From NCBI GenBank assembly GCA_012295275.1, contig CM022674.1, positions 10,492,292 to 10,556,291 of the forward strand: 64,000 nucleotides of DNA. Direction: 5' to 3'. The stretch comes from Chrysomallon squamiferum. Its lineage: Eukaryota; Mollusca; Gastropoda; Neomphalida; Peltospiridae. Every line of letters starts with the position of its first letter. The first letter of the stretch is position 1. The notes under the pieces are model-generated. The model made no database searches. It saw only the letters and a program-made list of their open reading frames with translations, and had not been told where the DNA came from. The position numbers were made by a program, and so were the translations under genes. Shown one piece after another: positions 1-64,000 of this stretch.

Positions 1-5
1 CGCAG

Positions 6-572
6 TTGCCCAAGTGCGGCCACTGTCAGAAATGGGGGCACATCACAAACCAGTGCTCCCACAGAAACAACCAGAAACATTTAACATGCAGTTTCTGTGG
101 TGGAAATCACCACAGAAACTCAGGCCAATGCCGGTCTCTGGCAAAATGCGCAAATTGCCAGGGACCACACGAATCGCACTACAAGATGTGCCCAGCAAAG
201 ATGCAAGCAAACAACAAATTCGAACACAACAGAAGAGACAACAAAATTATACAAAACGTCAACAAGAAATGCCAGAAAATAGAAGAAAAAACCAAAACCA
301 TCATAGAAACAAAAATTAAACAACAGAACGACAAACCAAAAGACAATCTCGACAAGGAGGTCAGGATTGCAGAAATACACAAAATCATTGTCTGCCTCCT
401 GATTGAGCTTCAGAACATCAGGACCAACAAAGGAAACACGAATGATGAAGCCAATTTGGAGCAGACAGTAGCCCACATAATTGAAGACAGCTTGGGCTTC
501 AAAATCGACACGCAGGACAAAAGACTAAAATTACACACAGACAGGAGAAATCCTACAAGCACAAAACAGTGA
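6..572 (+). CDS. LINE ORF1, gag-like nucleic-acid-binding protein with three CCHC zinc knuckles (5' end uncertain)
   Basis: The frame contains three zinc knuckles near its start: CGHCQKWGHITNQC (about residues 4-17), CSFCGGNHHRNSGQC (28-42) and CANCQGPHESHYKMC (48-62), each with Cys-Cys-His-Cys spacing. After them comes a Lys/Asn/Gln-rich, probably disordered stretch and a short helical C-terminus. ORF1 proteins of this type bind element RNA and act as chaperones in the ribonucleoprotein. The first Met is at base 6 but the true start may lie upstream of the window, since an RRM-like or leader part commonly precedes the knuckles. It ends at TGA 570-572, inside the ORF2 frame, which is open from 485 onward. 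Confidence 0.85.
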   Translation: MPKCGHCQKWGHITNQCSHRNNQKHLTCSFCGGNHHRNSGQCRSLAKCANCQGPHESHYKMCPAKMQANNKFEHNRRDNKIIQNVNKKCQKIEEKTKTIIETKIKQQNDKPKDNLDKEVRIAEIHKIIVCLLIELQNIRTNKGNTNDEANLEQTVAHIIEDSLGFKIDTQDKRLKLHTDRRNPTSTKQ

Positions 573-3500
573 ACAAAAACAAAACAAAAACAAACAGTAA
601 CAACCATTTACAAACTCTTCACGACAAGCACGCCAAGAACACAGGTCTCTCCGTCCTTCAATGGAACGCCAAAGGCCTTCACTCAACAGGCCACGGAGAC
701 GAACTACTACACTTCCTGGCCTCCACTACAAACACACCGGACATAATATGCATTCAAGAAACATGGCTGGGACATCACAACAAAAACAACAAAACAACAA
801 AAACCTTTACGATCCCCGGGTACCAAAGTCATTACGTCAACAGATACAACAGCACCCGGGGAGGCATCATGACTCTCGTCAAACAAGACGTTCCACACAC
901 CAAGCTGAACGAAGCCAAAGTTCACGCCAACATCGAAATACTCAGCATCACAATACACAACAACAATCAAAACATCGACATCATTAACATATACAGCCCA
1001 CCCACTCCCGCACTACACACCATTCAAACCCAAGATTTAAATAAAATAATCACAACAAACAACAAGGTCATTATAGTGGGCGATTTCAACTGTCACAACA
1101 CCCTATGGGGTGGCTCGACAGACGACAGCCCTGGAATCGTCCTCGAAGATTTCCTGGAACAAAACCAGCTGGTCTGTTTGAACGACGGAACATTCACATA
1201 CACTAGCGACATCAATGGTGGCCAAACCGCCATTGATGTAACATTCACAAGCAAGGACATCGCAGCACTCTCCGAATGGCAAGTGCTCGATGAGCTAAAC
1301 AGCGACCACCACCCGATACGCACCAACTACAACAGCAAGAACACCTTCTCGGACAGATCCATCTTCACACCGAAATGGAACTTCAACAAAGCAGACTGGG
1401 AAGGCTTCTACACAGCATGCAGAAACATCAAATCGCAGAACTCCAACGACATCGACGCCTACTGCGCATCACTCACCAACACGATACACGCCACTGCAAT
1501 CAGATACATACCCAAAACCAGAAAATGCACCGGCAAAATATCCACTCCCTGGTGGACGGAACGCATAGAAAACAAATGCAAGGAGAGAAACAAATACAGA
1601 AGACAATATAAAAAAGACAGAAATCATTCTACGCACGAAAAATACACAATATCAAAAAAAGAAGTTTCCAACCTAATACTCACAGCGAAACAAGAACACT
1701 GGGAACTTTTTTGCAACAACATCAACCACAAAACATCAGTCAAAGACATGTGGGCCAAAGTAAAAAACATTCAAGGAAAAAAAACCCACAGAATTAACAC
1801 TCTCGGCAAAAGCAACATCGCATTCACTGACAAGCAAAAAGCGGACCTACTCAGCCAAACCTTCGCCAAGTCCAGCAGCAATTCGAACTTCCCACTGAAG
1901 TTCGCAAAGAAACAACTGGACAACCAAGCAATCGGCGAACAGTCCGCAGACACAGAAAACAGAACATATAATCAACTATTTAACATCAGTGAATTAAAAT
2001 ATGCACTCAAAAACAAGAAAAGTACAGCCACGGGGCCAGATAAAATAAGTTAAACAATATTACAACATCTACCAGACGAAACCCTACTGGTTATACTCGA
2101 ACTTTACAACACAATATGGACAACCGGCAAGATTCCAACAAACTGGAAACACGCCGAATGTTTCAGCTTGCCCAAACCACACAAAGATCACTCACTACCC
2201 AACAGCTACAGGCCGATCACGCTGACGTCACATATGTGTAAAACTTTCGAAACAATGATTAACACACGCCTAAACCAGCATTTAAACGACAACAATTTAA
2301 TCAGCAAATTTCAAAGCGGCTTCAGGAAGAAACACAGCACTAACGACCAGATCACACGCCTGCATACATCAATTAATCAATCTTTTCGAAAATCAAAAAA
2401 AGTTATAGCAGTATTTTTAGACATAGAAAAAGCATTCGACATGGTATGGAGGGAAGGACTGTTAATTAAATTAATAAATAACAACATTAAAGGCAACATG
2501 TTCAACTTCATCAAAGACTTTATCAACAACAGATCCATAGCAGTCAAAGTAAACGGTCACACCTCAGAGAAAACGACAATCGAAAACGGCATCCCCCACA
2601 CTCGCCCACACTCTTCAACATCTACATCAACGACATCGTCACAGCACTCGACCGACAAGACAACGACAGAAATCCGCCAAAGGAGCCGATAAACACAGCA
2701 CTCTTTGCAGACGACTGCGCCTTTTGGCGGGCAGGAAGATCGACCGCAGCAATACAGAAACAAATACAAAAAGACTTAAACAACATAAACGATTGGGCGT
2801 TGAAATGGGGCATAAAGATTTCTCTCTCGAAAACGACGTGCCTCCTTTTCAACAAGAAATCAGACAACAGTAAGATCACTCTCAACATCGACAACAACTT
2901 CATAACACAAACAAAGACATTCAAATTTCTAGGTGTGACATTCGACAGTCAACTCAACTTCCGATGCCACATATATAACATAATTGCCTCCTGCAAAAAA
3001 ACAATCAATCTTCTCAAGTTAATTTCTGGAACCAGTTGGGGAGCAAACGAGTCAACGCTGATTTTGATACACAAAGCATGTATTCTCTCCAAGCTCGACT
3101 ACGGAGCCACGGCTTACTCGAATGCTCCCAAACTTTATTTTTAAAAAACTAGATATAATCCAATCAAGTGCCCTCAGGGTGATCGGCCACCTGCCAAACT
3201 CAACACCATCCGACAGCCTCCTGTCGGAATACAGCATCCAACCATTAAAATACAGAAGAAAACTGCAGCTACTAAAATACAACCTGAAAATACACACACT
3301 CAACACAGACCACCCGGTCAAGGATCTGGTCCCCGACGAACAAAGGATAGGACAACTCTTCAAATCGCATAGTCTACTACTATCGAATTTCCCGACAACA
3401 GCTAGCGAAATCGAAAGGGAAACAGGAATAGGTGAAATGCCACTGCCGGCATACCACAAAGAAAGAAAACCAACAATCAACACACCTTTCCTGATCAAAA

Positions 3501-4454
3501 GAGAAACTGACAAAACAGAGATCCAACCATTCAAAAAAATCATTTTTTTTGGCAGCAGCAAACGACCACTACAAACAACACACGCACATCTACACTGACG
3601 GATCCAAAAACCCAGACAACGGGAGAGTAGGATTCGCCTTCATAGCTCAAAATCACACAAACAAACCCACATGCATACAATTCGGCCGTATCAGAAATCA
3701 CCTTTCGGTATACACGGCCGAGTTGGTAGCCATCATCAGAGCCATGCTGTGGGTAAAACGCAACAACAACAAACACACAGTCATTTTCTCGGACAGTCTA
3801 AGTTCCGTGATCTCAATACAATCCGGAAGTTCAAGCAGACCAGACCTGCTCAGCAAAATACAACAACTACACGAAGAAATACAACACAACAATAAAGAAG
3901 TAACCATCGAGTGGCTCCCAGCACACGTCGGCATCCTCGGCAACGAACTTGCCGACCATTACGCCAAAGAGTCACTCACCATTAAAGACGAAGACATCTG
4001 CACAGACATACATTACGGAATAAACGAAATAGTCTCCATCGCTGCCAAACATTACGACAAACAATGGCAGAACGAATGGAACAACACGAAAAACAAATGG
4101 CACTTAAACATCAAACCACTCGCCAAAACACCCAAAATCACACTCGCCAACAAACTACACAACAACAACCTCACCAAAGTCAGAATTGGTTACTCAAACA
4201 ACTTAAACGCAATTCTATACAAACATAATATCATCACATCACCCAACTGCAGTTGCGGACTCTCAGAAACCATGAAACACTACTTGTTTCACTGTCCAAA
4301 CTTTGCCAAGGAAAGACAAGCACTACGCAATACATTGGAGGAACTAAAAATCGAGTTCACGCTCCAACACATCCTGGCACCAAACGTGAAAGACAGAGAG
4401 TTAGTCCTCGCTGCAGTAACAAATTACATTCTCAAAACAAAACACAAACTATAA
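485..4454 (+). pseudogene. LINE ORF2: endonuclease, reverse transcriptase and RNase H, disrupted
   Basis: In order: an endonuclease/exonuclease/phosphatase domain (about 620-1340; IICIQETWL, VGDFNCHNTLWGG, DELNSDHHPI), a reverse transcriptase (about 2000-3200; AVFLDIEKAFDMVW and catalytic LFADDCAFW near 2701), an RNase H (about 3585-3960; IYTDGSKNP, TAELVAI, FSDSLSSV, WLPAHVGILGNELADHYA) and a C-terminal Cys/His knuckle (CSCGLSETMKHYLFHC). Lesions: in-frame TAA at 2051-2053; a short deletion near 2590-2601 that removes the conserved PQGSVLSP turn and shifts frame; one extra T in the T5 run at 3138-3142; one extra T in the T8 run at 3543-3550. No ATG precedes the endonuclease in this frame; the first in-frame initiator-like codon after the overlap is GTG 569. 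Confidence 0.92.
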
Positions 4455-4678
4455 CCTTTTTTTTTTTTTTTTTTTTTTTTTCACACGAAAACCAACAACA
4501 ATTATATAAATGTATTGACCTGCGGATTGATTGGTTGAACAGCTGATGGATCTACGGATGGATCGGCTGATTGACGGATCAATTTAAATGGCCAATTAAA
4601 TTAATAATTAAAAAAATGATAAACATACTACACGAACCCACTTTCAGACATTACTAACCCGGTTATGGTGTCTTATTT

Positions 4679-4712
<34 letters not shown>

Positions 4713-4880
4713 CCATATTCTTTGTCCTAGCTTCACATCTTTTAAATTAAAATAAAATGTAAATATGTTAACTACATTTATGTTCTTATTTGTTTTTTAG
4801 TTGCAGGTTTTTTTAAAATAATATCTTTTAAAAACAATAAAAAGACCATTGGCAAAAAAAAAAAAAAAAAAAACAGGTTT
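4455..4880. repeat. AT-rich 3' flank of the LINE with long poly-T and poly-A tracts
   Basis: About 24 T start four bases after the ORF2 stop, a second T tract of about 32 lies at 4681-4712, and an A tract at about 4854-4873. The sequence between is AT-rich without a plausible coding frame. The tracts may mark 3' tails of one or more retrotransposed copies; which tail belongs to which element is not resolvable here. Confidence 0.5.
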
Positions 4881-5275
4881 GGACCACGTGGACCATAAGG
4901 AAGCAGCCAAAAAGGAACAACAACAGCAGCCAAAAAGAAACAACATCAGAAGCCAATAAGAAACAACGACAGCAGCCAAGAGCAGAACAACCAGGACAGC
5001 AAACAACACAGACCCGGTGATGGCTGAGAGATTGTGCCGGATATCACGGGGGCGAATTGCGGCTGCGATACATCCGTACCGACTCGTTACGATCCGATAT
5101 GCTGGACACTCCCTTGTGTCCTGCAATCGTGGCGAGAATCCATTCTTTTCCCTACCCAAAACTCTTTTCTGCGACGGACGCGCCCGCTGACCTGTCAGAA
5201 GGCGTGCCCGTCGCAGACGTGCTTCACAACAGCTTGCTCTGATTAGCACGTTAATTTTTTTCCATTCCATTCCAT
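4881..5275. other. GC-rich insert, possible 5' fragment of another retroelement
   Basis: This stretch is much more GC-rich than its flanks and starts with (ca)aacaacag-type repeats like those in the LINE. On the plus strand a short frame opens with ATG near 5021 (MAERLCRISRGR) and closes near the TGA around 5189; on the minus strand a longer frame runs through part of it. No domain is recognisable. Composition suggests a transferred or transposed segment rather than host coding sequence. Confidence 0.3.
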
Positions 5276-5925
5276 TCCAGTGTCCAGTTACAACGCATTT
5301 GGCTGTCCAGCACTAAACACTTCGGAACTCGGCTGATCTCACTTTCATTTTTATATTTAGACTGGACCCCATTACTCCCAGACTGCATTCCCCAAAGTAT
5401 TTATATAGCAAAATGCCCACGGTTAAAATCTCGATAAAGCTGGGATCGATCCTTATAATCTACCGCTATCAGGAGAAAGTTTCAAGTACCAGTAATAGTT
5501 CTCGTTTTTATATTATCATAAATTTATCTTTATCCAGAAAACGAATTAAAATAAAATAATTCAGCAACATTTGCTTACATAAATTTAAATTTAACAACTC
5601 TTTCCAAAGATAACAATTATATAACTAAATTTAACAAGGGTTATAAATTTACATTTAGCAATTGTTTCAAAATTAGTAGTTTATAAATCTATATGAAATA
5701 AATGCTAAAAGAAATAAACAGTTCAGATATTTTCTTTCTATTTTTTTTTTTTTTTTTTTAATGAAATTGTCTTAAGTATTTTGATTAAACAAAATATTCC
5801 TGTAAATTGGAATAGTGTTTCGTTTTTTATTTTTATTTCATTTCTCAAGTTAATAATTTAGGCTAGCACTATTGTATCGTTTCAACTAATAACCATGTTT
5901 TAATTTAAAAAAGACGACTGTAGAC
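5276..5925. other. AT-rich intergenic sequence
   Basis: No coding frame with protein-like composition and no RNA gene is visible. It contains a T tract at 5741-5759 and low-complexity AT. Confidence 0.6.
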
Positions 5926-6660
5926 TTTTCATTACAGTTTTAGTTCAAAACAGAAGTTGTTGGAATTTTCATGACAGTTTTAATTCAAATCCGAAGATAC
6001 TCTAATTTTCTTTACAGTTTTATTTCAAAACAGAAGATACTCGAATTTTCGACACAGCTTTAGGTCAAAACAGCATATGGTGGAATTTTCCTTACAGTTT
6101 TAGTTCTAACGTGAAGATGAACGAATGTCCATTATAATTTTAGTTCAGAAAAGGATATGGTGGAATTTTCAGTAGTTTGAATTCAAAACAGAAATAGGTC
6201 GAATTGTCATAACAGTTTTCGTTCAAAATTGAAGGTGGTCGAATTTTCTTTAGAGATTTAGTCCGAAACAGGAGATTGTGAAATTTTCATTACATTTTTA
6301 GTTCAAAACAGAAGACGGTCATTTTTGTAATTACAGATATAGCTTTAGTCAGAAGACAGACAAATGTTCCTAAACTATTTGTTCAAAACACAAGATGGTT
6401 GAATTTGTATTACTGTTTCAATTTATAACAGAAGATGTTCAAATTCTCAATCATGTTTTAGTTCAAAACCGATGATGGTCGAATTGTCATTACCGTTTCA
6501 ATTTATGACAGAAGATGTTCAAATTCTCAATCCTGTTTTAGTTCAAAACCGATGATGGTCGAATTGTCATTACAGTTTCAATTTATAACAGAAGATGTTC
6601 AAATTCTCAATCCTGATTTAGTTCAAAACAGAAGATGGACGAATTTTCATTACAGTTTTC
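5926..6660. repeat. 40-bp satellite, about 18 copies, homologous to the end of the fibrinogen-domain exon
   Basis: Units follow the consensus tagttcaaaacagaagatgg then tcgaattttcattacagttt, at about 40-bp spacing (starts near 5936, 5977, 6017, 6057 and so on to 6615). Read on the minus strand each unit spells approximately KTVMKIRPSSVLN followed by TAA, which is the C-terminus of the neighbouring fibrinogen-related exon (6618-6862). The array therefore arose by tandem amplification of coding sequence, with the true exon as its right-most unit. Exon-proximal copies alternate between two types (A-B-A-B from about 6415 to 6615), giving an 80-bp higher-order period. Distal copies are more diverged. 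Confidence 0.9.
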
Positions 6661-6862
6661 TTCAGTGAATAGTAATAGCCTCTCCATGGCGACCAGTTGA
6701 TTCCAACACCAAATAAATGATTGGTTCCATTGAGGTACAGACCGTTCAGATTGGCCGAATGACAGCTATTGTACCACCAACCTCCCTCATTATTGTCCTT
6801 TGTAGAGAATCTCATACCATTGTGACGAATGTTATCTGCTACAGTGTTGATCAGGGCATCGC
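6618..6862 (-). CDS. Terminal exon of a fibrinogen-related domain (FReD) protein
   Basis: A minus-strand exon preceded by a TAG acceptor (6863-6865) reads GDALINTVADNIRHNGMRFS, then STKDN, WWYNSCHSANLNGLYLNG, a SPWRGYYYSLK segment, MKIRP and a stop at 6618. These are hallmark residues of the C-terminal part of fibrinogen-like domains (ficolins, tenascins, molluscan FREPs), secreted lectin-like recognition proteins. Compared with the family, the segment between STKDN and GGWWYN is short: the usual acidic calcium-loop continuation and the NCA cysteine are missing, so the usual C-x-C disulfide partner of NSC is absent. No upstream FReD exons are recognised in the window. The stop codon end is duplicated in the adjacent satellite. 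Confidence 0.85.
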
Positions 6863-7059
6863 CTACAAGTAAACATTCTATAGAATCACATTCGTGTCAG
6901 TCAGTTTTTCAACATATAACAGCAGCAACAACGACTACGACTTTTCTCTAAACGTAATTCTTAATACCAGCTTAATGTTTCTGTGAGTAAACCGGATTTG
7001 TAATAAATATTCCTAAATAAGTATATTGTTGTATTTGCATATATAAGTATAGATACATA

Positions 7060-7343
7060 CTTACATATATCTATCTATCTATCTATATATATATATATAT
7101 ATTGTTTTATATATCTTTATAAATATTTTATTTTATTTTATCTGTAATAATGTTTTATCTACCTATAATAATATATTGTTCTGTCTATCTGTCTATATGT
7201 CCTCCCTCCCTCCCTCCCTGTGTTTATATGTGTGTTTACCTATGTCTATATTTGCATATTTTCCTGTCTGTCTCTTAATCTATCTTTCAATCTAACTACC
7301 TATCTGTATACAGAGAAGGCGAGAGAGAGAGACACACACACAC

Positions 7344-7414
<71 letters not shown>

Positions 7415-7415
7415 A
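7060..7415. repeat. Microsatellites: (TCTA)n, (TA)n and a long (GA)n
   Basis: ATCT/TA repeats at about 7068-7101 and an uninterrupted (GA)n of roughly 70 bp at about 7344-7413, with a CA/GA mixture before it. Open frames here are products of the repeat and not genes. Confidence 0.9.
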
Positions 7416-8670
7416 ATAATATTATTATTACAGATAGTACTTCATTCCTTATATTGCTATAAAACTGCTACTGCAACTCTACTATAATACTGTTTCAACT
7501 ATCACAATCACTTCTACTAGTGCTGCTACTTCTACTACATTTAATGTTACATCGTTCTTATAGATATAATCAAGATAAAGTACATAATATCGACGTTAGT
7601 AATGAAATATTAACAGAATATATATATACTTACTGGTATGTAGACAGACAGACAAACAGACAGATAGATATTTACCCTGCTGTATGTAGTAACTAGAAAT
7701 GCTACTCAGTACTGGCGCATTGCAGCCTCAAGTGACAACTTCTTTGTAAAGAAAACATTTGGCAGATGACTTTTCAAACCTAAACGTTTTGCATCTGGGT
7801 TCAAGGTCACACTGCGCGGCACACACCAATTTATTCCTAGCTTTGTTGTCAGATACCAAATACCTTTCAGAAAGTAGGATTCCCGTTAGATTGGCATTTG
7901 TTGTCGTGTTTTAACTCACGGAATCACTGTTTACGGAAACTGAAGCGTCTGTTATGATGTTGTCAAGTATTGATGTTGTTATCAGTAGAAATAAGGAAAA
8001 AAAACGATGCAGATATTTTGAACACCGTCATCTTGTCTCTCGTGACAAAGGTTCCCTTGTTACATTTAAAACTTCTTTTTTTCTAATATATGTATCTGGC
8101 GTACTTCTTCAGATAGCAGAAATAAAATATTGGAAATACAGATTAAAAATGTAACTGATTTTCTTATCAGTTTATTTAATTAATTGTTACGGTCCGTTTC
8201 AAAGGGTGATCGATTGTTTTAGAACTGGGTGCTTTGCTAAAGTAGAAAATGCTGGGCAATATTTCATAAGCAAATAAACAAAGATAGATTCTGAGTATCG
8301 CCCATTCTGAATTACATTTGGTTGAACAAAACCAGGTTGTGTGTAGCAGACTATATCTATCAGCTAACATAAACTAGTATGCTCAGCTCCTCAATACCTG
8401 ACATACTTTTCCTATCTGCTGGTTGTCAGTTTCGACTTCCCCGTCCATCATACTTGTTTTATGTCCACATCGATTCCAGGAATTACAGAAATACACAATT
8501 CATGCTTGACCTGCTACAGTTCTTTATGAATTCTTTGTCGATCAGAGCGGTTGAGAGAACATAATATATTGTTTACTCGTATGAAATAATATCATAATTT
8601 AAAAAAAAAAATCAATTTTTAGTTCTATCTAAAACGTTAAAACTGGATTTGGTAAAGGACGTCATTGTTT
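7416..8670. other. Intergenic sequence with a possible degraded tRNA-derived SINE near 7700-7960
   Basis: No protein-like frame is seen. Around 7800-7830 the text gggttcaaggtcacactgcg resembles a tRNA B box plus the following part of cephalopod-type SINEs, and ggaaactgaag at about 7936 resembles a more 3' SINE landmark, but spacing is too long and an A box is not clear. Treat the SINE call as weak. Confidence 0.25.
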
Positions 8671-9145
8671 GCACCGTGATATAGGGTTAGGGTTAGAATT
8701 TGAGTTAGGATTGTTTAAATTTTATTATAAATATTATGATAAACTGCAAAATAATTTGAGTGTCACGATTGGAAGTAGCGTTAGGGTAAGATTTAAAGTT
8801 GGGAACCTCGGTAGGATTAGGTTCAGAAGTTGAGCTAGGGATGGGGTTAGGTTTAATGTTAGGTTTAGGGTTAGGGTGTGGATTAGTGTTAGTGTTAGGG
8901 TTAGTGTTAGGGTAAGGGTTTGGATTAGTGTTAGGGATAGGTTTGGGTTAGGGTTAGGTTTGGGTTAGGGTTAGGGTTAGCGTTAAAGCTAGGGTTATTT
9001 AAATTTTATTGTGAGTGTTATGATAAAGTGCAATGTAATTTGAGGTTACGATTGTAAGTGACGTTAGAATAAGAATTAACATGGCGGACTTGGGTAGGAT
9101 TAGGTTTAGAAGTTTATCTAGGGTTAGGCTTAGGGTTATTTAAAT
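8671..9145. repeat. Degenerate TTAGGG-like interstitial telomeric array inside a roughly 285-bp duplication
   Basis: Interrupted runs of ttaggg, ttagggttag and variants (ttagtg, gttagga, gttaaa) fill about 8683-8995 and recur at 8820-8835 and 9120-9140. Two flanking blocks of about 125 bp are homologous: 8714-8836 and 8997-9122 share tttaaattttatt, atgataaa, gtgcaa, cacgattg/tacgattg, gacgttag and taggattaggtt. So the telomere-like core sits between copies of a longer unit. Confidence 0.8.
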
Positions 9146-9627
9146 TTTGTTATGAGAAAGAAAAAGTAAGCTATATCTGAAAGAAAGAGATAATTGAGCT
9201 ACAAAGATGTTGTTTCAGTATTTTGAACTGATCTATTTAATATACTTTTCTGACATAATTAACGTGCCATGTGTATTTTTGAACTGTTCACTCATTTCCT
9301 ATATGGTATCATCTCGAAACAACCAAACAAACAAACACAGAAACAAATAGATAAATAATTAAATAAATCTAACAAATGATGTACAATTATTTCATCTTCG
9401 TGTGCAAGCGCAAATGCCATGACCGGAAGTTAGGACTCGTTTGCCATGATTTGGAACCTTACCCTCCGGAAGAATGCGTTGCAATAACAGATAATAGTCG
9501 TCAAGAACAAAACAAAGCAGAAACTTGTAACAGATCAGGTGAACTGTTCTTCTGATTTATTATGCTGACTGATCTCACCAGACGATAAAATCACGGTAAG
9601 AAAAATCTGCCCTGTTACACGCATATC

Positions 9628-10050
<423 letters not shown>

Positions 10051-10887
10051 TTAAGAAAGAATGGGCAAAAAAAAAAAAAACGAACACCACAAACTCCTTA
10101 GCTATCAGTATCGCTACGGTATATCGCTACAGTATATCGCTATAGTATATTGCTAAAGGAGATATAAATACTCTCGTGTTAGGTTGATATGGGAGAATAG
10201 GTTTTAAGTCCATGTAACGATAAACAATATAATCGTGACATATTCAGTTTTCTGCAACGTTTAATAAGTAAGACTACAATTCTATGCTTATGGTAAGTAC
10301 CCGTATGTACTTCTGTATTTAATCTCTGAACTACGTCAGATGTTCTCTGTCCTTACAAATATCACTAGCAGCAGAAGAACAAATCGTAAAAAATATTTAG
10401 ATATCCAGTAAAATGTCTACTAATATGGCCATGATCGAAATTGCAACATTACATAAATTTACAACATAGCTTTCGTTGGTTAATATTTACTTACTTACTT
10501 ATTTAATTATTTAATTATTTGTTAGTTTCTAACTTTGTTTCTTTGTTTGTTTATTACATTATTGTTATTGTTCTTATCTTTTTTCCTTTCTCCTTTTTTT
10601 GACCAAGTGGCAAAATTATTTTATACTTATTATTTTTTAAATACCGATTATCTATTTCATATTTATAATACTATTTTCATGGATTTAAACATGTACAAGA
10701 AAGAGGTAGAATGCTTGGCAGCTAGAATTTTACAAATAGTACACAAACTTACCAAAGTTTTGATAATTCAGTATTAAATGTATTTTAAAAAATAGAAAAA
10801 CTGTGAATGTTATATTTAATGATGAAAATACCACAGCTGGTGAAGATTTAAGAGAAATCACTGATTCACTGTTATATTTTATTTCAG
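10051..10887. other. AT-rich region upstream of the WWE-PARP gene
   Basis: No confident exon. Short open stretches at 10535-10777 are low-complexity. A promoter or the first PARP exons may lie here, but I see no recognisable signal. The first supportable exon starts at 10888 after a TTTATTTCAG acceptor. Confidence 0.5.
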
Positions 10888-11263
10888 AAGTATATCTCAC
10901 TTTGATAAATTTGATGATAATGACGTCTTCGAAACGAGTGGGTGGTATTACCAAGATGATCTTCCAGAACAGGAACAATTTGACAGGAAAATCACAGCAG
11001 ATACAATACAAGATTTAGAAGAGAAACCACTTAATTTGAAAGTTAAACTAGATCTAAAACAGGTAGCAAGGTAAAAACAACTTGATGTCAAAATGAAAAG
11101 AGTTCCGTCTCAAAAACAGCAGAAACAGCTTGATGGGAAGAGGAAAGCTTATCCAGTACAAGATGCACAGAAGAAAAAACTTGGCGTGAAAATTACAGCA
11201 GATCGAGCACGAATTTCACAATCTGTTATTCACAAGAACAATTACATGTAAAAGTGAAAGCAA

Positions 11264-11560
11264 ATCCACATCTTATTTCACAGCAGAAACAACTTGACGT
11301 CCAAGTCAAAGCAGATACAGTACAAGTTTCACAGCAGAAACAACTTGATGTAAAAGTGAAAGCAGATCCAGTACAAGTTTCACAGCAGAAACAACTTGAT
11401 GTCAAAGTGAAAGCAGACCCAGTACAAGTTTCACAGCAGAATCAACTTGACGTCAAAGTGAAAGCAGACCCAGTACAAGTTTCACAGCAGAATCAACTTG
11501 ACGTCAAAGTGAAAGCAGATACAGTACAAGTTTCACAGAAGAAACAACTTGATGTGAATG
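11264..11560 (+). repeat. 54-bp coding minisatellite (18-residue units) at the PARP N-terminus
   Basis: About five to six units read VSQQKQLDVKVKADPVQ with small changes (Q/N, P/T, K/Q). Diverged units extend upstream to about 11070 (KQLDVKMK, KKLGVKITAD), and it is in these older units that the stop and the frameshift lie. The charged, Gln/Lys/Asp-rich repeat precedes the first WWE domain and is probably disordered. Confidence 0.85.
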
Positions 11561-11584
11561 ACAGCCTTGAAATAGTGAATTACA

Positions 11585-12461
11585 GCAATGAAATAGAATG
11601 TGTGCTCTGTGAGAAATGTGTATGGACTCAGTGTGTAATACATTCAAATACACACAAACAAAGATATCTACCTTACCAGTGGCAGGTGAAAATTTGTGAC
11701 AAATGGGTGAACTTTGACATAGTGGAGAATGAGATGATCGAGCAGTGTTTTTGTAGTCTGAAGTCAGATACAGGAAATATAGAGGTTAGTTAAAAACAAC
11801 CAGAAGCGATAAATGAAATTTCATTTATATGGAATAAAGTATAAGTTTTAATAACACTGACATATGTGAATGCAGTTTTACTTTTGTTTCAGAGTACATC
11901 CTTGAGAAGGTATTGGCCACAAGTTCAGTCCTCCTTGGATCCTGATCTAACCAATGTCCTAAGCTTTTCTCTTTTTGAAAACGTATGTATTAAAAATAAT
12001 TTGAAGCATAATAGTTTATTATGCCATCTGAGAAGATTTCCTCTCTTGTTTTAAGTATACTCTTTTACTATTTTTATTACTTACTACAACGCAACAATAT
12101 GTAAACATGTTAGATGTTAATGGTATTGCAATTCTACTATTACTTTTCTGTGCCACTAATTGAAATTTGCTATATCTATATCTATAATCTATACTCATAT
12201 ATATAGACAGACATACACTCGTTGTTTTTTCAGTTTTCAAAGAATTTCACTATTGCATTTGCCAGTAACTTCATTCCAATTGTTGTTGATTTTCACTTAA
12301 TGAGAGTTTTAGTTTGTTTGGAACTGGGAGTGGTTGATGTCAAAGTTCAGGGTCTCTCAACAGCATCGTATGTCACTGGACAAGAAGACAACTTCACACA
12401 GCTCACACAGTGGTGTTGGTATTTTGAGTCAGACTCTGGAAATTGGCTGCCTTATGAGCCA
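11585..12461 (+). CDS. PARP gene: tandem WWE domain exons
   Basis: The end of exon 10888-11784 carries a WWE domain with its first Trp in YQWQV, the second in DKWVNFD, and the Ile-Glu pair in ENEMIEQCF. Exon 11893-11982 (30 codons) and exon 12234-12461 (76 codons) continue with the linker DVKVQGLSTASYV, shared with PARP11/12 and zinc-finger PARPs, and a second WWE (QWCWYFESDSGNWLPYE). All junctions are phase 0: GAG|gttagt, cag|AGT, AAC|gtatgt, cag|TTT, CCA|gtgaat, tag|GAA. WWE domains recognise iso-ADP-ribose in poly-ADP-ribose chains. Confidence 0.85.
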
Positions 12462-12899
12462 GTGAATATTCAATTTATTTTATTGTTGAACTGCTTTCTT
12501 CTTAAACATCTTATTTATTTTATTTTACTTTTTTATTTGTTCTATTTATTTGCTTATTTATTTCCTTACTTTCAAAATTTTTTTTTCAAAAACCAACATT
12601 ATACGTAACAAAGATATATAATATTAAAAGAAATGAAAATTTATAAAACCACAATTTAAAAAAAGTAAGAAGAAAGAAAGAAAGAGATGATTAAAATGTT
12701 CATGTTAATACCTATAACATTGTTATTCTAATATATTAATAGTTATCAAATAAAATAATCACATATCTCATTCATACATAGTCAAATAACTACACATCAT
12801 GACACACACCTGAAATTACATTACCTATAATATATATCATATGATATATCACATTACACGTTCTATATTATATAAAACAGCATATTGTGTTTATTTTAG

Positions 12900-13253
12900 G
12901 AAAGTCTGCAATATACTCTTGAACTGAAGTACTTGACTGTGCAACCATTTTACAACTTTGAAACAGACAAATGTCAGTATGAAATAAATTTTAGCCAGAT
13001 GACCCAAACACATCTGGAAACATTAAAACAAAGACGACTGCTGAGGAGACCTGCTTTTGTTTCCAGTGATGATGTACAGAGACAAAAAAAAGTGTAAACA
13101 GAAAAATATTGTACAAGAACGATAACTTTCGATTAAGATATTTTGTACCTCATTTTCACTTATTTTAAATGTTTTTCTCTCTTAACGTTTTAAACCCTTG
13201 TCTCTCGTTATCGTATATCTTAATATCCTACTTCATTTTTGTTTTAACTTTTT

Positions 13254-13348
<95 letters not shown>

Positions 13349-13619
13349 TTACTTATTTTGATTACATAATAAAATTAAGAGTTCATCGATGTCTTTCGTC
13401 GAAGAAGTTTCCACGTTCACCAACTCTCCCAGACAACTGGTGGCCTCTAGACTGTTACCAGCCAGTAGAACTGGTGAAACTAAAACTTGATGACTTGACC
13501 GAAGACGAGGAGGTGAAAACTGTGATGAAATAATTTTTCTCTACCATGAACAAATCGGAAGTAAAATTGAAATTTTTGTTTCGCATTCAGAATCTACCCA
13601 TGTGGGAACGGTATTGTAG
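12900..13619 (+). CDS. PARP gene: second WWE end and linker exons (12900-13093, 13380-13619), one stop inside
   Basis: Exon 12900-13093 completes the WWE and gives the RRPAFVSSDDVQ linker. Exon 13380-13619 reads SPTLPDNWWPL, the usual entry to the PARP catalytic domain, then LTEDEEVKTVMK, TAA (13531-13533), FFSTMN and RIQNLPMWERYC. The last motif is the conserved RIQN-x-x-LWE element. Both sides of the TAA are in the same frame and the codon aligns with a Leu-like position before FxxTM, so a TTA-to-TAA change is plausible. Phases across both introns (2 then 2) match the flanking exons. A 90-bp (CT)n array lies in the intron directly before this exon. Confidence 0.8.
13253..13346. repeat. (CT)n microsatellite in a PARP intron, about 94 bp
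   Basis: An uninterrupted CT array ends 33 bases before the exon at 13380 and could serve as its polypyrimidine tract. Confidence 0.95.
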
Positions 13620-13794
13620 GTAAGAGTCCACAATTTATGACACTCTTTACATACAATTAAATTGCCTAAATACATTATGTATACTTCAAAATATGTTTTA
13701 TTTATTTATTTATCATCATCATTATCATCATATTTTGTTTTGTCCAATCTTAGTTCATAAATAATTTATTATATATGATTTGTACTGCCTCAGA

Positions 13795-14035
13795 TACAGG
13801 TGTTTAATCAGTATGTCATCCTTAAATAATAAATCAGTGATATATATTTAATCAGTATGTACTCATTAAATAAATAATCAATGATATACCTTAATCAGCA
13901 AGTTTTCATTAAATAATAAATCAGTGATAGATATTTAATCTGTAGGTACTGATTAAATAAATAATTAGTGATCGATGTTTAATCAGTATGTTCTCATTAA
14001 ATAAATAATCAATTATCGATAGTTGATTAATATTT
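13795..14035. repeat. Intronic tandem repeat, about 60-bp units, four to five copies
   Basis: Successive units contain tttaatcagtatgt, tcattaaataa and atcagtgatagat, with alternating longer and shorter forms. They fill much of the intron before the PARP catalytic exon. Confidence 0.8.
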
Positions 14036-14157
14036 TCTAACAGCCATCTGTAGTTTTATGAAAGAAATAGTTGATCTCCAAATAGTTGAGAAGTAATCTA
14101 TAATATTTGTAAATATTATGAATCTTTCGAGACCAAATGTATTTTTCTCTTTTGCAG

Positions 14158-15127
14158 TAAGACAAATGCAATGTCGATGAACAGGGATGATGAAGGAGAT
14201 ATTAACGAAAGATTTCTCTTTCATGGAACCAGTGATGACGTCAGTGTCATACGTGGAATCTGCCACAACAACATCGATTTCAGACTGAACGGCAAACATG
14301 GAACATCGTACGGAAAGGGAGCTTATTTTGCGCGGGATGCCAAATACAGCCACTGCTACGCCACAGGATCACATTGCTTCATGTTCATTTCAAAGGTTCT
14401 TATAGGACAGTATGCTAAAGGTAAAAGTTCATATCGTCGGCCTCCTTCTAGGAAAGGACATTTTCTTTATGATTCCTGTGTCGATGATGCAAATAATCCA
14501 TCAATTTTTGTAATCTTTGACACTTCTCAGAGTTACCCACTGTTTCTACTTCAATACTCTGTGGAGACCAGATCAGAATTGCCTTCATCAAGCTCCTCAG
14601 TACCTGTTTCACAGTCGATTACTCCTACCATAAATTCTCAAATGCAGACTTCAGTTAGCAGCACAACCAATAATTCCAACACAACACCAAAAATTCACAC
14701 TTCTACTTCTACAGTAAATACTTTGAAGACAACACCAATATTTCACAGTTCTACTTCTACAGCCAATACTTCCAACACAACACCAAAAATTCACAGTTCT
14801 ACTTCTACAGCCAATACTTCAAACACAAAACCAATATTTCACAGTTCTACTTCTACAACCAATACTTCCAACACAACACCAATATTTCACAGTTCTACTT
14901 CTACAGCCAATACTTCCAACACAACACCAAAATTTGACAGTTCTACTTCTGCAGTAAAACTTCCAACACAACACCAAGATTTCACAGTTCTACTTCTACA
15001 GCCAATACTTCCAACATTACAACAAGATTTCACAGTTCTACTTCTGCAGTTAAACTTCCAACACAACACCAAATTCAAATTCTACAGTAAATACTTCCAA
15101 CACTTCACCAAGTTCAACTTCCACTGA
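14158..15127 (+). CDS. PARP gene: catalytic domain exon with Ser/Thr-rich repeat tail
   Basis: After a TTTTGCAG acceptor the frame reads DERF-like NERFLFHGTSDD, where His binds NAD, then YGKGAYFARDAKYSHCYA with the second catalytic Tyr. The third triad position falls in KVLIGQYAKG; it is not Glu, so mono- rather than poly-ADP-ribosylation is expected. RKGHFLYDSCVDD and SIFVIFDTSQSYPLFLLQY finish the fold in the manner of PARP7/11/12/14. The phase joins TGTAG|T from the previous exon. The domain is followed by a Ser/Thr/Asn tail of 16-residue repeats. Confidence 0.92.
14680..15110 (+). repeat. 48-bp coding minisatellite (16-residue Ser/Thr-rich units) at the PARP C-terminus
   Basis: Units read TTPIFHSSTSTANTSN with K/I and I/F changes. 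Near 14950 a gtaaatacttcc unit becomes gtaaaacttcc, losing one base, and the following copies are read in another frame until the stop at 15125-15127. About eight to nine copies in all. Confidence 0.88.
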
Positions 15128-15857
15128 TACTGCTAACGCATCATACCTATGTGCGATTCTGTGACATTTTGAAGCACATTTATACCTCTTGAAATTATAA
15201 TTTTTATTTATTTCTTGTTTTTGTTTTTTACTTTAATTTTCTCTTAAATAATCTCGTTGTATTTGTTTTTCTGTATGCAGTGTAGATTTTTATCAATACT
15301 TTGTTAGCGGTTTTGTTATTTAGGGCAAGGACATCTTAACACACATGAACCCTGGAAACTTGCCCAGGGGTCACATTAGTATGTTGTGACTTACAGTCAA
15401 TAAATAGCTATACTATACCACTCTCTACTATACTATACTATACTATAATATAATATATAATAATATAATATAATATACTTTTATATAACGTAATAAAACA
15501 TATTATGCTGTGAAGATTTGTTATTGGAAATGGCATATTTAGCCTATGTTTCACTAAAGATAATAAACATTATTAAAGTTATGTTTGATGATAAGAAGTG
15601 GACACTGTGTAGGTATGCGGCCCAATGAACAGTTTTTTTCCACAGGGCTATAATGCATTTAAGATGACCTTGTTTATTTTGTTAATTACTGGGAAGAATT
15701 TGTTTTGTTTCGTGCAACCAAAATTGAGAAAAACAACAAAGTTCTTTTTCTATTTCATATTTCATGTGCACATTTCAATGTATCTGTTCTCAAACTGATC
15801 AGTTGTTGAATACCACTTCTGCTAACTCCACAAGTGCAGGATGTGTAGTTTCAAGCC
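15128..15857. other. PARP 3' region and AT-rich spacer
   Basis: Contains AATAAA at 15399-15404, a candidate polyadenylation signal, and tandem tactata/taatata simple sequence at 15430-15480. No coding frame is supported. Confidence 0.5.
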
Positions 15858-16157
15858 ATGGATAACGGACCTGATGTTCCACAGGCTGAGCTATTCAATG
15901 AGTATGTGGTTTCTACATGGATACACGATGATGCCAGATTTCCTTTGATTTGGTGGAATCATCATCTGCCCACTGGCCCCAGAACAAAATCTGATGTGGA
16001 GATTTTTCATTCCAGAATCAGCTTGACCATCCAAATAAACAGATTTGTAGAACTGATAAAAGGGATAGAAACATCAGAACCTGCTAAACTGAGGCAGATA
16101 AACTTTGGATCTGCCCCACCATCAAGGGAGTTTATAAACAGACAGAACATAGATTAG
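15858..16157 (+). pseudogene. Fragment of a MULE-type transposase, C-terminal part
   Basis: The frame contains LFNEYVVSTWIHD, FPLIWWNHH and GPRTKSDVEIFHSRIS, matching the WN-x-x-x-GPRTNN-x-x-E-x-WH block found near the C-terminus of Mutator-like (MULE) transposase-derived proteins that carry FLYWCH domains in invertebrates. Only about 100 residues remain; no DDE catalytic core is visible upstream. It is most likely a decayed transposon copy. Confidence 0.65.
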
Positions 16158-16452
16158 TGAGACTGAAAGCACAGCTAATCCTTGGCCGGGAGGTTATGGT
16201 CTGTTCCACTCAACACGGTTATACGATGCAGTAAAAATCACATTGTAATTTCTTGATCTAATCTTAACTTTTGATCGCAACTAAAATGAAAGCTGTTCAA
16301 ATTAACAGTTGTACCATGATAGCACATACACATTCATGTGTATGTGAGTGAGTAATGTTAAACAAAAGTGTATATATACACACACACACAAATATACATG
16401 CACACAACTGCTCTGCTGGCAGTACCAATTTTTGTAGGATGGCAAACGCATA

Positions 16453-16678
16453 GATCAACTTGAAATTCATTCCAAATTCATGTGGCAAGCGTACATTAGT
16501 GCATCAGGGACATAGATTTAGGATCAAGAGTAATAAAAGAGATACTGTTCATTGGAAATGTTGCAAAGTCGGTTGTCCATCTACTATTAATACCTCGAGA
16601 GATTTAATTACGAGCTACCGAAATCTTCACAACCATGAACGCGACAGATGTGATAAAGTGAATAAATGTTATGAATAA
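16453..16678 (+). pseudogene. FLYWCH-type zinc finger fragment
   Basis: The frame starts at INLKFIPNSCGKRTLVHQGH and continues with a W-K-C-C-x-x-x-x-C core (HWKCCKVGC) and a NLHNHE end, the F/Y-x-L / W / C-x-x-x-x-x-C / H-x-H layout of FLYWCH fingers. These DNA-binding domains sit at the N-terminus of MULE-derived proteins. A TAG lies just before INLKF and no downstream transposase follows, so it is a fragment. It lies downstream of the MULE piece, the reverse of protein order. Confidence 0.7.
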
Positions 16679-18976
16679 CTATAATTTTATCTATGTGAAT
16701 GTTATGAATGTCCAATTATTTATAGATGTAATAAAGTGAACAAATGTTATGAATCACTATAGTTTTAACTATGCAGTAAAATAAACGATGAAGTAATTTA
16801 ACGATTTGTTCAGGTTATTTATTGATACAGACTATTCCATAATCGCTTATTGTACTTGAGGTTAGCGCGTATCAGTGATTTCTATATAAGAACAATAGAG
16901 TTCTGTATAAGAACAATAATACGGAGACATCCCGTGTTATTCAAGGTAAACGGCACGTTATTAGTAATGCGCTCAACCTTGTCTTGTATTGTTTAATGCG
17001 TCTGCGTTATGGGATCTCAGTCTTTTGGGAGGGCACCCACAGATTCACGAGTCAGTATGACACAAAGAATTACATTACACAGGTGTGTGCGTCAGTAGTA
17101 TATACAAAGAATTATATTACATGGGTGTTTGGGTCAGTAGGCTATATAAGTGAATACATTACAGGGTACAAAGGTCAGTACGATTTACAATGGATTATAT
17201 TACAGTGGTATATGGGTCTGTAGGGTTGACAAATATTTATATTACAGCGTTGAACATCTGAGCATATTTCTCAAAAACAATATTACAATCAGGCAAAATA
17301 CATTAAAGGAACAAGTTACATGAGACTGTGTTACAGATGCGTATGACTATTTTTTTCATTACATACTGAAGTTCATTGTTACATAGTGATTAGTATTATA
17401 AGGGCAATGTATAATTAATTATATTCCTGACGTTAAATGGATTATATGTGTACGCACACACACACACACACACACACACATACAAACAATTATTGATAAC
17501 TGAAAACTTCTTTTTTCTTGTTTGGTACAATTATTATGTAGGGAACAGGATTGTTGGTAAATTTAGACTCACTGACTATTCAGTTATTTTATATATTTAA
17601 ATGTCAGTCACTATCTTGCTTATCATATAAATGATTACTGCTTGACAGTCACATAATAAACAAAAGTTAGTTGGGCATAATTGCATGCAAGCTATATATG
17701 AAAATGAATATTACTCGTAGTCATGCAAAAAGAGTTATGTGAAAGATATCCATGCTTAAGAAAAGAAAAACAATGTTTTTATTTATATTTAATATTTCTC
17801 TTATTGCTATTGATTTATGTCTATGATCTTTTACCACTGTATTAAATAAATTCTTATTATAATTTTTATGATATAAAAAAGACATGTAACTTTACTGATC
17901 TAAAGGTTGATATATATCGATAAACAAACCGATTAGAAAGAAATATACATAGATACGGACAGACAGACAGACAGATCAGTGGTTGAAATGCTTTGCTGTT
18001 ATTATTTTTATTAGTGTTATTTTATTAGTACTAGTAATAAACAAGTCAATTAAATAGTATCTTTTATGCATTCATATTAACATATTGTATTATCTTTATT
18101 ACTCATAAACAATAAATAAACTTTACCGAATTGTTATATATATCTTATTTTATAACAATAGTTAATTACAGCACAATTTAACTATTTCATGAAGTTCAAT
18201 GTTTATGTCTTGTGTAATTTCCACACACAACAAATACTAACTCTAAGATATATAAATAGTTAACTACAAACTGCTTATTTCCTGTTCTAGATATCTCATA
18301 CGAAAATTGATTAATAAATACTTTTTCATCTAAGCAATTTATTTCTTTAAAAGAAGCATAAACAACCAGAAACAGTAACTGGAAAAGTGTAATGACCGAG
18401 TTCAAAGAAATTACATAAAGAGATGTTCAGAGAGAAAGAAAACAAAACTAAATCGCACACACTTTACAGCTTTAGTTTAGTTATTTCAGAAATGCAAAAA
18501 TAACAACGTTTGAAGCTGTACACATTTCATAGTTTAAATGTGATCTATGGCTACAGTATCAGGGACAGTTTCAAGTCACATCATACATTTATGAAAATTG
18601 CTAAATAATTTAGGATCTGAAATCTACATTATTTTTTGTTATTATAATGATTTTGTTTTTATTATTATTATTATTATTATTACCGGATATCAGTATTTAT
18701 TACAAAAGAGTCCCAAAAATATAGTCTACACTTTGCGTACATTTTGCATCACTCTCACCTAACGACTGAGTTCTGATCCTCATGTTATCAATATCGAGAG
18801 ATTTGAACACCTGGTGGTCATACGATTTGGGATCGGAGACCATCTTCAAAAACAGATTTCTCCGCAGCCGTGCTCTTTGTAGATTGCATCTCTGATTGTC
18901 GAATATCATCTCATTATCGAACTCGGGGAAAACCTCGTCTTCAGAATCACTCAAACTCTCTTCAAGAACTTCCTTC
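16679..18976. repeat. AT-rich spacer with a degenerate roughly 43-bp tandem repeat at 17040-17250
   Basis: Units carry gtcagta, a tataca/tgacac segment, aagaattatattaca and tgggtgt. At 16690-16770 there is a short duplication of tgaatgttatgaat / gataaagtgaa(c/t)aaatg that copies the end of the FLYWCH fragment. Also a (CA)n at 17454-17480. No gene is supported; the 18700-18976 part could be read as an extension of the decarboxylase tail in another frame. Confidence 0.6.
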
Positions 18977-19190
18977 TCAGCTTGTCGGTTGCTGTCGCGA
19001 CGGTGTAACAATAGTTCTGACGTCATCTCTACTATGACGTCCCAAGCATAGGTGATATACGAGACCCATGGTAACTTCTCCGAGTATTTCAAACCGATCA
19101 TCTTTTTCTACCAGACTTTCAAACAGCTTCGCTAGACGAACATGCTGAATAATGTTAATATATATATCTGATTACGAGAGAGATTGTTTT

Positions 19191-19227
<37 letters not shown>

Positions 19228-20319
19228 TCAAAAATCAATACTGCCTCATTTACATTTAATTTTGTTTAGGGGTCGGGGGACCTAGCCTGTCAGCCAGACC
19301 CGGAGCTTTTCACGATTACTATTGATATTATGAAGATAGTCAATGTATTTTTAACACAGAGTATTAATATTTTAAATAAGGCTTCAGAAAAATAATAATA
19401 ATACAGATAAAAATACAGATAAATAAATGGAAATAACTGAAACTACTTTATATTACTTGTCAGTACTTAATATACACAACATTCACTTGTACATATTTAA
19501 ATATAAATCATATGTGTTCGGTCAGAATTAATTAATTACATATTTTATTGAAATGGAGCCTACATGTCCCATTTGATGTAGTACTACATAATTTAAAACA
19601 CCAAATAACGAACAATAAACTTATGAATAATATAAAAAGGAAAAACCATCCAAGTTGTGAATTATTTTTCCTAAACTCAGTTTTGATATTATTAAAGATT
19701 TAAAGACAAATATAATATTAATTCACCCGATTTATAAGTTAATTTGTTTCATTAATCATAATTTTTTTATGTTATTATTTTTGGATCATCATTACTATTT
19801 GATAATGTTCATGTTACTAACGCGATTCGTTTCATCAAGAACGAGGACTCTGCTATGTCACCAAATATGACTGTGAGACTTACCTCCCTTATACGATGCT
19901 GAAGCCCTTCGACGTCGTAGGTTCGTAAAACGAACCAAAGTTTCAGAGATCGAAACCGCCTGCTTAAAGGTATTCCCCAGTGCTGATAAATAAACAAATT
20001 ATCAATCAATTAATTGTCTGATGACTATATTGAACTTACGACCCTAAGTAAACATCAGGTATAGATATATAGATATGTGGATTCTTTTCCGACTGGCTTT
20101 AATGGAAAACAACCCAGGTAGTGAAATGATCATACGATTTCGTTAAACTCTCTCAGCATAAATAACGATGAAAAATCAATATAGATTAATTAATTAATAT
20201 TCACTTACTCTGAAGTCAATTGCTTGGTCTCCATGTTTATGTTGTAGATAGAGTGGATCAACAGTTAGAGCTCCCGATAATGTGTCCTGTTCTCTCACCC
20301 TGCAATAAATATATACATA

Positions 20320-20760
20320 GACAAAAAAAACACAGATACGAACAGATAGACTGACATAATGATTTAGACTGACAGATACATATATACTTATACATACACA
20401 GAGATAGACAAATATATACATATATCCATATATATATAGAGAGATAGATGAATGAATAAATTAACAAACACATTGATAAATTAATGAATAAATGAATAAA
20501 TAAATAGACAAAGAGACCGACGCACAGATAAACCAGATCAACAGATAGATAGATAGATATATAAATATACAAACTGTAGAATGAATTAATAAACAAATAA
20601 ATAAATAAACGAACACAAATGTAAATATTTGAGTAAACAGTCAAATAAGTAAGTAAATAAGTAAGTTAGTAAGTAAATAAATAAGAAAAAGTGTAAATAT
20701 CTCAATAAGCTAACAAACAAACAAACAAAAAGTAAAAAGTAAATAATAAAAACCTGCAAA
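20320..20760. repeat. Simple-sequence-rich decarboxylase intron
   Basis: Imperfect gata, ataa and aaac repeats fill the intron between exons at 20299 and 20808. Long frames on the minus strand here are Ile/Tyr/Leu-rich artefacts of the repeats. Confidence 0.7.
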
Positions 20761-21059
20761 AATCATGTAACCAGATACATAAATTAATTCATCATAAACT
20801 AACTTACCACATTAATGAACAGTCAAAATTTATTTGTAACCATTTATTGGTGTTGAAATTCAGAGAGTTGGCATTCTACAAAGTAAAACAAAAATCTGAA
20901 TGAACACATTAGTAAAAGTAACTGTTTAAAATGTCGACCTTTGACCTACATGGGTGTAAAGAAGCTAATAAACTTGAAATTAATGTCTCTCCTTAATCAC
21001 GTTGTTATTTTTATATGTGAGATTGCTTGTAGTTTATATAAAAAAATATATATATATTT

Positions 21060-21376
21060 TTCTTAATTAATATTAGTAGTAGTAGTAGTAGTAGTAGCAG
21101 TAGTAGTATTGTTGTTGTTTTTGTCATTGTTTATATATAAATATATTCTATTTGGTTTAGAATATGCAACAGTGCTTAATGGATTGGGGTATTTAGATTT
21201 ACAAATTGTATTGTATGAATAGGTTACTCTAATGTGTTTCTTTCTTTTTCTTTCTTTCCTTCTTTCTTTCCCTCTTTCTTTCTTTCTTTCTTTCTTTATT
21301 TATTTATTTATTACTTCTACTACTACTGCTACTATTACAGTACTAGTACTATTATTATTACTGCTATTATTATTGC

Positions 21377-21407
<31 letters not shown>

Positions 21408-21420
21408 TAATCTCAAATAC
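21060..21420. repeat. Compound microsatellites in a decarboxylase intron
   Basis: (TAG)n at about 21070-21108, (CTTT)n at about 21238-21297, (TTA)n at about 21340-21408, the last ending next to the donor of exon 21582-21421. Confidence 0.9.
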
Positions 21421-22286
21421 CTCAACCCCTTTTAAAAGATGTTGAAATTCAGGACAGATGAAGGCGTTGCCGGCGTATGCAGCGTCGACGTGAAGCCAGA
21501 CGTCCTCTTTGGCGCACACCTCACCAATTTCCTCCAGGTTGTCGAATGAACAGCAAGCCGTCGTCCCCAACGTAGCACACACCTACAAAACAAAAGTCAG
21601 AGGATAATAATAAACATAACGTAAACAAGTACAAAACATGCAAACAAGCAAATACACAAAAACGCAAACACAAACAAACAAACAAAAAAAAGCCCATAGA
21701 AACAAACAAATGAATAAATAAACAAATAAGTAAATATATAAATAAATAAGTAAACAAATACATAAATGTATTACACTAAAGGCGTTATAATTATATATAT
21801 ATATATATATATATAATACTAACTGCACGGCAAAATAAATAATTAAAATTTAGAAAACAAACAAACGTAAAACCAAAACGATAATAAACAAGATCAGAGA
21901 CATGCATATACGGGCATCTTTAAATATGCAAAAACACGCAAACGCACACCAAAAATACTTACGTAGAAAGGTATCAGTCCCAGTCCACGATCTTCCTTTA
22001 AAAACAAGTAGATAAAAATATTTAATATTAAACATAAAAAAATAACTTATTTCTGTTATGATAATACTTTTAAAAATCGTTAAAACTATTTAACATTAAT
22101 AATACAAACGTAATTTACACTAATGTTACAACAGTGTCTGTATTTAAAACGTGACAAATTATTTATTTATGTTTTATTTTTATTTTTTACTATTATATTT
22201 TTTGTGCAATATTTAACTAATGTTATAAAATAAAAATATTTTACATTGAAATTTTAATACTTATTATATTTTAAAATACAAAAATG

Positions 22287-22400
<114 letters not shown>

Positions 22401-22605
22401 CGTAAGTCTCAGTCGAACGTTTAATTATATTTAGATTAGCGTGGTTAACAGTGAATATTTGACAGTTCGCGCTGTTTGAAACACTCACAGTTTACGTTAA
22501 TGATCCATTTTACTTATGAATTCTACAGCAAACACTACAGAAATACATATTTAAAATCCAAAATCTACAGTAAACATTAACACAAAATTAATATTTAATA
22601 TCCAG

Positions 22606-22650
22606 GGATCAGCTAGCGAGTGTGTGCTGGTAGCCTCTGCCTATCTCCAC
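22606..22650 (+). CDS. Short decarboxylase-like exon in the opposite orientation to the rest of the gene
   Basis: After an AATATCCAG acceptor (CAG at 22603-22605) the plus strand reads GSASECVLVASAYLH and then GTACAA, a possible donor. GSASE-x-x-LVA is the conserved block that precedes the residues in the minus-strand exon EDRGLGLIPFY in group II decarboxylases (VIQGSASE-x-x-LVALLAAR). Its order relative to the other exons is right but its strand is wrong. It is only 15 codons, so chance similarity is not excluded. Confidence 0.5.
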
Positions 22651-23412
22651 GTACAACTGTCTGTCTGTGCACACTATATATTTGTACATATATATTATTT
22701 CATTACGTTATTGTCTCTTTCTCTTTCTGTATGTATATACTCAATGTACTTGTAACTATAGCTATGTATATACAAATGCATTGGTGTATTATTATTTGTA
22801 TGACGCATACGTAATACAGTTTCTCTCTTTCTCTCTCTACATATTTATCACAAAGGTGTATGTTAAAATACTAATTTATTCTGATTATTTTGTTATTTCT
22901 AAGTGTTCAGTTACTTGTATTTGACAATAAACTAAATATGTTCAGTAAACACACTCCACTGCTCATCTACATAACGACAGCTGCGCGTACGCGTGGCTGG
23001 GTACTGAGATACCGCAGATATCTTACAATGACGTCACGACATAGAAAGTAGTCATAACACGAAAAAGTGAAATATTTATATGTAATTACTGTAGGCTTTT
23101 AACATATAGTGTTGTCGTCGTCGTCGTTGTTGTTGTTTGTATTATTATTTGTATTATTATTATTATTATTAGTAGTAGTAGTAGTAGTAGTATTATTATT
23201 GATGTTGTTGTTGTTGTTGTCTACTTTTAGCTCGATGATATTACCGATGACGATGGTGATGATGATAATGATAACAATAAACTAATATAATATTCACCAT
23301 CAACATACACATAATATGTATAACCATTCATTTAGAAAGAGATGCAAAGATATCCATCCATCCATACATACATGCATGGAAACATGCATACATACTGGGA
23401 TACGTGAACAAT

Positions 23413-23443
<31 letters not shown>

Positions 23444-23462
23444 CGTTGTTGTTTTCTCGACA
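22651..23462. other. Spacer with simple repeats
   Basis: Contains GTC/GTT and TTA/TAG repeats at 23110-23222, gatgat repeats at 23223-23275, CATC repeats at 23350-23395 and a poly-T of about 28 at 23415-23443. No gene supported. Confidence 0.6.
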
Positions 23463-23655
23463 GCGGAACGGTAACATCATGCGCCTTCCGAGTACGGGCG
23501 AATGGGTGTCATACGTTCAAGTTTCCTCAGCGGCATCTGACGGAGTTTGTGAGGTCGTGACCGGACTTTGTTTCCTGAGCCAGTGCGTAACCGAATATTA
23601 TCTATGTGCAGAGTCTAATCAAATGTACATAAGACGGAAAATATTCAAATCATAA
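23463..23655 (+). CDS. Putative terminal exon, unidentified product
   Basis: Preceded by a long T tract and TTTTCTCGACAG, which would be an excellent acceptor. The frame reads RNGNIMRLPSTGEWVSYVQV, several Cys residues (VCEVVTGLCFLSQCV) and ends in TAA. GC content and codon mix are higher than in the flanks, so it looks coding. I do not recognise the family and no partner exon was found. Confidence 0.3.
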
Positions 23656-23809
23656 AATACATACTTGCATATATACAGTCACAAACATAAATAATGTGTA
23701 AATACATGGACATATTTATAAATATAATTTATTTTCTAATTTAACACAGATGTTAACATTTCAAAGCTGCAATTATTGAAGACAAAATTTAAATAGAATA
23801 ATAACAACT

Positions 23810-24480
23810 ACTTACAATGTACGGAAGATGGTTGCTGCAAGCACAGATGGTGAACACACACATTAACAATCGACAACGATCTTAAGAAAACGTTAGTTCG
23901 TTGTATTTCGAATGTGCTGTCTGATTCACTCCGTTGTTTGTCACCGACGACGTCGACGGCAACAGCTTGGTATCCAGGGTGCATATGAAACAGATACACA
24001 GAGCGAAAAACGTGAGAATAACAAAAAAAAAAATGCAAACCGGTCACCAATACGGAAGGAATCTGCAATGGTCCACGCTTGCAAGGCTGTCGTTGATGGC
24101 TTCTATACATGGTAAGATCCCCTCTAGAATTGCCAGAAACCAAATCCCTGACAATACGAACTTGACAACTTAGGTGGTCTAAATTGACTCTTAACAAGAT
24201 CCAGACAAAACTTTATTGGCAAAGCACTAGATCCAACTTTGAAAAACTGTTTTTGTAGAAACAGAAACTGTTTCTTTTGAATTTTAAAATACAGTATAAA
24301 CAATTACCTGTTTCACTTAAAAGCGACCATGCTTTGTGGATGCGAGGAAAAGCTATCGATCGTTGTTTCTCAGGGGCTCGCTGCGCATGCCTAGTAGCTA
24401 TCAAAATATGTTACCCTGACGTTGATCGCAAGAATTGTATTGGTCGTTTGCTTCGTTTATATTCATCGAAATCTTAATTT
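23810..24480. other. GC-richer unidentified segment with short open frames on both strands
   Basis: Composition rises above the surroundings and both strands stay open for 60-130 codons (for example plus 24277-24477, SDHALWMRGKAIDRCFSGAR). No domain is recognisable; a decayed transposon is as likely as an exon. Confidence 0.25.
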
Positions 24481-25525
<1,045 letters not shown>

Positions 25526-26085
25526 TCAGTGGAGCAAGTGCTGGCAGAATAAGTTATGATCAGTCTCCTGTAGGGCTTTCTTATCTTTGGGATAAACAAA
25601 CAAATTAGTGAGTTTCTCACTTAATTCATTATTAAATATGACATCTATAATATTAAACTCGTTATTATTTAACTGATAGTTTAGTTCATGCACTGTATTA
25701 ATATAAATATTATTACAGAAATCATCTTGTTTTACTATTGTCCCACTTTTTGGTTTCTCAAAAATTTGTAAATCAATATATTTTTCAATAACAATTTTTA
25801 CGTTCTGTGTAGATTTTACAGTAATCCACAAAACTAGAGTTTTTACAGGTATATTTACCTAAATGTCTCTATTCTCCAACATGCCTGTTTAAAATATGTA
25901 AACTAGTAAATTTAAACAAATTGCAAAGTGTATTGCCAAACTTATCTTCTTTTTCTTGGTGTCCATACTTTTTCTTTTAAGAGAAATATTATGTAGTTCT
26001 AAAGTGTAGGAGCCATCAAATTGTTCAATACTTCCATTTTCTGTGTTATGAATTACACAGTGATCGTCAGAAACGTGGTATTAAA
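25526..26085 (-). CDS. Unidentified minus-strand coding fragments
   Basis: A minus-strand frame at 25831-25526 (NLFVYPKDKKALQETDHNLF near the end) and another upstream frame at about 26077-25912 containing DDHCVIHNTENGSIEQFDGS, then YTLELHNISLKRK, have protein-like composition. The second could be a beta-sandwich strand pair. The two frames are separated by AT-rich sequence with a possible intron. I do not recognise the family; both could be parts of one decayed gene. Confidence 0.3.
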
Positions 26086-26114
26086 ACCAACCGGTTAATC
26101 AAATGATTTCATAG

Positions 26115-26594
26115 TTAGCTGTCATAATTAGAAGTTAATTCAGACATTATAACTTTTACATATATTGCAAGATTACTTTTTATAAAAAGAGCAGTACTGC
26201 ACCTATTTGAGATAGATATCCTATTTTGTGTATACAGCATCTGAAATTCTGGTACTTCTGTTTGGTCACAATCATGTTGTTGCCAGCCAGGGCCTATGAG
26301 GGTGGGGTCCAGCCGATACTTTGGTCTGGGGCCCAAGAGCTAAGCTAGGCCTCAAGGCAACCATGCATATGCTTGTTTCATTATGTTATTTCTGATTCTC
26401 ATCATTGAGAAAACAATCATTGCCTGTCTCGGGGCCCAAAAGGGGTCTTTGTATAGCGTTTCAAAATTTCTCTTGGAGACCCTGCTGTCAACCATCTCTA
26501 TAATTTCAAACTCTGGCAGATGAAAGAATGGGTAAGCTAAGGTAATGTCATTTGAAAGTATAAAACAACAAAATAGTTTAACATATAATTTCAA
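26115..26594 (-). other. Unidentified, possibly transposon-derived segment
   Basis: Minus-strand frames contain two related short phrases, LPEFEIIEMVDSRVSKRN and EVPEFQMLY, and repeated ggggccca motifs, with stops between them. Such GC-rich islets in AT-rich DNA are often decayed mobile elements. No family assigned. Confidence 0.2.
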
Positions 26595-26873
26595 TAATTA
26601 TATTTGTCCATTAAATTCTGGCAATTTTATTTTTCTTTTTTTTATTTTCTTAACGTTTTTGTTCTGCTTTATATCATCCAACAATAAGAAAGACTTTTAC
26701 GTTCAATTGTTTTGGAATTTCTTTAAATTTATGTATAGAGAGATTTCAACATACCAGAAAAACCCAACTTTTAAATTAAATCTGATATAGGAATTCTAGG
26801 ATTATTATTGTTATTATTATTGTTATTGATGTTGTTATTATAGATATTAATCTTATTGTTATTACTATTATTA

Positions 26874-26947
<74 letters not shown>

Positions 26948-28088
26948 GATTACGGAAGAAAAAGCATGTTTGTGAGCCACCTCTGTTACCCGTTCTGACC
27001 ACCATTGATGTTTTCTCAGTTAAAATGTGGAGTAGTAAAAAAGTAAAAACCTGGTTACTGAAAAACAATACTACAAAGTAATCTTCTTAGAAGCAGGAAC
27101 TGGATATTAGGTTTTCAAATTTATTTTTTTGATGATAACAACAAAGTACATGAATATGCTTAATGTAACTTCGAGATATTGTTTCAATTTGTTAACAGAA
27201 ACCACACTTTGCTAACAATAAATATTTTAAGCTGGTATTATACTGTTGTAAAAATATAGTTTAAGCACGTTTTGTGTGGAACCAAATGATTATTTAATTA
27301 AAAAAATGAAATCACTAACCTTTGTTAATAATAAATTATGATATCAGAAATATAATTATGTTCTTTACGAATATTATCGCCTTTATTGTGATGTCGTGCA
27401 CTGACTGTGCAAAGAAAAAAACGCTTTCTAGACTAAAGATATGGCCACCTTTTAATGATTTATTCAGTCTGTTATTTTTTATTTAGATATTTAAAAAAAA
27501 CCTGTAAGTATGTTAGAAGATTGATTAAACAGACAGTGTAGTAATTTTACATTTCTATCTTTAATTCTGAATAAAAGTTGATGCAGAGGTTTGTTCTAAG
27601 AACCTGCTAGATGAAGTATGTGGATTAATTGTTATAGTACTGTTGAAATGTTAATTTTGTTGTGTGTTTGCGTGTGTGTGCATGTATGCGTGTGTGTGCG
27701 TTTCTTGTGGGCATACGCATGTGTGTGTTTTCTTTCTTTCAATATTTTGATCATATTTCATTATTTTTTTCTGGGGTTTTTATACATTTTATTTTAGTGA
27801 AAGTCTTCACACTTTGTCAGGAAAGGAAGTGATCTTTTTGAAATAAGTAAAACGGCAGCTAAACACACTGAACCTTTTTTCAATAATTTAATATTAGTAC
27901 AGTGAAAAGACATTTTTAGCTTCATCCTTGCAGAATGGTTCATGGTTGATTGTAGTAAGGAAATTTAACAAAATATACAGTGTCTCAGGAAAAAGAAAGA
28001 ATGTTTTTTTTTCTACTTGTTTTTCTTATTCTCTGACTACCTGTTTTAGTAATTTTATTTTGAAATTGAAATATTATCTTTATTTCAG
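26595..28088. repeat. AT-rich spacer with a (TTA)n array at 26800-26947
   Basis: About 140 bp of TTA/TTG triplets, then AT-rich sequence with a GT-rich stretch at 27658-27730. No exon recognised until 28089. Confidence 0.8.
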
Positions 28089-28196
28089 ACAGCTGAGTTT
28101 TACTTCCAGACTTTGAAAACAGAACTAAAACTGAAGTCGATAAACAGCATCATGGAACTCACTAATCTTCTCAAAACTATTCAACAGCCAAGATGA
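28089..28196 (+). CDS. Putative terminal exon ending in a short helical tail
   Basis: After a TTTATTTCAG acceptor, 35 codons read TAEFYFQTLKTELKLKSINS and then MELTNLLKTIQQPR with a TGA at 28194-28196. The heptad-like spacing of Leu/Ile suggests an amphipathic helix. Composition is clearly non-repetitive. No upstream partner exon was found and the family is unknown. Confidence 0.4.
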   Translation, partial: TAEFYFQTLKTELKLKSINSIMELTNLLKTIQQPR

Positions 28197-28299
28197 TTTT
28201 TCTGTCTCTCTTTTTGTATAAAGTATCTCTCTCTAACCTTATTTGAATTTATTTTCTGTCTTACTCTTGGCTTACTGTTTCTTTGTGGCTAGCAAGGTT

Positions 28300-28308
28300 T
28301 TTCCTGGG

Positions 28309-28350
<42 letters not shown>

Positions 28351-28560
28351 GCTGCTGTTGTTGTTGTTGTTATTTCATATAATTACTGTTATTAATGTTA
28401 TTACTATTATTGTTACTGTTATCATTTTTATTACTATTGTTATTATGGTTGATGTTTTGTTATTTTATTTTATTTTGGTTTATTACTGTATAGTCTCTAT
28501 GATAAAATACATTTAAAAAATCAAAAAACAAAAAAACAAAAAACAAAAAACATACAGAAA
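28300..28560. repeat. (TTA)n/(TTG)n array and A-rich CAAAAAA repeats
   Basis: TTA triplets at 28308-28349 followed by TTG and mixed TTA, then aaaaaacaaaaaa repeats at about 28513-28550. Confidence 0.85.
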
Positions 28561-28921
28561 TGTAATGCATGTTACCATGAAATGTCAGGCTTTAATCTGA
28601 TTCATGTGATGATAAATCTTTAAATTCTGCAACGAACTTTTTTTTCTTTTTTCTTTCTTTTTTCTTTTTTTTTTCGTGAAGAAAATTAAGTATTTTTTTA
28701 ACAGTTTCTTCTCTGTATAAAAATAAGTTTGGATATTTAGGAATACACTTATTAGTTAAAATAGCTTTTACTATAGCACAAACATATACCCCACAGTTAC
28801 TTCTATCAATCTGTCTGGCATTTCAGAGTAATTAACAAAAGTCCGTCTGGTTGATCTCTGTCACCATTCACTAAAATCTTCCGACCAAACCAACCACAAT
28901 CTACTATATGAATATGTTGAT

Positions 28922-30335
28922 TTCTCAGGTGTTTTTTTTTAGAACAGACATGAATACATTGATGTGGCTGCCATTCAGGCAGCTATCATGTAGAAGAATG
29001 TGGTTTATGACAGTTAAACAGTCAATGTGAGTGCTAACAACATATACCAATGTTTGCATCGCTATTGGTTTGTAATCATTGAAGTGTTCTCTTTGTATCT
29101 CACTCAATTGTTTCATACTAAAACGAAATATCTTTAATGATACACTGTTTATTATACTCTTGTCGTCAAATGATAACAATGATCTGCATGTGTGTAAATC
29201 TGTTACATTTATGTCATTTACAGGTTTCATTTCACAATTCTTAATTTCCAAACTATGAACTTCACAAAAACAAGAATCCATTTTCCAGTCTTTTCTGCCA
29301 CATATGAATTAAGCCTGTATGATGGTCCATCAAGTTCTGGCAGTCTTCACGTCATGTAATGTTATTTGGTTCGTTTCTTTGTTGTCTAACACTTCTACAG
29401 TCTGATACTACTAAGACTTCGGTCAAACCAGGTTCTGTTCACTGTTGTTACTTGCCTTCATGATATGTTTAGTGATTAAACTTAAACCCAGGTACTGTTC
29501 ACTGTTGTTACTTGCCTTCATGATATGTTTGCTGACTTCACTCAAACCCAGGTACTGTTCACTGTTGTTACTTGCCTTCATGATATGTTTGCTGATTTCA
29601 CTTAAACCCAGGTACTGTTCACTGTTGTTACTGGCCTTCATGATATGTTTAGAGACTTCCTGATTAGAAAATGCATTGACCTGAACAATGAAAAAATGTC
29701 AGAACATACATAATTTTCATTACATCCCTTGCCTGAATAATACTTTAAATGTAGTGTTTTATAGTTCTCAGCTATTGTAAGTGTAGCAAAAATACTCGTC
29801 TTAAATATATGGTTTAAATTCAAATATAAACGTTCACATGACCTGTAACATTGAAATTCTTTCACGTTTTTGTATTTTGTGCCAAATATATAATTTGATG
29901 TCATTTTCTGTTTCCTAGTTCAAAATATCCTGGAACTAGAAAAAAATGTTCTTACAGAGTTGAATGTCACGTTTTATACCTTTGAAACCACTGCTGAGGC
30001 ACCAAACATTAATAATAATGGCAGTTGTAAATAATGGCAGTTGTTTGTCTACTCTATGACAGAATAACATGTAACATGTATGTACGATTAAAGTTGTCAG
30101 TTGAAAAAGACAGATAATTATCATTACATGAAACAAACTGACCACAATGTTCAATAAGTGTGGTATTGTGACCTTGGTGACAGGAATCTCTTTGGTTTCA
30201 AACAAATTCTTCAGCTGATATATACTTTGTGCTTGTTCTATATTTTTACTCTGATCATTATTTTTCATGAACAAATTGTGAGGAACTTGAACATAATTTG
30301 AATTTGTTCTCATGTATTCACTCATCAAATAAAAA
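28922..30335 (-). pseudogene. Unidentified multi-fragment minus-strand gene with a 20-residue repeat
   Basis: Protein-like minus-strand frames: 30328-29936 (QSIYQLKNLFETKEIPVTK), 29904-29663 (TSNYIFGTKYKNVKEFQCYR), a candidate exon from 29659 behind CTAATCAG holding four copies of KASNNSEQYLGLSEVSKHIM, and 29295-28925 (CEVHSLEIKNCEMKPVND). The repeat exon and the 29281 frame are in the same reading frame but separated by several stops. The family is unknown; exon borders are uncertain, and the locus may be decayed. Confidence 0.4.
29423..29659 (-). repeat. 60-bp coding minisatellite, four units of 20 residues
   Basis: Near-identical units catgatatgtttgctgactt + cactcaaacccaggtactgt + tcactgttgttacttgcctt (plus strand) repeat four times. 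All units keep the minus-strand frame open, and 60 is divisible by three. Confidence 0.9.
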
Positions 30336-30589
30336 TCTGTGAATTGTGAAAATAAGAGTTGAAGGGAAAGAAACTAAAAGTTCATTAATAAACATTTATT
30401 ATGTGACCATATACAGATCTTTTCTACTGTCTTTGATTTAAGAAAATTATCAAATAACTGTTGTCCTGAAAAGTACCTTGTTTCTTAAAATGATCAGGTT
30501 TCTGTTTTGATTTGGCCCACATTTCTGATATTGTTATATTTATTTTTTTACCAATTTGCTTCTTTATCTTCCTTTAATATTCTTTCACT

Positions 30590-31660
30590 TTCATACAATC
30601 TACCGCTGCCAATTGTTGCACCCCAACAGTTTGGTTTTCCATTTTTCTGCAACATCATCCAGTCTTTGTTGGCTTCTGCCTTGCAGTCCAATATATTTCA
30701 GAATTCTAAACGTCCAAAACTTTACCTTGAACACTGTCAACACTTCGGTGGACGACCGCGATATTTTCTGTGCATGCGACCCGTAATTAACACAGTCGTA
30801 ACGTAACCAAATTAGAACCCCGTAACAGCCGTAACACTGCTCCCCCAAATTACCACTAACTATACATACAAACCTCCCTGTATCAGGTAGATAGCTACCC
30901 GCTTTGGCTCGGCAGTGACGGTATTCAGGGAACAAGGGCAGATATGAATTTATATTTAGCCAATTTTAAATCACTAGAAACAACAACACAATTTTGGATT
31001 GAAAGAATGTATGTATTATATGATTTAATAATAGTTATTTACCCAGAAGTTTACAATGCTTACACAGCCGATTACAGTTTCGTGCCATAAAATTACTTTC
31101 ACCACATAAATGGACATACGGGGGATATCAAATATGTTTATCCCTCAAGGAAAAATACCAAACCCTAAGATGTATTTGAATATGCAAGTATATGAAAATA
31201 ACCTACTACTTAGCAGCATGATCAGATGTCCCACTATTCTACCCGCTGTTTAAGAGATAATAATTACAATTTACTTTGACTGGTCTGATTACATATTATC
31301 AGCCATTCTCCAACTAATGGTTATATTACTTCAAGCTATATGTAGTTAAATGATATTTGTTAGAAAACCACATCGAACTGCCTTTCAGTTGCTGAAACAG
31401 AGCCTTAAAAACGTATAGTTATCTAAGTCAGCTTGATCTATGTAACTGTCCATCTGAGGGTTAGCCACACGTCTGTTCTGTACGGTGTAAAAACTGATTG
31501 CCCCGAACAAAACACGATCTCTGCTTTTATTACCTAGGAAAGACCACATAGCGGCTCTTTTAAGATAGATGTCCCAGATGGAGTCGCGACTGGTTGGAAC
31601 TTTTGCAGACACAGGTGCCAAGGTTCCCCAAGACAACACCTAGAAAAATCTAACATCTAT
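30590..31660. mobile_element. Possible decayed LTR-type or other mobile element segment
   Basis: Two islands with raised GC (30600-30935 and 31380-31640) stand in AT-rich DNA. The first has a tandem gtaaca/gccgtaaca pattern around 30805-30833, the kind of inverted TGTTACGG terminus seen in LTRs. No gag, pol or integrase motif is visible and no second LTR was found, so this is only a suggestion from composition. Confidence 0.2.
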
Positions 31661-34137
31661 TACATATTAAACAGGAGACTGCTTTCTCCGTCACACTTAG
31701 CTTATATAAATCTTAAGGTTACATATTAAAGAGCAGACTGCTGCCTCCCTTACAAACACTATGTCACTAGTGGATGTCAGAGGAGTCACAAGAACTCGTA
31801 CAATGCATTATTCCATTGTAGTGTTTTTTTTCTTGAATACAGGAACTATAGCTCATCTAATAAAGAAGAAAAAAGTCATTACATTTTATAAAACATATTT
31901 ATTATGTTAATTATTAACAACATTACAATGCATTCCGTATTAATAATTACCATTATAATGAAATGATACAAAAACCTAAAACAAATTAGTGAAACATTAA
32001 ACTCTAAATTAATATATTTCAACCCCATTCAAATTTAGTATTTAATCATTTAGCTAAGTTATATCGGTCACACACACATTAATTATAATTATTATATTTC
32101 TCATTTAGTATTCAAAATAATAGAATCAAGGTTTACTTGTATGGATACTCTCACTTTTGTTACACATCCATTACACAAAGAAAGGTCATGGTCGAATTAA
32201 CTGGTAATCAGATGTCCTGTATCTGGTATACAATAATGGATTCATCTTACCAGCTGTTCCGGAATCAGCTTAGGAAATAATTAAGCAATTAATCCCTATT
32301 ACGATTTACCAGAAGTCAAAAAAAAAATAATAATAAAACCAGGAAAGTTTAAACAAAACAGTTTAATTACTGGTAATACTGGAACGTTAGTTAATTTCCC
32401 GTTCCGCTACTCCCAATAAAAACAACAGCCAAATAAAACCGCACTATCACGTGACATGCACAACCAATCTGACCAAGTATTTTGTTAATCTGATTTCCTG
32501 TTCCTGAAAGTCAAAACAAAAGCAATGAAATGAAATGAAAGTCGTCTCTCCTATCTCTCTGTGAAAATATATAATATTTATTAGTATTAAAGGGATTTTG
32601 TCCACTTTATCAGTGTAAATTATTTCTAAAGATACGTGAGTATGCAGAATGAAATGAGAAAAGGTAAAAACAGAAAACAAAATAAGAATAAAAATATAAG
32701 TGGAGAAAGTGAACAGAAAATAAAGGTAAGCAGTAGCCAAGCTGGTCAAGAAGACATCATACTGAGGATGTCAAATACACAAGCAGTGAGCTTAAATGTT
32801 CATCTGCACCATTTTATCAGTCAACAACAATGTTAATAAATGTACCCCTGGTTTTATGATCTATGATGATCTATATATATAATCTTTGTATTTCTATAAA
32901 AGTAAAAATGATAACCTTTTCAAGGAACCTAATTTGCAAAACCCAAAACAAGATTTCCTAACAACTATATTATTTTTGCATGTTATTATTCTTCTTGGAA
33001 CAACTTTGCAAAAGGTATTTTAGATGATTCTGGTTTAACATATCACAACTTTGATAATGTCAAATGATTACGTGAAACAATATCCAAAATATTACATGAT
33101 CAACATCAACAATTATGAAAAAATCATATTATAACGTCTTCAAAGGATATTAATTACAACATTTTTAAGAATGAACTGAAATTAGAAAACTATCTTACTT
33201 TGCTGTCTCAAAAAAAAAAATACTAATATCTTATGTAAATTTGGAACCGTGAATGCTAAACTTCCTATTGAAACCGGATGATGGTCTCATATTCTAATTA
33301 AAACCAGAAAATGTCATATTTGTAATCTTAACAAAATTGGAGATGACTATCACTATATAAAAATTAGGATCTTTATTTTTGTGTACTAGAAGATATTTTC
33401 CTAAGCTTTTTTCTTTCTTTCTTTCTACTATTATTATTACTGTAAATAAAGTTTTTATTTTTTTTATTAATAAAATTAAAAGTACTGTAACGATTACACT
33501 AATATTATTGGAATTGACTTAATTACACTTCAGCTGTAACTACTAGGTATGTAACAAATGGTATGTGTAACAAGTGATAGACAAACACCATTTGTTCATT
33601 TTCATCCATTAATTAAAGAAACAGTTAATTGATAAAAAATGTAAGTTGTAGATTGAACTAAAGTTAGTTGATACACAAAATAAAGATAGTAAAAACATTC
33701 TATCATGCAAATTAAATAAGTAAAAAAGAATCAGTGTAATTAAAACCATATACAAGTATTTGCTATTCAGATTGTATCAGCATATTCTAATGATTAAATA
33801 CATTGAAGTAAAAATAAATAAATATATTCCCAATTAATAGTAATGATAATAATATAAATAAACAAATAAATATATATTTAAAAAAAGTGTATGAAGATAA
33901 AATAAATGTATGAAAAATATTAATTGAATACAATAGCCAAGTATTATAAACAATATATATATCCAAAAAAATTTGTATCAGTGTCTTAAAAACAATACAT
34001 GAACTGACACATTTCTTGTTTCATACAGTTTATGTAACAGTGGCATAACCAGCAAAGGTTAGCACATTAGACAATACTTTCTGTTTTCCATCACTGAAAA
34101 ACAAACAAGTAAATTAAAAGTAAATCATTATAAAGCT

Positions 34138-34185
<48 letters not shown>

Positions 34186-36306
34186 GTAATAATGGCAACA
34201 AACACAATACAAATAAATCATTATTAATAGAAAATAATTTCTCTAAGCAAACAATCACCAAGACAGGCAAAATAAATACAAGATATTTATACAAAACAAT
34301 CACTCAGTGTAAGTCCAATACATTCCTCAAAAGTGTTTTTAATAAAAATAACTAATCACCAAATAAATAAATACAAGATATTTATACAAGACAATTACTC
34401 AGTGTAACTCCAACACATTCCTCAAAATTGTTTTTAATAAAAATAACTAATCACCAAACAAAAAATAATAATAATAAATAAATTAATAAAAAAAAAAAAA
34501 AATATCTTGTTCGATACAACTTATTGACAAATAAAATAAAGATAGTATTAACATTTTATCTCATATTAAATCAGTTTAAATCCAAACTTACAGTTCAGTG
34601 TCAAAGAGATAAATGTAAACATTAGCCAAAAATGTTTCTAATTTAAAATCACATTTATTTTATTAATTATTCACTATTTCTAAATTATTAAATAAATATT
34701 ACTACTTAAAACTTACATTTACTTTATTATCCACTATTTTGTAATTATTAAAGCTATATGTAAAAACTATCAGATGAATGAAGATTTACATTTGCTTTAT
34801 AAATTTTGTTAGTATTTTCTAATGATAATTTAGTGAAATGCAAACATTATATGAACGTGTCTTCTAATTGACAGAGAAATATGCTCATATTTTCTTTTGT
34901 ATGACAATAACAGTAAAAAATAGACTATATTACATTATATATCTAAAATTATAAACATAATAAAACTTTAGTACCACAGAACAATTTATTAAAAAAATAA
35001 TCTATCTCTAACATACATGTGTATGTGTGTTTGTGTATTTTACATATATATATATATATATATGTATTTAAAATTATATTTTATTTTACCGTATAAATTT
35101 ATATATTAAAAGCATGAATAGAAACATTTTGTAAAACAAAAATGTATATAAACTCCAAATGAAAATCCAAATTTACTTAGTACAAACATATTCAAATTTG
35201 ATTTAGTATTGCAGAACTATTGTGTAAAGAAGAAAATAAAAAACAAAAACACTTTTACACTACATTACTATAGTACTTTTCTTAATATAAATATAGTAAA
35301 ATATTTAGTAATGCAAAACAATTTTGTCAAATAAAAAATATACATTAAATATTCTGCACTCTATTTTAAAACACAACTTTAATTATAACATCCTATTTAG
35401 CAGATATTTTCACAAATAAACAGTCTAATAGCAACACAAGTAATAATCAAATCATCATGAATAATATAACAAATCTGATTTAAAAACTGCCAGACTTTTC
35501 ACTTTCTGAATAACCTGATAAAAATTAACATCAGTATAACTGTTATTTTATTATTGCTGGGCAACCAAACATTTCTTAACATCTTTTTATATGAAATTGT
35601 GCAATAAACACCTCAAACTCTTTCACTGAAATTAAAAATGAAGTGAAATTTTCATAAAGCAACAGGTATTATATTTGTTATGTTCAAACACAATAGAGAA
35701 TAAAAAATGTTGAAAGATTCATCAGCTATAAAATATGGTAACAATATTTGTATAGAAACTCAAACTGTACAATATATGAATACAATATTTGAACAGAAAC
35801 AGCAGAGTGCACAGTACAGTAATGGACTATCTGAATAGAAACAATTTACAGTATCTAGATATACACCAGACTACACAGCAATATAGTTACACAAATTTAC
35901 ACTGTATTTAATTCTTCATCACAATCAATTAGTTCACAGATCTTATGTTGAAAATGTGATCTGGCTCATGTATCAATAATTAAACTTTTGAACTGAAAGA
36001 TTGAAACTGTACACAGTATTTAACACAATTAAATACACTGACACGATATTACACCAAAAATGTAGCAGCTCAAACTGAAACTACAATAGAAATCACTGTA
36101 TTTCAGGATGAAGTATAACATTAAGATCAACTTTGTACCATAGAAATTACAAACAAAATTCAGGTTATTGTGTTTATTATGAACATCAGTTTCATACAAA
36201 AATAGTATTTCTGAACAACTTCAAAATGTTCTCACGAGCTGATCTTCCACTTAAAGTGATAGTCTGTGTACATAATGTACTAAATTGAAAAGTTCAGAGT
36301 TTTATA
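31661..36306. other. AT-rich intergenic region, including the 3' flank of the ankyrin gene
   Basis: No convincing gene. A weak candidate first exon on the plus strand at 32642-32725 (MQNEMRKGKNRKQNKNKN, followed by AAAG-GTAAGC) is noted. The region holds an (AAT)n at 34138-34182, a tandem duplication at about 34270-34460, and very AT-rich low-complexity sequence from 33,400 to 36,300. No polyadenylation signal for the ankyrin gene was pinned down. Confidence 0.5.
34268..34456. repeat. Tandem duplication of about 94 bp, two copies
   Basis: Both copies contain aatacaagatatttataca, then cactcagtgtaa/tactcagtgtaa, acattcctcaaaa and gtttttaataaaaataacta. They differ at about six positions. Confidence 0.85.
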
Positions 36307-37430
36307 TCAAAATGTATTTATGTTACTATATTTAGCACCATGCTCCAGTAAATAGGAAACAATTTCCCTTCTGTAACTCTTAGCTTTGTCAAGAGGAGTT
36401 TCACCTAGACCATTTTTAACATTTACATCAACACCTTTTTTCAATCAGTGCTGTCACAATTTCTAGATTTCCATGTTCAACTGCTAAGTGCAAAACAGAA
36501 TTCTTATCATTGTCTGTTAAATTAGTGTCAGCTCCATGATTTAGTAAAGCCAAAGCTACTTTTTTCTTATCAGAGGAAATAGCTGGGTCTTCAAAAAAAT
36601 CAAATTTGTTGGGTGTGTATTTCAGAAATGTAATAAGAGGAGTTTCACTTTGCATGTCCTTACAATTTACATCAGCACCTTTTTCTATCAGTGCTGTCAC
36701 AATTTCTACATTTCCACCTTTAGCTGCTAAGTGTAAAAGAGAATTGTTATCACTGTCTGTTAAATGAGGATCACCTCCTTGGTTTAGTAAATATAAAGCT
36801 ATGTCTGGTCTGTGACAGATCAAGGATACATGAAGAGGAGTTTTCTGTTCAGTGTTAATTGCATTTATTATTTTTTTTCTTACTTCTTTCACAACATCTA
36901 TATCAATTTCAGAAGCTATGTGCAATGCTGAATTCTCGTGGTCATCTTTTATATTGATATCAGCACCATTTTCCAGTAACAACAAAGCTATTTCCTTTCT
37001 GTGTGTCACTGCGTTTACAGCTTCATGAAGTGGAGTTTTTCCCTTACTGTTTACTGCATTGACATCAGCATTTCTCTTTATTAGTGATTTTATCATATCT
37101 AAGTCACCACGCAGAACTGAGATGTGGAGGGGTGTGTCTGAAGGCAACAATTTGAAACTAATTTTGACACTTAACTGTTTGAGTTCAATTTCTTCTTCAA
37201 ACAACTGAATCAATTTCTGATTAACAGCTATATTCACATTAGGATCAGCTCCTTTATCAAGAAGACTCTGAACAACACCTGCACTGTTACACATCACTGC
37301 TGCTTTCAGTACTTTACTTTTCTTCCAGTTGTCATCTCTATCATTACACCTCTGCTCAATGAGAAAATTCACTGTATCACTGGCTCCCCATACTGCTGCT
37401 GCTAAAAGTACTTTATCTCTGTTCTCATCG
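36307..37430 (-). CDS. Ankyrin repeat array of the STAND-ankyrin gene
   Basis: Minus-strand units include VLLAAAVWGASDTVNFLI, LLDKGADPN, TPLHISVLRGDLDMIKSLI, TPLHEAVN, SALHIASEID, TPLHVSLICHRPDIALYLL, SLLHLAAKGGNVEIVTALI, ETPLITFLKYT, SVLHLAVEHGNLEIVTALI and ETPLDKAKSYRREIVSYLL. That is about ten units, two of them degenerate. The last repeat follows a +1 in a run of six A/T at 36436-36441; with one base fewer the frame continues as GVDVNVKNGLGETPL to a TGA at 36307-36309. Ankyrins here probably bind the ligand or partner. Confidence 0.9.
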
Positions 37431-38751
37431 ATTTAAACAATCAGGTTTCAGTTTTACTATTTCTTTTATAACACCAGAATTATTCTGACTAGCAGCAATA
37501 ATAGCAATGTCTTTCATTTTGTTTATTATATCAATGGTAACCAGTTTCTTGAATGGATGGCTTACATCAACAACTTCAAAAGTCTTTGACTTCCCAAAAT
37601 ACCAGTTTCTTGATTCACGTCTCAGTTGTCTATGGAACCTAACCAATAACAGTTTAATGGCTTTTTCCTTGATTACATTGTTGTGTTTCTCATGTTCTAT
37701 CTTTTCAGCTAACAGACATGCAATCTTCATATTACCTGAAAAAATAGAAGCAAGTAAGAGATGTGAACACTCATTCAAACTAATATTTCTTTTGCACTGT
37801 AACAGTTCTTTGAGTATGGCAGCACTGTCTGTTTTTGAAGAAATAGCTGCACGCAATGTATCAATTGTTGGAATAACACCTGATTTTAGCAACATTCTCA
37901 CAACATCTTCATCACCAAACAAACAAGAAATATTCAAAAGTTCTTTTTTCAGATTTGTTAATTTCATTTTACACAGATTTTCAGTGAAAAATCTTGACAA
38001 TATTCTTAATCCCTTCACAATACACTCACTTTGAACAGATGATGAAATTTCAAAATATTTTTCAGTATCCAAATACATGTAACTAGAACACTCTGAATAA
38101 CTGTCAAGAAGACATGAAATATTTAGCAATATTTCATCAAGATTGACTACTTTTACAGATGATATACACAAATATTTACTTTCATGTTTATGTAGTTGTC
38201 GATGCAGTATTTCAGACAATTTATCATTAAAGTATTTTGTCTCTATGAGATACTTCACAAACTCTTCATCTTTCAATGATGGATGAGAAATAATGTCTTT
38301 GGCATTGCTTGATGCCAACAGTTCACTAAATCTCCGAGCAAGAGCATCAAAGCAGTTAGGTTTCACAGTCATTGTAATGTGACTTTTGTTAGACACTCCA
38401 GGTGTCACAACATATTCTAACAACATGTAGACAGGACACATTTCTAACAATTCTGCTGCTTTCTTTGGAAACTGATGAAAACACCAGAAACAATGAGTCA
38501 AACACTGACTGGTGAATAAATGTGTATTCATTGTCAGAACACTTCAAATAGGTACCACACATTTCATCAGCTGTTTTCTTTACATCTGTGAGACAAGTGT
38601 TTTTCAGACTCAGACAGACTCCCTCTAGCAGTCTTATTAATGTCATTATGTCACTGTCAGAGTCATTTTTAAATGGGTCCAGTAAATCAATCCTGAGACT
38701 GTCTTGCTGGAACAATATCAGCAGTAGAACCAGGTAATTGATCTGTGAAGA
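37431..38751 (-). CDS. Linker region between NTPase and ankyrins (helical, STAND-associated)
   Basis: Minus strand, from LVLLLILFQQDSLRIDLLDP through YTFIHQSVFDSLFLVF (a conserved phrase in this protein type) and, after the +1 at 38478-38481, QFPKKAAELLEMCPVYMLLE, then several hundred helical residues with ankyrin-like pieces (NISCLFGDEDVVRMLLKSG). It ends at KLKPDCLN, where the frame shifts once more before ENRDKVLLAAAV. Predicted as the winged-helix/helical part that follows the NTPase core. Confidence 0.75.
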
Positions 38752-39458
38752 TTAATCATTTTTCAAATTTTCCAGTTGTTTTGTGAGATATTCTACAGGT
38801 TTCTCAAAAAACTTAACTCCTCTTTTTTGTGCATCACTTGAATTAACATAATACACACACACCTGAGGAAATCCTAACTCTGTACAAGAAGAGGAAATGA
38901 CACTGTCTTTATCATCTTCATCCATTGTAACATTCTTTTGTTCGAGATACTTGTTTAGAATTTCTAACTTCTCATAAGAATCCAGAGAACATACATTGCT
39001 CTGTAGGTCAAGGACATGGTTTTCATTGAACAGATCAAATTCCTTCAGATTGGCTTTAATTTCTGTAAATATTTGTTTTCTTAAAGTAATAATACATCTC
39101 ACACTCCCATCTTTAACAAGACTCCACACCTCTGGAAATAGCTGTTCCCAACATGACATAAAATCGAATACAAGATTAGTTTTACCAAATATATCATCAA
39201 TGAGAACAATACATGGTTTAACTTTAGACACAGGAATGTATTTGAAATCAGAGTGATGAGTCATGAGGTAAGAGTCTATTTTTTCTTCTTTCTCTATTTG
39301 TTTAATCATGTTCAGACCTAGAGTTGTCTTTCCTGAACCTGGACTTCCTACTACAATCACAACACCATTCTTTTTCAAAAGTGTTAGTCCTCTTTCTTCT
39401 GCTCTTGTTTCAACATAGACTCTCCTCTCAATTAAGTTTAACAGTGACCTGGTATACT
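38752..39458 (-). CDS. STAND P-loop NTPase domain (nSTAND3-like)
   Basis: Behind a GATACAG acceptor the minus strand reads SLLNLIERRVYVETRAEERG, VIVVGSPGSGKTTLGLNMI (Walker A), KPCIVLIDDIFGKTN (Walker B with the DD pair), a sensor-like VRCIITLRK and SSCTELGFPQVC. This order fits small STAND NTPases rather than classical NACHT with a GP-RAAL tail. The frame reaches TAA at 38754-38752 directly after QLENLKND; conserved sequence continues in the same frame after it. Confidence 0.88.
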
Positions 39459-39736
39459 CTGTATCACAACATTAAAACAAATAATATTTATTATTAACTT
39501 ATTTTAAATATATTTTATTATTTAAATATAGATACTATAATTTTTAACCAGTTATCATATGTGAAGTTTGTAAAATAAAGCAAAGTTTTTTTGTCATAAT
39601 TTTAGTTCATCAGAATTTAATGACAATACTATGATATAACAGTTTTAAATGATGTAAAAATAACAGTGATTATCTTCTTGTAAATTAACATTTTTCAGAA
39701 ATAAAAAACAAGAACAATAAAAAAAAAAAAAAATAC

Positions 39737-39769
39737 CTTTCATACTGGACAGTCATGCATCAGTCTTTG
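39737..39769 (-). CDS. Putative 33-nt microexon with an in-frame TGA
   Basis: Flanked by CATTTCAG and GTATTT on the minus strand. With the phase-1 A from the RHIM-like exon it reads TKTDA, TGA, LSSMK and then supplies the G that completes GAG of the next exon. The phases fit exactly on both sides, which supports it as a real exon despite the stop at 39755-39753. Confidence 0.5.
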
Positions 39770-39849
39770 CTGAAATGATATAAGAATAAAACAAGTAAAT
39801 TTATATTATTGATGATGAGCAAAAGAGAATTATTAAAGTGAAATGTACA

Positions 39850-39993
39850 GTTACTCAGTAGTTCATTCATGGAACAGTCAACATATAACATTATTATTAT
39901 CTTTCTGATTTATTTTAGTAGAATTATTACTACTAGTATTAAAACTACTGCTGTTGTTATTTCTCACTATTGTTACTTAGTTATTGTTATTGT

Positions 39994-40032
<39 letters not shown>

Positions 40033-40142
40033 TTTTTTACTTTTTTCAGTAGTTGCAAGTGAAAATAATGACATATATTGGCTTGATTAATGTATACTGA
40101 ATTCTCTTAAAAAGAAAATCTAGATAAGATTGATGGCACTTA

Positions 40143-40187
<45 letters not shown>

Positions 40188-40220
40188 TGTGCGTTTGTAT
40201 GTGTGTGTGTGTTTCAGTGG
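39850..40220. repeat. Intronic (TTA)n at 39987-40030 and (GT)n at 40146-40213
   Basis: Simple repeats in the intron between the microexon and the RHIM-like exons. Confidence 0.95.
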
Positions 40221-40754
40221 GACGTCATAAGCACATAACACAAAAGTGCACCAACAAAACTGCGCTGTTATTATTATTGTTATTTTAATTATTATTTTAC
40301 AAAGATTAACTAATCATAAACTTCAAACATTTAGTTCCAAATTATAAACACTCCTAGGTAATCCATGACTTCAGTTTCTTCAAATTGTCCAGTGCGAGTT
40401 AGGAGGCCTGCTTTGGATATCACAGATGTGGGAAATTTTTAAATTACTGATTGGCCAGCATTAACATGTGTTATGACTTTTTCCATAAGGAACTGTTCTT
40501 ATTTGATTGATGCAGGATTATATTGTTCAATTTCACAACTCACAATAATTACTTCTCAGATCCATATGCAGATCTTCCACTGCACACAATATGAATAAAA
40601 TCTGTGATGTGTTAGTATTATTGAATAAAACAATATGTTTTAAAAAATGTGTAAAATTAAAATTATTTGTATTAAATGTCTGCATCTATGTGTTTGTTAG
40701 TTTGTATGGGTTTTTTATTGTGTATATATACATGTATGTATGTATTGTCTATGT

Positions 40755-40910
40755 TTGTCTGGATGTTGTTCAGGTCACAGATTCTGATAGAAAAATACTA
40801 ATGAGTATTTTGATGCATATTCTAATAAACAGGCAGGCAAAAGAAAAGCTTCCATTTTCGACTTACTAATTAAACATTTTTTGTCTCCTAATAGAACAGA
40901 AGAAAAAAAA
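40755..40910 (-). pseudogene. Second, diverged copy of the RHIM-like exon
   Basis: This block aligns over about 130 bp with 41832-41975, including the intron side (cttactaattaaa versus cttactagttaaa) and the GTAAG donor. In the exon part the minus strand reads VLLGDKKCLI where the main copy has VLIGARNNLT, codon for codon. Its 5' part is replaced by a T-rich run, so the acceptor is lost or moved. It could be a dead duplicate or an alternative exon. Confidence 0.6.
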
Positions 40911-41489
40911 AAACGATTTAAACTCACAGCCTACAAGTGTTATTTCTAAAACTGTTTGTAGCTATATGAAGGGCATACAGTATAAAAAGTGTGTGTTTGT
41001 GTGTGTGTGTGTGAGTGTGAGTGTGTGTGTGTTTGCTTTTGTATATATCATCAGCTATTGCTAAAACATGCATATTAACATAAGATAATGAAAATGACAA
41101 GTTTAGAAGCAGTTTCTAAAAACAAAGGTGAGCAATGTCTAACTGCAGAGAATAGCAGATCAGAGACCCGTTCGATAGTGTACTGGTTACTGGTTGAGAT
41201 AGGTCAAATATGACAAGTGGGCTTTGTATTCTGGGCAACATTAATGGGTTCAAGAAATTTAGTCAGTGTTTCATTTAATGAAAAATAAGTAATTTTGATA
41301 TGGTAAAATGTAGCTATGTAGTTGCTAGAGGTCAGCACTGCAGTAAAATGACTTTTAAACAATTAATGAGTAAGCTATGTTATGCAGCTTGTCTGTTAAT
41401 CAATCTAATTGTGTAGTTTTACTTGTGTAGTTCACTGCTGTTTTATTTTACATCCAGTAAGATCATATGCATACATACATACATAGATG

Positions 41490-41536
<47 letters not shown>

Positions 41537-41932
41537 ACAAACATTACCATCTCAGAGTGCATTTATTTCTTAATTCTATGATACAAAATTCCTGAATGTT
41601 TCGGCAAATTATTGATTAGGTATTCTTTTGTAATGCTACTTATGAATGTTTACAGTTTTTCTTAGCAAATGCGTTTCTTGTAATGACATGGTGACATCAA
41701 TATTAAAAACTGCTTCAACATCAAAATAGATGCATGATATATTGGAAAGGATATTGTATGTGAATGCCAAATATATTCATATCTCATAAGAAAAAAAAAA
41801 ACTTGTCTCCTTCAGTATAAGTGGTCACATGTGTGGATGTTGTTCATTTAACAGCGTCTGAGAGAAAAGCACTAATGTCTATTCTCTTATTAAACATGTA
41901 CAGAAAAAGAAAACTTTCACTTTTCAACTTAC

Positions 41933-42019
41933 TAGTTAAATTGTTTCTGGCTCCTATTAGAACATTTCCAAAGTGATGTATGTTTACTGTTGGATTTACA
42001 AGTTGTATTGTTTGAGTAT
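41933..42019 (-). CDS. RHIM-like amyloid motif exon
   Basis: An 87-nt exon with CTTTCACAG acceptor and GTAAGT donor, phase 1 in and 1 out. It reads TIQLVNPTVNIHHFGNVLIG followed by ARNNLT. The core V-L-I-G-x-x-N resembles the RHIM core (I/V-Q-I/V/L-G-x-x-N) of RIPK1/3, TRIF and of invertebrate STAND and PGRP proteins; the usual Gln is Leu here. In those proteins the motif forms amyloid signalling fibrils. Its location N-terminal to a STAND NTPase is where an effector or signalling motif is expected. The assignment rests on one short motif. Confidence 0.55.
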
Positions 42020-42532
42020 CTGTGAAAGAGAGTAAATACATTTTAAGGACAGCATACAGTATTAATACACTGAATTAAAAGTATTATTGCATATAACAAT
42101 ATCTCATTCAAAAATGTTGTTAACTGATTATGTGCAGGTGCTATGAAATAAGTATTACTTTAAAGTATTAAAGTGTTTAACAGTAGATACAAGATTGATT
42201 ATAATGGTCATGATGAAGCAAATAAACAGTAACTAGATTGTATTTTGCTTTACTTTTTTAATCTGTGAAACAAAAACACGGTAACAACTTTAAACTTAAT
42301 TCATTGTCAGCATAACTTTTAAAATGTCAATTTTCTAATGCCTAAGATGTAACTAAACAATACATTGAAACAGTGTGTTGATAGAAATGTATATAGTACT
42401 TTTAGAATTTACCAGCAGTAAAGTAAACAATATATTGAAATATTCTATTACGACAAATATAAAAATAATGTTGACTCTTTACAATTTCCTATTAAAAAAG
42501 TAAACAGTACATTGAAATAATGTGTGTATTAC

Positions 42533-42973
42533 CAGAACTGCTTGACACAGGTAGTTGTAAATGATGCTCTGTATGTGTGATGTCAAAGGAAGACTGAGAT
42601 GTGATGCCAGAGAGAGATACACTTTTCATATTGTCTAAGAGAGACACAGCTGTCACAGTCTCTGCCGAAGAAACAGCTGTCACAGTCTCTTCAGAAGAAA
42701 CAGCTGTCACAGTCTCTGCCGAAGAAACAGCTGTCACAGTCTCTTCAGAAGAAACAGCTGTCACAGTCTCTGCAGAAGAAACAGCTGTCAGTCTCTGCAG
42801 AAGAAACAGCTGTTACAGTCTCTTCAGAAGAAACAGCTGCCACAGTCTCTGCAGAAGAAACAGCTGTTACAGTCTCTTCAGAAGAAACAGCTGTCACAGT
42901 CTCTGCAGAAGAAACAGCTGTTGTGTTAGAAGAATCTTCTGAACTCTCATTTTTGTCATCTATATTCCCTGAG
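42533..42973 (-). CDS. N-terminal repeat exon of the STAND-ankyrin gene
   Basis: Starts GNIDDKNESSEDSSNTTAVS after a TTTACAG acceptor joined to MEKNKSKM of exon 1, then decapeptide repeats SSAETVTAV/SSEETVTAV, and ends SVSLSGITSQSSFDIT and LQLPVSSSSG before a GTAATA donor. Acidic, Ser/Thr-rich and disordered. One 30-bp unit near 42787-42795 lacks two bases, breaking the frame; restoring the unit length would give 147 codons. Confidence 0.7.
42622..42925 (-). repeat. 30-bp coding minisatellite, about ten units
   Basis: Consensus (plus) gaaacagctgtcacagtctc + tgcagaagaa or ttcagaagaa, in alternating types, giving a 60-bp super-repeat. One copy is two bases short. Confidence 0.9.
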
Positions 42974-43525
42974 CTGTAAAAAATAATATAATGATTTTTT
43001 ATATAGAAATGAAGAAATGAACTGTTTTATTTACTTATTTTAGTTACTTTTATATGGGTCAGACATAAGATTTGGGAACAGTCAGATAACAACAAAAAAA
43101 AGAAACCGACTGCAGTCACTTCACTCTCTACTCTGTCTTATTAACAACAAGTGATGTTTCATTTATACCTACCCACAAACAGTACAAACTATTTCATACA
43201 TCAGCTGTTAAGCACTGCTAAAATGAAAACAGCTCATGATTACATCAGCAGGCATTGATCCAAATATCTACTACATCTTGCACACTTTAATAGAGATCTA
43301 CATCTAGTACCTTGTATTAATACTAGCATTGACTCATAGACTGTATTCTCAATTTGGTTCTATAAATAAATGCCTGGAACATTTTTTTAAAGTAATCAAA
43401 TAAAAAAGGCTTAAAATAAATATACTCATTTTTTAAAAAGAGGTGTTTGATCATGTTATTTAGAAATACTCAGGAAAACACAATTTCACAAACCTAAAAA
43501 CATAGTTCTAATTAATTAGTCTTAC

Positions 43526-43661
43526 CTCATTTTGGATTTGTTCTTTTCCATCTGTTTAGAGGGGTTGGTGATGGGCTGACTGGGGCAGGTTCTGGCTCTG
43601 GGTTCCTGTGTTCCTCAGCTGTTCTGCTGCTCTGATTTACTAGTGTTATTCCACATTTTTC
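43526..43661 (-). CDS. First coding exon of the STAND-ankyrin gene
   Basis: ATG at 43551-43549 opens MEKNKSKM and the donor AG|GTAAGA at 43526/43525 passes phase 2 to the next exon, giving ...KMSSGNIDD. The upstream part to about 43661 would be 5' UTR or part of a longer exon behind TTTTTCTAAAC; another frame there is Pro/Glu-rich but ends in TGA. Confidence 0.6.
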
Positions 43662-46088
43662 TAAACATTACAAACATACATGTTCAGATAGTTCTGGATT
43701 CAGCTTCATGTGAAGCATCATATTGATAATATTATAATCAATTCCTATCTTAGTTTTGTCAGACCTATTACTAAATTATATAAACAATACAAATATAACT
43801 ATACCATGAACATTTTTTTGAAGTAATATTCTTAGTCTTGTCAACTGTACTAAATTATTTTATATAAACAATACAAATTAAAATATCACAAATATACACC
43901 TGAACATAATGAGTGAAAATGTGACAAGAAATTACAAAGTTGTGATGACTGACAACAGAATGATGTTCTATGTTTCTGAATGACAGTTACAGCTGATTTC
44001 ACTGTGAGAGGCTAGTGTGTGAGGTTTCTTTGTTTTTCTTAACTGCAGCATGCTCACATATCACATTTTGAACTCCATTGTTTAGCACATCTCTCATTCA
44101 GTGTCAACTTGGCACAATGGTGAACATCATAAACACAAAGATGACACAAAATAAGAATGGATTCAACAGTTATGCCTCAAACCTACATGACATCAGCTTG
44201 ACAACAATTACAGTCATCAGTCCATTAGTGAGCTCAACACTCTACATCCAACCTAATGTTGTAACTCTTCAAGCCTTGGCCAATCATGAGTCCAGCACAT
44301 TTGTGTCATCAGTGAGCATTTTATGCACAGAGTGGAAGTGGAATCAGCCTAGAACTGGGAATTAGTTTAGTTGACAATTTGACAAATCCAACTTTTAACT
44401 GAAGAGATGAGCTGGATCCTACAGGCTGAATGTTTACTTGTCACTGAATCCTTTAACAACAGATGTAATCTAGAGACATTAAGCAACATTTTCTCTCAGA
44501 AACAGATTTCTTAAACTATTTTATTAACTCTTCAGCTCCACAGTTTGGAATGATGATTTTGGTGTTAAATAGTACTTGGTAATTATGTGACAAAACAGTT
44601 ATTTTAAAAATCCTGTGTTTGAAATAAATTCACAACTATTGTGAATAAATATTTTTATTTTACACTAGTTTCACTTTCTTTCCATTGGTTATTAATAAAC
44701 ACAATGACAATAGATTCAAAAGTTAAAAAGTTTTTTTATTCACAAAAATCATGATTATTAACTGATTTACAACAGATTTATTTTAAAAATGGTTAACAAA
44801 CAAATCGAAGATATTTTACAAATTATTAAAAGGATAATGAGCAAACAGTTAGGAATGATTTTTCGTTCTCAATGTTCAATCATGCCTGTACTGGGCACCC
44901 TATTCGAGTAAATTTAGAAGTTAATTTCACTGATAATTAATTGCAAACATTTCAATTAAAATTAATAATCATTAAACATAATTATTATTAATAAGCAAAT
45001 ATGAAATACTATTTATTATAAAAACAAATTTAATTTAAAATGTAGAATAATTATTACCTATATGAAAATGAAAAATTATATTAATAATAACAAATTACAT
45101 TTAATTTAAAATACATGTATGTAAAATAATTGTTAAATCATAATTATTTTCAGTACGAAAATGTAAAATAATAATTATAACAAATTAGGAATAAGCTGAA
45201 CACTCACAATGACTGTTTTATGGCTAAACACAAAGCCTGGATTTCATCTAGTTTTATCACAGTTCAGTTTTTTCCCTTTCATGGTTTAATAATGTGTTAT
45301 GAATCTGCTAATGTAACAATATTATAACAGTAATCTGTCGTGAATAGGGAAGTAAAAGCAATTGTTATTCTAAAATATTATGAATGTGCAAATTAAAGTA
45401 TTATGCTAATATATTATGAATATACAAATTAAAGTAACTTTTGTAACAATTAGGAATGCGGAAAAGCAAAATATTTATTACGTATTTTTTTTTTTTTTCT
45501 GAATATTCAAATGTAAAATATAACAAATTATGAATGATCAAATGTTAACTGAAAAAAAGACAAATAAAAATGTATTACAACTTTCTTCATTTCAGAACAT
45601 TTTAATAACAGCAGTATGTAAGTGCATGTATGTATGTATGTATGTATGTATGTATGTATGTATGTATGTATGTTTGTATGTTTGTAGTCCATATACTTGT
45701 ATGTGTATGTGTTTATGAGCATATACAGAAAAGATGAACACAATACAAGTCATTAAAACAATTTAAGTGGGATTTTGTATATATACTGCAAATGTAAAGA
45801 AATGAGAAAGAGTTGTGTTAACATATTCAAAAACAGGTTTAATAACAGGTGTAAAGTTATTCTTCAAAAATAAATTATGTATATATATATATATGGTGGT
45901 TTTTTGGAATATATTATATTGATAGGTATCTGGAATCATGGATACAAGGTATTTGTGAAGGCAAACATACATAGATATGCACAAGTATTGACACACGTAT
46001 ACTTACAAACATATATATATAGGCACTAAAGGACACATATACACACATATACAGACACACACACACACACATACATACACATACATAC

Positions 46089-46121
<33 letters not shown>

Positions 46122-46135
46122 CACATCAAAGCACA

Positions 46136-46175
<40 letters not shown>

Positions 46176-48374
46176 GGCCTGTACACAAAATGTGGATTCA
46201 CATGATGTAATTTTCTAAAGAACATTTTCAATGTAACTCCATTCACTGATTACACTGATTTCTTTCAATGAATTCTTGCAGAACACTGCAACAAATGACA
46301 GCAAAATAATCTTATTTCCAGTACACTCAAAATTATCACACGTAATTATAAACATCTTTGGTAATATAAATCTTGCGTGTGACAGAAAACTTTTATTTTA
46401 AGAATAATGTGGTTTTTAGGTTGTTTGTTTAAAATGGTATAAATACATACAGATATTATAACACAGCCACTGATAAAGTAATATAATATATTATAATATA
46501 CATGTTAATAATTATTTGTACAAATGCATAATACAGTGATCATAATTAATTGTATAATGACAATATTAAACAAATCATATCTAATTAAATATACATCTGA
46601 GCAAAGGAATTTATATAAAGATTTTACCAGCTGGTGCAAAACATTTGATACATATAATTACAAATGAACAGTCAAAAAATATATTAGTTTGCACATAAAA
46701 ACAGACATAAAGTATATATATTCATACATGAATACACTGAAACATACATTCTGTATATTTATTAAAATTATTGTTTTGGTTGGTCTATCCCTGCATCTAA
46801 CAAAGTATGACAATAAAATAATATGAAATAATGTTAGAAATGAATATGTATTTCAAACCAATTATAACACCCTGTGTTATGTTGTTATACTTAATTATTA
46901 ATTAAGAGTGGACAGCAAAAAATATGAAATAAATAAAATAGAATTTGGAAATATGCAGACTATTTCTTTGTATCACCAAAAATAAATATAATAAAAGCTT
47001 TTAGACTACTTTTCTGAAGAAATAGTTAAATGCACTTAGCAAATTAATGTAGAATAAAATAATTTAAAAAAAAAAGTGTATTATTGTTTCTGTAATAAAA
47101 GAAGAAGAAAAACAAACGTTCTGATTCAGCAACTTTTATAAAAATCATTTCAAAACAGTAAGAAAACAACCATGTAAGTTAAACTAACAATATTAAACCT
47201 GTAGTTTCTTAGTCAGCAATTTCGTCCAAAGTGTTTACAATCAGTTCCACATGTTGTTAAAATGTAGAACAATAACTTCAGCTTGGCCTAACCATTAAAG
47301 TTAATTATTTGTTTGTCTTCATGTTTCAATTTTTCTGTCAATTATTTTCTGAAATGATCCAGACTGATTTTGTACATTCTTCAAGGTCTGAACAACCTGT
47401 AAATAAAAAGGGAAGAAATAATAGCAGGTTATTTTGTGTATGACATATATGTAGATATTTAAGTATATTATAACTGTTAGTTACTGGCAAATGATTGCAG
47501 TGTGATATCGCCCATCATTTGTACAGTAGATAACAACTTGTATTTATTAATGTATTATTTTTTAATTCTAGTTTCTTTGTTTTGTTTCATTTTTATTTTT
47601 GTCTTTATATGTTTTTCTAATTGATTTATTCATTTAATTAATTAGAGAGGGAGAAAGATACACAGAGAGGTATAGATATATATAGCTTTGTTTTTTTCTG
47701 TTTTGTTTTTGTTTGTTTAAGTTTTTTTGATGGAGGAATTATTTTTATCACAAAATTTACTTGTCTTTGCTTAATATCCAATTTAAAAAAAATAAAAGAA
47801 ATAATAATAATAATAAAGAAATAAATAATTATGGAGAGAAAGCCAACAATCAAAATTAATTATAAATAATATCTATCTGTCTGTCTATCTATCTACCTAT
47901 ATATATAGTATAATTCCTATAATTTATTTTAACTAATTATTAATATTGTTTTATTAACAGTTCTTGAGCTTTTCCTTATCTGCTAGAACTGGTTTTGAGA
48001 TATCGATGCGCCATAGCAAACATTTACGCCAACGAAAAATCTAAACCAAAGCAGGTGCGCATGATGTCATTTCCTATCAACCATGTAAACAGTGGACTGT
48101 ACTTATTTGTGTAAAGATAAAAATTATAATAATAATAATAAATCATTTTAACCTGAATGATAGCAGAACAATAAGAAATAAATGGTAATTTTATTCGTTT
48201 CCGATTTCTTCTGGAACTATCATTGGGTTTTTTAATACTTATAATTTTGTTTTCAGGCAATAGTTTTATCCAAAACATATACACAACATTTTGCTATTAT
48301 AATTTCTACCATTTTCAGCAGAGGCACTACACTTTTAAAAGGTTGACGAAAATATTATAATATATTGAGCAATC
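43662..48374. other. Intergenic region between the divergently placed STAND-ankyrin and LRR-Roc-COR genes
   Basis: The two genes point away from each other, so promoters of both should lie here. I see no clear promoter motif. Contents are AT-rich DNA, a (TATG)n at 45625-45688, (CA)n and (GA)n clusters at 46048-46170, and short frames without protein-like features (44078-44365 plus being the least repetitive). Confidence 0.5.
45625..46172. repeat. Microsatellite cluster: (TATG)n, (CA)n, (GA)n
   Basis: TATG repeats at 45627-45684, CA/TA arrays at 46040-46098, GA at 46100-46122 and CA at 46135-46171. Confidence 0.9.
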
Positions 48375-48833
48375 ATGTCTTCAAAAAAAAAGGGGAAGTC
48401 TATGCCTGCTAAACTGATGAAAAAGAAATTTTTGTTCGAAGAGGCTAAAGTAAATGTCGAAGAACTGAAGGATAATTATGAAGTTCAACAGCAAAGTGCG
48501 CCTGATAATGTGATCCAATTCGAGGACCCTGTTCCAAATGATTTTACATTTACCAAAGGAATTGAATATTTGGATGATGATGACTTTGAAGAGGAAAAAA
48601 TGAAGTCCAAAAGGAAGAATATAAAAACGTACTCTTCAAAGACCTCTGTTGTGAAAACTCAACAAGGAATGTTGAATCGTCACCCATCTCAGAGAGTTAA
48701 ACAGCTTTCCGTCAGTCTTAAAACTGAGTATTTGGGCCGTAACGACCTTTTTGCATCTTCCAACAACAACGATTATTATCCCTTGAACAAACTGCAGGTA
48801 AGATCCATCCTATTTAATGAATTAGAATGAACT

Positions 48834-48894
<61 letters not shown>

Positions 48895-49059
48895 GCTGAT
48901 TTCAGTTATACATCACAGTTGTTCAAGTATTCAGTGTTCTATTTTATGTTTTAATTCAATAATTAATAATTATATTTATTTGTCCACATATATATATATA
49001 TATATATATAGAAATAACTAATTTTTACACTTTATCAGCAGATTTTTCCTTCTAAAATG

Positions 49060-49092
<33 letters not shown>

Positions 49093-49494
49093 TGGAATTA
49101 TTTATTTATTTTTATTTGCAGGATGTGGTTAATAAGCTGAAAAGTAAATATAATTTTGAGCTGAATTTCTCTGGCATAAACCAGCTGACAGATGCAGTGT
49201 TTGCAACACTGCTAAAGCTACATGATGGAGGTTTTGACAATGTGATGAAGATAAATCTGACAGGATGTTACCACATCTCAGACAGAGGGGTGTTCTGGCT
49301 TACAGTTTGTTTTAAAAATCTTCACTCAGTAAGTGAAACAGTTCATCACAGAGAAATTGTAGCTAGTGTTTTTAAAAAATTAAGCAATTCTATTAGGATA
49401 CATGACACACAGCTTTGTTACTTACCCTTTTTTTTAAATGTGTTAACATGGTATAGAAGTTGATATTTTTCAAATGTGGTGTAATTTATGTTAC

Positions 49495-49577
<83 letters not shown>

Positions 49578-49930
49578 CACCCACCCACACATACATCATG
49601 GGAGTTAAAAAATTAACTGTTGTGTACTTTTATATCATATGATTTGAATAAAAATTAATGTTTACTTTGTAGACAAAATATATTTGTTTCTAACTGTCAA
49701 ATGTCATCTGTTTCAGTTGAATCTTATGAGCTGTGTCAGAGTCACAGAATGCAGTCTGAGTTCCATCATGGCAAACTGTAAAAACCTGACCAGTCTCACT
49801 ATTACTGGAACCAGTGTTAAACTGCTGCCATCCTGGCTAAGAAACTACACAGAGTTAAATGTTAATTATCTCCCTTTGGCATCACCGTCTCTTGAACAGT
49901 TTGAAAAAGAAAAACAAGCAATACTGAAAG
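48375..49930 (+). CDS. Roc-COR gene exons 1-3: N-terminal tail and AMN1-type leucine-rich repeats
   Basis: Exon 1 opens MSSKKKGKSMPAKLMKKKFL, a Lys-rich start, with an acidic patch YLDDDDFEEEKMKSKRKN; ATG 48375 is the first in frame after upstream stops. Exons 2 and 3 join at phase 0 as INLTGCYHISDRGVFWL ... LNLMSCVRVTECSLSSIM ... CKNLTSLTITGTSVKLLP, the cysteine-containing LRR pattern (L-x-L-x-x-C-x-x-I/V-T/S-D). Lys-rich stretches MKSKRKN could serve in nuclear import, which would fit the MBT domain. Confidence 0.85.
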
Positions 49931-52900
49931 GTAAATTTTTTAAAGACTTTTTAGGTTTAAAATATAATCTTTTATAAATTTTATTAAAAATATGAAAATA
50001 TAAATGAAGAAAAAATACTTTCAGTGCTGAAAATGAGATTTTAAATGAGATTTAAAGAAGATAGTGAGTATAATTATATATTCATTTTCTATTCCAAGCC
50101 CAGCTTTCAAAAATCTCAGTTTTGAAAGAATGTTGTATATGCCTGCTTGTATAGTTAAAAAAACACAGAATAGATTTCTTTCATTCTATTTTGAATTCTT
50201 TTTTTTTTTTAATTCATATAATTATATTTTTCTAATTTATTTACTTATATGTTTGTTTTACATATAAAACTGAAGGAATGCAGATTTAAATTTATGGAGA
50301 AGAAGTGAAAAATAATATTTTTAATATTTCTAAATTGCTGTAAAAGCTTATAAAGGTAATATTTCTCATTTAATAATTTATTTTTGCAGATGAAAACTTT
50401 TTCAAAAAAAAAGAAACTAATTTGTACAAAGTAATGATTATCTGACGAAGATCAGTTCAGCTTAGTTTGTTGAAACTGATAAAAAAAGAAAAAGACTTGT
50501 TTGTCAAAGAGGAAGTGACTTCTGACCTTTCCTACAGGCTGAACCAAAACTTCCTGGCATTCATAGAATGTCCTGAAGTAAGTTTATTTTAAAATAATTA
50601 TCAGCTTCTTGTCAGTATGGTGACATTAGAATCTGTTAGAAAGAAACTCAATAACTTTTTCAGAGTAATTTTTTTCATTAATTTTCTAATCATTTCTAAT
50701 GCATTTGTCCCAGACATGATTATGTATTTCTACCTTCCTTTTTTAAAAACTTTTGTTATCTTCCATGGTCTCCGGACATAAACTATTACATAAAACATTG
50801 CAATATCATTTTTGTCAAGGCAGAAGAGAATTCCAACGTGTGTTTAACATTAATATATACTGATATGATTATAAATGTGAAAGAAATTGAAAAAAAATAA
50901 AATTGTTTATGTGATCTTTCATTTTGAAATTATATTTACAGATCTAAGTTCAGTAAGATTTCTGATAATGGAAAGATCAACACACACACACACAGACACA
51001 CACATGGTCCATGCTAGTCATCCACACACACACACACACACACAAACACTCTTGCAATTATTTATTTTTTTGTTACCGTTTCAGTGTATGGAACTTGTAA
51101 ATTATTAATTGCTGTAAACATTTCCATGGATTCAGTTTTTAAAAACAGACTGAATTGTTGGGTTTATAGATTTTATGTTTTATTATGATGTGTTGTTGGG
51201 TTTTTTCAGAGTGTAGCCCATCTGTTTTTTTCCAAGAGAACCTGTTTCGTGTTGCCATATCAACTGCAGGATAAAAATAAAATCAAACAGGAGGCTGCAG
51301 ATATAGCTAGTTTTATCTGTAATCTTGTAGCAAGAACCTGGGTAAAATATTTTTATTTGCAATAAGGTCAGTTTGTACATTTTTTTTAAAGAAACCTGGT
51401 TAATTAACCAACTATTAACAGAAATTTCTTATTTTTGTTTTTATTTTTAAAATATATATTGTTATAATATGATTAGATCTTTTTATTTAATAGATACTTT
51501 TACTTCAATAAAATTACTAATTCATTATACATAAAAAAATGGTATTTATATTTGAATTCACCAAACAATTTATTAATAAAAAAATATTAAATTTATTAGG
51601 AATAACTATTAGTGAGATGAACATCATGTTTGCCACATGTCAGTTAATGAAATTAATTTCTTTTTTCTTTGAGCACAAACAATGAGCTAATGTTTATAAT
51701 GCAAAAAACAGTTAAACAGATGAATATTTTAATTAGCCTATATATTAAAAATTTATTTTAAATTGGAGTGTATGTCTGTGTGTGTGGGGGCTGTTATTTA
51801 AAAAAAAAAAGTATTTAATAAATATTAATTTTAATTTTTTTGATAGCCTTCCCAGAACTCTTACACACTTGTTGGTATAAACACCAGTGTAGCTGGTGTG
51901 GTTCCGGCAGACATCTTGAAGGATGAAGTTGAGAAAGTTCTCAAACAAACAGAAAAAGACTTGGAATCAAAATTTGAAAAACTGACAGATATAAAGTAAG
52001 AATATACTTCTTTATATTTCATTGTATTTTCAATATACTTTGCTCAAACTAAAACTTGGTGACATATTGGGAACATAAAATTTTAGCATGTCAGCACTGA
52101 AAAAACCCCTAAAATGTCTCAAATTTTATGAAATAGCACTATTTCTAATAGCAGATAGAGCCTTTGAAAAAACAAAGTAAATAAAAGAAACCAAATCTCA
52201 TTAAACCAGCATTTCTCCAAGTTGGTTTAAAACGAAAGATTACAATAAAATATCATCATGGACATGTAATTTTCTCTAAGTAGACTTCTTGATAAAATGT
52301 ATGCAAATGCATATTTTTATGTTTTAAAGTCTTGTTTTGGGTTTTTATTTTCTTTGTTTTTTCCTTATCCTTATCGTTACATATTATTACAATAACTTTC
52401 AAATACATTTTATGATAATTACAAAATTTGCTAATATTTTAATGTGACTAATTTAGGATATGAGTAAATGAGTTTCTGTGGGGCTTATTTTTACTTTTTC
52501 ATGTGTTATTTTTTATAAATTTTTATTCATTTTATTCTATTTCTTTTTTACTTTTTTTTTATTTTAAAGAACTAATTCAACAGCAGATTACATTGATCAG
52601 GAGAAATTGGCTAGAATCAAATCTGTGTTGTCAGGAGTTACAGATCTCATTTTAACTGGGGTTGAAGTGACCACCAGTGAAAAAGATAGAGACAAAGTAA
52701 GCAGAATTAATATTTAATAAAAGAAGAAAAAATCTTTTTAACCAGCATCCTCCAAGTTAATTTAAATAGAAATTTTACAATAATATATCATCACTGAAAT
52801 ATAATTTTCTCCATTTTGTTTATATCAAAGAAGAAAAAAAGAGAAAAAAAGTTAAATATATTTAGTTTTTAACTTTTATTTTATTTGTTTTACTGTTAAT

Positions 52901-55900
52901 TAATAAATTAATGGGTTTAAACTGAAACAAAACTGATAAAATACAAACTTAATTAAGTGTTAAACTGGCTGTTGTGTGTTATTTTGTAAGGAGGTAAAGA
53001 AGGTTCTGGATGACCTGGTTTCCCAGATGTCACAGCTGAACACAAAGTGTCCTGACACTGCTGACTATTCCAAGTCACTTCATGACTTCTGCTTGTCCAG
53101 TCCACTGAAAGATGACGTCTGCTCACTGGACAAAGCACTTCAGAGTCTTTCCTACTCTAAAAATAGACTGACCAATCAGGGAGCTCTGAGTTTCTTACAT
53201 ATGATGGTAATGATGCATTTTTTTCTCATAATTTTATTTTATTTAATTTTTTTGTTATTCAAAGAACAATAACATCAAAATATTCTTTTCCATATATTTT
53301 TCACTTAAGTCTTTGGGATTTTTGGTTTGAAGAACATTTTTAGAGAGATGCTATATGAAAATTGTGCTAGGGTTTCCTAATTTGGAATGTATATATTTAG
53401 AAACAAACACAACAAACAGGCAGAAAGAAAATTTTGGAAAAATTAACTATTCTTCTCTTATAACCTTTATGTTGTTTAAAAATACAAATGAAACACATCA
53501 TTATTTTTTAAATGATTTCTTTTGACGTATGTAAACAAAGATTAATTTCTTTCTGTTAACTGTAGAAATACATGTCTGTGATGAAACCCAGCAGTTTGAA
53601 TAATATGTATATATTGGTTTGGGTTGCAGATGTTCATGAAATGGGGTACTATAATATTTAAGAAAGCCAAAAATAAATGTAACCATTTGTCATAAAAAAA
53701 AAGTAAACTAGTACTAATTTTTTAGTAACAAAAGGGGATTATTTCCATCAAGTTATGATTTTTTGTTTTTGCCATACATGTCCCCTTAAAAAGATACAAC
53801 TTAATTTATCATTACTCAGTTAACGTCAGAGTATAGGGCTTATATTTAAACAGTTTTCTAATAGAAGCATGCTAAAATCAATATCTAAATAAATGAAATG
53901 TTGATCAGTAAGAATAATTATTAATTTCTGACTTATTTTTCAGGGAAAAGTGTGTTTACTGCCTCAACCAGATGGATCTGATGTAAAGAATGTGGTAAAA
54001 ACAACATGGCTGCAACAAGTTCTTAATGTGTTGATGGGGTCACCAGAAATTTCTTGTAACAACGGAACTATTGCATTTGTAACAGACGACACTCTGGTGT
54101 GGGAGAGTTCAAAACTAGACAAAGTTGTCCAGGATCATAAACTCAGTACTAGTCCAGAGGTAGCACTTTGAACAGTGTTTTTTTTATCTTTTTTATATTT
54201 TTCCAATTTATTTTAACTATACTGATAAATTTAAAAAAATAAATAAATAAATAATAATTAATACTTTCTTTTTGGTTTCAAATTGTCCTTTTTTCTCAGT
54301 TTTGATTATTTAGTTTGTTACTTATTTAATTACTTTCCTTTCCTTTTCTTTACTTTACTTTTTACTTTTTACTTTACTTTACTTTACTTTACTTTACTTT
54401 TTACTTTACTTTTTACTTTACTTTTTTTTACTTCACTTCACTTCACTTCACTTCACTTCACTTCACTTTACTTCTTTAGATGTCTGCTGCCCTAACCTGT
54501 GTGAAGGAGTTTCTAGGTCTTGAGGTGCCAGGAAAGGTTTTCATTAGCATGCATCATCTAAAAAATGAGCCTCCTTTATCTTTGGTAAGAATAATTTTGT
54601 GCATGTGTGTATGTATATATGTGGATAATTCTATCTGTTAGGTCTGTCTGTCTGTCTTTCTCGCTGATAGTTACTATTTGCATTTCTCTGTTAACAGCAA
54701 AGTAAACAATGAATAATTTCAGATATGAAGGTTTATTGAACAAAATAAAAGTACTCATTATAACTGATTAATATTAATTTGATATTTAAAAAATTAATAA
54801 AAACCCAACAACATAAGAATATTTATTTTCTAAGTAGTTATCTTGTAGGCAAAGTAGAGATTTTTCATGAATTTTTATACCCAGAGCATAAGTTAAAGTT
54901 TATTTATGTTTTTTAGCATGGTAAATTCTGTATATAATCCATATTTATTGGAGAAAAAAATACTAATTCCAGAAATATAACTGCATGTATAATAAACTAT
55001 TATTATAATCAAAAAGTAATAGAAACAAGCTGAAAACTGCATTAATAAAAATGTTACTGAATTAAGGTTATCAAATCTATAATCATGAACAAAATAATAT
55101 TTTTTCTTTTTGAATCACAGAATAAAAGATTCATAGAAACATAAAAACAAAGTATAATAATTATTATTATTATTATTATTTTCTTCTTTTTTTTGTTTTC
55201 TTTTGTGATGCTGAAAAAGAGCAGTATAATTAAAATAGGTGAATTATAATAATTTCAGATTTGAAATAACATTTAATAGTTAAATATATTAAATGCATGT
55301 AAAGTTTCATAATCTATTTTCACCAGGATAAATTTCTCAGTGAGAAAAACAATGATGTCTGTGAAAAGGTAACTTACACTTACTTGCTGAATCATCAACT
55401 TCCTGTACCCACAATGCATCAGCTGTTAAACTCCATTCTGAAATTACATCTGCCAATCATGTTGTGGAGAACTGGTTGTATCCTTCATGATGGGATTGTA
55501 GAAGTTCTTGTACACATGAGCAACAGTGAAAATGGTATTCATTTTTAATTTTTTATTATTATTATTATTTTAAATTTTATAAACATTTGTTGTTGTTATT
55601 ATTGTTGTTGTTGTTGTTGTAGTTAAGTAGTAGTAGTGGTACCAGTAGTGATAGTAGTGCAGTAGTGAGAGTATTATATTATTTGTATTTTTTTATATAT
55701 ATGCTATTTTTATGATCTGCTATTATTATTATCATTATTATTATCATTACCAGTATCATTATTATCATAATCATCATCACCATGATCATCTTTATTAAGT
55801 AGTAGCTGATGTAGCAGTAAGAGTATTATGTTAGTTTTGTTTATTTATTTATATATTTATTTTTATGATTTATTGTTATCATTATCATCATTGTCATTAT

Positions 55901-58887
55901 CATTATCATTATCATTATCATCACCATCATTATTACCATCATCGTTACTATCATTATCATAATTATTATTATTATTATTATTATTATATGGTGTGATGGT
56001 GGCATTCTGGTGGTGGTAGTAGTAGAGTAGTAGTATTGTATTATTATTACTTATTTATTTTTATGTTTTATTTATTTCAGAAAATGGTTGTATCACTCTT
56101 CATGCACAGGTTATCAAGGCACAGAAATCAGCTGATATGTTATGGAACTCAGCAGAGCAGTACAAACAAGTCATAGACTCTTGTCTGGCAACATCAGGAA
56201 TATCATCTGAGGTACAACCAGTGTCATTCCCTGAAAAGAGAATTTTCACTTCCATTAATATTAATACCTTTTATCAGTTTCTGTTTAACCATAACAACTC
56301 TTCCAAAAAAACAAAACAAGAATTTTTATATGAATATTGTAACCTTTTAACTTCTGTTTAGTTAAAACAGGAGTCATAATAAAGTTTTCAAATTAAAAAT
56401 TACTGAATTGATAACATTTGCTTTAAATGCGATGAGTCCTGGATTAATGTCTTCTTAAAAGTTTATTTCCCAATCTAACCAACAAATGCAGATTTTCTCT
56501 TATTTGTCATCAATATTTTTTAAAAATGATGTTTTAATTATTTAGTTTAAATATAATGTTTACAAAAAAATTATTTATTTATTTATTTTTAACAAAATTA
56601 AGAGTTTTATATCATATATTAAAATTAATATTTTTTTTTTTTTTTTTAATAAATTTACATAAGTGGAAGAGTATTTCAGAAAAATGTGGATTTAGAATGA
56701 ACAGAAGATGAAATTTCATTATTTACTGAAATGAAATCAGATGGTTAAAAAAACAGTAGAAATATTCTTGGATTGATAATTATTATTTCTTTTTAGTATT
56801 TTTGCCTGTTAATAATTTTATTTTTTAATTAATTAACAATTTATAGGTGGTGTGTGAACAGAGTATAGATAAACCACGTGAGTTTAAACCATTATAAAAA
56901 TGACTAATTACTACTTTTTCTGAAACATTTGTTATATAATTATTTGTGATTTGGACTTGTAAAATATTAAGACTAGTGGTTACAGTATGTAAATTTTAAT
57001 ATATTAGCCTTTCAGGTGCACTTTGAAATTATTATTCTTAAAAAATTTAAATTAATAAATGAAGCCAAAAACAAAAGTGAGAAATAATGTATACACTTTA
57101 ATTAGTCAGGTAATTTAATATAAACATTTGTTTATAATGATTATTATATTAGTGTAGTCATTAAGTAATAACACAGATAAATAAATAAACTAAAAGGGAG
57201 TGCATTTTTCAGCTTTATATTTGTGTTTACTTTATTTTAAATTAAGATTACATAACTGGGCTCACATCTGGTCACAGTTTTCAAATGGAAGCTTCGGAAC
57301 ATTCCCAATGCAAAACATGCAGCATCTCAGTCAAAGCTGCCAGGTATCAACAGGTAAATATTAAATATAGTTAATTATACACAGTTTAATTTATTTCCAA
57401 CTTGTGTTGAACCGTATTTCTGTCTTAAAGCATATTAGTGTTTAAAGAAAATACCCAAAATTATTTTGTGTACTCATTCAAGATTTTTTTTATTGTCACA
57501 AGGTACACATTTTGTAGTCAATGGATAACATAAAGTTTTGGATGCATTTGCTTTTTATTTTATTCTATTTTTTATTTTTGCTGACTGCATTTGATGATGT
57601 TTATAAGCCTATGGCAGTCCAGTGATCAAACCATTGGCCAACCTCACAGAGATAGAACTTGACATGTTAAAATAATTTTTCAAATTAATGGGTGAATGTA
57701 TATATTTTGTATCCTGATTTATTCCATTTCAGCTATAAATCATATTTTTATTCCAATTATAATAAAACATAAATGATTGGATAGAAAAATGTTCCAGCTT
57801 TCTGAAAATGCATAATATGTAAAATTTACGTCTTACTCTTATTCATACATGTCCAGTTTTCTTGTCTTTTTTGCTCCTTTAATCCAGTTTTAATAAGAAG
57901 TAAAATAATGCATTTTTTTGGACTTGTTTTAAAGCTATTGTTAACATTTTGAAAGTACAGACAAAAACATTTTGTATGGAAGTTATCATCATGTTTTTGT
58001 TAAATGTACTAAAATTGACAATATTTTACAATACATATTATATTTCTCACTGTTAGTGTTTTAAATTATAAATACAATTTCATATTTGTCAATATATTAC
58101 TTTAAAAATTTACATGTGTTTTTTTCCATTCTTTTACAATGCATATTAGGTATTTTTCATTGTTTCATAAAACATCATTTTTAAAGTTCATTCATGTTTT
58201 TTCATTATTTTACAAAACCTTTCAAGTTTTTAAATTGTTTCACATGATACACCAGTTTAAAACATTACTCATGTTTTATAATTATTTTTCATTATATCAT
58301 TTACTCATGTTTGTTTTACATTATCTCATCATTTAAAAATATTTTTCAGTATTTATAAAACTCATCATGTCCTCTTTTTATTTTAGACATTTCAGTCCAC
58401 TATTTCTGCTGTTTATTTAACTGACAAGGCAGCAAGATTTGATCCTGAAACCTGTGGTGAAGTGGAAGGAACGACAGTTGTAATGAACAGTGTAGGGACA
58501 TGTCATCTGATGAGCAGTATGACAGCATTTGAGAACAGCTACATCAACTTCACTGTCACTTCCTTGCCTTCAGATATAGCCTTGTGTATAGTTGGTTTAG
58601 TGTAAGTGATGTTCTTTTTATCAGTGTGTGTGAATGTGTTGTGTATGTGTTTTATGTATGCGTGTTTGGGTGTGTGTTTGGGTGTGTGTTGTGTGTGTGT
58701 GTGTTTTATGTACATGTGTATAATAGAATAGTAGAATATCTGTCAGTATGTAGTGTGATATATACAAACTCATTTGTAATACATGTCTGTGTTGTGCAAA
58801 TATCATTTATGCATGTACTGTATGTATATTGTGTTTATAATTTTTTGTTTGTGTGTATGAATGTTACATATAAATCTGATTCTTTGA

Positions 58888-58935
<48 letters not shown>

Positions 58936-59085
58936 TAGTAATATGATAGAGAGTGAGAAATAAAACAGAGATAAAGGGTCAAAAAATATAAATAGATAAG
59001 TGACAGAGACAGAAATAGAGAATGGGATTGAACTACAAAACAGGAGAGAGACACAGTTATACATAAATGTATAACTATATATGTG

Positions 59086-59120
<35 letters not shown>

Positions 59121-62100
59121 AACAATATCTAAAAATTATAATATCCAGATTCTTTTTCAAACATATTTTTTGTAAATAAATGTCCTTGTGTTATACATTT
59201 TATATAATAATGTTCTTTTTCTGATGTAAAATATTATAAAATAAAAATTCATTTCAGATCCAGTAATTCTATTTCTGTGAATTATAAGCTGTCTCAGGGA
59301 GAAATCATTTTTTCAAATATGAGAAAGGATCAGAAGATCACAGTTCCTAAAATTACCTCACCCGGTGCTGTGCTGAACTTCAGCCTGTCACCACTCAGTG
59401 ATAAAGATCTCATACAGCTGGATGTTAGTGTTGGGGTCACTCTAGTGGCCAGATTATCAGTGCCCAGATCAACATATAGGCCGGTCATTCAAGAGGATGC
59501 TCTGGCTCAAATCACTGACACCATATCAACAAAATTTGAAGTTTCTATACAGTCTGCTCAGTTTGTGGTATTTATTTTATTTTATTTTATTTTTTGTATT
59601 TGTTTATTTGATGTTTTGTTAACTTTTTCTTTTAAATGAATTTTCTTTTTTCAGTTTTATTAATTATATTTTATTTTAATTTTATATCTTTTTCTGAAAT
59701 GTATTTATTTAGTTAGTTAGTTATTATTTGCTTATGTGATCCAATCATCTGTTCATTTATATTTCTCTGACTTTCTCTTTACTCACTTGTGTATCTTGCT
59801 TTACCTATCAGTCCGTCTGTCTCTCTCACTACCTATATACCTATCTTTTTACCTTATTAACAGTTATTGTCATGATTAATGTTAAATATGTCTGTTTACC
59901 TGTCTGTTTACCTGTCTGTTTACCTATCTGTTCATGCATCTTTCTGCAGCAGATTTTCTGATAGTTTTGTAGAAATTAAATACATTTTAGAAGTTCAAAG
60001 TTAATTTATTTATTTGTTAATTTATTTTATTTATTGTTTTTAAAATGTTGACAGTTTATTAAGTTCAATTTATTTATTCTATTTTTAAGAAAAAAATAGT
60101 TTAACGTTTTTATTCATACAAGGCAACATTTTGAAAATCTTGCTCTTTAATTTACTTTAATCCATTTAATGAATGAGTTATGACTTTTTAATATAATTTT
60201 TTTTAAGGGTACTGCAATCAAAATTGAACCTGGAATGCGACTAGAGGCACTAGATCTGCTGAATCCTAGCTTAATATGTGCTGCTTCTGTTGGTATGGGT
60301 TTTTCCACAGCTTTTCCAAATCTAGCAAGTGCTCAATGCTTTATCAAATGCTGTGCTATCATTAGGAATATGCATCCTCCAACAGCAATTGGCTTTAATA
60401 ATTAGTTTCATTATTAGAAAAGGTATCATTAAAACAAAAAGTGTAATGTACAGTCACAATTTTTTGAAATTATTTCATACTGGCTATACAATATTTATAT
60501 AATAATTTTTATAATTTATCAGAATTATATATTTCTTTATATAACTATAAACTGTCAGAATTGTGAGAAAATATTTCTGTGATGATAATGTGCTTTGTGT
60601 ATATTTTAAATTAATGCTTTATTCTCATCAGAATCAATTGATGAGTCAACTGGACAATGGCTGATTCATTTTGATGGGTGGACCAACCGTTACGACTACA
60701 CTGCCGAGCCCACTGCTCCCCATCTCCACCCACTCGGGTACATGGAAGCTACAGGTCACAAGTACAAACAGTACAACTCCAAACTTCAAGCTCCACATGG
60801 TGAGTTACTGTTATATTTATCACAGAGGGATGTAAGATCTATAAGTATTGTCTGAGTGTTAGCTTGTGTTATTGTGTGTTTAGAATAATAAGTAGAATGG
60901 TCATATTTGTTGTATTCTGTGATAATCATATCTGAATGAGCTCAGTGTTTATTGATTACTCACATTACCATAGTTTTAATGAATTTTGTTTACAGCAAGA
61001 ATATGTTTTATTTTTTCAGGCTATGACAAGAAATTTAGCTGGCCACAGTATCTTAAAGAGGTTAAAGCACAACCAGTCCCTTGGGAACATTTTACAGAAG
61101 TAATATTTCTATCTCTTTATTGTACTTACTTGTTTATAAACTTCTTCAGATAATTCTTTATGATATATTTACTAAAATATAACTTGTTGGAATTATTTTT
61201 GTAATGGATCAGTACTTTTGTCTGTGGCTATAATTATAAAAATAACCAAACAAACCATCTAATTGGCAAACTATTAATAATAATAATAAAATATTCTTAG
61301 GAATTTTTAAACAGGTTTTTATTTATTCACTGTAGGAACAAAAAGATGGTACTCCACCAGATGAAACTATAAAAACCCAGGAAAGTCTAGGGATATTTTA
61401 TGACTTGACTCTCTCAACATCCAGTTACTGTCCAACAAACAAATACCGTGGAGCAGGTATACTAGATCAGAAACCTTGTGTGTGTGTATTTATCAATATC
61501 GTATATATAAAAACAATGTATTTTTCAAACATAGCTTTGATTATTTTTTCCTTTAAATGTATACTTTATTATTTTTATTTTGTTAATATAATTTTTTCCA
61601 AGATAAACACAGTTATGTTTTTGCTAGGGATATCTTCTGTAATTTATTTTTGTGAGCAGTTATCAGATTTAAGTTCTGTTAATAAAATGTTTTTGAATCT
61701 TGGTCCACATATGCATTTATGGTTTTATTTACCTCTTAGATATATTATTTTGTTAGCCTTCATTGTTATAATATTAATTTTAGAAATATATAAATACAAA
61801 AAATACTTCAGATTTAGAGAAATATATAAAACTAAAAGTTTTTGAATTTTGGAGAAGTATATAAAACAAATGATATTTCAGTTTTGGAGAAGTGTATAAA
61901 ACTAAAATATTTCAGTTTTGGAGCAGTATATAAAACAAAAATATTTCAGGTTTAGAGAAGTACATAAAACTAAATTATTTCAGCTTTGGAGCAGTATATA
62001 AGCACTAAAATATTTCAGCTTTGGAGAAGTATATAAAACTTAATATTTCAGGTTTGGAGAAGTACATAAAACTAAAATATTTCACCACTGGAAAAGTATA

Positions 62101-63649
62101 TACAATTAAAATATTTCAGCTTTGGAGAAGTATATCAAACTAAATATATTTCAGGTTTGGAGAAGTATATAAAACTAAAATATTCCAGCTTTGGAGAAGT
62201 ATATAAAACTAAAATATTCCAGCTTTGGAGAAGTATATAAAACTAAAATATTTCAGCTTTGGAGAAGTATATAAAACTAAAATATTCCAGCTTTGGAGAA
62301 GTATATAAAACTAAAATATTTCAGCTTTGGAGAAGTACATAAAACTAAAATATTCCAGCTTTGGAGAAGTATATAAAACTAAAATATTTCAGCATTGGAA
62401 AAGTAGATATAATTCAAATATTTCAGCTTTGGATAGGTATATAAAACTAAAATATTTCAGCTTTGGAGAAGTATATAAAACTAAAATATTTCAGCTTTGG
62501 AGAAGTATATAAAACTAAAATATTTCAGCTTTGGAGAAGTATATAAAACTAAAATATTTCAGCTTTGGAGAAGTATATAAAACTAATATATTTCAGCTTT
62601 GGAGAAGTATGTAAAACTGAAGCTGGCTTACACAACCAGTGATGGAGGAGAAGAGCTAAACAGATTTCTGAAAGACAGTGCCTGCATAGTGTGTCTGTTA
62701 CCAGCCCAGCTGGACGTCACCTACCTCAGATACCCTGCTCTGTCAGCCATGTTCAATCCCAAGATGCAACAGCTTCATTTAGTTTGTCCTGGATACAGTA
62801 AGTGTAAATAAAAAGTTGTTAACAGACATTAAAACTGTTTTGCATTGGGTTTTCTTTGCCATTTCCATAGAGATTAAAATGAATTCACAGAGCTTTTGGT
62901 AGAATGAGAAATAGCCCTCTTGGTGCACTGAGTATGATTGCTCCTGTAAGACTTGAATTTGGCCAGTGAGTTATATTAGAACTATATATAGTGACATAAT
63001 GAGTTACATTAACATTCTATATAGTGATATAATGAATTATATTAGAATTCTATGTAGTGACGTAATGAATTATATTAGAATTCTGTGTAGTGACATAATG
63101 AGTTATATTAGAATTCTACATAGTGACACAGTTGTAGTATAATTCTCTTACAAGTTGTGACATTACATAGTGAATACTACAGCATGATTTTATTTAATTA
63201 CCACTACATTTGTCTGTCATTAAAGCGGTAATACCGTTATTTAATTCATAGCTTAGATAAATATATAGCTTATTAATTTTCAGATCATGACTTCCACTTA
63301 GTAGATGACAAAGGAATAAATTTTGCAGAGATTTTCAAATCTTTTTCTGGCATAGAAGATGTGATGCCTTTGTTTCTCCAAGCACTCTATTTTCAGGAGG
63401 TTGTTATTATTATTATTTCTGTTTTGGTTACTGTTACTGTAATTGTTATTTTTAAAAAATTTATCATTATTATTATTTTTATTATTCTTATTATTATTTT
63501 ATTGTTACATGCATTATTGTTTCAATTATTATTGTTGTTGTTGTTTTGTTGTTTTTCTTATTTTTATCATTATATTTTGTTATTATTTTATTACTACATA
63601 TTATTATTATTATAATTATTATTGTAATTATAATTATTATTATTATTAC

Positions 63650-63700
<51 letters not shown>

Positions 63701-64000
63701 CTTATTAGACTGCACATAAGCAAATATTACTTTATGTTTATTTTTACCTTTTAAACTGTTATAAATATAACTATATCAAAAATTACATTAAAGTAAAAAT
63801 AAAGTCAGTATGCAAAATCCATATGTTTTATACCTCAAGTAGCATTAATTTTATCTTACATAAAAACCCAACAATAAATATACCGTGAGTACAGAGTTGT
63901 TATGTTAAAATTATCATTAACTAATTAACAGCTAATTTCTTTTCCTAGCACCTGTTGCCAGACGTCCCAGTTAAACTGTGTCCAGGAATTGAGACTGTTT
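48375..64000 (+). CDS. LRR-Roc-COR protein with an MBT repeat, 23 exons, runs off the window
   Basis: Exons: 48375-48797, 49122-49328, 49717-49930, 50390-50577, 51210-51341, 51847-51995, 52570-52696, 52991-53206, 53944-54159, 54480-54584, 55327-55534, 56081-56211, 56847-56877, 57247-57353, 58387-58601, 59258-59567, 60208-60292, 60632-60799, 61020-61099, 61336-61456, 62597-62797, 63284-63399, 63949-64000+. Every junction has GT/AG and matching phase, giving about 1,265 codons. Order: basic N-terminus, cysteine-type LRRs, a degenerate Roc-like region, COR, a Cys-containing linker, a beta-rich region, one MBT repeat, and an unidentified C-terminal part. Roco proteins are GTP-regulated scaffolds; MBT repeats read methyl-lysine on chromatin. 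One lesion: TGA at 50443-50445 where a P-loop Gly is expected. Confidence 0.85.
48837..49092. repeat. Intronic (AAT)n and two (TA)n arrays
   Basis: AAT triplets at 48837-48891, TA dinucleotides at 48989-49010 and 49067-49091 in intron 1 of the Roc-COR gene. Confidence 0.95.
49498..49573. repeat. (GA)n microsatellite in Roc-COR intron 2
   Basis: About 76 bp of GA followed by CACC repeats. Confidence 0.95.
50390..52696 (+). CDS. Roc-COR gene exons 4-7: degenerate Roc GTPase-like domain, TGA in the P-loop position
   Basis: Exon 4 reads KKKETNLYKVMII, TGA (50443-50445), RRSVQLSLLKLIKKEKDLF. KVMII-G would be the beta-1 strand and first Gly of a P-loop, and a single GGA-to-TGA change would explain the stop. 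Even with Gly the loop (G-R-R-S-V-Q-L-S) lacks GKS/T, so GTP binding is doubtful. Exon 5 (AHLFFSKRTCFVLPYQLQD) corresponds to the FLS-x-R-x-x-Y-x-L strand after switch II, and exon 6 (YTLVGINTSVAGVV) to the VGTH-D strand; the DxxG motif is absent. Exon 7 is helical. Confidence 0.75.
52991..56211 (+). CDS. Roc-COR gene exons 8-12: COR domain
   Basis: LTNQGALSFLHMM joins GKVCLLPQPDG ... VKTTWLQQVLNVLMGS, the ALxxLHxxGxVLYF / LDPQWLxxxLxxVV signature of COR-A. MHQLLNSILKLHLPIMLW is the LL-x-x-x-F helix and LWRTGCILHDGIVEVLVHMS with TLHAQVIKAQKSADMLWNS matches COR-B (LWRxGxxLxxGxxxxLV...LW). COR dimerises Roco proteins. Exon 10 is flanked by a pentanucleotide array at its acceptor. Confidence 0.85.
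54346..54474. repeat. Pentanucleotide array (ACTTT)n then (ACTTC)n at the exon 10 acceptor
   Basis: The array changes from tttac to ttcac units and ends eight bases before the TTTAG acceptor at 54479, so it provides the polypyrimidine-rich tract of that splice site. Confidence 0.9.
55545..56040. repeat. Compound trinucleotide/hexanucleotide region in Roc-COR intron 11
   Basis: Mixed TTA, TTG, TAG, TCA and ATC triplets, with a partial duplication (tagtagtggt / gtagtagagta; ttatttattta). No coding content. Confidence 0.85.
56847..59567 (+). CDS. Roc-COR gene exons 13-16: Cys/His linker and beta-rich region
   Basis: Exons 13-14 give CEQSIDKPHYITGLTSGHSF and EHSQCKTCSISVKAARYQQ, a possible small zinc site like that after COR in Roco proteins. 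Exons 15-16 give two related beta-rich stretches, RFDPETCGEVEGTTVVMNSV with LPSDIALCIVGLVSSNSISV, and SLSPLSDKDLIQLDVSVGVT. The strand pattern is compatible with a SPRY-like sandwich but the match is weak; I leave it unassigned. Confidence 0.65.
58885..59120. repeat. Intronic (TA)n and (GT)n arrays
   Basis: TA at 58891-58931 and GT at 59087-59118 in intron 15 of the Roc-COR gene. Confidence 0.95.
60208..61099 (+). CDS. Roc-COR gene exons 17-19: MBT repeat
   Basis: Exon 17 reads IEPGMRLEALDLLNPSLICA, exon 18 GQWLIHFDGWTNRYDYTA and LHPLGYMEATGH, exon 19 YDKKFSWPQYLKEVKAQPVP. These match the MBT signature GMKLEAVDxxNPxLICVATV, LxVHFDGWDDxYDYW, IHPVGW and FxWxxYLxETxAxAVP in order and spacing. 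The cage-forming Phe, Trp and Tyr of FDGW-x-x-x-YDY are kept, so methyl-lysine binding is possible. Phases are 1, 1 and 0 and join without loss. Confidence 0.9.
61336..64000 (+). CDS. Roc-COR gene exons 20-23: unidentified C-terminal region, incomplete
   Basis: Exon 20 (ESLGIFYDLTLSTSSYCPTN) ends in phase 1 and is completed by exon 21 (LEKYVKLKLAYTTSDGGEEL, FLKDSACIVCLLPAQLDVTY), exon 22 (HDFHLVDDKGINFAEIFKSF) and exon 23 (HLLPDVPVKLCPGIETV). The alpha/beta rhythm around SACIVCLLP and LHLVCPG could suit a TIR-like or other Rossmann-type fold, but no diagnostic motif is present. Exon 21 starts inside the last unit of the 34-bp satellite. Confidence 0.7.
61840..62596. repeat. 34-bp satellite, about 22 copies, made of the exon 21 splice-acceptor region
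   Basis: Consensus ctttggagaagtatataaaa + ctaaaatatttcag. The last unit is the real intron/exon boundary: ATATTTCAG (62588-62596) then CTTTGGAGAAGTATGTAAAA of exon 21. Thus each unit carries a copy of the 3' splice site and of the first eight codons. Copies near the exon are almost identical; distal ones (61850-62150) diverge in length and sequence. Confidence 0.92.
62962..63130. repeat. Intronic 38-bp tandem repeat, about four to five copies
   Basis: Units contain agttatattagaattctat and gtagtgacataatga. They fill intron 21. Confidence 0.85.
63400..63710. repeat. (TTA)n-rich array starting at the exon 22 donor
   Basis: Imperfect TTA/TTG triplets begin right after GAG|GTTGTT at 63399 and end in a pure (TTA)n of about 50 bp at 63640-63700. 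Confidence 0.9.

Follow-up and report, generated by a model that had tools for sequence, protein, structure and literature searches.

A 40-bp minisatellite behind the stop codon of a fibrinogen-domain exon in Chrysomallon squamiferum probably descends from the coding end of that exon

Introduction

In a 64-kb stretch of the Chrysomallon squamiferum genome (64,000 nucleotides of contig CM022674.1, here called the window), a 40-bp tandem repeat adjoins an exon that encodes part of a fibrinogen domain, and the repeat units resemble the end of that exon. Such an arrangement raises the question of which came first: did a coding sequence give rise to the repeat, or did a repeat supply the end of a coding sequence? 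Gene-derived repeats are known, Stellate being one example, and minisatellites have units of roughly 10–100 bp. Their arrays range from about 0.5 kb to several kb in one account (PMC2820488). Here we set out the structure of the array, the evidence on the direction of descent, the later divergence of the copies and a possible route by which the array was born.

Results

The fibrinogen-domain exon

The exon lies on the minus strand at positions 6618–6862 and is the terminal exon of a fibrinogen-domain gene, encoding the 3′ third of Fibrinogen_C and ending in KKTVMKIRPSSVLN and a TAA stop codon. Its match to PF00147 (E 1.6e-17; 64.5 bits against a gathering cut-off of 22) covers positions 133–221 of the 221-position profile, the 3′ part only. 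Among PDB entries it matches 68 distinct sequences, the best being FIBCD1, and it is alike to FIBCD1, MFAP4 and the ficolins. A TAG directly upstream, at 6863–6865, reads as an acceptor-like sequence and suggests a splice site at the start of the exon.

A C-terminal pair of Cys residues with a loop between them is typical of the Fibrinogen_C domain. Pair and loop are seen in all four relatives that we fetched (P0001–P0004, which are one of two and three of five candidates from protein searches, two of them shark fibrinogen-like 1 proteins) and are not found in the exon: some 12 residues of the domain, present in all four relatives, are missing from it, the first Cys of the pair included. A family consensus used as query detected no convincing further fibrinogen exon in the 64-kb window; besides the present one it returned two matches, of 14 and 16 residues, both at chance level (E 1.6 and 3.6). 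Molluscan FREPs and other named fibrinogen-related classes are told apart by their N-terminal domain architecture and by organism. Very long introns may separate the upstream exons from this one; alternatively, it may be an orphan, either a pseudogene fragment or a piece that moved here together with the array, with the rest of the parent gene elsewhere. We regard the orphan reading as possible but rather unlikely. The missing residues, the missing Cys and the lack of a convincing partner in the window speak for it. Against it, the reading frame of the exon is uninterrupted, an acceptor-like site precedes it and, compared with the array, it has barely changed; long introns could account for the absent upstream exons. 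An orphan exon is in any case compatible with seeding of the array by the exon, and this reading concerns only the present status of the exon.

Extent and structure of the array

Tandem Repeats Finder (TRF) reports a head-to-tail array on the minus strand at 5897–6659, with a period of 40, 19.1 copies and a score of 554. Wrap-around parsing resolves 19 units that start at 6657 and end at 5900, with 3 bases left over, so that array and seed together occupy 5897–6657. Unit 1 (6618–6657) is the last 40 bp of the coding sequence, stop codon included, and is the only coding unit; the other 18 units, at 5897–6617, all lie behind the stop codon. The preliminary description had counted about 18 units of 40 bp adjoining a fibrinogen exon, and the array and the count both hold, although the range that it gave, 5926–6862, mixes the exon (6618–6862) with the array (5897–6617).

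Two types of unit alternate next to the exon. Units 2–6 (6418–6617) follow the order B-A-B-A-B, with three B units 95% alike, two A units 97% alike and only 67% identity between A and B, which bears out the 80-bp higher-order pattern first described there. Units 7–19 (5900–6417) are older, more diverged 40-bp units, among them the degenerate unit 8 (6339–6377), which differs from the exon at 17 positions.

The repeat is confined to this one place in the window. A search with the 40-mer, which has two ambiguous positions, gave three matches at up to 3 mismatches, namely the exon end and two array units, whereas 100 shuffles gave 0.00 on average. We rejected further copies elsewhere in the 64-kb window, where no ungapped match to the consensus outside the array exceeds 24/40, and we rejected additional units past 5897, where the flank aligns to the units with a score no better than that of its own shuffles. 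On the exon side the homology breaks off abruptly within the exon: local alignments with the array stop at 6657–6664, a single one reaching 6664, and the exon upstream of the seed (6658–6866) matches only itself and one 12-bp chance match in the window.

With 19 head-to-tail units of 40 bp, or 0.76 kb in all, the array is a minisatellite. Satellite DNA consists of long, highly repetitive arrays, and a single 0.76-kb array of this repeat in a 64-kb window does not demonstrate a satellite.

Coding potential of the units

The preliminary description held that the units spell the C terminus of the exon plus a stop, and this is true in part. Read singly in the frame of the exon, 2 of the 18 array units (u3 and u5, both KTVMTIRPSSVLN followed by a stop) keep the peptide but for one residue, and many others retain parts of it, but u2, u4, u6 and u14 have a stop within the peptide. 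None of the six frames across 5897–6617 is stop-free, the best having 9 stops, and on this ground we rejected the array as a coding extension or a set of alternative exons. Substitutions relative to the consensus fall evenly over codon positions 1, 2 and 3 (47/232, 47/234 and 44/251), so the array copies vary as non-coding DNA would and carry no coding signature.

The array might nevertheless serve the gene, either by storing donor copies for C-terminal conversion or as a regulatory repeat in the 3′ untranslated region (UTR). It adjoins the stop codon and may indeed lie in a 3′ UTR: two AATAAA hexamers resembling polyadenylation signals occur just beyond it on the minus strand (5826–5837) and a third inside it (first base 6024), all in AT-rich sequence, where they may be chance occurrences. 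The nearly whole peptides of u3 and u5 would also suit a donor store. However, 16 of the 18 array units are more than one residue away from the peptide, substitutions are spread along the unit with no protected core (0–7 of 18 units changed per position), and the exon bears no sign of having been overwritten. We consider a service to the gene very improbable, and nothing indicates a function for the array.

Direction of descent

Several lines of evidence bear on whether the exon or the array is the older. First, a consensus built from the 18 non-exon units is identical to the exon end except at one position (39/40), as is one built from units 9–19 alone. The sole difference is synonymous, CGT in the exon and CGA in the consensus, both arginine; two array units out of 18, u8 and u14, share the T of the exon, and this T may be the ancestral state.

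Second, we placed the 19 units in an unrooted maximum-likelihood tree (HKY model), in which 6 of the 16 labelled nodes have support no higher than 49. The exon sits at a central node on a branch of approximately zero. End branches measure 0.08–0.51 for the 13 units that lie outside the recent block; inside the block they are short, and the stems measure 0.27 (B) and 0.08 (A).

Third, the encoded motif occurs in distant relatives. The domain closes with TVMKIRPS in the two shark fibrinogen-like 1 proteins among the four fetched relatives, and the motif therefore predates the array; FIBCD1 shares MKIRP within SEMKIRP. The earlier claim that MKIRP is a conserved family motif stands for these proteins, but the other two relatives have only variants, P0001 ending in TEIKIRRLQ and P0002 in TKMMMRRN.

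The reverse order, in which a pre-existing 40-bp minisatellite or dispersed satellite supplied the C-terminal codons and the stop as an exonised repeat, would also produce a close match, since a fresh copy of an array unit should resemble the consensus, and 39/40 alone does not settle the direction. Moreover, the four fetched relatives do not conserve the SSVLN tail that follows MKIRP. Against this, an array-first origin needs a unit that by chance encodes TVMKIRPS, a motif shared by two shark proteins, in the right frame and at the end of the domain, a coincidence that seems very unlikely; it must also accommodate the lack of copies elsewhere in the 64-kb window and the abrupt end of the homology inside the exon. 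We judge it improbable. The consensus match, the zero exon branch, the even variation over codon positions and the presence of the motif in distant fibrinogen-domain proteins lead us to regard the exon as the parent. Descent from exon to array is thus well supported, and on this central point the preliminary description is upheld.

Divergence of the copies and conservation of the exon

Of their 40 positions, array units depart from the consensus at 7.8 on average (median 7), and they differ from the exon by about 20%. With such divergence the array, taken as a whole, is not fresh; most copies look old and decayed. Only the B-A-B-A-B block was amplified recently, so the label of a fresh satellite is wrong for most of the array.

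An outward growth from the exon, with distal units more diverged, had also been proposed, and the data go against it. Differences from the exon amount to 12/40 in the B units, the highest value after the 17 of unit 8, even though B units adjoin the exon, and fall to only 5 in the second-last unit, u18. Unit number and differences from the exon show no significant rank correlation with all units (Spearman's rho −0.13, p = 0.60, n = 18) or without the three B units (rho 0.30, p = 0.28, n = 15), and we rejected a gradient of divergence with distance.

The exon copy stands apart from this decay. Counting related units once, which leaves 15 independent lineages, the chance of finding 1 or fewer differences in 40 at the rate of the array is 0.019 with rates drawn from the units and 0.005 with the mean rate excluding unit 8; fixed rates of 15 to 25% give 0.012 to 0.0001, and the chance of zero differences at the rate of the array is 0.003. 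By rank, the exon is the lowest of 16 lineages (1/16 = 0.06), and its slow rate is only modestly significant. The pattern suggests that selection held the exon copy while the array copies decayed. Lasting selection would sit awkwardly with an exon that may be a relic, lacking residues and a Cys and having no convincing second exon in the window.

Birth junction and proposed mechanism

The two ends of the array share a 5-bp microhomology. At the exon junction the sequence reads GAAG-AAAAC-TGTAATG into unit 1, with AAAAC at 6655–6659, and at the distal junction AATT-AAAAC-ATGG into the flank, with AAAAC at 5897–5901 on the same minus strand. This match is measured on the present-day array rather than on an array-free ancestor; at least 5 bp of such homology occurs at 2.5% of 20,000 random 40-bp offsets in the window, and the distal AAC could belong to a partial twentieth unit. 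In the model of Haber and Louis (1998), as reported in PMC6947457, minisatellites are born by slippage or unequal exchange where repeats of 5–10 bp flank a motif. AAAAC at both array ends fits that model, as direct repeats at its lower length limit and at a chance of about 0.025.

We infer the following course. The seed would be the last 40 bp of the coding sequence of a fibrinogen-domain gene, stop codon included. The first tandem duplication probably arose by replication slippage or unequal exchange between two AAAAC copies of 5 bp flanking these 40 bp, and would have left a spare copy behind the stop codon. With translation ending at the first stop, no coding constraint would act on later copies, and a period indivisible by 3 would do no harm. 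The array would then have grown by unequal exchange and decayed by point mutation, with a small later burst of the 80-bp B-A period next to the exon, while the exon copy remained almost unchanged, most simply through selection. We consider seeding by the coding end, followed by AAAAC-mediated slippage or exchange and then unequal exchange, very likely to be the best explanation of the locus.

Other features of the window

Minisatellites of 51 bp (10962–11552), 48 bp (14663–15121), 27 bp (42642–42921) and 60 bp (29428–29651) each have a stop-free frame. Across the ten arrays that we examined, a stop-free frame is present in five of the six with a period divisible by 3, the exception being a 42-bp array at 17062–17247, and in none of the four with other periods. 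A PARP catalytic domain precedes the 48-bp array within one open frame, and related copies of the 51-bp array extend upstream as far as 10962. A 34-bp array (61782–62618; 24.5 copies, 88% matches) has no open frame, and nothing similar to it occurs elsewhere in the window at E 1e-3.

The window also holds a non-LTR-like retroelement (485–4451), whose endonuclease and reverse transcriptase domains are split across several open frames; a TAGGGT repeat (8836–8997; 27.3 copies, 70% matches), perhaps a decayed interstitial array of telomere type; and, on the minus strand at 36431–39471, open frames that encode an nSTAND3 NTPase domain and ankyrin repeats and may represent an NLR-like gene.

Discussion

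The locus shares features with three kinds of known repeat. Like the Haber–Louis minisatellites, as described in PMC6947457, it has a 40-bp unit of unique origin, 5-bp flanking sequences and, by our reading, later growth through homology between units. It differs from them in that the seed is coding and includes a stop codon, and in that the parent copy has stayed in place beside the array, almost unchanged. With the in-frame coding minisatellites of the same window (51, 48, 60 and 27 bp) it has in common a tandem amplification in or beside an open frame; their periods are divisible by 3 and they have at least one stop-free frame, whereas the fibrinogen array has a 40-bp period, lies after a stop and has none. 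In the available portions of two reviews (PMC5615363 and PMC6947457), satellite DNAs are derived from transposable elements or rDNA spacers, and it is to these that tandem repeats of known parentage go back. The present array resembles such satellites in being a tandem repeat with a traceable parent; unlike theirs, that parent is the end of a protein-coding exon, and one short local array is what is seen. Among the matches listed for a few terms in the open-licence literature, we found no report of this locus or of a minisatellite seeded by a fibrinogen exon, which is weak evidence of absence.

The mechanism is a known and ordinary one, and the value of the locus is that of an unusually clear example and a test case, not of a new principle. 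Since the parent, the end of a coding exon, is still joined to the array and has changed very little, the direction of descent, the birth junction and the later evolution can be read from one locus. A stop codon would make coding DNA a safe seed, in that everything behind it escapes constraint at once.

More tentatively, the array may act as a local neutral clock, in which a selected coding end lies beside unselected tandem copies of itself, with the parent central in the tree of units. The decay of about 20% in the copies, against the nearly unchanged exon, might then measure directly, at a single locus of a single genome, both the constraint on the last 13 codons and the turnover of the minisatellite since its birth. 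If the same repeat has been seeded independently at the ends of other fibrinogen genes, an AAAAC-flanked coding end would be a recurrent site of minisatellite birth.
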